A DNA stretch of 40,579 nt, from the NCBI GenBank assembly GCA_019347905.1, contig JAHWKJ010000002.1:1-40579 (forward strand), in the 5' to 3' direction. How positions within the stretch are numbered: position 1 is the first letter of the stretch; every line of letters begins with the position of its first letter. The notes under the pieces are model-generated. The model made no database searches, was not told where the DNA came from, and saw nothing but the letters and a program-made list of their open reading frames with translations. The DNA is from Planctomycetota bacterium (GTDB lineage Bacteria; Planctomycetota; Planctomycetia; Planctomycetales; Planctomycetaceae). This document shows, in pieces, positions 1 to 40,579 of the stretch. The translations under genes were made by a program, and so were the position numbers.

Positions 1-986
1 ACGCCAAAGAAGGCGACCATCCAGGGCATCGTTCGCCAGCGGGCCGGGCTGCCCATGTAGCCCATCAGAAACTCGAACGTGTAGGAGATCGCGCCGAGGC
101 CCGCGTCCGAAATCGGCCACATGTGCGACATGTTCGAGTTCAGCACCTTCTCCGTGCCGGTCGAGAAGCCGAAGAACGGGTCCCACACCTTCGTAATGTA
201 GCCGAGCTGAAACGCCGCCAGGTATCGTGAGACGATGAAACCGGCGAAGCCGGTGAGGATCATGATCCAGCGCTGCGGCCAGCTCGAGGGGTTGTAACTC
301 CAGCCGGGCGGCGTCTCCGGCCCCATCTGCATGTACATGATCATGTTGGGCATGCCGGGGATGAGGATCGCCAGGGCGATCACCATTGCCCCGACTGCCG
401 TGTCGTTCACATACGCCGCCGCCGTCGGGCACCAGAACAGGACCGGCGCAAACGTGAGCCAGATGCCTGCGCCGCAGCAGGCCCACAGGCTCCTGGGCCG
501 ATTGGGCGTGAGCGACCGCCAGCCGAACACGACCAGCACGAGGCCGGCGGCGATGTCGCTCGCGGTCATCAGCCATGCACGCAGCTCACCAAGCTGGTTG
601 TCCTTGCCAAACCACCACGGTCCGCGCTCCCCCTGGCTGACATCCACCCACAACTCGGGATTCAGATGCCCGAATGTGAACGGAGAAAGCAGCGTCCACA
701 CGCCCAGCAGCGGCAGCGTCCAGTAGATCCACAGCGTGTGCTTGTGGTGCATGCGGAGCATCTGCAGGCGGTCTTCGCGGCTCATGTGATGGCCGTGACC
801 GCCGCCGTGCTCGTGCTCGTGTTCGTCGTGCCCGCCGTTATGTTCGTGGTCGTGGGACTCGTGATCGTCGTGATCGGATGCGCCGCCATGCGCGGACGCC
901 TGCTGCTCGGCCATGGGGCGCGTTACGCCGCGCGATCCCATGCCGCCCTGTTGGTGCCCGCGTTCGGATTCGTGCTCGCCTGTCAT
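1..986 (-). CDS. VKOR/SPW-repeat family integral membrane protein, 3' end cut off by window
   Basis: The ORF track missed this because the gene runs off the left edge; I translated the reverse complement. About 328 codons are visible and open throughout. Residues 1-70 are hydrophilic and very rich in His, Asp and Glu (runs such as HDDHESHDHEH and DEHEHEHGGGHGHH). Several hydrophobic segments follow, with SPW-like blocks (YWTLPLLGVWTLLSPF) and conserved-looking blocks GMPNMIMYM, WDPFFGFSTG, PISDAGLGAISYTFEFLMG and RWRTMPWMVAFFG. These match what I remember of bacterial vitamin K epoxide reductase family proteins with SPW repeats; the VKOR redox cysteines would lie in the missing C-terminus. 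The His-rich head probably binds a metal (inference). I start at ATG 986; internal Met codons about 16 and 25 residues later are alternatives, and no clear ribosome site is seen. The family call is by memory of motifs only. Confidence 0.7.
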   Translation of the reverse strand, partial: MTGEHESERGHQQGGMGSRGVTRPMAEQQASAHGGASDHDDHESHDHEHNGGHDEHEHEHGGGHGHHMSREDRLQMLRMHHKHTLWIYWTLPLLGVWTLLSPFTFGHLNPELWVDVSQGERGPWWFGKDNQLGELRAWLMTASDIAAGLVLVVFGWRSLTPNRPRSLWACCGAGIWLTFAPVLFWCPTAAAYVNDTAVGAMVIALAILIPGMPNMIMYMQMGPETPPGWSYNPSSWPQRWIMILTGFAGFIVSRYLAAFQLGYITKVWDPFFGFSTGTEKVLNSNMSHMWPISDAGLGAISYTFEFLMGYMGSPARWRTMPWMVAFFG

Positions 987-1120
987 GATGATGCGCTGGG
1001 CGCACAGCTCGGCAGATTCGCCAGCGCGCCCAGCGGCTGGGAAAACGCTACCGCACTCGGTCGTCAGGCGGCATCGGTGCGGCTGAGATCCGCCGGCAGG
1101 GGAGATCCCCCGGTCCAGCG

Positions 1121-1492
1121 GCGCGTTTAGCCGCAATACCGTTCAATTAGTCCGAAGTCGCAGAGCCAGTTGGGGTTGGGTGGCACTGGCAGCTTGCCTG
1201 CCAGTGTCGAGTGTTTCTCACGCGAACAGCACGTCACGGAGCTTTCGAACACGTCAGGACGGCTCGCACGGGATGGCGAGCATCCCGTGGCACCCAAAAC
1301 CACGGCGAGTCCACGAGTTACAGCTAATTGAACGGTATTGCGTTTAGCCGCGACTCGCCAGAGGAGCGCTCGTCTGGAACGGGGTCAGACCCCTTTGCGG
1401 CCGAGCGATGGCGAATACGGAAGGCCCGGTGAGCCGCAAAGGGGTCTGACCCTTCGATGCAGCGCTCCTCTGTCGAGTCGCGGCTCAACGCC
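1121..1492. repeat. Composite nested palindromic repeat (family R1 arms, family R3 core, MITE in left arm)
   Basis: The outer arms are CGTTTAGCC...GCGACTCGCCAGAGGAGCGCT on the left (split by the MITE, ending at 1370) and AGCGCTCCTCTGTCGAGTCG followed by CGGCT on the right (1461-1490). Inside is a second inverted pair, GGGGTCAGACCCCTTTGCGG (1381-1400) and its complement (1434-1452). Both families recur elsewhere in the window (R1 at 8807, 17321, 21083 and 33858; R3 at 4611). Apart from these repeats I see no gene between 987 and 1528. Confidence 0.85.
1133..1341. mobile_element. 209-bp MITE-like element with 18-bp perfect inverted ends and 8-bp target duplication
   Basis: The left end GCAATACCGTTCAATTAG (1133-1150) is the exact reverse complement of the right end CTAATTGAACGGTATTGC (1324-1341). 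GTTTAGCC directly abuts both ends (1125-1132 and 1342-1349), which is the expected footprint of an 8-bp target-site duplication. Removing the element and one copy restores the uninterrupted R1 repeat sequence CGTTTAGCCGCGACTCG. No transposase fits in 209 bp, so it would move in trans. Inside are smaller inverted pairs, including GGGTGGCAC with GTGGCACCC. The IS family that mobilises it cannot be named from the sequence alone. Confidence 0.85.
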
Positions 1493-1513
1493 GCCGCGCT
1501 TACAATGGCCGCC

Positions 1514-1519
1514 GGAGGT
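1514..1519 (+). promoter_or_regulatory. Ribosome binding site GGAGGT that fixes the YjbQ start
   Basis: A perfect GGAGGT lies 9 nt before ATG 1529. It selects this start over the upstream ATGs at 1457 and 1505, which would add residues encoded by the repeat. Confidence 0.7.
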
Positions 1520-1528
1520 CATCGGTCG

Positions 1529-1948
1529 ATGAACTGGTTTCAAACCGAAATCCGCCTGCCGGAGCACCGTCGCGGGGTGCACGACGTCACGCGGCACGTG
1601 GTCGAGGGAATGCCGCAACTCGTGCGGGTGCGCGTGGGGCTGTTGCACGTGTTCATCTGCCACACGTCGGCGTCGCTGACGATCAACGAGAACGCCGATC
1701 CCGACGTGCCGCGCGACCTCGCGTCGTCGCTCGACGCGCTTGCGCCGGAAGACTTTCCCTACCGGCACACGTGCGAAGGCCCGGACGACATGCCGGCCCA
1801 CGTGAAGGCGATGCTCACGGGCACTTCGCTGTCGATCCCCGTCGCGGGCGGCCGGCTGTGCCTGGGCACATGGCAGGGCATCTTCCTCTGCGAACACCGC
1901 AACCGCGGGGGGCAGCGACGACTGGTGCTCACGCTGCAGGGCGAGTAG
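1529..1948 (+). CDS. YjbQ/UPF0047 family protein (secondary thiamine-phosphate synthase type)
   Basis: The product is 139 aa, the usual length for this small single-domain cytosolic family (about 130-140 aa). Signature stretches are HTSASLTINENADPDV in the middle and LSIPVAGGRLCLGTWQGIFLCEHR near the C-terminus, with the conserved His/Glu-rich pocket (CEGPDDMPAH). Family members have weak thiamine-phosphate synthase activity in E. coli assays, but their physiological role is unsettled. The ORF track starts at 1457; I use ATG 1529 because of the GGAGGT site and because the upstream residues come from the right arm of the composite repeat. The gene stands alone, convergent with the epimerase gene, and an inverted repeat separates the two. 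Confidence 0.88.
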   Translation: MNWFQTEIRLPEHRRGVHDVTRHVVEGMPQLVRVRVGLLHVFICHTSASLTINENADPDVPRDLASSLDALAPEDFPYRHTCEGPDDMPAHVKAMLTGTSLSIPVAGGRLCLGTWQGIFLCEHRNRGGQRRLVLTLQGE

Positions 1949-1961
1949 GCTGATAGCTCAC

Positions 1962-2037
1962 AGCTTTCAGCGGTCAGCGATCAGCCAGAGAATGCCGACT
2001 CCTCTTGCTGAAAGCTGACGGCTGACCGCTGATAGCT
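1962..2037. repeat. Inverted repeat (family R4) between convergent genes, possible bidirectional terminator
   Basis: AGCTTTCAGCGGTCAGC (1962-1978) pairs with GCTGACCGCTGATAGCT (2021-2037) with one mismatch over 17 bp, and related GCTGAAAGCTGACGG units lie between. It fills the gap between two convergent genes, and its last base is part of the epimerase stop codon. There is no T-tract, so a terminator role is only possible. Confidence 0.6.
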
Positions 2038-3002
2038 CACGCGATCACCAGCCCCGCGTCGATCTCGATCGAGGTGCGGAACTCTTCGCCCGGCGGCAGC
2101 TTCCGCCAGCCCGTTTCGATGCCGCGCGCCAGCAGGTTGACCGCGTCCGTCAGACACGTGTACGGCTCGATGCACACGGCCGGGCGGTCCGGCGGCGTAT
2201 AGACCACGGCGTGCTCGAACACCCGCGAAAAACGCTGCGAGACCTGCAGGCCGGCCTCCTCGTCGATGATCGCGCACTGCACGAGGTCGCCGACGTTCTC
2301 CAGGTCGGTCAGCACGTCGTCGAGCTTCACCGTGTCGAAGTACTCGCCCTCGCGCAGATCGGTGCCTTCGGAAACGCTCTGCCGCTCGCCCGTCGGCAGG
2401 CACTTCTCCAACACCCACTTTTCGGCGGCCGGCACCTGAATCAAACAGCGGCCCGGGGAACTTGCCGCGGCCAGCGGCAGGCGGAAATAGGGGTGCGTGC
2501 CGAAGCCCCAGGGCAGCGCGTTCTCGTCAGGATTGGCGATCCGCACATCGGCCCGCAGGCACGGCCCCCTGAGCGAGTAGCGCACTTCGATCACGAAATC
2601 CGCCGGCCACAGGTCGCGGCGATTCGGCGCCTCGCGGCTCAACTGGAACTCGCCAACGGCGTACGCATCGCCTGCGTCCGTCACTCGCCACGGTCGGTCG
2701 AGACAAAAGCCGTGAATCGCATTGCCGTCGGGATCGAAGCCGACCTGTCCCGGCTGCATCTCGTACGCGCGGCCTTCCCACTCGTAGCGTCCGCCGCGAA
2801 TGCGGTTGGGAAACGGGAACAACAGTGGAATGCCGTGATGGCTGGGCTTGCCCTCTCCTTCCGCGAAACTCGCCGCGGCGTCGAGCACGTCAACGCTCCG
2901 GTCGTTAACCACCGCCTTGAACTCGAAGCAGTTGAAGCCAACCGCGGGCAGAATGCGGGCGGTCGAGCCGGTGCTGGGATCGGTGAGGGTGAGCGTTTCC
3001 AT
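2037..3002 (-). CDS. Aldose 1-epimerase family protein (GalM-like)
   Basis: The product is 321 aa and lacks a signal peptide, so it is probably cytosolic. Family marks are visible along the chain: IPLLFPFPNRI (residues 58-68), IHGF (96-99, a catalytic-region His), PWGFGTHPYFRLPL (164-177, with His170 as the expected proton donor) and CIEPYTCLTDAVN (277-289, with Glu279 in the position of the catalytic base). Such enzymes interconvert the alpha and beta anomers of hexoses, or mutarotate related sugars and sugar phosphates. The exact substrate cannot be read from sequence. The ATG at 3002 follows a hydrophilic spacer. The gene lies downstream of the 109-aa hypothetical gene on the same strand, 35 bp apart, so cotranscription is possible. 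It fits the sugar-catabolic tone of the window. Confidence 0.88.
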   Translation of the reverse strand: METLTLTDPSTGSTARILPAVGFNCFEFKAVVNDRSVDVLDAAASFAEGEGKPSHHGIPLLFPFPNRIRGGRYEWEGRAYEMQPGQVGFDPDGNAIHGFCLDRPWRVTDAGDAYAVGEFQLSREAPNRRDLWPADFVIEVRYSLRGPCLRADVRIANPDENALPWGFGTHPYFRLPLAAASSPGRCLIQVPAAEKWVLEKCLPTGERQSVSEGTDLREGEYFDTVKLDDVLTDLENVGDLVQCAIIDEEAGLQVSQRFSRVFEHAVVYTPPDRPAVCIEPYTCLTDAVNLLARGIETGWRKLPPGEEFRTSIEIDAGLVIA

Positions 3003-3037
3003 GGGGTGCGTCCGTGGGTGCAGGACTGCCGAGCGAA

Positions 3038-3367
3038 TCAGTGAAGCGTCGTCACCGGATCTTCAAACTCCTGATTGGCCAGCGACGCCTCTGTCTCGTC
3101 CGGACTGAGGAGAATCAGCACGGTGATGTCGGAGATGATCTCCGCAGGGAGTGAGTCCAGCAGCGACCAGATTTCCGGCTCGCGGTCCACCCAGTCGACG
3201 CCCTGGAAATCGGGGTCGATGACGCGGATCCCGATGGAGACCGGCCCGCGGCGCCGCACGTCGATCCGCGCCTGTGGATGGGATTGGCGATATGCCTCCA
3301 GCACGTTCTCGATCATCGCAACGGACTCATCCGCCTGCGACGTGCCATTGCCGAGTTTGTCGTTCAT
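3038..3367 (-). CDS. Conserved-looking small protein of unknown function, partner of a HEPN gene remnant
   Basis: The product is 109 aa, acidic and soluble. I start at ATG 3367, not at the track's 3385, because GGAGGGAAGACT precedes this ATG at good spacing and because this ATG overlaps the stop codon of the upstream HEPN remnant as ATGA. Residues 10-35 look helical. The core reads IGIRVIDPDFQGVDWVDREPEIW, then LLDSLPAEIISDITVLILLSP, then SLANQEFEDP. From memory, proteins ending in an S(F/L)AN.EFE.P motif follow short HEPN proteins in other planctomycete genomes, which would make this half of a two-gene module. The alpha/beta layout faintly recalls BolA, but I would not assign it. Function is unknown. 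Confidence 0.7.
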   Translation of the reverse strand: MNDKLGNGTSQADESVAMIENVLEAYRQSHPQARIDVRRRGPVSIGIRVIDPDFQGVDWVDREPEIWSLLDSLPAEIISDITVLILLSPDETEASLANQEFEDPVTTLH

Positions 3368-3570
3368 AGTCTTCCCTCCGCCCACTGCAGAATCGACTCC
3401 ACCGCGTCGAGGAAGGCTTTCGCGTCGCGCTTCCTGACTGTTCGCGCTCCTCGGAAGTCCCGCAGCAACCTCTCCTGGTCAGATCGAGGAACGGATGCGA
3501 GCAGCAGTGCTTTCAGTATACACTCCACGCTGTAACCGCCCAGATAAACTGCCGCCGTCGTTCGGCCGAG
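3364..3570 (-). pseudogene. Decayed HEPN-domain protein gene (N-terminus and middle missing)
   Basis: This is not in the ORF track. The reverse complement holds an open frame of 68 codons with no start codon; an in-frame TGA (3571-3573) lies immediately upstream. It contains TTAAVYLGGYSVECILKALLLA, the typical HEPN helix with its GYxxEC motif, and ends KAFLDAVESILQWAEGRL. In full-length relatives as I remember them, about 50 residues separate RGA from the final AFL...WA.GRL helix; here they are nearly adjacent, so an internal deletion is likely in addition to the missing N-terminus. The lost 5' part would lie where trpD begins on the other strand, which suggests a rearrangement. Its TGA overlaps the next gene's ATG (ATGA). 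HEPN proteins are often toxin RNases or their relatives; the catalytic RxxxxH motif is not visible here. Confidence 0.6.
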
Positions 3571-3576
3571 TCATTG

Positions 3577-4596
3577 ATGCCCACCGCGCTTGAAACCGCC
3601 ATCTCGGATGTCGTCGCCGGCCGGGAGTTGTCGGCCGAGGCGATGCGCGCCGCCATCGGTGAGATCATGGACGGCGGGGCCGAGCCGCTCTCCGTCGCGG
3701 CGCTGTTGACGGCTCTGGCCGTGCGGGGAGAGACGGTGGCGGAGGTTGCAGGGGCCGCGCGGGCCATGGCCGAACGTGCCGTCGCGATCCGGCCGCAGCG
3801 CAGGGGGCTGCTGGACACGTGCGGCACCGGCGGCACACATCTCAACACGTTTAACATCAGCACGGCCGCCGCCCTGGTGGCCGCTGCGGCGGGTGTGCCG
3901 GTGGCCAAGCACGGCAACCGGGCGGCGACCAGCTCCAGCGGCTCGGCCGACGTGCTGGAAGCGCTGGGCGTCAACATCGAGCTGGAGCCGGCCCGCGTCG
4001 CCGAGTGCATCGACGCGGTCGGCATCGGCTTCTGCTATGCGCGGCTGTGCCACGGCGCGATGAAGCACGTCGCCCCGGTGCGTTCGAAGCTCCCCTTCCG
4101 CACCATCTTCAACCTGCTGGGACCGCTGACGAACCCGGCCGGCGCGCAGTTTCAGCTTCTGGGAACGGGGCGACCCGAGACCGCCCGCAAGCTGGCCGGC
4201 GTACTCGCGCAGCTTGGCCGACAGCGGGCGCTGGTGGTCTGCGGAGACGGGCAGCTCGACGAGGTCAGCCTGTGGGGCGAGACGCTCGTGTTCGAGATCG
4301 TCGGAGGCGACGTCCGCGAGTTTGTATGGACGAATGCAGGTTTCGGTCTGCCGGAGTGCCGCGTGGAAGACCTGCAGGTGGGCTCGGCCGCCGAGAGTGC
4401 GACCATCATTCGCGCCGTCTTCGCCGGAACACCGGGACCGCGTCGCGACATGGTGATTGCGAACGCGGCCGCCGCGTTGTTAGCGGCCGGCGCTGAAACC
4501 GCTCCGCCGGACGCCGCACGCCGCGCGGCCGAGAGCATCGATTCCGGCGCCGCCGCCGAGACGCTGCGCCGCCTGATCGAATGGACGAACGCGTAG
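3577..4596 (+). CDS. trpD: Anthranilate phosphoribosyltransferase
   Basis: The product is 339 aa, standard for the family. It transfers phosphoribose from PRPP to anthranilate, the second step of tryptophan synthesis, in the cytosol. Visible marks are the PRPP loop TCGTGGTHLNTFNIST (residues 81-96; the usual GTGGD reads GTGGT), the KHGNRAATSSSGSADVLEALG block (111-131) and RTIFNLLGPLTNPA. The helical N-terminal domain (residues 1-65) is complete. The start is either TTG 3574 or ATG 3577; I prefer the ATG. No other trp gene is in the window, so it stands apart from a trp operon. It is divergent from the HEPN remnant, with almost no intergenic space. Confidence 0.95.
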   Translation: MPTALETAISDVVAGRELSAEAMRAAIGEIMDGGAEPLSVAALLTALAVRGETVAEVAGAARAMAERAVAIRPQRRGLLDTCGTGGTHLNTFNISTAAALVAAAAGVPVAKHGNRAATSSSGSADVLEALGVNIELEPARVAECIDAVGIGFCYARLCHGAMKHVAPVRSKLPFRTIFNLLGPLTNPAGAQFQLLGTGRPETARKLAGVLAQLGRQRALVVCGDGQLDEVSLWGETLVFEIVGGDVREFVWTNAGFGLPECRVEDLQVGSAAESATIIRAVFAGTPGPRRDMVIANAAAALLAAGAETAPPDAARRAAESIDSGAAAETLRRLIEWTNA

Positions 4597-4610
4597 TCGG
4601 TGCCGAGCCA

Positions 4611-4658
4611 GGGGGTCAGACCCCTTTGCGGACGAGCGCATCGTTTTCGTCTGACCCC
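4611..4658. repeat. Family R3 repeat (GGGGTCAGACCCCTTTGCGG hairpin)
   Basis: GGGGTCAGACCCCTTTGCGG is identical to the left core arm of the composite repeat at 1381-1400, and GTCTGACCCC follows at 4649-4658 as the opposing arm. It sits 15 bp after the trpD stop codon. GGGGTCAGACCCC is also a short palindrome by itself. Confidence 0.8.
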
Positions 4659-4797
4659 TTGCCCCTCAGGAAATCCCGCGGGCGCGCTCCGCAGCGTTGA
4701 ACCGCGCGGCCAATAGGCCATAATGGCCAGTCGCGGCGGGAGGGAGCGTGCGGCAGTTCTCAATTCACCCGGTTCTATTCACGCAGGGAGAAACGAC

Positions 4798-5886
4798 ATG
4801 TTGAAAGCGATCTGTGCTCTGAGTGTGGCCTTCGCACTCATCGCGTCGGCCGATGCCGGCGTCAAGACGGGACTGAAGACTGGCACGCCCGACATCCAGC
4901 AGGCGGGGCCGCTCGCCTTCGGACCGGACGGGATCCTGTTCATCGGCGATCCGCAGTCGGCGGCTGTGTTCGCCGTCGCGACCAAAGACAAGGGGGCGAA
5001 GTCCCCGGCGCCCGTTCACGTCGAGAACGTGGACGAAAAGCTGGCCGAGCTGCTCGGCACCGAAGCGGCCGAAATTCAGATCAACGACCTCGCGGTCAAC
5101 CCGGCCACGGGCAATGTGTTCCTCTCGGTTTCGCGCGGCCGCGGTCCGGAGGCGAAGGCAGCCATCATGAAAGTCGACGGCAGCGGGGAAATCTCGCAGC
5201 TCGAACTCAAGAATGTCGAGTTCGCCAAGGCGGAACTGCCCGATGCTCCGGCGGCGGATGCCCAGGACCGCCGCGGCCGGAACCTGCGCACGCAGTCGAT
5301 TACCGACATCCAGTTCATCGACGGCTACGTCTACCTCGCCGGCCTGTCGAACGAAGAGTTCGCTTCGAAGCTGCGGGCGATCGCGTTTCCGTTCGAGGAT
5401 CCCGAGCGCGGCACGAGCGTCGAAATCTTCCACGGCGCCCACGGCCAGTTCGAGACCCGCTCGCCGGTCCGCACGTTTACCAACTACGAGATCGAAGGCA
5501 ACGCGTACCTGCTGGGGGCCTACACCTGCACGCCGCTGGTGAAGTTCCCGCTGGCCGAGCTGAAGCCCGGTAAGAAGATCCGCGGCACCACCGTCGCCGA
5601 GCTGGGCAACCGCAACAACCCGCTGGATATGATCGTGTACCAGCAGGGCGGGAAGGATTACCTGTTGATCGCCAACTCCCGCCGCGGCGTGATGAAGGTC
5701 ACGACCGAAGGCCTCGCCGACGCGGAGGGCATCGAGGAGAAGATTCCCAATACGGCGGGCCTCACCTACGAGACCGTCGAAAATCTGAAGGACGTGACGC
5801 AGCTCGACAAGCTGAACGAAAAGAGCGCCGTGATCCTGGTCTCGAATGGCGAGGGCGCGCATCTGAAGACGATCGCGCTGCCTTAG
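4798..5886 (+). CDS. Secreted protein of unknown function, possibly a beta-propeller
   Basis: The product is 362 aa. I start at ATG 4798, after GGGAG 8 nt upstream; this gives a clean type I signal peptide (MLKAICALSVAFALIASADA, cleavage after ADA), whereas the track start at 4723 does not. Phrases such as GPLAFGPDGILFIGDPQSAAVFAV and NDLAVNPATGNVFLSVSRG resemble blades of NHL/SMP30-like propellers (xxFxPDGxLFxxD), and IQFIDGYVYLAGLSNEEF is another candidate blade. The C-terminal half contains LDMIVYQQGGKDYLLIANSRRGVMKV. No catalytic residues can be named. It is probably periplasmic. It lies on the same strand as the next secreted protein, 115 bp away, with repeats between. Recognised only as the type of exported unknown common in planctomycetes. 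Confidence 0.75.
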   Translation: MLKAICALSVAFALIASADAGVKTGLKTGTPDIQQAGPLAFGPDGILFIGDPQSAAVFAVATKDKGAKSPAPVHVENVDEKLAELLGTEAAEIQINDLAVNPATGNVFLSVSRGRGPEAKAAIMKVDGSGEISQLELKNVEFAKAELPDAPAADAQDRRGRNLRTQSITDIQFIDGYVYLAGLSNEEFASKLRAIAFPFEDPERGTSVEIFHGAHGQFETRSPVRTFTNYEIEGNAYLLGAYTCTPLVKFPLAELKPGKKIRGTTVAELGNRNNPLDMIVYQQGGKDYLLIANSRRGVMKVTTEGLADAEGIEEKIPNTAGLTYETVENLKDVTQLDKLNEKSAVILVSNGEGAHLKTIALP

Positions 5887-5921
5887 TCGAATGGGAGCGA
5901 GCGCAAACTCGCGACTGCGGA

Positions 5922-5980
5922 AGCAAGCAGGCTGCTTGCTCTACGGAGTGAGGCACGGGTGAGCTGCTCGCCCGTGCCTC
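5922..5980. repeat. Two adjacent palindromes (family R7 plus a 31-bp palindrome)
   Basis: AGCAAGCAGGCTGCTTGCT (5922-5940) is a palindrome around one base and continues into CTACGG. The same AGCAAGC...GCTTGCTCTACG motif recurs at 36347. A second structure follows: arms GAGGCACGGGTGAGC and GCTCGCCCGTGCCTC around T5965, with one mismatch. They lie in the 115-bp gap between the two secreted-protein genes and could form hairpins in RNA. Confidence 0.7.
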
Positions 5981-6001
5981 GCCGCTTGGGAGGTTTCCGA
6001 G

Positions 6002-7225
6002 ATGAACGCTCGCGGCGAGAAGCCTTCGTGGATGTTGCTGCTGTTTGTGGCCGGCGTGGCGACGGCGGCGCATGGTCTGCTGGTGTCGCCGGGGCCGCGG
6101 GTTTCCGCGTCCGACGCCGACAAGCCGGCGGGGCCGCGGCTCCGTCATGTCCTGGCGGATGAATCCTCTGAATTGTCTCGCGTCGAGCTCGCGGGACTGC
6201 CGGCGGAAGCCATCGAGGCGCTGCGGAACGCGAAGCTGTCGTCCGATCAGTGGCGGCGGCTGTTTTCCGTCACGATCGACGGCCGCAAGTCGCCGCTGTC
6301 GATGCTGGGCGACTATTCGATTGCCGAGGGCAACGTTCGCTTCTTGCCCCGCTTTCCGCTCAAGGCGGGCGCGCAGTACCGCGCGACATTCGATTCGTCG
6401 CAGGTCGACATCGCGGGACTGGCGGACGTCTCGCCGCTCGAACTGGAGTTCAAGACGCCCGCCCTGCCGGAGGCGCCGCCGACCCGCATCGCCGCCGTCT
6501 ATCCCACGGGCGACGTGCAGCCGGAGAACCTGCTCAAGTTCTACATCCATTTCTCGGCACCCATGACGTCGGGCCAGGCGTACCGCAACGTGCGGCTCCT
6601 GGACAGCGAGGGCCGCGAGGTCGTTTTTCCGTTTCTCGAACTGGGCGAAGAGCTGTGGGATCCGTCATTTCAGCGGTTCACGCTGTTCTTCGATCCCGGC
6701 CGCATCAAACGCGGCCTGAAGCCGCGCGAGTTGTTCGGCCCCGCGCTGATTGAAGGCGGGAAGTACACGTTCGAGGTCGAGGCGGCGTGGGAAGACGCCC
6801 GCGGCCGTCCGCTGAAGGAGTCATTCAAGAAGACGTTCAAGGTCGCCGCGCCCGACGACCGCCAGCCCGACCACCGCCGCTGGAAGCTTTTAACCCCTGC
6901 CGCCGGAACGACGCAGCCGCTGGCTGTCATTTTCGAGGAACCGCTGGACCACGCCATGCTGCAGCGGGTGCTGAAAGTCGTGGACGCGGGCGACGCGAAA
7001 ATCGCGGGCACAATTGAAGTCGACCGCGGCGAAACCCGCTGGCAATTCCGCCCCGACCATTCCTGGCAGCCCGGCCGCTACCGTCTGATCGCCGACAACA
7101 CGTTGGAAGACCGCGCCGGCAACAGCCTGGGACGGCCCTTTGAGGTCGACATCCAGCATCCGATCACGCGCAAGGTCGAGAAGACGCACGTCGCGATGCC
7201 CTTCGACGTCCGCCCGGCAGAGTGA
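6002..7225 (+). CDS. Exported Ig-like domain protein of unknown function
   Basis: The product is 407 aa. GGGAGGT about 6 nt before ATG 6002 fixes the start. An N-terminal hydrophobic stretch (WMLLLFVAGVATAAHGLLV) is a signal peptide or anchor. The rest looks like repeated beta-sandwich modules of the SbsA/Big_5 kind: FSVTIDGRKSPLSMLGDYSI, then RIAAVYPTGDVQPENLLKFYIHFSAPM (residues about 160-187), and a third unit with PLAVIFEEPLDHAM and WQPGRYRLIADNTLEDRAGNSLG near the C-terminus. The phrases FSAPM and LEDRAGN are typical of such Ig-like domains. No enzyme motif is seen. It is likely a periplasmic or surface structural/binding protein. It is followed by a GGATGG-rich inverted repeat, not by a partner gene. 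Confidence 0.75.
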   Translation: MNARGEKPSWMLLLFVAGVATAAHGLLVSPGPRVSASDADKPAGPRLRHVLADESSELSRVELAGLPAEAIEALRNAKLSSDQWRRLFSVTIDGRKSPLSMLGDYSIAEGNVRFLPRFPLKAGAQYRATFDSSQVDIAGLADVSPLELEFKTPALPEAPPTRIAAVYPTGDVQPENLLKFYIHFSAPMTSGQAYRNVRLLDSEGREVVFPFLELGEELWDPSFQRFTLFFDPGRIKRGLKPRELFGPALIEGGKYTFEVEAAWEDARGRPLKESFKKTFKVAAPDDRQPDHRRWKLLTPAAGTTQPLAVIFEEPLDHAMLQRVLKVVDAGDAKIAGTIEVDRGETRWQFRPDHSWQPGRYRLIADNTLEDRAGNSLGRPFEVDIQHPITRKVEKTHVAMPFDVRPAE

Positions 7226-7278
7226 CGCGGCCGTTCGCTATCGGGGTTCGATTGGCCGTCGCATCCGCCGCGCCGCTG

Positions 7279-7353
7279 AGGATGGAGGATGGAAGATGGA
7301 GGATGGCCGGACGAGGTCGATGTCTCAATCGCCATCCTCCATCCTCCATTCTC
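7279..7353. repeat. Inverted repeat of GGATGGAGGATGG units (family R6)
   Basis: The left arm, starting at 7279, is several GGATGGA units; the right arm GCCATCCTCCATCCTCC (7331-7347) and its continuation to 7353 is its complement, with about 22 bp between them. It occupies most of the gap between the Ig-like protein and the phosphatase and would form a strong hairpin. Confidence 0.75.
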
Positions 7354-7465
7354 ACTCCCCCACCCGAAGCGACTTCCCGCCAACCTTGTGTTTCCCGCCG
7401 CCCGCAATTCTGGATATGATGGATGGCGGACACGGTTTCGATTGGCGGGTGCAACGAGCTGTCTC

Positions 7466-8788
7466 ATGCGCTGGGAGCAGCAGGTCCAGTACGCCTCCAT
7501 CAGCGACATCGGCTTCCGCAGACGGATGAATCAGGACGTCTCGGCGGTGCGGATTTGCGCCGAGCAGGACGAGTGGCAGACGCACGGGCACCTGTTTCTG
7601 GTCGCCGACGGCATGGGCGGCCACGCTGTGGGCGAACTCGCCAGCAAGATCGCCGCCGACACCATCCCGCACGCCTACTACAAGAGCCGCGGCCGCGAGC
7701 CGGCCGCCGCGCTGCGGCAGTCGATCGAACTGGCCAATGCGGCCATTCACGAGCGCGGGATGCTCAACCGCGAGTTTGAGCGGATGGGCACGACCTGCTC
7801 GGCTCTCGTGCTTTCGCCGCAGGGCGCGATCATCGGGCACGTCGGCGACAGCCGCGTGTATCGCATTCGCGGCGAGCGGATCGAGCAGCTCACCTTCGAC
7901 CACAGCCTGCAGTGGGAACTCTTGCGGCGGGGGCACCTCACGCCCGAAGAAATCTTCCTGCACGAGCCGCGGAACGTCATCACCCGCTCGCTGGGTCCGC
8001 AGGCCAACGTGCAGGTGGACGTGGAAGGGCCCTATCCCGTCTGGCCGGGCGACATTTATCTCCTGTGTTCCGACGGACTGACCGGCCACGTGGCCGACGC
8101 CGAAATCGGCTCGATCGGCCGCGAGCTCCCGCCGGGAGAAGCCTGCCGGCTGCTGGTGAATCTCGCCAACCTGCGCGGGGGCTCCGATAATATCACGATT
8201 GTGATCGTGCAGGTGGGCGAGCTTCCGACCGGTGCCGCGCGGGTAGAAACGGCGCCGCAGGAGCCGCAGGCGAGAGGACACGGCTGGCTGTGGCTGGCGG
8301 CCCTCTGGGTCCTGGCGGGGATGTTTGTCGGCGGCGTCTCGTCTCTGCTGCTGAAGCGCTACCTGCTGGGCGCGTCGCTCGTCAGCGCCACGCTGCTCGT
8401 CGCCGCGCTGCTCGCGCTCGTCCGCTGGAAGACACGGCCACTTGTGCGTCGCAGCGATCCCGGCGGCGACGATACGGTCGTGTGGAGTCCCTACCGCACG
8501 GCGTCGGCGCGGCTCGGCCGCAAGCTGCTCAGCCACGTGGTCTCGCTCGAATCCGACCTGCAGCGGACGATCAACGATGAGGGCTGGGAGTTCGACCGCA
8601 CCAAGCACGCCTCGGTCTGGCGGGAAGCGAAGCTGGCCCTCGAAGCGGGCCGCCACCAGGAGGCCCTGCGCTGTTACGCCCACGCGCTCGACGTTCTGAT
8701 GCAGGCCGTCCAGCTTCAGCGCCGCCACATGACACAGCAGACCCGCTGGGGCCGCGCCCCGCAATCGCCGACGGTCCAGCGCGGCTGA
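7466..8788 (+). CDS. PP2C-type protein serine/threonine phosphatase with membrane segments
   Basis: The product is 440 aa starting at ATG 7466; the track's longer version begins inside the repeat. Residues 1-255 are a complete PP2C/Stp1 domain: DIGFRRRMNQD (14-24), LVADGMGGHAVGELAS (45-60), GTTCSALVL, GHVGDSRVYRIR, a SDGLTGHV block and GGSDNITIVIVQV, giving all the metal-binding aspartates. Two hydrophobic segments follow (WLWLAALWVLAGMFVGGVSS and YLLGASLVSATLLVAALLAL, about residues 272-325), then a C-terminal cytoplasmic part with a TPR-like helix pair (WREAKLALEAGRHQEALRCYAHAL). It removes phosphate from Ser/Thr in Mn/Mg-dependent fashion. It probably opposes membrane kinases such as those at 11.5-15.4 kb, though it is not in their operon. 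No clear ribosome site is visible. Confidence 0.93.
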   Translation: MRWEQQVQYASISDIGFRRRMNQDVSAVRICAEQDEWQTHGHLFLVADGMGGHAVGELASKIAADTIPHAYYKSRGREPAAALRQSIELANAAIHERGMLNREFERMGTTCSALVLSPQGAIIGHVGDSRVYRIRGERIEQLTFDHSLQWELLRRGHLTPEEIFLHEPRNVITRSLGPQANVQVDVEGPYPVWPGDIYLLCSDGLTGHVADAEIGSIGRELPPGEACRLLVNLANLRGGSDNITIVIVQVGELPTGAARVETAPQEPQARGHGWLWLAALWVLAGMFVGGVSSLLLKRYLLGASLVSATLLVAALLALVRWKTRPLVRRSDPGGDDTVVWSPYRTASARLGRKLLSHVVSLESDLQRTINDEGWEFDRTKHASVWREAKLALEAGRHQEALRCYAHALDVLMQAVQLQRRHMTQQTRWGRAPQSPTVQRG

Positions 8789-8806
8789 GCGCAAGGCCGT
8801 TCGCCG

Positions 8807-8858
8807 CGTTTAGCCGCGGCCCAACGGGCCGCGCGGCCCGTTGGGCCGCGGCTAAACG
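8807..8858. repeat. Perfect 52-bp palindrome (family R1), possible bidirectional terminator
   Basis: The sequence from CGTTTAGCCGCGGCCCAACG to CGTTGGGCCGCGGCTAAACG is its own reverse complement over 52 bp, centred between 8832 and 8833. A further half copy (GAGTCGCGGCTAAACG) follows at 8865-8880. It lies between two convergent genes, where a terminator would be useful; other members of the family lie in codirectional and divergent gaps, so termination cannot be its only role. Confidence 0.9.
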
Positions 8859-8889
8859 GCTGGCGAGTCGCGGCTAAACGGGAACGACT

Positions 8890-9678
8890 CTACAACGGTA
8901 CGCCCAGCTCGCGCTGGAGCAGCATGCCGGTCATCTCGCCGATGAACGTGAGAATCACCGCCACGAACAGCACGCCCGTCGCCGCCTGCGTGTTGCGGTA
9001 CTTCAGAATGCGGCGAACCATGACAGCCGCAACCAGCGGCCCCAGCAGCCCGGCGACCAACCGCAGCACCATCCACAACCAGATCGTCCCGCTCCACGTC
9101 GCGGCCGGCGGTCCGATGACGATGGCGGCCGCTACGCACACGATCCGCAGACCCGTCGCCGCAGCCAACAGCCAATTCGCGCGCTGCAGCGGTTCGAGCG
9201 GCATGCCCGGCGCCGTCAGATACCAGTGGCCCAGCAGCATGCCGGTGACGGCGGCGCCCAGCAGTCCGGCGGCGGTCAACTCGGCCGCCGCGTGCAGTGC
9301 GGCCATTGGCGCCGCCGACCGCGGCCCCCCGCCCGCGCCCGGAAGACCGGCGAGCACAAGCGTCGCCGTCGCCAGGCAGGCAATCGCAACCGCAGCAGCC
9401 GTGCCGCCCCGCCGCCGTTCGAGCGTCCACAACACCGACCCGATAAATGCCACGCCGGCCAGCCCGCCGCACAGGCCGCGGACCACGCTCCACGAGCCGC
9501 TCGCCGCCGCGCCCGCGGCACCGGCCCCTGCGGCCATCGCCGCCAGCACCGCCAGCCCCAGGGCCACCAGCATCTGAATGCGAAAGAAGCCGGAACTGAT
9601 CTGCCGCCGCGGCAGCAGGCACCACACGAGGCTCATCCCGCACAACAGCCTGAGCGCAAAGCGGGCCAGATCGAGCAT
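8890..9678 (-). CDS. Multi-spanning membrane protein of unknown function
   Basis: The product is 262 aa and mostly hydrophobic, with about seven or eight membrane segments (for example FALRLLCGMSLVWCLL, IQMLVALGLAVLAAMAAGAGAAG, VAIACLATATLVLAG, AAELTAAGLLGAAVTGMLLG, IWLWMVLRLVAGLLGPLVAAVMV and GVLFVAVILTFIGEMTGMLL). The block GHWYLTAPGMPLEPLQRAN between segments is distinctive, with His/Tyr/Trp that could contact heme or quinone, but I cannot assign a family. It starts 6 bp after the folE stop codon, so the two genes are almost certainly cotranscribed. Whether there is a functional link to folate/pterin metabolism is unknown. Confidence 0.75.
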   Translation of the reverse strand: MLDLARFALRLLCGMSLVWCLLPRRQISSGFFRIQMLVALGLAVLAAMAAGAGAAGAAASGSWSVVRGLCGGLAGVAFIGSVLWTLERRRGGTAAAVAIACLATATLVLAGLPGAGGGPRSAAPMAALHAAAELTAAGLLGAAVTGMLLGHWYLTAPGMPLEPLQRANWLLAAATGLRIVCVAAAIVIGPPAATWSGTIWLWMVLRLVAGLLGPLVAAVMVRRILKYRNTQAATGVLFVAVILTFIGEMTGMLLQRELGVPL

Positions 9679-9684
9679 GGCGGC

Positions 9685-10299
9685 TCACGCGCCCCGATAG
9701 CGGCCGTTGATCAGGGCCATCGCTTCGGCGCGACTCGACGCATTGTCCTTGAACAATCCGCGGACGGCGCTCGTCACTGTAAGGCTGCCGGGTTTCCGCA
9801 CGCCGCGGATCGTCATGCAGGTGTGCGTGGCTTCCAGCACCACGACCACGCCCTTGGCGTCCAGTTCGTGGTACAGGATATCGGCCACCTGGTGCGTCAT
9901 GCGTTCCTGCACCTGCGGCCGGCGCGAGATCTCCTCGACCACGCGGGCCAGCTTGCTCAAGCCCGCCACGCGGCCGTTGGGCAGGTAGCCCACGTGCGCC
10001 TGTCCCATGAAGGGCAAGAGGTGGTGCTCGCACATGCTGTCGAACGAAATATCACGGACGAGCACCAGCTCGTCGTAGCGCTCCTCGAACACGCTCTTCA
10101 AATGCCGCGCCGGATCGCTGTGCAGCCCGCCGAACATCTCGGCGTACATGCGTGCGACGCGGGCGGGCGTATCGCGCAGGCTGTCGCGCTCGGGGTCGTC
10201 GCCAATGGCCGCGAGGATCTCGCGGACCGCGCGCTCGATGCGCACCTTGTCAACGCCCGCAGGCGCATGTTCCGTCGAAGCAGCCACCGGCAAATCCAC
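9685..10299 (-). CDS. folE: GTP cyclohydrolase I
   Basis: The product is 204 aa, typical for the type IA enzyme. It converts GTP to 7,8-dihydroneopterin triphosphate, the first step of tetrahydrofolate (and queuosine/biopterin) synthesis, as a cytosolic homodecamer. The zinc site is intact: Cys90 and His93 in [10 protein letters not shown], and Cys161 in [16 protein letters not shown]. Other marks are [14 protein letters not shown] (43-56), the [23 protein letters not shown] block (113-135) and a C-terminal VRGLFKD. The start at ATG 10299 gives a short hydrophilic N-terminal extension. It precedes the membrane protein gene by 6 bp and follows the lipoprotein gene by 80 bp on the same strand. 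Confidence 0.96.
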
Positions 10300-10379
10300 C
10301 CCGCAAAAGCAGGCCGCGCACAGGCACAGGAAGCAAGGGATTCTAGGCGCGGCCCCGCGGCAGGGTCAACGAGCGGAAC

Positions 10380-11261
10380 TTAGCGGGACCGCTCGGCCTC
10401 GGCCGCGGCCATTCCCGCCAGCCGCACCACGAGCACCCGCTGAATCTTCCGCTCGCCCCCGTCATCCCCCGACACCACAAAGAAGTGGTGCCCCAGCGAC
10501 TGCGGGTCGGCGGCGTCGGTGGTCACCACGGCCATCTCGCCGATATTGAGATCCACCGAGAACCGCTGGTCGTACAGCCGCTCGACCTTCTGCCGCGCCT
10601 GGTACTGCCAGTCGGTCGCCGTCGCCGTCGGACGGTTGATCAGTTCCCCAAAATGGATCTCGGGCAGGAATTCGACGCGGGCGAACCCCTCCTGCAAATG
10701 CTCGGCCCGCACGGTGAGCACGCACCGTCCGTTGGGAAAGGCCCTGAGCTGCATTTCCGCGGAGCCGGCCACCGGGACGGCGATCTCGCGCTCGGCCCGG
10801 TAATAGCTCGTGGGGATGTCCGTCTGCCCGCCCGAAGGCAGCACAATCCGGCGGCCTACCAGCCGCTTGTCCTCGTCCGGCACGTCCCACACGAGACCCA
10901 GCAGCGACTGCAGCGCCCGCGGCGGAGCGGCGCCGCACACGCCGGTCAGAAAGCCGTGCCGGCGCAGCGAACGCCGCAGCTCCGGCTGAATCGTCAGCTC
11001 GTCGATCTCGTCCCACAGGGCCGAGCCCAGCAGCGGATCGCCGACCGGGCGCTCGGCAAAGACGATCTCCAGCTCCAGCGCGTTCCGCGAGGTGGGAATG
11101 GGACGCAGCGGAGAATCCGCCGCCGCATCGTTCGTCGAGGTTCCGCCGCCGAACAGCATGCGATTGAAGTCGATGAGCGTACAGCCGCCAGCCGCAAGCG
11201 CGCAAGCCGCGCCGGCCAGCCAGAGGCCGCAGCATCGCCGACCGCCGTCCGCGGCACGCAC
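10380..11261 (-). CDS. Lipoprotein of unknown function
   Basis: The product is 293 aa when started at GTG 11261. I prefer this to the track's ATG 11348 because GGAGAA lies 7 nt upstream and because it gives a textbook lipoprotein signal: RR, then CGLWLAGAACALAAGGC with lipobox LAAGGC, then TLIDFNRMLFGGG. The mature part is soluble, with LELEIVFAERPVGDPLLGSALWDEIDE, WDVPDEDKRLVGRRIVLPSGGQTD and a C-terminal GHHFFVVSGDDG. I recognise no domain; the opening VFAERPVGD...LW..ID phrase is, as I recall, shared by a planctomycete family of exported unknowns. It sits 207 bp after the kinase pair and 80 bp before folE on the same strand. Confidence 0.72.
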   Translation of the reverse strand: MRAADGGRRCCGLWLAGAACALAAGGCTLIDFNRMLFGGGTSTNDAAADSPLRPIPTSRNALELEIVFAERPVGDPLLGSALWDEIDELTIQPELRRSLRRHGFLTGVCGAAPPRALQSLLGLVWDVPDEDKRLVGRRIVLPSGGQTDIPTSYYRAEREIAVPVAGSAEMQLRAFPNGRCVLTVRAEHLQEGFARVEFLPEIHFGELINRPTATATDWQYQARQKVERLYDQRFSVDLNIGEMAVVTTDAADPQSLGHHFFVVSGDDGGERKIQRVLVVRLAGMAAAEAERSR

Positions 11262-11266
11262 GCGAG

Positions 11267-11272
11267 TTCTCC
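11267..11272 (-). promoter_or_regulatory. Ribosome binding site GGAGAA for the GTG start of the lipoprotein gene
   Basis: On the minus strand GGAGAA is followed by ACTCGC... and GTG 11261; GGAG stands 7 nt from the start. It supports the GTG start over ATG 11348. Confidence 0.5.
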
Positions 11273-11468
11273 GTAGGCAGCGGAGGAAAGGAACTGGGCA
11301 GAGCTGATCGAAGCCATGGGGCTCGCGGGCGGAGTGGAAACAGCGCAAGCGCCGACCCCGCCCTCAGATGGGGCGGCGGAGTTTAGGCCGGGCGGGCGAA
11401 CGTGTCAATTCGCGATGTCCGCCGCTGGACCGTCGGCCTGCGATGGGCATTGCAGCCGCACGACCGGG

Positions 11469-12953
11469 TTACACCCGCAGCGCAAAGATCGCCGCCGCCA
11501 CGGCCGCCGCTGCGCCCGCGAGGACCCACAACGCCGCCTTGCCGCGGGACGACAGTCCGCGCGCTCTGCGCCGGCGTCCGCGGCGACGCTGAGACGGATG
11601 CCACGACTCCGCTTCGGTCACGACGATGACTGGGCCCGCCGTTGCGACCACACTCGCCGTCGCTTCCGATGTTGGCAACTCGACGCCTGACCCCGCAGCG
11701 ATCGCCTGCAGATCGTTCAGCAGCTCCGTCGGCGTCTGGTAGCGATTCTCGGGCCGTCTGGCCAACATACGCATGATGGCTTCGTCGAGCTCGCGGGGGA
11801 CTTCCGGGTTCAGCTCACTGGGGCGCTGCGGCGTGCTGCCGATGATCCGCCGCAAGGTGTCGGACAGCGTGCCCGGCTTGACCGGCGGGATGCCGGCGAG
11901 CGCCGCGTACAGCGTGGCGCCGAGGCCGTAGATGTCGGCCCGGCCGTCGACGGCCTCAGGAGCGACGAGTTGCTCCGGGGAGAGATAGGGCAACTCGCCC
12001 AGCGACTCACCCGGCTGCGTGATTTTCGCGGCCGCCGTGCCTTCCAGCGCCTTCACCAGCGACAGGTCGTTCAGCTTCGCCATGCCGTCGCGCTGCCGCA
12101 CCAGCACGTTGTTCGGCGTGATGTTTCGGTGCAGCACGCCTGCGCGGGCGGCGGCCTCCAGCGCTGCGGCGACGCCGATGCCGACTTTCAGCACCTGCCG
12201 CCAGGGCAGCCGCCCTTCTTGGCCGGCGCGGTCCATGAGCTGGGCGAGACTCTGCCCCTCGACCAGTTCCGAGGCAGTCCAGCACCAAGGGCCCAGCCGC
12301 CCGGCCGCATGGAGTACGACGAGGTTCTCGTGCCGCACCTCCTTGATGGCTTCGACGCTGCGCACAAACCGCTGCCTGTCTTCCTCGCGGACGGCAAGTT
12401 CTTGCCTGAGCACCTTGAGGGCGACCGGCCGGTTGTGCCGCGTGTCGACGGCCCGGAACACAAAGCCGCTCTTGCCTCGGGCGAGGAGCTCTTCGATGCG
12501 GAAGCGGTGCAGCGTGCGGCCCACCAGCGTGGCCGCACCGTGAACGGAGATCGCCGCCGACGAAGGTGACACCGTGCCGCTCGTTTGCGGCTGCAGTTCG
12601 GATGACGGGCCGCCCCCAGGCACTTCCGCTCCCAGAGGCGACATCTCGCCGCCGCGCTTCGAAGCCACCTCCAAACGCAGCTCCGTGTCGCCCACCCGCA
12701 CAATGTCGCCCGGTTCGAGCGCACGCGAGATGACCTGCTCGCCGTTGACGAACGTGCCCCATCGGCTGCCGGCGTCCTCCAGCACGGCTCGCCCGTCGTC
12801 GATGGTCACGCGGCAGTGCGTCCGCGACATCCGCAGATCGTCGACCTGAATGTCGCAATCCTCGCCGCGGCCGATGGTCGTTGCCGTCCCCGCCGCCAGC
12901 TCGAATATGGCGTCTGCAAACGCGCCGGACGTGATCACCAGTCGCATGCTCAT
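11469..12953 (-). CDS. FHA-domain membrane pseudokinase
   Basis: The product is 494 aa. The start at ATG 12953 overlaps the stop of the upstream kinase gene (ATGA), so translation is coupled; the longer track ORF is a read-back into that gene. Residues 1-100 form an FHA domain (IGRGEDCDIQVDDLRMSRTHC, then SRWGTFVNG), which binds phosphothreonine peptides. Residues 149-420 form a kinase fold with VALK at 177-180. However, the glycine loop is degenerate (LLARGKSGFVF) and the catalytic loop reads HRNITPNN (275-282) where HRDLKPDN is expected, so the catalytic Asp and Lys are both lost; DFG is DLS. It should be catalytically dead or very weak. An Arg-rich stretch precedes one C-terminal membrane helix (ALWVLAGAAAAVAAAIFAL). 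It probably docks on a phosphorylated partner, plausibly its neighbour. Confidence 0.9.
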   Translation of the reverse strand: MSMRLVITSGAFADAIFELAAGTATTIGRGEDCDIQVDDLRMSRTHCRVTIDDGRAVLEDAGSRWGTFVNGEQVISRALEPGDIVRVGDTELRLEVASKRGGEMSPLGAEVPGGGPSSELQPQTSGTVSPSSAAISVHGAATLVGRTLHRFRIEELLARGKSGFVFRAVDTRHNRPVALKVLRQELAVREEDRQRFVRSVEAIKEVRHENLVVLHAAGRLGPWCWTASELVEGQSLAQLMDRAGQEGRLPWRQVLKVGIGVAAALEAAARAGVLHRNITPNNVLVRQRDGMAKLNDLSLVKALEGTAAAKITQPGESLGELPYLSPEQLVAPEAVDGRADIYGLGATLYAALAGIPPVKPGTLSDTLRRIIGSTPQRPSELNPEVPRELDEAIMRMLARRPENRYQTPTELLNDLQAIAAGSGVELPTSEATASVVATAGPVIVVTEAESWHPSQRRRGRRRRARGLSSRGKAALWVLAGAAAAVAAAIFALRV

Positions 12954-15448
12954 TTGCGGATCGTGCAGTCCGGCAGCGCCTTCTGCAGCATCGCTACGCC
13001 CTCGTCGGTCACGCGCGTCTGTTCGAGGTTGAGGTTGCGGAGCCGGTCGAGGTCCTCCAGGTGCTCGAGGACGGCGTCGGTGATCGGCGTCCGCGATAGA
13101 TCGAGCTGTTCCAGCATGGTGAAGTTCGCGAGAGCCGACAGGCCGCGGTCCGTGACACCGGAGCCGGTGACGTTCAGCGACTTCAGCTTGGAAACATACG
13201 CCACGCCGCTGCCGTCGATGCGGACGCAGCGACTGATCGTCAACTGCTCCAGGGCGAACAATTCGCTGAGGGCGGCCAGTCCGCTGTCGGTGATCCGCAG
13301 ATTGTTGAGCGTCAGCGACTTGAGACCCCTCAATCGCCCGATCTGTCGCAGACCAGTGTTTGTGACTGGGCACTCGCTCACGTGCAGCGTCTCCAGCCCG
13401 TCCAGCTCCGCAACCAGCTTCAGTTGCTCATCCGTCGTCGCCGTCGCATGCAGCGACAGGCGTGTCAGCTCCGGCAGTTTTCCCAGCGAAGCGAGCCCGG
13501 CCTCGCTGATGCGGCTTCCCTGCAGGCTCACGCTGAGAAGCTCGGGAAACGCAGGCAGCAGCTTCACGTGCCCGTCGGTCGCGGCCGCCTGCAGAGTCAG
13601 TTGATCGACGCGGAACGACGTCTCCGGCAGTTCCGTCGCCATCGCGACCTGCACCGGCCGTTCCTCGCCTCCGGGCTGCTCGACGAGGACCGTCAGTGGT
13701 TGAGCGACTGCAAGCAGTCGCAGCGCTGCCGCGCGACGCCGCTCTTCCGGCGGCAACGCCTCCAGCCGCGCGAGTTCCTGCTCGTCGAGCTGCGCTGCCG
13801 GAACCATCGGCTCCGTCTGCGTCGGCTCCGTTTGCGTCGGCCCCGTCCCCGACGGCTCCGTCCCCCCATGCTGGTCGGGCAACATGGACGGTGCCGGCGA
13901 CACCAGTCCGCCGCCGTTCGTCTTTCGAGGCTCATCGAATGCGACGCGCTCCTCGGGGAGCGCAATCCGCAGCGGCGGATTGTCGCCTGCCACGACCGTA
14001 AAGTTCTCGCTTTTCACGACTGAACCGCCGCGTTTGACGGTCAGCTTGTGCCGCCCGGCAGTCAAACGCAGAAGTTTGCCGCCGCGCTCCGTGCGCATCC
14101 GCTTTCCATCCACAAACACCTGCGCCTGTGGATCGTCGACCTCGATGCGGATGCTGCCGGAGTCGGCTCCGCCCGAACGCGTCAGCGCCCACATCACAGC
14201 GAACGCGGCCAAGGCGCCCACGACCATCGCGATCTGCGTGCGGCGGTCCCACTGCCAGCCGCGCTGCCGGGCGCGGTGCGAAGCCGAACGCACCGCCCGC
14301 ACGCTGCCGGCCGGCTCCGTAACCTTCTTGCGCATGCGGCTCTTCACGCGGGACAGCGGCCAGTTGGCGACTTCCGAATCGGCCGCAATCACCGGCAGGC
14401 TCAGCGGCTCGTCGACGCTTCCTGCCTCCGGCTGAGGGGAAGGCGCGCTCGCCTGTTCGCGGTTGCCGTTCGCTTCGCCCGTCAAGTACTCCGTCAGCGC
14501 GTCGGCGACGGCCTTCATGTTCGCATACCGCTGCGCCCCGTCGGCCGCCATCATCTTGAGGCAGATCACCTCCAGCCGCGGATCGAGGCCCGGCCGCAGA
14601 TCGCTCGGCGGTTTCGGACGGCCCGCAATGATCTGCGCCAGCACCGATGCGATCGATCCCTGGTACGGCAGCCGCCCGGTCAAAAGTTCGTACAGGATCA
14701 CGCCCAGGCTGTAGACGTCGCTCTGCGGGCCGACGTTCCCGGTGTCGCCGTCGACCTGCTCGGGCGACATGTAGCCCGGGGAGCCCATGATCTGGCCGGC
14801 GCGCGTCACGCGGATGTCTTCTTCGCTCGTGCTGCGGACCGCGAGGCCGAAATCCATGACCACTGGATTGCCGCGCTCGTCGATCATCACGTTGTCGGGC
14901 TTCAGATCGCGATGCACCACCCCCTGCCGGTGGGCCTCTTCGAGCGCCAGGGCGACCTTGCGGATGGCGGCGGCCGCCTGCCGCTGCGCCGGCGGCTTCT
15001 CGGGGCGGATGAAATCCGACAGCGGCCGGCCCTGAATGTAGCCCATCGAGATGTAGTGCGTGCCGTCGATCTCGCCCACGTCGTACACGGGGCAAATCCC
15101 CGGATGCCGGAGCGCCGCCGCCGCCCGGGCCTCGCGATGAAACCGCTCCATGAGCGCCCCCGCCTCGGCGGCGTCAAACTTCGGCACCTTGATGGCCACC
15201 ACGCGGTCGAGCTGCGTGTCGTGCGCCTTGTAGACCGCTCCCATCGCCCCCTGGCCGAGACACTCCAGAATCTCGTAACGGCCGAAGGAACCGCCCGCTC
15301 CGGGCAGGGGCATGTCCGCCGCCGGCAGAGAATCGTGCGGGGACGGAGCGATGGTCTCGCGCGCCGCCACCGGCTTCACAGCCGGCCGCGGCGTCGATGC
15401 GGAAGCGCGGGACGCCTCCCGCTTGCCGGTCCGCCGCGAGCCGCCCAT
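12950..15448 (-). CDS. Membrane serine/threonine protein kinase with PEGA and leucine-rich-repeat sensor
   Basis: The product is 832 aa. I start at ATG 15448, after GGAG 9 nt upstream; the track's GTG adds 12 residues. A Ser/Pro-rich head leads to a complete Hanks-type kinase domain (residues 57-325): GQGAMGAVYK, VAIKVP (Lys87), VVHRDLKPDNV (177-187), DFGLA (199-203) and GSPGYMSPEQ. A membrane helix (TQIAMVVGALAAFAVMWALT, 404-423) is followed outside by a PEGA-like module (GSIRIEVDDPQAQVFVDGKR), a TEP/GTP-rich linker and about eight LRR-type repeats (such as LPELTRLSLHAT and GLKSLTLNNLRITDSGLAALSEL) to the C-terminus. The outer LRR part likely senses a protein or polysaccharide ligand. It is the first gene of an operon with the FHA pseudokinase. 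Confidence 0.94.
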   Translation of the reverse strand: MGGSRRTGKREASRASASTPRPAVKPVAARETIAPSPHDSLPAADMPLPGAGGSFGRYEILECLGQGAMGAVYKAHDTQLDRVVAIKVPKFDAAEAGALMERFHREARAAAALRHPGICPVYDVGEIDGTHYISMGYIQGRPLSDFIRPEKPPAQRQAAAAIRKVALALEEAHRQGVVHRDLKPDNVMIDERGNPVVMDFGLAVRSTSEEDIRVTRAGQIMGSPGYMSPEQVDGDTGNVGPQSDVYSLGVILYELLTGRLPYQGSIASVLAQIIAGRPKPPSDLRPGLDPRLEVICLKMMAADGAQRYANMKAVADALTEYLTGEANGNREQASAPSPQPEAGSVDEPLSLPVIAADSEVANWPLSRVKSRMRKKVTEPAGSVRAVRSASHRARQRGWQWDRRTQIAMVVGALAAFAVMWALTRSGGADSGSIRIEVDDPQAQVFVDGKRMRTERGGKLLRLTAGRHKLTVKRGGSVVKSENFTVVAGDNPPLRIALPEERVAFDEPRKTNGGGLVSPAPSMLPDQHGGTEPSGTGPTQTEPTQTEPMVPAAQLDEQELARLEALPPEERRRAAALRLLAVAQPLTVLVEQPGGEERPVQVAMATELPETSFRVDQLTLQAAATDGHVKLLPAFPELLSVSLQGSRISEAGLASLGKLPELTRLSLHATATTDEQLKLVAELDGLETLHVSECPVTNTGLRQIGRLRGLKSLTLNNLRITDSGLAALSELFALEQLTISRCVRIDGSGVAYVSKLKSLNVTGSGVTDRGLSALANFTMLEQLDLSRTPITDAVLEHLEDLDRLRNLNLEQTRVTDEGVAMLQKALPDCTIRK

Positions 15449-15550
15449 CCTGTTCTTCTCCGTCACAAAATGAAGTATCCTCACCCAACGACCGGGCTTG
15501 GGCCCGGCCTTCAGGGCATTCTACCGCAATCGCAGCGTATGTTCACAGGG

Positions 15551-15752
15551 AGAGTCGAGAGCTGAGGGTCGAGGGTTCGAGAGCCAGACAGAAACCGGAA
15601 GGCCGTCAGTCGTCGGCAATTGGCTCCAGGCCGTGACGAAGCATTTGAAGTGGGCCGGCGACCGCTTTCCGCTTGCGTCTGGTCGTCGACTCTCGACGCT
15701 GGACGCTCGGCCGCTGGCTCTTGACTCTCGACCCTTGACTCTCGACCCTCAC
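15551..15752. repeat. Family R2 repeat (TCGAGAGTCGAGAGCCAG-type) between divergent genes
   Basis: The left part (15551-15589) has units such as AGAGTCGAGAGCTGAGGGTC and GAGAGCCAGAC; the right part (about 15670-15752) has the complements, GCTTGCGTCTGG and several CGACTCTCGAC/CTTGACTCTCGACCC units. Similar copies lie at 22824, 25496 and 40145. Together with the flanks it fills the 334-bp gap between the kinase and the ABC permease; I see no gene there, and the track ORF starting at 15498 merely reads through it. Confidence 0.8.
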
Positions 15753-15782
15753 CATGCGGGAATCGCAATCAGGAGTGCCGCC

Positions 15783-17303
15783 ATTTTCGGTTCCACGCTG
15801 GCTTTGTTCGTCCGCTCGCTGCGGGAAGACTCGCGGTCGCTGCTCGCGCACCTGTTGCGGTTCGGGCTGCTCGCGGTCGTGCTGTTCTTTCTGTACGTCA
15901 CGCACCGCGAGAGCCTGCGCTTCGGCTCGCCGGGCCGCGATCTGTTCTCGGCACTGGCGTATCTCAACGCGTTCTTCATCGCGCTGGCGGGAATCAGCTT
16001 TTTCGCCACGGCCATCACCGAGGAAAAGGAGGAGCGTTCGCTGGGCCTGTTGCTCATGGCCGACATTCGGCCGGTCTCGCTGCTCATCGGCAAGTCGCTG
16101 CCCCGGGTGCTGGCGGCGCTGCTGCTGATTCTGATCCAGTTCCCGTTCACGCTGCTGGCGATCACGCTGGGCGGCGTGACGACCGTGCAGGTGATGGCGG
16201 CCTATGCCACTCTGCTCGCGCAGATGCTGTTTCTGGCGAACCTGGCGCTCGTGTGTTCGGTCGTTTGCCGGCGGTCGGCGGCGGCTTCTCGGCTGATGGT
16301 GATCCTGTTGGTCGGCCTGTACTTCATTCCCATCCTGCTGGCCGGAGCGCCGACGTGGGGCGGGGGATTCTGGCGGGGCGTCGCTGAGACGGTGAACGAA
16401 ACGTCCGCCTTTCATCGCCTGGCGAAAATCCTTGAAACGGGTTTCGCCGGGCCGGTCGTCGGCGTGCAGGTGATCTCGAATCTGATCGCGGCCGGCGTAT
16501 GTTTTGCGCTGGCGTGGCTGTTATTCGACCGCTACCGCCACGACGAAGGCACGGACGATTCGGGTGGTAACTTCCGTCGCTGGCTGGCGTCGTTCGAGGG
16601 CGGCCGCGAGTTCGGCGCCCGTCGCTGCTGGACCAATGCCCTCGCGTGGAAAGACTTTTACTACCTCACCGGCGGCAAGCGGCTGCTTTTGGCCAAGTTT
16701 GCCTTGTACGGCCTGTTGCACGTGGGAATGGGGGTGTACTTCAGCACTGTCATGGGCGGCTGGTGGGATGCGGAAGACGTTTCGGGACTCGTGATGTCCG
16801 TGTCGCTGATGGCCCTGATGCTGGAGATTGCCGTCCAGGCGGGCCGCATCTTCCGCAACGAGGTCCGCGAGCAGACGCTCTCCACGCTGATGATGCTGCC
16901 GCTGTCGGTCGCGCAGATCGCGTGGTCGAAGGTCGCCGGCTCGCTGATCACATTGACCCCGGCGGCCTGCTACTTCGTGCTGGGCACGCTGATTCACCCC
17001 GACAACCTGGGCGAAGTCATCGAAGACCTCCTCGAAGCGCCGGCCGTGTGGTTCACGATCATGGTCTATGTGCTGTTCGTGCACACGGTGGCGCTGTTGT
17101 CGCTGCTCGTCCGCTGGGGGGCGCTGCCGCTGGCGATCGGGCTGTTCACGTTCGGGCTGTTCTGCTTCGGGTTCATGATGTCGAACATGCGGGCCGAGGG
17201 TGACGGGATGTTCGCGCTCCTGGCGTTCCTGATGTGGCTGCCGGTCGTCGGCGTGCAGTTCGCCATCGCCGAGCGGTTGCGGCACCTGACGGCCCGCCAG
17301 TGA
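15783..17303 (+). CDS. ABC-2 type transporter permease
   Basis: The product is about 506 aa with around twelve hydrophobic segments in two halves. The first half carries FATAITEEKEERSLGLLLMADIRP, the second RIFRNEVREQTLSTLMMLPLS; both are the E-R-TL-LL signature that follows the second helix in ABC-2 permeases, so this looks like two fused permease units. Between them is a soluble stretch with NALAWKDFYYLTGGKRLLLAKF. The track start at 15498 lies in a repeat. The best ribosome site is AGGAG (15771-15775), 7 nt before a rare ATT codon; TTG 15804 is the other candidate, so the start is uncertain. No ATP-binding subunit is encoded nearby. The substrate is unknown. Confidence 0.8.
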   Translation: MFGSTLALFVRSLREDSRSLLAHLLRFGLLAVVLFFLYVTHRESLRFGSPGRDLFSALAYLNAFFIALAGISFFATAITEEKEERSLGLLLMADIRPVSLLIGKSLPRVLAALLLILIQFPFTLLAITLGGVTTVQVMAAYATLLAQMLFLANLALVCSVVCRRSAAASRLMVILLVGLYFIPILLAGAPTWGGGFWRGVAETVNETSAFHRLAKILETGFAGPVVGVQVISNLIAAGVCFALAWLLFDRYRHDEGTDDSGGNFRRWLASFEGGREFGARRCWTNALAWKDFYYLTGGKRLLLAKFALYGLLHVGMGVYFSTVMGGWWDAEDVSGLVMSVSLMALMLEIAVQAGRIFRNEVREQTLSTLMMLPLSVAQIAWSKVAGSLITLTPAACYFVLGTLIHPDNLGEVIEDLLEAPAVWFTIMVYVLFVHTVALLSLLVRWGALPLAIGLFTFGLFCFGFMMSNMRAEGDGMFALLAFLMWLPVVGVQFAIAERLRHLTARQ

Positions 17304-17320
17304 TCGCCACGCGATGCGCC

Positions 17321-17383
17321 GGTTTAGCCGCGTCCCAACGGGACGCGCCGCGCCGCGCGTCCCATTGGGACGCGGCTAAACGG
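17321..17383. repeat. Family R1 palindrome
   Basis: GGTTTAGCCGCGTCCCAACG starts the left arm (17321-17347); the right arm (17356-17382) is its complement with one internal mismatch (CCCATTGGG against CCCAACGGG) and an end mismatch. The loop is GC-only. A degenerate half copy (GAGTCGCGGCAAA) follows. It lies between two codirectional genes. Confidence 0.88.
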
Positions 17384-17474
17384 CCTCGAGTCGCGGCAAA
17401 CAGGTTGAGTCGCGCCACGGGGTGCACGCCGCGGCTTCGTGCGGTATGCTCGAATGTGACGCCGGGCCCTCCGC

Positions 17475-20400
17475 ATGAACCTGATCGAAGCCTTCGTCCG
17501 CAATCCCGTCAAAGTCGCCGTCGGCGTGCTGCTGGTGGCGCTGTTCGGCGGGATTGCGCTGGTGACGATGCCGCGGCAGCTCACGCCGGAAGTCACCAAT
17601 CCCATCATCACCATCGAAACCCGCTGGCCCGGCGCCAGCCCCCAGGAGATCGAGCGCGAGATCGTTCAGGAGCAGGAGGAGCAGCTCAAGGCCGTCGAGG
17701 GCGTCGTCAAGATGACGTCCGAATGCACCGACTCCGAGGGCGAAATCACGCTGGAGTTCGTCGTCGGCACGGACTTCAACGAGGCGCTGTTGAAGGTCAA
17801 TTCGCGGCTGCAGCAGGTGCCGGAATACCCGCTCGACGCGGACGAGCCGGTCATCAGCTCGCGCGACATTTCCGACCGCGCCATCGCGCGGTTCGCGCTC
17901 ATGCCGCGGCCGCCGTCGGTGGAGCGCGTCGAGCAGTTCCAACAGTCGCACCCGCATTTGCGCGACGCGCTGGAGCCGGTCCGCCGCGCCATGAATCCCG
18001 GCCTGCGGCTGTACCGGCTGGAACGCCTCGTCGCGGAAAACTCCGAGGCGCATCCGGAACTGCGGGACCTCGCGCCGCCCGACATCGACCTGTTGAAGCT
18101 GCGCCGCTTTGTCGAAGACGTGATCGAGGCCCGGCTGGAACGCGTGCCCGGCGTGGCCGACGCCGAAGTCAACGGCGGACCGGAAGAAGAGCTGCAGGTC
18201 GTGGTCGATCCGCGGCGGCTGGCCGCGCAGGGTTTCACCATCGCGGACGTCCGCAGCGCTCTGGAGGGGCACAACAAAGACACCTCGGCCGGCGACTACT
18301 GGGAGGGCAAACGCCGCGAGATCGTCCGCACGCTGGGACGCTTCCAAAGCCCGGAGGAGGTCGAAGCCGTCGTGCTGGCCGTCCGCGGGAACACGCAGGT
18401 CACCGTGCGGCACGTGGCCGACGTACGGATGGGCTTCAAGAAGCCGTCGGACATCTCCCGCCGCTACGGCAGCTCCAGCGTCAGCCTGAGCGTGTCGCGA
18501 ACGACGGGGGCCAATGTCCTCGAAGTGATGGAGGGGCTGAAGGAAGCGACCGAGGAACTGAACACGGGCGTGCTGGCCCAGCAGAACCTGGAACTGTACC
18601 TGTACTACGACGAGACGGAGTATATCCATTCGGCGGTGGGGCTGGTCGAGCAGAACATCTTCATCGGCGGGGCGCTCACGGTCATCGTGCTGATGCTGTT
18701 TCTGCACCGGGGCCTGCGGACGGTGCTGGTGGTCCCGCTGATCGCCGCAACCGCGGTCGCCGCCGCCTACGTTTCGCCGTGGCTGTTTCTGGCGACACTG
18801 GCGCTGGTGGTGGGCTCGGGCTTCTGGTTTGCCCGCGGGGCCCTGATCGTGAGCCTCGCAATTCCCACCAGCATCGTGGGCACGTTTCTGCTCTTGATGC
18901 TGATGGGCCGCAGCCTGAACGTCATCAGCCTCGCGGGGCTGGCGTTCGCGGTGGGCATGCTGGTCGACAACGCGATCGTGGTGCTGGAGAACATCCACCG
19001 CCGCCGGCAGGAGGGCGAATCGGCCCTGCAGGCAGCGGTTCGCGGGACGTCCGAAGTCTCCGGTGCGGTCCTGGCTTCGACGCTGACGACGATCGCCGTG
19101 TTCCTGCCGGTGCTCTTGATTGAAGAGACGGTGGGACAGCTCTTCCGCGACATCGCACTGGCCATCAGTTGTGCGGTCGGGCTGTCGCTCGTGGTTTCGT
19201 TCACGCTGATTCCGACTTCGGCGGCGCGGCTGTTCGGCTTCCGCACCCGGTATAACGCGGGAGCATCGGCGGACGAGACGCACGCTCAGGCCCCCGTCGA
19301 GGGCAACGGCGACGGCCGCGCGAACGGGCGCGGCCGGCAGGCCGCGACCGGCAACGTTCAGGCGCTGGCCCGCGGAATTGCCGGCGGACTCGATCGCGTG
19401 GGCGGCGGCTTCGTGAAGGCGGTCGTGGGGCTGAACCGCTGGATCCTGGCGGGGCGGCTGCGTTCCCTGGGCACGGTCGCGGTGTTTGTCGCCGCGGTCG
19501 TGCTCGTGTTGTGGGCCTTCTGGCCGCGGGTGGAATACCTGCCCACCGGCAACCGCAACTTCGTGTTCGCGTCGCTCTCGCCGCCGCCGGGCTACAACCT
19601 GGAGCATCTCGAAGAGTTCGGCCGCAAGATCGAAACCGACCTCAAGCCCTACTGGGACGCCAACCCCGGCACGCCGGAGGCGGAGCGGCTCCCGTACCCG
19701 ATCATCAACTACTACTTCTTCGTGGTCCGCGGCCGGCAGATCTTCATGGGCTTCCGGGCCGACGACCCCATGCGCGTCCGCGAGTTAATCCCGCTGTTGC
19801 GCGAGGTCGGCGGCCAGTTTCCCGGCACAATCGCCGTCGCCAGGCAGTCGAGCCTGTTCGAGCGCGGCAGCAGCGGCGGCCGCACGATCGACGTCGAGAT
19901 CACCGGCCCCGAGCTCGAGCGGCTGATCGAACTGGGCGTACTCGTCAAGGCCGACGTGGAGCGGCTCCTGCCGGAAGCCCAGGCCCTGCCGCAGCCCAGC
20001 CTGGAGCTGTCCAGCCCGGAGGTGCATATCGAGCCGGATCCGTCCCGCTCCGCCGAGCTGGGTTTCACCGTCGCCGACCTGGGCTACGCCGTCAACGCGC
20101 TGGTGGACGGAGCCTACGCGGGCGATTACTTCATCGGCGGCGATAAGGTCGATCTGACGATCCTAGGCGCGGAGGAGACCGTTCGCCACAACGCCGACCT
20201 GGAGGGACTGCTCGTCGCCACTCCCTCGGGCGACGTGGTCCCGCTCTCGGCCGTCGCGAACATCGCTCTCCGCAGCGGCCCCGAGCAGATCCATCGCCGC
20301 GAGCGGCAGCGGACGGTGACCATTCAGGTCACGCCCCCCCTGACCACGCCGCTGGAAGAGGCCATGGAGCGGATCGAGAGCGAAATCATCGCACCGCTCA

Positions 20401-21089
20401 ACGCCCGCGGCGAGCTGGAGGGCGGCTATCGCATCACGCTCTCCGGCACGGCCGACGACCTGCGGCAGGCATGGCACGCGCTCCGCTGGAATCTCTTTCT
20501 GGCGCTCCTGATCACGTACCTGTTGATGGCGGCGCTGTTCGAATCGTGGCTGTATCCGCTGGTGATCATCTTCAGCGTGCCGCTGGGGGCCATCGGCGGC
20601 ATCCTGGGCCTCGAAATCCTCAACCTGTTCACGTTCCAGGCGCTGGATGTGCTGACGATGCTGGGCTTCATCATCCTCATCGGCACGGTGGTAAACAACG
20701 CGATCCTGATCGTGCACCAGGCCTTGAACCACATGCGCTACGAGGGCCTGCCGCCGGAGCAGGCGATTACCGAAAGCGTGGCCGGCCGCATCCGCCCGAT
20801 CTTCATGACGACGCTGACGACCGTGCTGGGCCTGTTGCCGCTGGTGTTGTTCCCGGGGGCCGGCAGCGAACTCTACCGCGGCCTGGGCAGCGTGATCCTG
20901 GGCGGCCTGATCGTCAGCACGGTCTTCACGCTGGTGCTGGTGCCGACGGTATTCCACCTCGCGCTGGGCACGCGCAACCGCCTGGCCCGCCTGGCGGGCT
21001 TCGCGTCCGACGACGTCGCCGGTATGTCGCCGCCGACTCCGCCGCCGGTCGCCCAGGAACCGAAGCCGCAGCGGCCCGTGTCCGTTTAG
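17475..21089 (+). CDS. RND-family inner-membrane efflux transporter (AcrB/HAE type)
   Basis: The product is 1204 aa, longer than the usual 1020-1060. It starts MNLIEAFVRNPVKVAV, with the first membrane helix at once. Hallmarks are ETRWPGASPQEIE, LAGLAFAVGMLVDNAIVVLENIHRR (helix 4, with the proton-relay Asp and the EN pair) and the second-half counterpart MLGFIILIGTVVNNAILIVHQAL. It exports drugs, lipids or metals by proton exchange as a trimer. The extra length comes from about 60 residues in the first porter region (near residues 143-205), about 40 hydrophobic residues between helices 2 and 3, and a Gly/Arg-rich cytoplasmic linker before helix 7. No membrane-fusion protein or outer-membrane channel gene is adjacent. 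The stop codon TAG lies within an R1 repeat copy. Confidence 0.94.
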   Translation: MNLIEAFVRNPVKVAVGVLLVALFGGIALVTMPRQLTPEVTNPIITIETRWPGASPQEIEREIVQEQEEQLKAVEGVVKMTSECTDSEGEITLEFVVGTDFNEALLKVNSRLQQVPEYPLDADEPVISSRDISDRAIARFALMPRPPSVERVEQFQQSHPHLRDALEPVRRAMNPGLRLYRLERLVAENSEAHPELRDLAPPDIDLLKLRRFVEDVIEARLERVPGVADAEVNGGPEEELQVVVDPRRLAAQGFTIADVRSALEGHNKDTSAGDYWEGKRREIVRTLGRFQSPEEVEAVVLAVRGNTQVTVRHVADVRMGFKKPSDISRRYGSSSVSLSVSRTTGANVLEVMEGLKEATEELNTGVLAQQNLELYLYYDETEYIHSAVGLVEQNIFIGGALTVIVLMLFLHRGLRTVLVVPLIAATAVAAAYVSPWLFLATLALVVGSGFWFARGALIVSLAIPTSIVGTFLLLMLMGRSLNVISLAGLAFAVGMLVDNAIVVLENIHRRRQEGESALQAAVRGTSEVSGAVLASTLTTIAVFLPVLLIEETVGQLFRDIALAISCAVGLSLVVSFTLIPTSAARLFGFRTRYNAGASADETHAQAPVEGNGDGRANGRGRQAATGNVQALARGIAGGLDRVGGGFVKAVVGLNRWILAGRLRSLGTVAVFVAAVVLVLWAFWPRVEYLPTGNRNFVFASLSPPPGYNLEHLEEFGRKIETDLKPYWDANPGTPEAERLPYPIINYYFFVVRGRQIFMGFRADDPMRVRELIPLLREVGGQFPGTIAVARQSSLFERGSSGGRTIDVEITGPELERLIELGVLVKADVERLLPEAQALPQPSLELSSPEVHIEPDPSRSAELGFTVADLGYAVNALVDGAYAGDYFIGGDKVDLTILGAEETVRHNADLEGLLVATPSGDVVPLSAVANIALRSGPEQIHRRERQRTVTIQVTPPLTTPLEEAMERIESEIIAPLNARGELEGGYRITLSGTADDLRQAWHALRWNLFLALLITYLLMAALFESWLYPLVIIFSVPLGAIGGILGLEILNLFTFQALDVLTMLGFIILIGTVVNNAILIVHQALNHMRYEGLPPEQAITESVAGRIRPIFMTTLTTVLGLLPLVLFPGAGSELYRGLGSVILGGLIVSTVFTLVLVPTVFHLALGTRNRLARLAGFASDDVAGMSPPTPPPVAQEPKPQRPVSV

Positions 21090-21126
21090 GCGCCCGCGCT
21101 CCTCTCCGAGTCGCGGCTATTAAACG
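21083..21126. repeat. Diverged family R1 repeat overlapping the RND stop codon
   Basis: CGTTTAGG begins inside the last codons of the RND gene (GTT TAG) and pairs with TATTAAACG at the far end. CGCTCCTCTCCGAGTCGCGG in between matches the arm of the composite repeat at 1461-1485. The rest of the gap to 21325 shows no gene or structure that I recognise. Confidence 0.7.
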
Positions 21127-21325
21127 GCGAAGCGGCCACTCGGGTCGGGCCGATTCCGGTTGCCAACGTGGCCGTCATCCGATTGAATGGTCCCGGTCGT
21201 GGTCGTGGCTGGGGCAGGGAAAGCCAGTGGGGTCATCGCCTGCCGCTGCGATTTCCAAACCATCTGCGACATCGAATTGTCTCCCGCGATGCCCCAGTGA
21301 GCGTGACTGCCGAGGATCTCTACCG

Positions 21326-22822
21326 ATGAAGTGCCGCGTCGTCACCAGCGCGTGGAAAGATGTCGAAGCCGACTGGCTCGTCGTCGGGCTGCCGGAAGAG
21401 TTCGATCTGTCGGGGGCGGCGGGCGAACTCGATCGGGCGCTGGACGGGCAGCTCGCGCGGCTGCGCGAGGCCGAGGATCTGACGGGCAAGCACGCCGAAC
21501 TGCTCACCGTCCACGGTCCGCGCGGAATCGCGGCGCGGCGACTGCTGCTGGTTGGGCTGGGGAAGCTCGAGGAGTTGACGGCCGCGCGGCTGGAGAAGGC
21601 GCTACTGACGTCGGCCCGCAAGGCGTCGGAGAAGGAGCACCAGAAAGTCGCCGTCGCCTGGCCCTCCGCCCCCGTGGCGTCGATGGCCCCCGCCGAGGCC
21701 GCCGCGCTCATCGCCACCACGTTGACAGTGGGCTGTGTCGGGCAGGACCTGTACCAGTCGGAGCACAAGCGGTTTTTATTCGACGAGGCGAGCGTGGCCG
21801 TCGAACCGGGCGGCGATGCGGCGGGTATGGAAGAAGCTGTCCGTCGCGGCCAGATCGTGGGCGAAGCGATGAACCTCACCCGCGAACTCGTCAACCGCCC
21901 CGCGCAGGACATCTATCCGCATTCCTTCGCCCAGCAGGCGCAGGCCCTCGCGGAAAAGTACGGCCTGGAGTGCGAAATCTTCGACCAGTCGCGGCTGGAG
22001 GCCGAGCGGATGGATTCGCTCCTGGCGGTCGCCCGCGGCAGCGATCAGCCCCCGCGGATGGTCGTGCTGCGCTATCGCGGCGGCAAGGGCGATGCGCCCA
22101 CGCTGGCGCTCATCGGCAAGGGCGTGACGTTCGACAGCGGCGGCCTCTCCCTGAAGCCGACCGACGGCATGGTCTTTATGAAGTGCGACATGGCCGGGGC
22201 GGCCACGGTGCTGGGGGCGATGGCGGCGATCGCGCGGCTCGGGCTGCCGGTGAATGTCGCCGGCTACATGGGCCTCGTGGAGAACATGGTCAGCGGCCGC
22301 TCGTACAAGCTGGGCGACGTGCTGACGGCCCGCAACGGCACGACGATCGAAGTGCTCAACACCGACGCCGAAGGCCGCCTCGTGCTCGCGGACGTGTTGT
22401 GCTACGCCGTCGACGAGGGGGCGGCGAAGCTCATCGACCTGGCGACGCTTACCGGCGCGTGCATGGTGGCCCTTGGCGAAGAAGTGACCGGCTGCTTCTC
22501 GAATGACGAGGCATGGCAGCAGGCGGTGCTGTCGGCGGCGAAGCGCGTGGGCGAAGACGTGTGGCCGCTGCCTATGTTCGACCACTACGCCGAGCTTCTG
22601 AAAAGCGACGTGGCCGATTGCAAGAACGTCGGTCCGCGGTGGGGCGGGGCGATTACGGCCGCGAAGTTCCTCGAAAAATTCGTGTCCAAAACGCCCTGGG
22701 TCCATCTGGACATTGCCGGCGCGTCGTTTGCATCCAGCAACAAGCCACACCGCGAGGGAGGGGCCACCGGCTGCATGGTGCGTACGCTGGTGGAGATAGC
22801 CGGACAATTCGGGCCGAAATGA
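21326..22822 (+). CDS. pepA: Leucyl aminopeptidase (M17 family)
   Basis: The product is 498 aa, normal for the family. It removes N-terminal residues (Leu preferred) from peptides in the cytosol as a hexamer with two metal ions per site. The active-site set is intact: GKGVTFDSGGLSLKP (Lys265, Asp270), MKCDMAG (Asp288) and NTDAEGRLVLAD (Asp347, Glu349, Arg351). The N-terminal macro-like domain (residues 1-165) is also present. The start at ATG 21326 follows GAGG about 10 nt upstream; the track start at 20471 lies inside the RND gene in another frame. It is followed by an R2 repeat and then the oxidase genes. Confidence 0.96.
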   Translation: MKCRVVTSAWKDVEADWLVVGLPEEFDLSGAAGELDRALDGQLARLREAEDLTGKHAELLTVHGPRGIAARRLLLVGLGKLEELTAARLEKALLTSARKASEKEHQKVAVAWPSAPVASMAPAEAAALIATTLTVGCVGQDLYQSEHKRFLFDEASVAVEPGGDAAGMEEAVRRGQIVGEAMNLTRELVNRPAQDIYPHSFAQQAQALAEKYGLECEIFDQSRLEAERMDSLLAVARGSDQPPRMVVLRYRGGKGDAPTLALIGKGVTFDSGGLSLKPTDGMVFMKCDMAGAATVLGAMAAIARLGLPVNVAGYMGLVENMVSGRSYKLGDVLTARNGTTIEVLNTDAEGRLVLADVLCYAVDEGAAKLIDLATLTGACMVALGEEVTGCFSNDEAWQQAVLSAAKRVGEDVWPLPMFDHYAELLKSDVADCKNVGPRWGGAITAAKFLEKFVSKTPWVHLDIAGASFASSNKPHREGGATGCMVRTLVEIAGQFGPK

Positions 22823-22823
22823 C

Positions 22824-22889
22824 AAGAGTCGAGAGCCAGAGACTGCCCACTCGCTTGCGTCTGGCTCTCGACTCTCGACCCTTGACTCG
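22824..22889. repeat. Family R2 repeat hairpin
   Basis: AAGAGTCGAGAGCCAGAGAC pairs with CTGGCTCTCGACTCTCGACC across a short loop that includes CGCTTGCGT. It begins 1 nt after the pepA stop codon and ends 9 nt before the oxidase subunit III start, so it fills the whole 76-bp gap and leaves no separate ribosome site. Confidence 0.85.
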
Positions 22890-22898
22890 AAGTTTCCC

Positions 22899-23765
22899 AT
22901 GAGCCACGCGGCCGCACACGTCGCCCACCATTTCGACGACGCCGAACAGCAGTTCGCGGCGGCGAACATGGGCATGTGGGTGTTTCTGGCGACGGAAGTG
23001 CTGTTCTTCGGCGGCATGTTTCTGGGCTACACCGTCTACCGCTCGCGCTACCCGCACGCGTGGGCGGCGGGCAGCCATCACCAGGATGTCGTGCTGGGCA
23101 CGATCAACACGGCGCTCTTGCTCGTGAGCAGCCTGACCGTCGCGCTCGCGGTCCACGCGGCCGCCACCGGCCGCGGAAGGCGCGTGTTCTGGTACCTGGC
23201 GATGACGATCGCGTTCGGCATCGGCTTTCTGGGCATCAAGGGCTACGAATATGCCCACAAGGTCCACGAGCGGCTGTTCCCGGGGCCGAACTTCACCCTC
23301 CTCAAGGTCCTGGAAAAACACGCCCCCGCCGGCGCTCACGTCGGACACATGGTGCGGATCGACGACCGCAGGCTGCTGTTCGACGTGGAGGGCCGCGAGC
23401 TGCTGTTTACGGTGCCGGAGGATGTTGCCATCACGCTGGACAAGCACCCGGTGGAGCTGAGCGAGCTGCGGCCGGGGACGGCGATGACGGTGGAGACTTC
23501 GCCCTCAGATTCCAATCGGGCCCGCCGGATCGAGGCACAGTCGGACCAAGTCGAGCTCTACCTGTCGTTCTATTTCGCCATGACCGGCCTGCACGCGCTG
23601 CACATGCTGATCGGCATTCCCATCCTGGCCGCGATCGCCGTGATGGCGTGGCGGGGCCGCTTCTCGCCCGAGTACTACACGCCGGTCGAGATCGGCGGGC
23701 TGTACTGGCACTTCGTCGATATCGTGTGGGTATTCCTGTTCCCGCTCTTGTATCTGGTCGGCTGA
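22899..23765 (+). CDS. Cytochrome c oxidase subunit III with an inserted soluble domain
   Basis: The product is 288 aa; five-helix bacterial subunit III proteins of this type are usually about 200. Helices are at about 23-45 (MGMWVFLATEVLFFGGMFLGY), 63-88, 95-115 (WYLAMTIAFGIGFLGIKGYEY), 219-248 (SFYFAMTGLHALHMLIGI) and 262-288 (GGLYWHFVDIVWVFLFPLLYL), all typical of the family. Between helices 3 and 4 an extra 85 residues (about 133-216) form a hydrophilic beta-rich module (MVRIDDRRLLFDVEGRELLF, then LRPGTAMTVET and RRIEAQ). It works in heme-copper oxidase assembly and proton/oxygen access. Subunit IV follows 3 bp after the stop, but subunits I and II are not in the window. Confidence 0.92.
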   Translation: MSHAAAHVAHHFDDAEQQFAAANMGMWVFLATEVLFFGGMFLGYTVYRSRYPHAWAAGSHHQDVVLGTINTALLLVSSLTVALAVHAAATGRGRRVFWYLAMTIAFGIGFLGIKGYEYAHKVHERLFPGPNFTLLKVLEKHAPAGAHVGHMVRIDDRRLLFDVEGRELLFTVPEDVAITLDKHPVELSELRPGTAMTVETSPSDSNRARRIEAQSDQVELYLSFYFAMTGLHALHMLIGIPILAAIAVMAWRGRFSPEYYTPVEIGGLYWHFVDIVWVFLFPLLYLVG

Positions 23766-23768
23766 ACC

Positions 23769-24050
23769 ATGAGCGAACGCCACGTCGACACGCCCGCGAC
23801 CTACCTGGTGATCTTCGGCGTCCTGATGGTGCTGCTGGTGCTGACGGTCGCTGTCGCCCAGTTCGACCTGGGGCCGGCGGGTCCCGTCGTGGCGATGGGG
23901 ATCGCAGTGGCGAAAGCGGTGCTGATCGTACTGTACTTCATGCACCTGCGGCACGCGCTGTCGCTGGTGCGCGTGATGGCCGCAGCCGGCTTCGTGTGGC
24001 TGGCGATCCTGCTCGTGCTGACGATGGGCGACTACGTGACGCGCGGTTAG
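23769..24050 (+). CDS. Cytochrome c oxidase subunit IV (caa3/bo3 type)
   Basis: The product is 93 aa with three membrane helices (YLVIFGVLMVLLVLTVAVAQF, AVAKAVLIVLYFMHLRHA, FVWLAILLVLTMGDYV). The KAVLIVLYFMHLRH block is the mark of the prokaryotic subunit IV family. It starts 3 bp after subunit III and is surely translated with it. Its role is a small accessory subunit of a heme-copper terminal oxidase in the cytoplasmic membrane. Confidence 0.92.
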   Translation: MSERHVDTPATYLVIFGVLMVLLVLTVAVAQFDLGPAGPVVAMGIAVAKAVLIVLYFMHLRHALSLVRVMAAAGFVWLAILLVLTMGDYVTRG

Positions 24051-24072
24051 TAAGCCGGCGCTTCAACAAGCG

Positions 24073-24261
24073 TCATACAGGCTCCGCAGAGCCGCTCGCG
24101 CCAAAAAAGGCGTTGGACCACTTCAGCACGCTGGGGAGGGCGCCCAGCACACTTCCGGCGAGCGTCCACGTCAGCAGAGTCGCCTCTCCCCGCGATAGCG
24201 AGAAAGCGGCGGTCGTGGCCTCGAGAAACATCGCGGCGGCGCCCAGAGTCAGTCTGGCCAT
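24073..24261 (-). CDS. Small membrane protein of unknown function (62 aa)
   Basis: The track shows a 158-aa ORF, but only its last 62 codons look real: ATG 24261 is preceded by AGGAG at 7 nt, and the peptide then becomes hydrophobic. Two likely membrane helices, LTLGAAAMFLEATTAAF and LLTWTLAGSVLGALPSVL, are joined by a short Ser/Arg/Glu loop; the C-terminus is FFGASGSAEPV. No family is recognised. It is convergent with the oxidase genes, 22 bp from the subunit IV stop, and divergent from the 77-aa gene. Confidence 0.55.
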   Translation of the reverse strand: MARLTLGAAAMFLEATTAAFSLSRGEATLLTWTLAGSVLGALPSVLKWSNAFFGASGSAEPV

Positions 24262-24583
24262 GTTCGCACTCCTTTCCCCGTAGCTACAAAGACTCGCGCC
24301 GAGCCGCGGTGCCGGAAGGGACATCCTGATCGCGTTCAGCGGACATCGGGTAGCGTAATTGAGGGGAGTGACCCCGCGCATCGGGAAGGGGCGGCGCGGC
24401 CGTCTCCGTCCTTTTCCCTGGAGCCGGTCGGGGATCCACGTAAGCACGCCTGTACCCATATTCGACTTGCCCGGGCGGGCCGGCGGGACGCTCCTCGACT
24501 GGGAATTCCCCCGATTCTTCGTGAGTGGTCGCTCGAGGTACATTCCCATTTAACTACAACCGCATCCAGCGGAGATCTCGGCC
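24262..24583. other. Intergenic region between two divergent small genes
   Basis: These 322 bases hold the ribosome sites of both flanking small genes (AGGAG at 24269-24273 on the minus strand; GGAGAT just before 24584 on the plus strand) and presumably their promoters. I could not identify convincing -35/-10 pairs. The 64-aa ORF at 24359-24553 has neither a ribosome site nor sensible composition. No tRNA, repeat family member or hairpin stands out. Confidence 0.4.
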
Positions 24584-24817
24584 ATGCTGGAATCGATTCG
24601 CAAGGAACTGAGGCGTGTCGTCGGGCAGGCAGGCGTCGACGTCGCCGCGGAAGACGCAGATGTCGTGCGGATCGAAACCGCCGACGACGTGCACCATCTC
24701 CCGCGGCAGGAATTGCTCCGCGTTCTGAACGGCATGTGCGACGGCGCGGGCATTCTCGCGCTGCGGGAGGAACTGGATCGCTGCCAGACTCCGGCCCGCG
24801 GCGGCCCATCAGCCTGA
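24584..24817 (+). CDS. Small acidic protein of unknown function (77 aa)
   Basis: GGAG 9 nt before ATG 24584 supports translation. The peptide is soluble, largely helical and acidic ([23 protein letters not shown], then [19 protein letters not shown]). No family is recognised. Its last 9 bases overlap the 3' end of ubiX on the other strand, so the two genes are tail to tail. Confidence 0.5.
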
Positions 24818-25492
24818 CGTGCCCCAGCGGCGGATCAACTGCTGCTCGACGCCAAGCTGGTCGCAGACGCGCCCCACGATAAAGTCCACGAGATCGTGGA
24901 TTGTGCTCGGGCTGTGGTAGAAGCCCGGCATCGCCGGCAGCACGACCGCCCCCGCATCCGCCAGCCGCTTCATGTTGTCGAGCTGGATCGAACCCAGCGG
25001 CGTTTCCCGCGGGACGACGATCAGCTTACGGCGCTCTTTCAGATGCACGTCGGCGGCACGTTGGATGAGGTTGGCGGACTGTCCGTGAGCGACGGCCGCC
25101 AGCGTGCCCATCGAGCACGGGCAGATTACCATCCCGTCGGTGCGGAAGGATCCGCTGGCGATGCCGGCCGAGAAGTCGCGGTGATGATGGTAAACGACCT
25201 GCCCGCCGGGCGCGTCGCCTTCGCGAATGATATCGCTCAGCGCGTGTGACGCCGCGGCGCCAGAGAGCAAGAGCGGCAGCCGGCTGTCGGATGCCCCGCC
25301 GCCCGGCAAAAGCACCGCGGGGTCGAAGGCCTCGAGATCGACGCTCAGCCCCAGTTCCTGCCGCAGCACGTCACCCGCGGCCGGACTGAGCGTCAGATGC
25401 ACCTGGTGGCCGGCCACCAGCAGGACCTCCAGCAGGCGGGCGGCATACACCGCTCCGCTGGCGCCGGTCATGGCAAGAACGAGGGTGCGCAT
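24809..25492 (-). CDS. ubiX: Flavin prenyltransferase UbiX
   Basis: The product is 227 aa. UbiX joins dimethylallyl phosphate to FMN to make prenyl-FMN, the cofactor of UbiD-type decarboxylases in ubiquinone/menaquinone and aromatic acid metabolism. Family marks are [17 protein letters not shown] (residues 8-24, FMN site), [49 protein letters not shown] and the C-terminal [25 protein letters not shown]. The gene is 18 bp downstream of menG/ubiE in the same operon, with part of an R2 repeat between and no recognisable ribosome site before ATG 25492. No ubiD is in the window. Confidence 0.95.
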
Positions 25493-25495
25493 GGG

Positions 25496-25650
25496 GACGA
25501 GGGACGAGGGTCAAGGGCCAGAAGGTCGAGAGTCGAGAGTCGAAAGTCGAGGGCCAGAAGAGTCGCTGTTTGGTGGCATCGACGGCGCTGGAGCAGATGG
25601 GGTAGCGGCGGCTCCGGCTCTCGACTCTCGATCCTCGACCCTCGACTCTG
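25496..25650. repeat. Family R2 repeat that forms the 3' end of menG/ubiE
   Basis: The left part (25496-25559) has GGTCGAGAGTCGAGAGTCG units and GGGCCAGAAG; the right part (25611-25650) has GGCTCTCGACTCTCGATCC and CTCGACCCTCGACTC. It runs from just before the ubiX start into the coding sequence of the upstream methyltransferase and supplies the stop codon of that gene (25511-25513). Confidence 0.85.
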
Positions 25651-26401
25651 CCGGCTTGATTCCACAATACAAAGTCGCGATGCCGAACGTCAGCGATCGC
25701 CATGTCACGGGCTCGAAACCGGCGGCTCGCATTCTCGCGGCCAGCGCCTCACCCTGCGGAAATTCGGCCACCGACTGCGGCAGATACTCGTATGCCGCCT
25801 GCCGATTGCGGGCCAGCAGTTGACCGATCCGCGGCAGAATATATCGGAAGTAGAAGCGGTACAGACCGCCGATGATGCGGTTTTTCGGCATCGAGAACTC
25901 CAGCACCAGAACGCGGCCTCCCGGACGGCAGACGCGCGCCATCTCCGCCAGTCCGCGGTCGGTGTCGGCCACGTTCCTGAGACCGAACGCCACCGAAACG
26001 ACAGCGAACGATTTGTCGGCAAACGGTAATCGCTGTGCATCGGCCAGGACGAACGCTGCCGCCTCTCTGCCGGGCCATCGACTCCGCCGCCGGCCGCTCT
26101 TCTGCACCGCGCGCAGCAGCATCTCGTGCGTGAAGTCGGCTCCCACGACCGGCACGCTCCCGCGCGTCTTCTTCCAGAACGCCAGCGCCAAGTCGCCCGT
26201 TCCCGTGCAAACATCGAGCACCGGTCCGTCGACCGCGCCGGCCGCGCGCACCGTCCGCCGCCGCCACAGGATGTCGATGCCGCCGGACAGGACGTGGTTG
26301 AGCAGATCGTAGCGGGGCGAGATTTCGCCGAACATCCGGCGGATGCGCTCGTCCGACTTATCGACGCGCGGCGGCGCCTCGTGCTCTGCGAGATGGGTCA
26401 C
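25511..26401 (-). CDS. ubiE: Demethylmenaquinone methyltransferase (MenG/UbiE) with repeat-derived C-terminal tail
   Basis: The product is 296 aa; the family is about 230-250. It methylates demethylmenaquinone (and 2-polyprenyl-6-methoxybenzoquinol in ubiquinone makers) using SAM. Marks are IRRMFGEISPRYDLLNHVLSGG (residues 20-41), the SAM site VLDVCTGTGD (61-70), LADAQRLPFADKSFAVV, FGLRNVAD and the closing FGIATLYCGIKP. The start is GTG 26401, which overlaps the Gfo/Idh stop codon (GTGA), so translation is coupled; the 795-aa track ORF merely reads back into upstream genes in another frame. The last 46 residues (from AESRVEDRESRAG) are low-complexity and encoded by an R2 repeat, so they are probably an acquired tail. 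Confidence 0.93.
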   Translation of the reverse strand: MTHLAEHEAPPRVDKSDERIRRMFGEISPRYDLLNHVLSGGIDILWRRRTVRAAGAVDGPVLDVCTGTGDLALAFWKKTRGSVPVVGADFTHEMLLRAVQKSGRRRSRWPGREAAAFVLADAQRLPFADKSFAVVSVAFGLRNVADTDRGLAEMARVCRPGGRVLVLEFSMPKNRIIGGLYRFYFRYILPRIGQLLARNRQAAYEYLPQSVAEFPQGEALAARMRAAGFEPVTWRSLTFGIATLYCGIKPAESRVEDRESRAGAAATPSAPAPSMPPNSDSSGPRLSTLDSRPSGP

Positions 26402-27390
26402 GACGCCGCCCCGTCGAGCGGCCGCCCTGACGCCTCCAGCACCGCCCGCTGCACGGCGAGGTCGTGCTCGTAGGAGAATTCGAACTCCTGCTCGCCGCGG
26501 ATCACGCGGGCCATGTCCGCCGCATCGTCGATGTAGCGCGTGTACTTCGGCAGCGGCACGTCCTGGTAGCCGGCGGCATAACGGCCGCGCGGCTGCGAGA
26601 GCGCCAGCTTCACCGCCGGGTTGTCCAGCGGCTGGATGTGGAACGTGCCCCCGCTGCCGCACACCGTCAAATGCCGCCGGGCGAAGCCCTCGACTTCGTT
26701 GGCGGTCGATTTCACCGTCGCGAGCGCCGCGGGATACTCGAACACGGCCAGCATGTTGTCGATCAGCCGATCGTCGATGGCCGCCGAATGCCGGTGGAAG
26801 GGAGTGACCTTTTGCGGCGGACCCAGCACGCCGACGACCAGATCGACGACGTGGCAGCCGAGCTCGAACATGATCCCGCCGGGATACTCGGCGAGTTCTT
26901 TCCGCGCGGCCGGCGGGACCACCTTGCTCATCACGGCGTGCACCTCGAACGGCTCGCCGAGCCAGCCCTTCTTGAGGAACTCGCGCAGCAGCACGACGCC
27001 CGGGTTGTAGCGGTACATGTAGCCCATCTGCACCAGCAGATGCTTGCGGGCAGCCGCTTCGAGGATGCGCCGAAACTGCGGCAGCGACTCGCCCGCCGGC
27101 TTGTCGAGATGAATGTGCAGCCCGGCGTCGATGCACTTCTCGGCATAATTCAGCAGGTCGCGCACCGGCGTTTCGACCGCCACGGCCTTGAGGCCCGGCA
27201 CGTTCAGCAATTGCTCCAGCGTCATCAGCGGCACGCCGCGGTACGGTTCCCGATCCGCGCGCGGACGCAGCGCCGGATCCGGCTCGACCAGCCCCACGAC
27301 CTCGTAATCGGCCGAAGCGCGATACGCGGCCATCTTGCCCGCGGCATGTGCGTGCCCGACGCCGATCTGGCCGATACGGATGCGGTCCAT
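26398..27390 (-). CDS. Gfo/Idh/MocA family NAD(P)-dependent oxidoreductase
   Basis: The product is 330 aa, cytosolic, of typical length. The N-terminal Rossmann fold starts IRIGQIGVGHAHA (residues 4-16), and HIHLDKPAGES (about 94-104) corresponds to the EKP motif. The C-terminal half carries GGIMFELGCHVVDL, where the His is in the family's catalytic His/Asp position. Such enzymes oxidise or epimerise sugars, sugar acids or inositols; the substrate cannot be read here. The gene starts 12 bp after the universal stress gene and overlaps the menG start by 4 bp, so it is in the middle of the operon. The sulfatase context suggests a role on sugars released from sulfated glycans (inference). Confidence 0.92.
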   Translation of the reverse strand: MDRIRIGQIGVGHAHAAGKMAAYRASADYEVVGLVEPDPALRPRADREPYRGVPLMTLEQLLNVPGLKAVAVETPVRDLLNYAEKCIDAGLHIHLDKPAGESLPQFRRILEAAARKHLLVQMGYMYRYNPGVVLLREFLKKGWLGEPFEVHAVMSKVVPPAARKELAEYPGGIMFELGCHVVDLVVGVLGPPQKVTPFHRHSAAIDDRLIDNMLAVFEYPAALATVKSTANEVEGFARRHLTVCGSGGTFHIQPLDNPAVKLALSQPRGRYAAGYQDVPLPKYTRYIDDAADMARVIRGEQEFEFSYEHDLAVQRAVLEASGRPLDGAAS

Positions 27391-27402
27391 TTCTGGCGGT
27401 CC

Positions 27403-27894
27403 TTACGGTGAGTCGCTCGGAGAGAGTGCCTCCGCTGCCGGGTGGATGAACTGGTGGCCTTCGGGCCGCACCGTCAGCACCGGGCAGGGGGCCTTGCGGA
27501 CGACTTTTTCGGCCACGCTGCCCATCAGGAGATGCGCCATCGCGCCGCGGCCGTGCGTGCCGAGGACGATCAGGTCGATGTCGTTTTCGCGGGCGTCGTT
27601 GATGATCTGCGTGAACGGCGTGCCGTGGCGGAAACGCCGCACGATGTCGCAACCCTCGGCACCCTCCGGCAATTCCCAGGCGTCGAGTGCATCGCGGGCG
27701 AAAGCTTCCAGCTCGTCCCGCGAGGGGATCGCCTGGTGCTCGAACGGCGGCAGGAACACCTGCGGATCTTCGATCACGTACAACAGGTGCACGCGCGAGC
27801 CGAACCGCCGCGCCAGCTCCAGCGCGTACCGCGCCGACGCCAGCGAAGGCTCGCTGAAGTCGGTCGGCAGCAGGATGTTCTTGAGTTCGATCAT
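27403..27894 (-). CDS. Universal stress protein (UspA family)
   Basis: The product is 163 aa, a single Usp domain. It begins [24 protein letters not shown] and carries the ATP-binding signature [15 protein letters not shown] (residues 112-126) followed by [13 protein letters not shown]. It is likely a cytosolic ATP-binding stress modulator. Its ATG overlaps the stop codon of the sulfatase gene (ATGA), and the Gfo/Idh gene begins 12 bp after its stop. The C-terminal 20 residues ([15 protein letters not shown]) extend past the domain. Confidence 0.94.
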
Positions 27895-29399
27895 TCATAT
27901 TCCCACTTGAGGACCCAGGGGTCGCCCGTCCGCTTCTGCCAGCTTTTGAGCTTGTCCTGCAGTTCCTTCAGCCTGTCCTGGTACTCCGGTTTGTCGGCGA
28001 GGTTGTTCAGCTCGTCGGGATCGGCTTCGAGATCGTATAGCTCGTGCCGCGGACGGTGCAGGTACTGCGACACCGGCCGCCTGCCGTAGACGCTGAGCGG
28101 CTCCTTCAGCGTCGCCTGCCACGTGGGCGAGCGGTAGAGATCCGACGCAAACGGGTACGGAAGCTGGTGCGCGATGTTGAAGATGTACTTGAGGTTCCCG
28201 CTGGTGACGACCCGCATGGGGTAGTACATCGTAATCTCGTGGAACGTGTGCGAGGCGTAGCTTTCGTCCCAGCCCTGCGGGTGCTCTTCGTCGACGACGC
28301 TCAAAAACGAGCGGCCGTGGAACGTCACCGGCCGCTTCGGGCCGCCTTCCGCACGCCGGCCTGTGTTCTCCTGCGGGCGAATGGCCGGGACCGGCTGCGG
28401 CGTCACTCCGCAATAATCGAGAATCGTCGGCGCGATGTCGGCCCACGAGACCAGCGCGTCGTTGGTGGTGCCGCGCTGCTTCTGGTCCGGCCGCCGCACG
28501 ATAAGCGGCAGGTTCATTCCCGGCTGATACAGGTTCGTCTTCGCCCCGGGGAACGGCGGGCCGTTGTCGCTCAGAAAGATCACCAGCGTATCGTCGGCGT
28601 GGCCTGTTTCTTCGAGCGCATCGAGCAGCACCCCCAGCCCCTGGTCGAGGCGGCTGATCGCCTGGTAATACTCGGCCAGTTCGTGGCGGACTTCCGGCAG
28701 GTCGGGCAGCCACGGCGGTACGCCCATCTCTTCTGGGTCGTAGCGCACCGGCTTCACGCCGGGATAATACGTGGGGTCGTCGTTGTGGTTGGCGAAGCCG
28801 TCGGGACCGCCACCGCGGTGCGGGTCGCTCGTGCAGAAGTAGAGGAAGAACGGCCGCTCGTCGTCTTCGGCGATCCACTCCCTGGCGTTCTGCGCCATGC
28901 GGACGGCGTTGCGATTCCCCTGCGCGCCCTGATTGCGGTACGTCTCGAAGTGGTAGACGTACTCGGGGGCCACGTGGTACTTGCCGATCGAGCACGTGCG
29001 GTAGCCCGCCTCGGCCAGCATCACGGGCAGCGTCTGCACCGACTCGTACGTGCTGAAGTGGTTGTAGCCGTGCGCGTGCCCGTAATGCCCTGTCGCGTGG
29101 TTCTGCAGCCCCGTGAGCAGCACGCTGCGGCTGGCGCTGCAACTGGCCGTCGTGCAGTGGGCCCGCGTGAACCGCACGCCCTCGGCAGCGAGGCGGTCGA
29201 TGGCCGGGGTCTTCGCCACCTTGTCGCCGTAGCAGCCCGCCTGAAATCCCTGATCGTCGACGACGAACAGCACCACGTTGCGCGGCGAGTTCGCCGCCTC
29301 CCGCTCGTCGTCGCGCCCCTCAGCGGCAGCAGTTGGCAAACAAGCGAACAGAGCGCAGGCGATACCGAGCGCGGCCATTCGGGCTTCGGGTTTCGTCAT
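27891..29399 (-). CDS. Secreted type I sulfatase (heparan N-sulfatase-like)
   Basis: The product is 502 aa. A signal peptide lies at 8-26 ([19 protein letters not shown]), so the enzyme acts in the periplasm or outside. [18 protein letters not shown] (residues 41-58) gives the first metal aspartates (48, 49). The signature CSASR (87-91) has the Cys that is converted to formylglycine but Ala in place of the usual Pro. A second metal site is in [20 protein letters not shown]. The C-terminus has the typical [17 protein letters not shown] block. It hydrolyses sulfate esters or sulfamates on glycans; the exact substrate is unknown. The start ATG lies in an R5 repeat and overlaps the stop of the upstream gene (ATGA); the stop overlaps the usp start in the same manner. 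Confidence 0.93.
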
Positions 29400-29429
29400 T
29401 CTTTCGTCCTTCGGGCTTCGTCATTCGAT
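29377..29429. repeat. Family R5 repeat (TTCGTCATTC/CCTTCGGGC) across a gene junction
   Basis: The plus strand reads CATTCGGGCTTCGGGTTTCG, then TCATTCTTTCGTCCTTCGGG and CTTCGTCATTCGA, three variants of one short unit. A related stretch (TCATTCGTCCTTCGGATTTC) is at 40228-40247. Here it encodes the last residues of the upstream protein ([10 protein letters not shown]), the ATGA overlap and the first residues of the sulfatase (MTKPEARM). Confidence 0.7.
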
Positions 29430-30484
29430 ATTTCCGCAGAGCTCATCCGGCGGAAGATCTCCCCCGGATCGACCTGCTCGACGCCCGAGAGCGCGTCGAT
29501 GGCTTCCGGCGGGGCGGCCGTCAGTCGCTTCAGATGCGTCTCCTCGAACTTGCGGTCGCCGGCGAGGAACCGCCAGACCGCAACCGCCAGTATGAGACCG
29601 ATGGCCCCGGCGATGCCCGCCAGCCACGGGATCAGCTTCGATTCGCCGATGTGGGCGGCCGGCTTCGACTTCAGCCATTCGAGCCGCTCCGCCAGTACCA
29701 TCGGCGCTTTGCTGAAGCCGCCTTCCGAGGCGTAGCCGAAGTTCTTGAAGAAGTAACCGGTGACGCGAACGCGCACGGTCTGGCTGATGCGGCTGCCCAT
29801 AGGAATCCCCTCGGGAACTTCCAGGCAGCGGATGCAATAGGGGTTCGGCCACGAGTCGCGGTTGAACAGCCACGCCTCGTACACCGTCTCGATGCCCGCG
29901 TCGTTCGGCGGCACGGCGGTTTTGGTGAGACCTTTGAGCTCGCCTTCGACCGTGAGCGGCGTGCCGCGGAAGCGACGCGGATCGTCCATCAGCACCGCGT
30001 AATCGACGCGCGCGGCCGCCGCCTGAAGTGCTTCCTGATCGACGGCGGCGGCCTTGTCGAGCACGTGGTAGAACGCATCCGCCTCTTTCGCCCGCAGGCC
30101 GACGAAGTCGTCTTCCACGTCGACGAACACCGCGGGATCGATCGAGAGCGTCTGCTCCGCCGCCGGCCGCCCTGCGCCGGCCGCCGCACCTTCACCTTTC
30201 GGGGCAGGCGACACAGCGACGTCAGCTTTCGGAGCGTTCTGCGAACGGAATTCATCGTCGCGCAGCGCCGTCTTGTCGGCGGTGGTTCGCCGGTCGCTCT
30301 CGTCGGACGGTGCGCTTTGCTGCTGCGGCTCACCCATGAACAACAGCGTCCGCCAGATCGACGGATCGGCGGCGAGCTTGACGGCCACCATCACGAGAAC
30401 GAGCAGGCCCACCATCCGCAGCAGGCGAAACTGGTCGCGGCGGTTCAGCCAGGGTGGCGGTGTCTGGGAGCCGCGAAAGCGCAT
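29396..30484 (-). CDS. Membrane-anchored protein of unknown function with two membrane helices
   Basis: The product is 362 aa. A helix near the N-terminus ([17 protein letters not shown], about residues 23-39) and one near 297-315 ([20 protein letters not shown]) enclose a soluble, probably periplasmic, middle. The middle has an Ala/Pro-rich linker ([18 protein letters not shown]) and a folded part with [18 protein letters not shown] and [15 protein letters not shown], which look like OB-type beta strands. I recognise the layout as a planctomycete exported unknown but can give no function. The stop codon overlaps the sulfatase ATG within an R5 repeat. The MFS gene stop is 97 bp upstream on the same strand. 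Confidence 0.8.
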
Positions 30485-30581
30485 GGACCGGACGATCTTG
30501 TGGCGTGGGCGAATCGCAGAAAAGAGCCTCAGGCGCCATTCTAGGGCTGCGAGACAGGCAACTCAATCGGCGCGACCGCCA

Positions 30582-32246
30582 TCATGAGTGGTCGTCCGGG
30601 TCGAGCGGTTCCGTGCAGTCGATGAACAGCCACGACAGCGACGAGACGAGATACACCGCCCCCAGTGCCAGAAACAGCGCCCCCCAGCCGTCGCTGTAGT
30701 CCATCCGCTCGTACTCGACGACCAGTGAATGCTCCGGCGGCGGCGCCTGCCAGCGGAGGCGGAGGCTGCCTCGCTCTCGGCTGAGACGGCTGAGCGACGG
30801 CACGGGCTCCGGGAACTGGGCCGCGGCGGATTCCGCCACCGTGTCGAAGCGGAATTCGCCATCTTCGCTCACCTCGACCCGGTACGCCGGTTGTCCCTCG
30901 TGCAGGATCATCGCCACCAGCGGCTGATCGCGAGAGATGGTGCGGTTGGCGAGCTGGTACCGCGTGGTGCGCCGCGACACGTCGTCCGCTGGAACGGCTT
31001 CCACGGCGGCGGGCGTTACCGTTTCGCCTTCGACGGCCTCGCGCGTGGCGAAGAACATGATCAACATGCCGATCGTCGGCCCGGCCAGAAACGACGCGAT
31101 CGAACCGCACGTGTTGACCGCCCCGAACACCGAGCCGGCGTTGCGCCCGGCGATGTCGGTGATCGTGCCCCAGACTGCGGGCTGGCTCCAGTCGCTGAAG
31201 AATTTGACGGCGGCCAGCACGCCGACGATGACCAGCGCATCGTCAAAGGCCAGGCTGACGAACATGAGGATCGTGGCCAGCAGCTTGCCGGCCATGCCGA
31301 CTAGGCTGCGCGACCACCGCCGGTTGCCCGTGCGCAGGATGAGCTGCGACTGCAGTTCGCCGCCCAGCATGCCGCCGACGGCCCCGCCCAGCAGCGGAAT
31401 GGCGGCCATCCAGCCGGCCGCACCCACGTCCACGTTCTTGGTCGTCAGCAGAAACAGCGGGATCCAGTAGACGAAGACATTGTCGGCGTAGGCGCTGGTG
31501 AACTGCTGCACGAAGAACATTCGCATGTTGCCGCTGGCCAACAGCCGTGACCAGCGCAGCCGGGTGCGCGTAGCCGTCTGCACGTCGGGACGGCCTTCAG
31601 TGATGAGCTCGACTTCCGCATCGTTGACCGCCGGGTGGCTGCCGGGCGTGTTGCGGAACAGGAGCACGAAAACCACGGCGAAGGCCAGTCCCACCAGCGT
31701 CAACGCGAGAATGGCCCACCGCCACGACAGGCCGAGCCAACCCATCAGCACGGTCCCCAACAGCACGAAGGCCAGCGCCCCGCCGCCGCGGCCGAAGAAC
31801 GTGGCGATCCAGGCCTGCACGCGCGTCCGCTCGGCCAGCGGGAACCACAGCTTCGTCACCTTGCTGATCGTGGGATAGCAGCCCGCCTGCGTCAGCCCGA
31901 AGGCGAAGCGGGCGATCGCCATCGACACCAGTCCCGTCGCCAGCGCGACGGCGCCCATCGACACCGACCACAGGACGATGATCGAACCCAACAGCACGTG
32001 CGGCCCGAACCAGTCGCACAAAATGCCGGAGGGAATCTGCCCCAACGCGTAACTGACGCCAAACAGCCCGTCGAGCACGCCGAGCTGCGGCTCCGACCAG
32101 CCGAACTCCTCCTGCACGTCGGCCTTGATGAAGCCCCACGTGTAGCGGTGGAGATAGAGAATGAACGACGTGGCGCAGACGAGCGCGAAGATCAGCCAGC
32201 GGACTCGGGTGGGGCGCTCGTGCGCGTGGGGATGCGGCGTTGCCAT
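30582..32246 (-). CDS. MFS transporter with a large extra loop before the last helix
   Basis: The product is 554 aa; the family is usually 420-450. After a His-rich head (PHPHAHER), residues 16-400 give eleven helices with the anion:cation symporter style: LYLHRYTWGFIKADVQEEFGWSEPQLGVL, LGQIPSGILCDWFGP and LTQAGCYPTISKVTKLWFPLAERTRVQAW. Hexuronate, glucarate and similar acids are carried by relatives. About 112 soluble residues (403-514), including RVEVSEDGEFRFDTV and LRLRWQAPPPEHSLVVEYER, are inserted before the final helix (WGALFLALGAVYLVSSLSWLF). The gene starts 19 bp after the upstream sulfatase stop, so it likely takes up products of that enzyme (inference). Confidence 0.9.
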   Translation of the reverse strand: MATPHPHAHERPTRVRWLIFALVCATSFILYLHRYTWGFIKADVQEEFGWSEPQLGVLDGLFGVSYALGQIPSGILCDWFGPHVLLGSIIVLWSVSMGAVALATGLVSMAIARFAFGLTQAGCYPTISKVTKLWFPLAERTRVQAWIATFFGRGGGALAFVLLGTVLMGWLGLSWRWAILALTLVGLAFAVVFVLLFRNTPGSHPAVNDAEVELITEGRPDVQTATRTRLRWSRLLASGNMRMFFVQQFTSAYADNVFVYWIPLFLLTTKNVDVGAAGWMAAIPLLGGAVGGMLGGELQSQLILRTGNRRWSRSLVGMAGKLLATILMFVSLAFDDALVIVGVLAAVKFFSDWSQPAVWGTITDIAGRNAGSVFGAVNTCGSIASFLAGPTIGMLIMFFATREAVEGETVTPAAVEAVPADDVSRRTTRYQLANRTISRDQPLVAMILHEGQPAYRVEVSEDGEFRFDTVAESAAAQFPEPVPSLSRLSRERGSLRLRWQAPPPEHSLVVEYERMDYSDGWGALFLALGAVYLVSSLSWLFIDCTEPLDPDDHS

Positions 32247-32265
32247 ATAGCCCGAATCATCCGGT

Positions 32266-33744
32266 CTATTGATTCTCCACCTGCCACTCGACTTCCCTCC
32301 GCCGCCGGGCGATCGCGGCGTCGTCTTCGGCCTTGCGGTCGTCCTGCCATTTGCGAAGCACTTCCGGCGGCTCGGGGAAGCGGCCCTGATCGTCGGTGCG
32401 CTCGATCCAGTCCATGACGGCGGCTCGCAGATCCGTCAGCACTTTGCGGTGCTCGGGCGACTCCGCCAGGTTGTGGATCTCCCACGGGTCGTGTTCGAGG
32501 TCGTACAGTTCTTCGGCCGGGCGGCGGGGAGCCGTGAGGAATGCCTGTGCGGGCGTCAGCTCGCCGCGCTTGTCGAGCATCCGTAACAAGTGGATGACCG
32601 GGTACTGCCGTTCCTTGTAGCGGTTTTGTTGCAGGAACGGCCGCTCGGGCAGAACATTGCGGATGTATCGGTAGCGGGGCGTGCGGACGGTGCGGATGCG
32701 GAACACCGTCTCGTCGCAGCGGTCGCGGGCGCCGAAGGCGTACTCGCGCGGCGGATCGGCCCGCGGACCGAACAGAACTCGCCCCTGCATCCGCGGCGGT
32801 TTTTCGATGCCGGCGATATCGAGCGTCGTCGCCGTCAGGTCGATCGCCTCAATCAGCCGCCCGCTGACACGGCCGGCGTCGTAGCCTTGCGGCGCCTCGA
32901 GCTTCTCCGGCCAATAGATGATGAGCGGGACCCGCAGGCCGCTGTCGTAGCACCACTGCTTGCCGCGGACCATCGCCCGACCGTGGTCGCCCATGAAGAT
33001 CACGACCGTGTTGTCGGCGAGGCCGTCCTCGCGCAGCTTCTTCAGGACCAGGCCGACCTTGGCGTCGAGGGCCATCACCGTGTTGAGGTATTGCGCCCAG
33101 TCGTTGCGGGTGACCGGATGATCGGGATAGTACGGCGGGATGACGACCTTTGCAGGATCGGCCGTGTGCGGGATGCGCTGGTGAGCGCTGTCCCATGCGC
33201 CGCCGCGATGCGTTTCCGGAAAGTTGACCTGCGCGTAGAACGGTTGATGGGTCTTGAGATCGTCCCAGTCGGCGGAGTCGAACGGGCGGCCTGCGACGTG
33301 GAAGTTCCAGTCGGTCTTGCCGGTGCCTTTGACGCCCTGGGCGAGGTCCGTCACGTTGGCGGTGAAGTAGCCCGCGTCGCGGAGCCGGTCGGTGATGATC
33401 CGCACGCCTTCGGGCAGTCGGTAGCCGTCGTCGCGGTGCGAGCGGTGGTTGTGGGCGCCGATCGTCGTCTGGTACATGCCCGTGATGAAGGCCGAGCGGC
33501 TGGCCGAGCAGACCGGCGCGGTCGTAAACGCCCTCGTGAACCGCACGCCGCGCTTCGCCAGGTCGTCGAGATGCGGCGTGCGGACCTCCGGCGTGCCGTA
33601 GCAGGCCAGCTCCGGCCCCAGGTCTTCGCCGATAATCCACAGCACGTTCGGCCGCTCGGCCGCGGGCAGGTGAGGCGGCATCGACGCGGCCGCCGCAGCC
33701 GCCAGTACGCAGGCGCCGATGCGGATTGTTGCAGATGAACTCAT
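32266..33744 (-). CDS. Secreted type I sulfatase (heparan N-sulfatase-like)
   Basis: The product is 492 aa. The signal peptide is at 1-29 (IGACVLAAAAAASMPPHLPAAE). RPNVLWIIGEDLGPELACYG gives the first metal site, with Glu40-Asp41 in place of the usual DD. The formylglycine signature is CSASR (residues 79-83), as in the other sulfatase of this window, followed by SAFITGMYQTTIGAHNHRSH, which strongly recalls N-sulfoglucosamine sulfohydrolases. VVIFMGDHGRAMVRGKQWCYDSGLRVPLI is the second metal region. The C-terminal part ends with ELYDLEHDPWEIHNLAESPEHR and a charged helix. It heads the minus-strand run that continues with the MFS transporter 19 bp downstream. Confidence 0.93.
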   Translation of the reverse strand: MSSSATIRIGACVLAAAAAASMPPHLPAAERPNVLWIIGEDLGPELACYGTPEVRTPHLDDLAKRGVRFTRAFTTAPVCSASRSAFITGMYQTTIGAHNHRSHRDDGYRLPEGVRIITDRLRDAGYFTANVTDLAQGVKGTGKTDWNFHVAGRPFDSADWDDLKTHQPFYAQVNFPETHRGGAWDSAHQRIPHTADPAKVVIPPYYPDHPVTRNDWAQYLNTVMALDAKVGLVLKKLREDGLADNTVVIFMGDHGRAMVRGKQWCYDSGLRVPLIIYWPEKLEAPQGYDAGRVSGRLIEAIDLTATTLDIAGIEKPPRMQGRVLFGPRADPPREYAFGARDRCDETVFRIRTVRTPRYRYIRNVLPERPFLQQNRYKERQYPVIHLLRMLDKRGELTPAQAFLTAPRRPAEELYDLEHDPWEIHNLAESPEHRKVLTDLRAAVMDWIERTDDQGRFPEPPEVLRKWQDDRKAEDDAAIARRRREVEWQVENQ

Positions 33745-33857
33745 CGCGTTGATTCCACAATTCGTGGGTGGACTCCGCCGGCGTGGGCGTGCGCTCCGCG
33801 GCGGCCATCCATCCTACAGCGCGCGACGGTGCGAGACACGCCCACGCAAGGGTTCGC

Positions 33858-33919
33858 CGTTTAGCCGCGTCCCAACGGGACGCGCGCGGCCTCGCGTCCC
33901 GCTGGGACGCGGCTAAACG
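33858..33919. repeat. Family R1 palindrome between divergent genes
   Basis: CGTTTAGCCGCGTCCCAACG... opens the left arm and ...GGGACGCGGCTAAACG closes the right; the arms match over about 26 bp with one mismatch (AACG against AGCG in the centre of each arm). It is nearly the same sequence as the copy at 17321 and lies in the 223-bp gap upstream of both the sulfatase and the second MFS gene, so here it cannot be a terminator for either. Confidence 0.88.
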
Positions 33920-33967
33920 GGCCGGATCTTGAACGCGGACGCGATTCGGTCCATAGTGGACCGCTCG

Positions 33968-35839
33968 ATGGTTCCGTGGCCCGATGGATGCCTGCGAGAC
34001 GATGCCGTGAATGCGACTGTGCCGACCGGCGATGCCGAACGCGACGACCGCCCGTGGTACGCCGAGGTCACCCGCTACCAGTGGATCGTGCTGGCGATCG
34101 CATCGCTGGGCTGGGTGTTCGACGTGTTCGAGGGGCAGATCTTCGTGGCCAGCATGAACGAGGCCATGCCTTCGCTGTTGCCCGAGGACGTGCGGCAGCT
34201 CCCGGTCGAAGACCACAAAGGCTGGATCGCGTACTACAACAACATCACGTTCGGCGCATTTCTGCTGGGCGGGGCGCTCGGCGGCGTGTTGTTCGGCGTG
34301 ATGAGCGATCGCATCGGCCGCAAGCGGACGATGACGTTCACCATTCTCATGTACTCCGCGTTCACGTGCCTCAGTGCGTTCTCGCAGGAGTGGTGGCACA
34401 TGGCCGGCTTCCGCTTCCTGGTGGCGATGGGCGTCGGCGGGGAATGGGCCGTCGCCAGCACGCTGGTGGCCGAGGTCTTCCCCAAACGCGCCCGCGCCCG
34501 CTCGCTGGGGATCTTTCACGCGTCCAGCGTGTTCGGCACATATCTGGCGATCCTGGCGGGCGTGTTCATCATCGGCAATCAGACGTTCGCCCGCGCTGTG
34601 CACGATCTGCTCAAACCGGTGCTGGGCGAGACGATGGATCCGTCGCTGCCCTGGCGTCTTGGATTTCTGGTCGGCGTACTTCCCGCACTTCTGATCATCT
34701 GGATCCGCCGCAGCCTGCGAGAGCCGGAGCACTGGGAGGAGGTCCGCACCTCGGCCATCAACGACCTGACGCAGAAGCTCGGCAGCTTCGAGGAACTGTT
34801 CGAGCCCCGCTGGCGGCGTAACACGCTCGTGGGCACGGGCCTGGCGGCCCTGGGCATGGCGACCTTCTGGGGCGTGCACATTTACGGCAAAGACCTGATG
34901 CGGGCCGACGTGCTGCCGTACTATCTTCCGACGGCGAGTCCGCCGGCGGAGACGACTGCGTCCGCCGCGGCGACGCCGCTGCAATCGAGCAAGCTGCGGC
35001 CCGGCATCCTCGTCAGCGAGGAAACGCGGCGCGAGCATCTGGAGCCGCTGCTGCGTTCGGCGATGGAGGAAATTCGCGACGACGAGAAACACGCGGCGGC
35101 CGCGAAGTCGGCCGATTGGGACGCGTTGCTCCAGGCGGCGCGCGAGTTGACGCGGGAACGCGACATTCGCGCGCGCGAGTTTACCGTCGATGACGCGGCG
35201 TCGGGATCTCCGGCCGGCTTTGCGGTACGGCTCAAGCTGGACCAGAGATTGCCGACGGGCGACGGCGAGATTCGGCTGCCGGACCCGGTCGTCTACCGGG
35301 CCGAATCCAAGGAGGCGGCGGAACTGGCCGCCGCGTATTTCGTGACGGTCCGCGGCGAGCTGGCGGGCCGCATCAAGAACTGGGAAATGCTGGGCATGTT
35401 CCTGGTGACGACTGGCGGCGGGATCGGCCTGTTATGCTTCGGGCCATTCAGCGAATGGCTGGGGCGGCGGAAGGCGTTCCTCGTGTACCACCTGGGCGGG
35501 CTGGCGGCGGCGCTGGTCGCGTTTCAGCTTCTGGCGGGCTGGCAGGTGTGGCTGGTCGCGCTGCCGGTGTTCGGCTTCCTCACGCTGGGGATGCACGCCG
35601 GGTACGCCGTGTATTTTCCCGAGTTGTTTCCGACACGGCTGCGGGGCACCGGGGCGGGGTTCTGCTTCAACGTCGGGCGGATTCTGGCGGCGCCCATTCT
35701 GTTCCTCAGCGGCTGGATGCAGCGCGACTGGGGTTTCTCGCTGGAGAACGCGGCCGCCCTGCTCAGCCTGCTGTTCCTGGCTGGGGCCGTGCTGCTCGTC
35801 TTCGCCCCGGAAACCCGCGGGCGGGAGTTGCCGGAGTGA
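33968..35839 (+). CDS. MFS transporter (sugar/organic acid type) with a large inserted periplasmic loop
   Basis: The product is 623 aa when started at ATG 33968; TTG 33929 is an alternative and neither has a good ribosome site. The fold matches sialate/aromatic-acid type symporters: WVFDVFEGQIFVASMNE in helix 1, GVMSDRIGRKRTMT (the DRxGRK loop after helix 2), RFLVAMGVGGEWAVASTLVAEVFPKRARARSLG (helices 4-5) and the second-half LGRRK motif (EWLGRRKAFLVYH). Between helices 7 and 8 about 160 residues are inserted (TASPPAETTASAAATP, then a charged helical stretch EHLEPLLRSAMEEIRDDEKHA and a beta-rich part). It ends LFAPETRGRELPE-like (VFAPETRGRELPE). The substrate is unknown; the context suggests a sugar or sugar acid. 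Confidence 0.9.
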   Translation: MVPWPDGCLRDDAVNATVPTGDAERDDRPWYAEVTRYQWIVLAIASLGWVFDVFEGQIFVASMNEAMPSLLPEDVRQLPVEDHKGWIAYYNNITFGAFLLGGALGGVLFGVMSDRIGRKRTMTFTILMYSAFTCLSAFSQEWWHMAGFRFLVAMGVGGEWAVASTLVAEVFPKRARARSLGIFHASSVFGTYLAILAGVFIIGNQTFARAVHDLLKPVLGETMDPSLPWRLGFLVGVLPALLIIWIRRSLREPEHWEEVRTSAINDLTQKLGSFEELFEPRWRRNTLVGTGLAALGMATFWGVHIYGKDLMRADVLPYYLPTASPPAETTASAAATPLQSSKLRPGILVSEETRREHLEPLLRSAMEEIRDDEKHAAAAKSADWDALLQAARELTRERDIRAREFTVDDAASGSPAGFAVRLKLDQRLPTGDGEIRLPDPVVYRAESKEAAELAAAYFVTVRGELAGRIKNWEMLGMFLVTTGGGIGLLCFGPFSEWLGRRKAFLVYHLGGLAAALVAFQLLAGWQVWLVALPVFGFLTLGMHAGYAVYFPELFPTRLRGTGAGFCFNVGRILAAPILFLSGWMQRDWGFSLENAAALLSLLFLAGAVLLVFAPETRGRELPE

Positions 35840-35986
35840 AAGCCGCCCGTCGAGCCGCACGCAGCCGGCAATGCTCCGCCTGAACTTGCCCCGCGGCCGG
35901 ACGCCTCGTAAACTTCCCGATCGAGAACATCTGTTTCCACACCATTTTCCGGCTCCGGCCCACGCCGCCCGCCAGGCTGCTCGACG

Positions 35987-36268
35987 ATGAAAAAAGACAT
36001 CCACCCCGACTACCACCCGGTCGTGTTTCTCGATACGTCCACCGGCGACAAGTTCCTCACCCGCTCGACGATCAACTCGAAGGAGATGATCGAGTGGGAG
36101 GACGGCAAGAGCTATCCCGTCGTCCGCGTCGAGGTCAGCTCATCATCGCATCCGTTCTTCACCGGCAAGATGAAGTACGTCGATTCGGCCGGCCGCGTCG
36201 AGAAGTTCCAGCGCAAGTACAACTGGGCCAAGCGCCGCCAGACCGGCGAGCCGGCTGCGGAAGAGTAG
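35987..36268 (+). CDS. rpmE2: 50S ribosomal protein L31 type B
   Basis: The product is 93 aa. It begins [20 protein letters not shown] and contains [35 protein letters not shown], which is the conserved L31 core. The zinc-binding cysteines of type A L31 are absent, so this is the zinc-free type B form. It bridges the 30S and 50S subunits. Its position just before prfA and prmC is common in planctomycetes and other bacteria, so these three probably form a translation cluster, although 272 bp separate rpmE2 from prfA. Confidence 0.95.
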
Positions 36269-36287
36269 GTTTTCTGAGCGTCCCGTC

Positions 36288-36365
36288 GCACAAGCGTCTC
36301 GCTTGTGCGGGTGTGTTAGAGGAAGTCCCACTCGCTCCTGGCCCGAGCAAGCGGGACGCTTGCTC
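36288..36365. repeat. Two hairpins (family R7) between rpmE2 and prfA
   Basis: GCACAAGCG TCT CGCTTGTGC (36288-36308) and GAGCAAGC GGGAC GCTTGCTC (36345-36365, followed by TACG) are two perfect-arm palindromes. The second repeats the AGCAAGC...GCTTGCTCTACG motif seen at 5922. They may end rpmE2 transcription, though no T-tract follows. The rest of the gap up to 36540 shows nothing that I recognise. Confidence 0.75.
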
Positions 36366-36540
36366 TACGATCTCAATCGCATGACTGCCCCCGTCCGCCT
36401 CGTTCCCTTCCATTAGCGCCCTCCCGCGACACGGAGGTCGTCGCCGTCGCGCGCACGTTGCTGTGCGGCAGCTTTGAGTGGGTTCCACGCCGCCCCTTCT
36501 TTCCGGGGCGGCGGCAGTCGCTTTCGCGGGGGCCGCGGTC

Positions 36541-37605
36541 ATGTTTCCCAGCCTTGATACCAAGCTCAGACGCTACGAAGAACTGGAGCGGCAGCTTCAG
36601 GATCCCGAAGTGCTTGCCGACGTCAGCCGCATGCTGGCGATCCAGCGCGAGTACGGCGGGCTGGCCAAGGTCGCCCAAGCGGTGCGCTCGTACTACGACC
36701 TCGAAGAAAACATCGCCGCCGCCCACGGCATGCTCGAGGAAGAGACGAACGGCGACGGCCGCGCCTACGCCGAAGCCGAGCTGGCGGAACTCCTCAAGCG
36801 CCGCGAGGCGCTTGCCGTCGATCTGGAGGATCTCGCCACCGCCGGCGATTCCATCACCCGCGGCGGGCTGATCATGGAGATTCGCGCCGGCACCGGCGGC
36901 GACGAGGCGGCCCTGTTCGCCCGCGACCTGTTCGAGATGTACCAGAAGCTGGCCGAGAATCGCGGCTGGAAGTTCGAGGTACTCGACGCCAGCCCCACGG
37001 AACTGGGCGGCTTCAAAGACGTGGTCGTTTCGATCGCGGGTGAGGGGGCGTTCCACCAGTTGCAGTTCGAAAGCGGCGGACACCGCGTGCAGCGCGTACC
37101 CGAGACCGAGGCCCAGGGCCGCATCCACACCAGCGCCGCGACAGTCGCCGTCCTGCCCGAAGCCAGCGACGTGGAGGTCGACATTCGCGACGATGACCTG
37201 GTGATCGACACCATGCGGGCGGGAGGACCCGGCGGGCAGAAGGTCAACAAGACCGAAAGCGCCGTCCGCATCACGCACCTGCCCACGGGCATCGTCGTCA
37301 AGATCCAGGACGAGAAGAGCCAGCACAAGAACCGCGCCAAGGCCATGCGCGTGCTCCGCAGCCGGCTCCTGGAGCAGAAGGAGGCGGAGGCGGCCGCCCA
37401 GCGGTCCAATGTCCGGCGCACGCTCATCGGCACGGGCGACCGCAGCCAGCGGATCCGCACATACAACTTCCCTCAGGGCCGCGTAACGGATCACCGCATC
37501 GGCCTCACGCTGCACCGGCTCGATCAGATCATGCAGGGCGAGCTCGACGAGCTGATCGACGCCCTCGTGGAGTTTGACCGCCAGGAACGGCTGAAGGGAT
37601 CGTGA
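36541..37605 (+). CDS. prfA: Peptide chain release factor 1
   Basis: The product is 354 aa from ATG 36541 ([16 protein letters not shown]), the usual RF1 start; the track's extra 21 residues are not conserved in type. RF1 reads UAA and UAG in the A site. The codon-recognition region has [18 protein letters not shown], with the PxT tripeptide at 187-189. The catalytic GGQ is at 231-233 in [18 protein letters not shown]; its Gln is the methylation target of PrmC, which is encoded 1 nt downstream. The C-terminal domain ends with [27 protein letters not shown]. Confidence 0.97.
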
Positions 37606-37606
37606 C

Positions 37607-38503
37607 ATGGGCGATCCTGCCGGTCCGGAATCGTCCAGTGCGGCCCCATGGACGGTCCGCAGGATCCTCGAATGGACCACTGCCCATCTGGCGACGCACG
37701 CCAGCGAGACGCCGCGGCTCGATGCCGAAATCCTGCTCGCTCACGCCCGCGGCTGCCAGCGGATCGAGCTTTACACCCACTTCGGCGAAATCGTCAGCGA
37801 GGACCAGCGGGCGATCATGCGGGATCTGGTGCGGCGGCGGGCGGCGGCCGAGCCGGTCGCGTACCTGGTGGGCCACCGCGAGTTCTTCAGCCTCGATTTC
37901 CGCATGACGCCGGCCGTGCTGGTCCCGCGGCCGGATACCGAAACGCTGATCATCGAGCTGCTGGAATTGGCGAAACGGCACGAGGCCCCGCGGATTCTGG
38001 ATGTCTGCACGGGGTCAGGCTGCATCGCCGTGGCGATCGCGGTCAATCTTTCGGGGGCGTCGCTGACGGCCGTTGACATCAGCGGCGAAGCACTCGCGGT
38101 CGCGAGAGAGAATGCACAAGCCCACGGCGTTCAGGACCGCGTGCGGTTCCTGAAGGGCGACTTGTTCGCTCCGCTGGAAGCCTCGGAGCGGTTCGACTTC
38201 ATCATCAGCAATCCGCCGTACGTGCGCGACGATGAGATCGCCAATCTACCGCCGGATGTCCGGCTGCACGAGCCACTGCTCGCATTGCGCGCCGGGCCTG
38301 AGGGGCTGAACGTCATTCGCCGGCTGATCGCCGAGGCCCCCGGGCACCTGCAACCCGGCGGGCACTTGTTCGTCGAGATCTCGCCGCAGCAGGCGCAGGA
38401 CGTCGAACGGCTGTGTGCAGCGACCGGGGCTTACGAAGCGGTGCGGATCGTCCGCGACCTGGCGGGCAAGGATTGCGCGCTGCACGCAGCCATCGCCGGC
38501 TGA
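37607..38503 (+). CDS. prmC: Release factor glutamine methyltransferase
   Basis: The product is 298 aa. PrmC methylates the Gln of the GGQ motif in release factors, using SAM. The N-terminal helical domain (residues 14-95, ending EPVAYLVGHREFF) is followed by the methyltransferase domain with VLVPRPDTETLI, the SAM loop LDVCTGSGCIAVA (131-143) and the catalytic NPPY (202-205). The start codon is separated from the prfA stop by a single base, so the two are cotranslated. A slight extension (GDPAGPESSSAAP) precedes the domain. Confidence 0.96.
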   Translation: MGDPAGPESSSAAPWTVRRILEWTTAHLATHASETPRLDAEILLAHARGCQRIELYTHFGEIVSEDQRAIMRDLVRRRAAAEPVAYLVGHREFFSLDFRMTPAVLVPRPDTETLIIELLELAKRHEAPRILDVCTGSGCIAVAIAVNLSGASLTAVDISGEALAVARENAQAHGVQDRVRFLKGDLFAPLEASERFDFIISNPPYVRDDEIANLPPDVRLHEPLLALRAGPEGLNVIRRLIAEAPGHLQPGGHLFVEISPQQAQDVERLCAATGAYEAVRIVRDLAGKDCALHAAIAG

Positions 38504-38609
38504 ATGGCCGCGGGTGGCGCTGCTTTCCTTACTACGAACGGAACGCGGACTCATTCCGCACAGTTGTGACTGGTTGTGGAGTAAATCTTCCAAAAGTGCA
38601 CGCCTATAG

Positions 38610-38638
38610 TTGCAATGAGTGACAGGATATGGCATGAT
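38610..38638 (+). promoter_or_regulatory. Possible promoter of the deoR-pduL-BMC operon
   Basis: TTGCAA (38610-38615), 17 bp, CATGAT (38633-38638) resembles a weak sigma-70 promoter. It lies in a clearly A/T-richer stretch (about 38510-38650) than the rest of the window, 43 bp before the preferred deoR start. If correct, ATG 38615 cannot be the deoR start. Planctomycete promoters are poorly known, so this is tentative. Confidence 0.3.
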
Positions 38639-38680
38639 TGGACGAAACATGGAGATCGCAGGCAGTCTCGGCAGGGCACG

Positions 38681-39433
38681 ATGCTCCTCGACCAACGACG
38701 CGACCAGTTGCTAAAAGTCATTGAAGAGACAGGATTTGCGTCTCTCCAACAGCTTGCGGAACGCTGCGGAGCCAGCGAATCCACCGTCCGACGGGATCTG
38801 GAATATCTTGACAGCATCGGTCAAGTCCGCCGCACCCGCGGCGGGGCGGCCTATATCGGAGAGTCCCTCACAGATTTTGAAGAACGCCGTTCCCGCAATG
38901 CGGCTCAGAAGAGGCGGATCGCGGCGGCCGCGGTGGAACTGATCGAACCGGGAGAGCCGGTGCTGCTCGACGGCGGCACCACCACGTTGGAAGTCGCCCG
39001 CTGTCTGGCGGGCCGGTCGCAGCAGGTCGTCACCAACTCGCTGCCGATCGTCAACCTGCTGGTGAACCAGCCGCAGATCGAACTGGTGGTCATCGGCGGC
39101 TATCTGCATCCGAAAACGGGAGTCAACCTGGGTCCGCTGGCCGTGGCGGCCCTCAAGCACATCCACGTCCGCCGGCTGGTGATGAGCGCCGGCGGCGTCA
39201 CCGAACGCGGCCTGTACAACAGCAACACGCTGCTGGTCGAGACCGAGCGGCAGATGATCGAATCGGCCCAAGAGGTGATCCTCGTCTGCGACAGCAGCAA
39301 GCTCGGCCGCCCGGCGCTCGCCCACCTGTGCGAACTGGACGTCGCCGACCGCATGGTCATCGACGACGGCATCAGCGACGAGTGGCGGCGCGTGATCGAG
39401 ACGGCGGGAATTGAACTCACGATTGCCAAATGA
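38681..39433 (+). CDS. DeoR-family transcriptional regulator of a microcompartment operon
   Basis: The product is 250 aa from ATG 38681; the track start at 38615 adds 22 atypical residues and overlaps the likely promoter. The N-terminal winged helix-turn-helix reads [51 protein letters not shown] (about 6-56), the classic DeoR/GlpR form. The sugar-phosphate isomerase-like sensor has [27 protein letters not shown] and [12 protein letters not shown], which usually bind a phosphorylated sugar intermediate. The stop codon overlaps the pduL start (ATGA), so it belongs to the operon it probably represses. DeoR-type genes head planctomycete BMC loci that act on fucose and rhamnose (established knowledge of the locus type). 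Confidence 0.93.
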
Positions 39434-40131
39434 TTCGGACGGCAAAACACAATGGATCGCTCAACCGGTCCGACGTCGAGCGCGTCGTCCGCGACGTGAT
39501 CCTGCGCTCTCTCGCTGGCGAAAACGGTCGGCCAAAGCCGAATCCGCTGGTGGTCAACATCTCGGCCCGGCATTGCCATCTGACCGACGAGCACGTCGAA
39601 GCCCTCTTCGGGCCGGGAGCCACGCTCACGCCGGCCAAAGACCTGTACCAGGACGGGTTCTATGCGGCCGAAGAAACGGTGGCCGTCGTCGGGCCGCGGC
39701 GGCGGATGATTCCCAACGTGCGCGTGCTCGGCCCCTGCCGCGGCGATTCGCAGGTCGAGCTGGCCTTCACCGATGCAATTTCTTTGGGCATCGACGCGCC
39801 GGTGCGGATCAGCGGCAACATTCAAGGTACTCCCGGCTGCGTGCTGGTCGGTCCGAAGGGCGTGGTCGAGCTGAAACAGGGCGTCATCCGCGCCATGCGC
39901 CACGTCCACATGGGCCCCGCCGACTGCGAGTATTACGGCGTAAAGAACGGCGACGCGATGAAGCTGCGCGTCGTCTCACCCGGCTGCACGACCGTGCTGG
40001 AGGATCTCGTCGTGCGGGCGGGCGAGCGGATCAAGCTCGAAGTGCACCTCGACACCGACGAAGGCAACGCCTGTCACCTGGAGGGGGCGACGAAAGTCGA
40101 GCTGCTGAAGGGGAGTTGTGGCTGCAAATGA
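39430..40131 (+). CDS. pduL: PduL-type phosphate acyltransferase of a bacterial microcompartment
   Basis: The product is 233 aa. PduL swaps CoA for phosphate on propionyl-CoA (or acetyl-CoA), so CoA is recycled inside the compartment. Two zinc regions are visible: [20 protein letters not shown] (residues 42-61, with HCH at 48-50) and [30 protein letters not shown] carries the conserved Glu pair. Residues 12-30 ([19 protein letters not shown]) form an amphipathic helix before a Pro-rich linker, the form of an encapsulation peptide. The start overlaps the deoR stop (ATGA). An R2/R5 repeat follows before the shell gene. Confidence 0.95.
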
Positions 40132-40144
40132 CGGCTCAAGGGCT

Positions 40145-40263
40145 GAGGGTCGAGAGTCAAGAGCCGGAAGAATCTCGATCTCCGCTTGCGTCTGGCTCTC
40201 GACCCTCGACTCTTGACCCTCGACTGATTCATTCGTCCTTCGGATTTCGACATTCGACATTCC
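40145..40263. repeat. Family R2 plus R5 repeat between pduL and the shell gene
   Basis: GAGGGTCGAGAGTCAAGAGCC on the left and GTCTGGCTCTCGACCCTCGA plus CTCTTGACCCTCGAC on the right form the R2 hairpin (40145-40226). Directly after it, TTCATTCGTCCTTCGGATTTC to ACATTCCC is an R5 unit. The 153-bp spacer interrupts an otherwise tightly packed operon; GGAG at 40272 serves the shell gene. Confidence 0.85.
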
Positions 40264-40284
40264 CAAACTGCGGAGACTTATGAC

Positions 40285-40560
40285 ATGGCCAAAACCATGG
40301 AAGCCCTCGGCATGATCGAGACCAAGGGTCTCGTATGCCTGATTGAGGCGGTGGACTCGATGCTCAAGGCCGCCAACGTGACGATGATCGGCTGGGACAA
40401 GGTCGGAAGCGGCCTGGTGACGGCCTTCGTGGTCGGCGACGTGGCCGCGGTGGTGGCCGCCATCGCCGCAGGCGCCAGCGCCGCCGGCCCGATCGGCTCA
40501 GTCCTCAGCGTGCGGGTCATGCCCCGCCCGGTCGTAGTAGAGGACGCGGGCCGGCGCTAG
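40285..40560 (+). CDS. Bacterial microcompartment hexameric shell protein (BMC-H)
   Basis: The product is 91 aa, a single BMC domain of normal length. It begins [32 protein letters not shown], contains the pore-lining loop [20 protein letters not shown] (residues 37-56, GSG at 41-43) and ends with the usual VRVMPRPV strand. Six copies form a hexagonal tile with a central pore for small metabolites. GGAG 9 nt upstream supports the start. It is the third gene of the operon; further shell proteins, aldehyde dehydrogenase and aldolase genes would be expected beyond the right edge, of which only 19 bp remain. Confidence 0.97.
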
Positions 40561-40579
40561 GGGCGAGCCGGGGGATCGC

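Follow-up and report, generated by a model that had tools for sequence, protein, structure and literature searches.

A MITE with IS4-subgroup ends in the foot of a REPIN-like repeat of a planctomycete genome

The window, a stretch of 40,579 nucleotides, contains a repeat-rich locus between two divergent genes, one for a VKOR/SPW membrane protein and the other yjbQ. A search for an orthologous empty site, in a set of genomes that included none of the same genus, yielded none: in the nearest genome match, G036, the gene order is different and only the upstream gene matches at this place. The locus consists of a MITE and a REPIN, R1, each with a further repeat inside it (Table 1). The sequence GTTTAGCC borders the MITE on both sides in direct orientation, and positions 1133-1150 and 1324-1341 are inverted ends without a mismatch, for which 100 shuffles gave a chance expectation of 0. 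The repeat nested within R1, REP3, has copies elsewhere on contigs C260, C246 and C580.

Table 1. Features of the locus, and complete elements from the comparison set as examples of the 10-bp duplication
Feature	Position	Strand	Length	Sequence or remark
MITE	1134..1340	.	207 bp	non-coding, IS4-subgroup ends
Left TIR	1134..1150	+	17 bp	CAATACCGTTCAATTAG
Right TIR	1324..1340	-		
Target duplication, left copy	1124..1133	+	10 bp	CGTTTAGCCG, foot of R1
Target duplication, right copy	1341..1350	+	10 bp	R1's first ten bases
REPIN-2 body	1178..1295	.		GGGTGGCAC...GTGGCACCC; two inverted hairpins, 1184-1206 and 1267-1289
R1 REPIN, MITE target	1341..1490	.		GTTTAGCC-foot family; right foot decayed (CGGCTCAACG)
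REP3	1381..1452	.		inverted pair GGGGTCAGACCCCTTTGCGG...CCGCAAAGGGGTCTGACCC nested in R1 loop; window sequence
L056			1389 bp	CCCTTAACCC
L081			1451 bp	CAGTTAGTCC
L080			114 bp	CGCCAAAGCC
L053			272 bp	CGCCTAAACA
L169			113 bp	GGCTTACGCC
L172			194 bp	CGTTTAACCG

Where exactly does the element end? The sequence-only reading described an element of 209 bp at 1133-1341 with exact 18-bp ends and an 8-bp target duplication. The element, its perfect inverted repeat and the direct duplication all hold, and each length requires correction. We compared 12 complete elements, from this and other genomes, that have the same TIRs and both flanks. The direct duplication is exactly 10 bp in ten of them (eight perfect, two with one mismatch), while lengths of 5-9 and 11-14 give background scores among complete elements with these TIRs; the remaining two, C77 and C681 of the own genome, are without a direct duplication. 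In L056 and L080 the base preceding the CAATACC of the TIR is C rather than G, and the TIR is therefore 17 bp long and starts with C. The 18/8 division arose because the duplication has C as its first base and G as its last, such that one base on each side mimics the TIR. Inclusion of GTTTAGCC in a longer TIR was ruled out by the copies in other genomes. A scan of species genomes found the 18-mer of the sequence-only reading in planctomycete MAGs, Actinobacteria and a few others, and near-identical ends occur in seven other genomes of the same planctomycete family and also in other phyla.

The element is multicopy. A search for further copies of its ends, as the sequence-only reading had advised, found about 17 MITE insertion loci in the own genome, a count that leaves out two weak matches with 3 mismatches (C139 and C718). 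These and the other own-genome counts derive from searches and from a 249-kb sample. The window copy (C317), C681 and C675 show 3-4 differences over 207 bases, whereas C77 has 17 differences and C415 has 30; the small and large divergences therefore point to younger and older rounds of insertion. The flanking 10-mer is within 2 mismatches of CGTTTAGCCG at 15 of the 17 loci and exact at 12 of them; C283 and C630 are without the foot. In the 249-kb sample, 0.008% of positions are exact foot sites. Being short, non-coding and multicopy, with IS4-subgroup ends, the element was correctly read as a MITE.

Every own-genome MITE end that reaches far enough runs into the REPIN-2 body. This body is a pair of GGGTGG plus hairpin and GGGTGC plus hairpin, with a z of about -2.5 to -3.2 for each hairpin. 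It also occurs on its own at more than 30 further sites in the genome, often inside the loop of R1-type pairs, and a segment of about 31 bp in one arm has matches of 91-100% in other genera of the family. At about 11236-11450 of C94 (L123), a chimera joins a GCGGCCC-type REP arm and a REPIN-2 core; the right end of the MITE comes next, and then an entire REPIN.

What kind of element supplied these ends? The sequence-only reading left the parent transposase unnamed and would have failed if no other copy or parent IS with these ends existed, or if relatives showed the 209 bp as ancestral single-copy sequence. Neither came about: besides the own-genome loci, full-length copies with the same termini were found in other genomes, and they encode IS4-family transposases. 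In the 1.4-kb elements with these TIRs, a single long reading frame encodes a transposase that combines Nterm_IS4 with DDE_Tnp_1 and matches the NCBIfam IS4 family at 250 bits. For example, the full IS L081 and L061 contain PF13006 and PF01609. The Y(2)R(3)E(6)K motif reads YAQRWEIETAFDELK in L081 and YHERWEQELAYDELK in L183. In two genomes of the same planctomycete family, G158 and G124 (loci L182 and L183), IS4-type transposases adjoin a TIR that is identical or almost identical to that of the window. IS copies in G070 and KLAP7 are truncated where their contigs stop, and their ends encode RINPRVIKRKMS..., which corresponds to the C-terminal end of the transposase in G158. For the IS4 subgroup, published values are ends of the form -AATR--------WTW----, a size of 1400-1650 bp and direct repeats of 10-13 bp (De Palmenaer et al. 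2008, PMC2266710). The left TIR agrees with this signature at every specified position, and the full IS measure 1389-1451 bp, L056 falling 11 bp below the published range. On these sequence characters, we identify the parent type of the window MITE as the IS4 subgroup of the IS4 family. The window element and its relatives resemble the subgroup in the end signature, in a 10-bp duplication that lies within the range, in the Nterm_IS4 and DDE domains and in the YREK motif; unlike the subgroup, the window element is non-coding, carries a REPIN-like pair and has no parent in the assembled genome. A PF13006 profile search, for which an E. coli control was positive, and tblastn, a protein search run with no positive control, found no IS4 transposase in the 6.18-Mb assembly, a MAG of 94% completeness whose contigs are interrupted at repeats.

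The target of the MITE belongs to a large family of inverted pairs. The sequence GTTTAGCC is the foot of this family, in which foot plus hairpin is followed by hairpin plus foot. The 249-kb sample contains 33 feet, mostly in inverted pairs 41-91 bp apart, corresponding to about 800 feet genome-wide. The arms are of the R1 (GCGACTCGCCAGAGGAGCGC), GCGTCCC and GCGGCCC types. R1 folds as one long hairpin (z -11.4); the hairpin of a single R1 arm is weak (z -0.3), and that of the GCGGCCC arm has a z of -2.7. R1 and its relatives are inverted pairs with many copies, as REPINs are, and they lie on either side of a RAYT gene linked to them (see below); the foot is GTTTA(A/G)C rather than the GTAG/GTGG of canonical REPs. 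A literature search with the foot sequence itself returned unrelated papers only. Elsewhere in the window, the GCGGCCC-type REPIN at 8807-8880 is joined to half of an R1 arm (CTGGCGAGTCGCGGCTAAAC), and the resulting mosaic resembles L154 and L013.

The linked gene, a Y1 transposase (RAYT) gene, lies on C482 (L036:265-915) between two GTTTAGCC REPINs. It matches PF01797 at 24.6 bits, above the cut-off of 23, and NF047646 at 42 bits, under the 80-bit cut-off. We tested 20 RAYT-like genes of the family, namely relatives from L184-L213 together with the own gene. GTTTA(A/G)C lies no more than 300 bp from 14 of them and flanks 12 on both sides, whereas the remainder of these loci gives an expectation of 0.015 per gene. 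In G036, for example, a RAYT relative is followed by an R1-type pair, and in G134 and G074 a RAYT relative is flanked by GTTTAACGGCAAGCCGCAGGCGAC, the REP into which the IS of KLAP7 has inserted. Another four Y1 transposase genes, on C318, C46, C260 and C246 (L136-L139), each lie near distinct short palindromes of their own, such as GTAGGTCCCGCCTGCCGGGCGGGACC at C246.

KLAP7 is a second planctomycete MAG, and all 13 ends of an IS4-type IS in it (loci L054-L085) fall within CGTTTAACGG, a REP foot, which in one case differs by one base. The REP hairpin lies outside the end in six and other DNA in seven, approximately the even split predicted for insertion into one foot. At L079 in KLAP7, an IS end is adjoined by a MITE of 113 bp that has a separate 10-bp duplication.

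Which came first at the window locus, the MITE or R1? When the element and one duplication are removed, the joined flanks restore an R1 repeat, as the sequence-only reading stated, with a left arm identical to the R1 consensus at 31 of 31 positions and a right arm with 3 mismatches in 31. Since the ten duplicated bases are the foot of R1 and the adjoining arm is intact, R1 was there first and the MITE came later, the relative age originally proposed. C77 and C681 differ from this arrangement: they read CGTTTAGCCG...CGGCTAAACG, with inverted feet. Apart from its right junction, C681 differs from the window copy by one base. At that junction, GGT is joined to GTCGCGGCTAAACG, so that the MITE runs into the inner portion of R1's distal arm, and GTCG, which precedes the foot in the R1 arm too, takes the place of the final MITE bases ahead of the distal foot. 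Judged from these sequences, the simplest account of C681 is deletion of most of R1 after the insertion, and a similar deletion probably explains C77. Excision of R1 by the RAYT is a possible source of inverted-foot copies, and plain deletion suffices for C681.

We propose that the element at 1134-1340 is a non-autonomous MITE of the IS4 subgroup that was inserted into the left foot of the R1 REPIN by a transposase acting in trans, and we hold this with high confidence. The sequences themselves establish the ends, the length of the duplication, the parent IS family, the target and the order of insertion. The transposase would recognise the 17-bp TIRs and insert the element through a 10-bp staggered cut at TTAR-centred 10-mers. 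The RAYT-linked, REPIN-like foot CGTTTAGCCG would be a common site of this kind in the genome, and its abundance would therefore account for the presence of nearly all MITE copies in REPIN feet. In the window, the MITE would have landed in the left foot of R1 and duplicated it, carrying a second REPIN-like pair as its body. We infer cut-and-paste chemistry and mobilisation in trans, with the source transposase either lost or located in an unassembled repeat. Against the proposal stand the inverted feet of C77 and C681 and the lack of an IS4 transposase gene in the assembled contigs.

The same locus can be read in the opposite order, with GTTTAGCC as part of the element (a TIR of 25-27 bp), the whole moved as a REPIN-type unit by the RAYT, and R1 inserted later at its right foot. 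The inverted CGTTTAGCCG at both ends of C77 and C681 fits such a unit, as does the observation that most own-genome TIR ends consist of CGTTTAGCCG directly followed by CAATACC and bordered externally by single-copy DNA. Assembly is poor, however, where repeats lie on either side, which in itself favours recovery of the single-copy form, and C681 retains a relic of an R1 arm. Moreover, in other genomes the elements with the same TIRs are bordered by different 10-mers, present as direct 10-bp duplications, C283 and C630 are without the foot, and two other copies match the window MITE almost exactly whereas R1 has decayed. We consider the reversed order quite unlikely.

The remaining alternatives are less probable still. 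An 18-bp inverted repeat and an 8-bp direct repeat can be drawn on the window copy when it is taken alone, as would suit a MITE of another DDE family, but the other copies fix the values at 17 and 10 and the IS with these ends encode IS4-family transposases, making this assignment very improbable. It is scarcely credible that the structure is a chance palindrome or an assembly artefact at a repeat: the assembly is fragmented and contig breaks are frequent at these repeats, but the window contig runs about 39 kb past the MITE, the shuffles yield none, and the same ends recur at the own-genome loci, with near-identical ones in the family and beyond it.

Targeting of REPs by the IS4 family is already known. 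All or nearly all insertions of ISRm22, an IS4-family element, are in REP sequences (Tobes and Pareja 2006, PMC1525189). The planctomycete elements are like ISRm22 and other REP-inserting IS in that an IS4-family element inserts in REPs. Unlike the case of ISRm22, the site here is the REP foot, a MITE shares the insertion sites, and the host, the REP family and the IS subgroup (IS4, not IS4Sa) differ. Likewise, the planctomycete repeats share with REPIN/RAYT systems (PMC3116915, PMC6006769) inverted pairs of foot and hairpin, many per genome, and a Y1 transposase gene flanked on both sides; their foot is GTTTA(A/G)C as opposed to GT(A/G)G, CGTC or CnGA. Known atypical REPs are likewise without GT(A/G)G (PMC6006769). 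In the searchable literature we found neither foot targeting by the IS4 subgroup nor a RAYT group with a GTTTARC foot.

Finally, these observations turn the window case from a local oddity into one member of a family with a named parent type and corrected ends, in which several repeat systems are stacked by age and cleanly ordered. We suggest only tentatively, and with more doubt than belief, that planctomycete IS4-subgroup elements and their MITEs use the RAYT-linked REP foot as a dedicated landing site, so that DDE and HUH transposases would share CGTTTARC and one element would spread on the back of the other. IS4 targets coincide with the feet of RAYT-linked REPs in two planctomycete genomes or more, which suggests a role for these feet as abundant and probably harmless landing sites.
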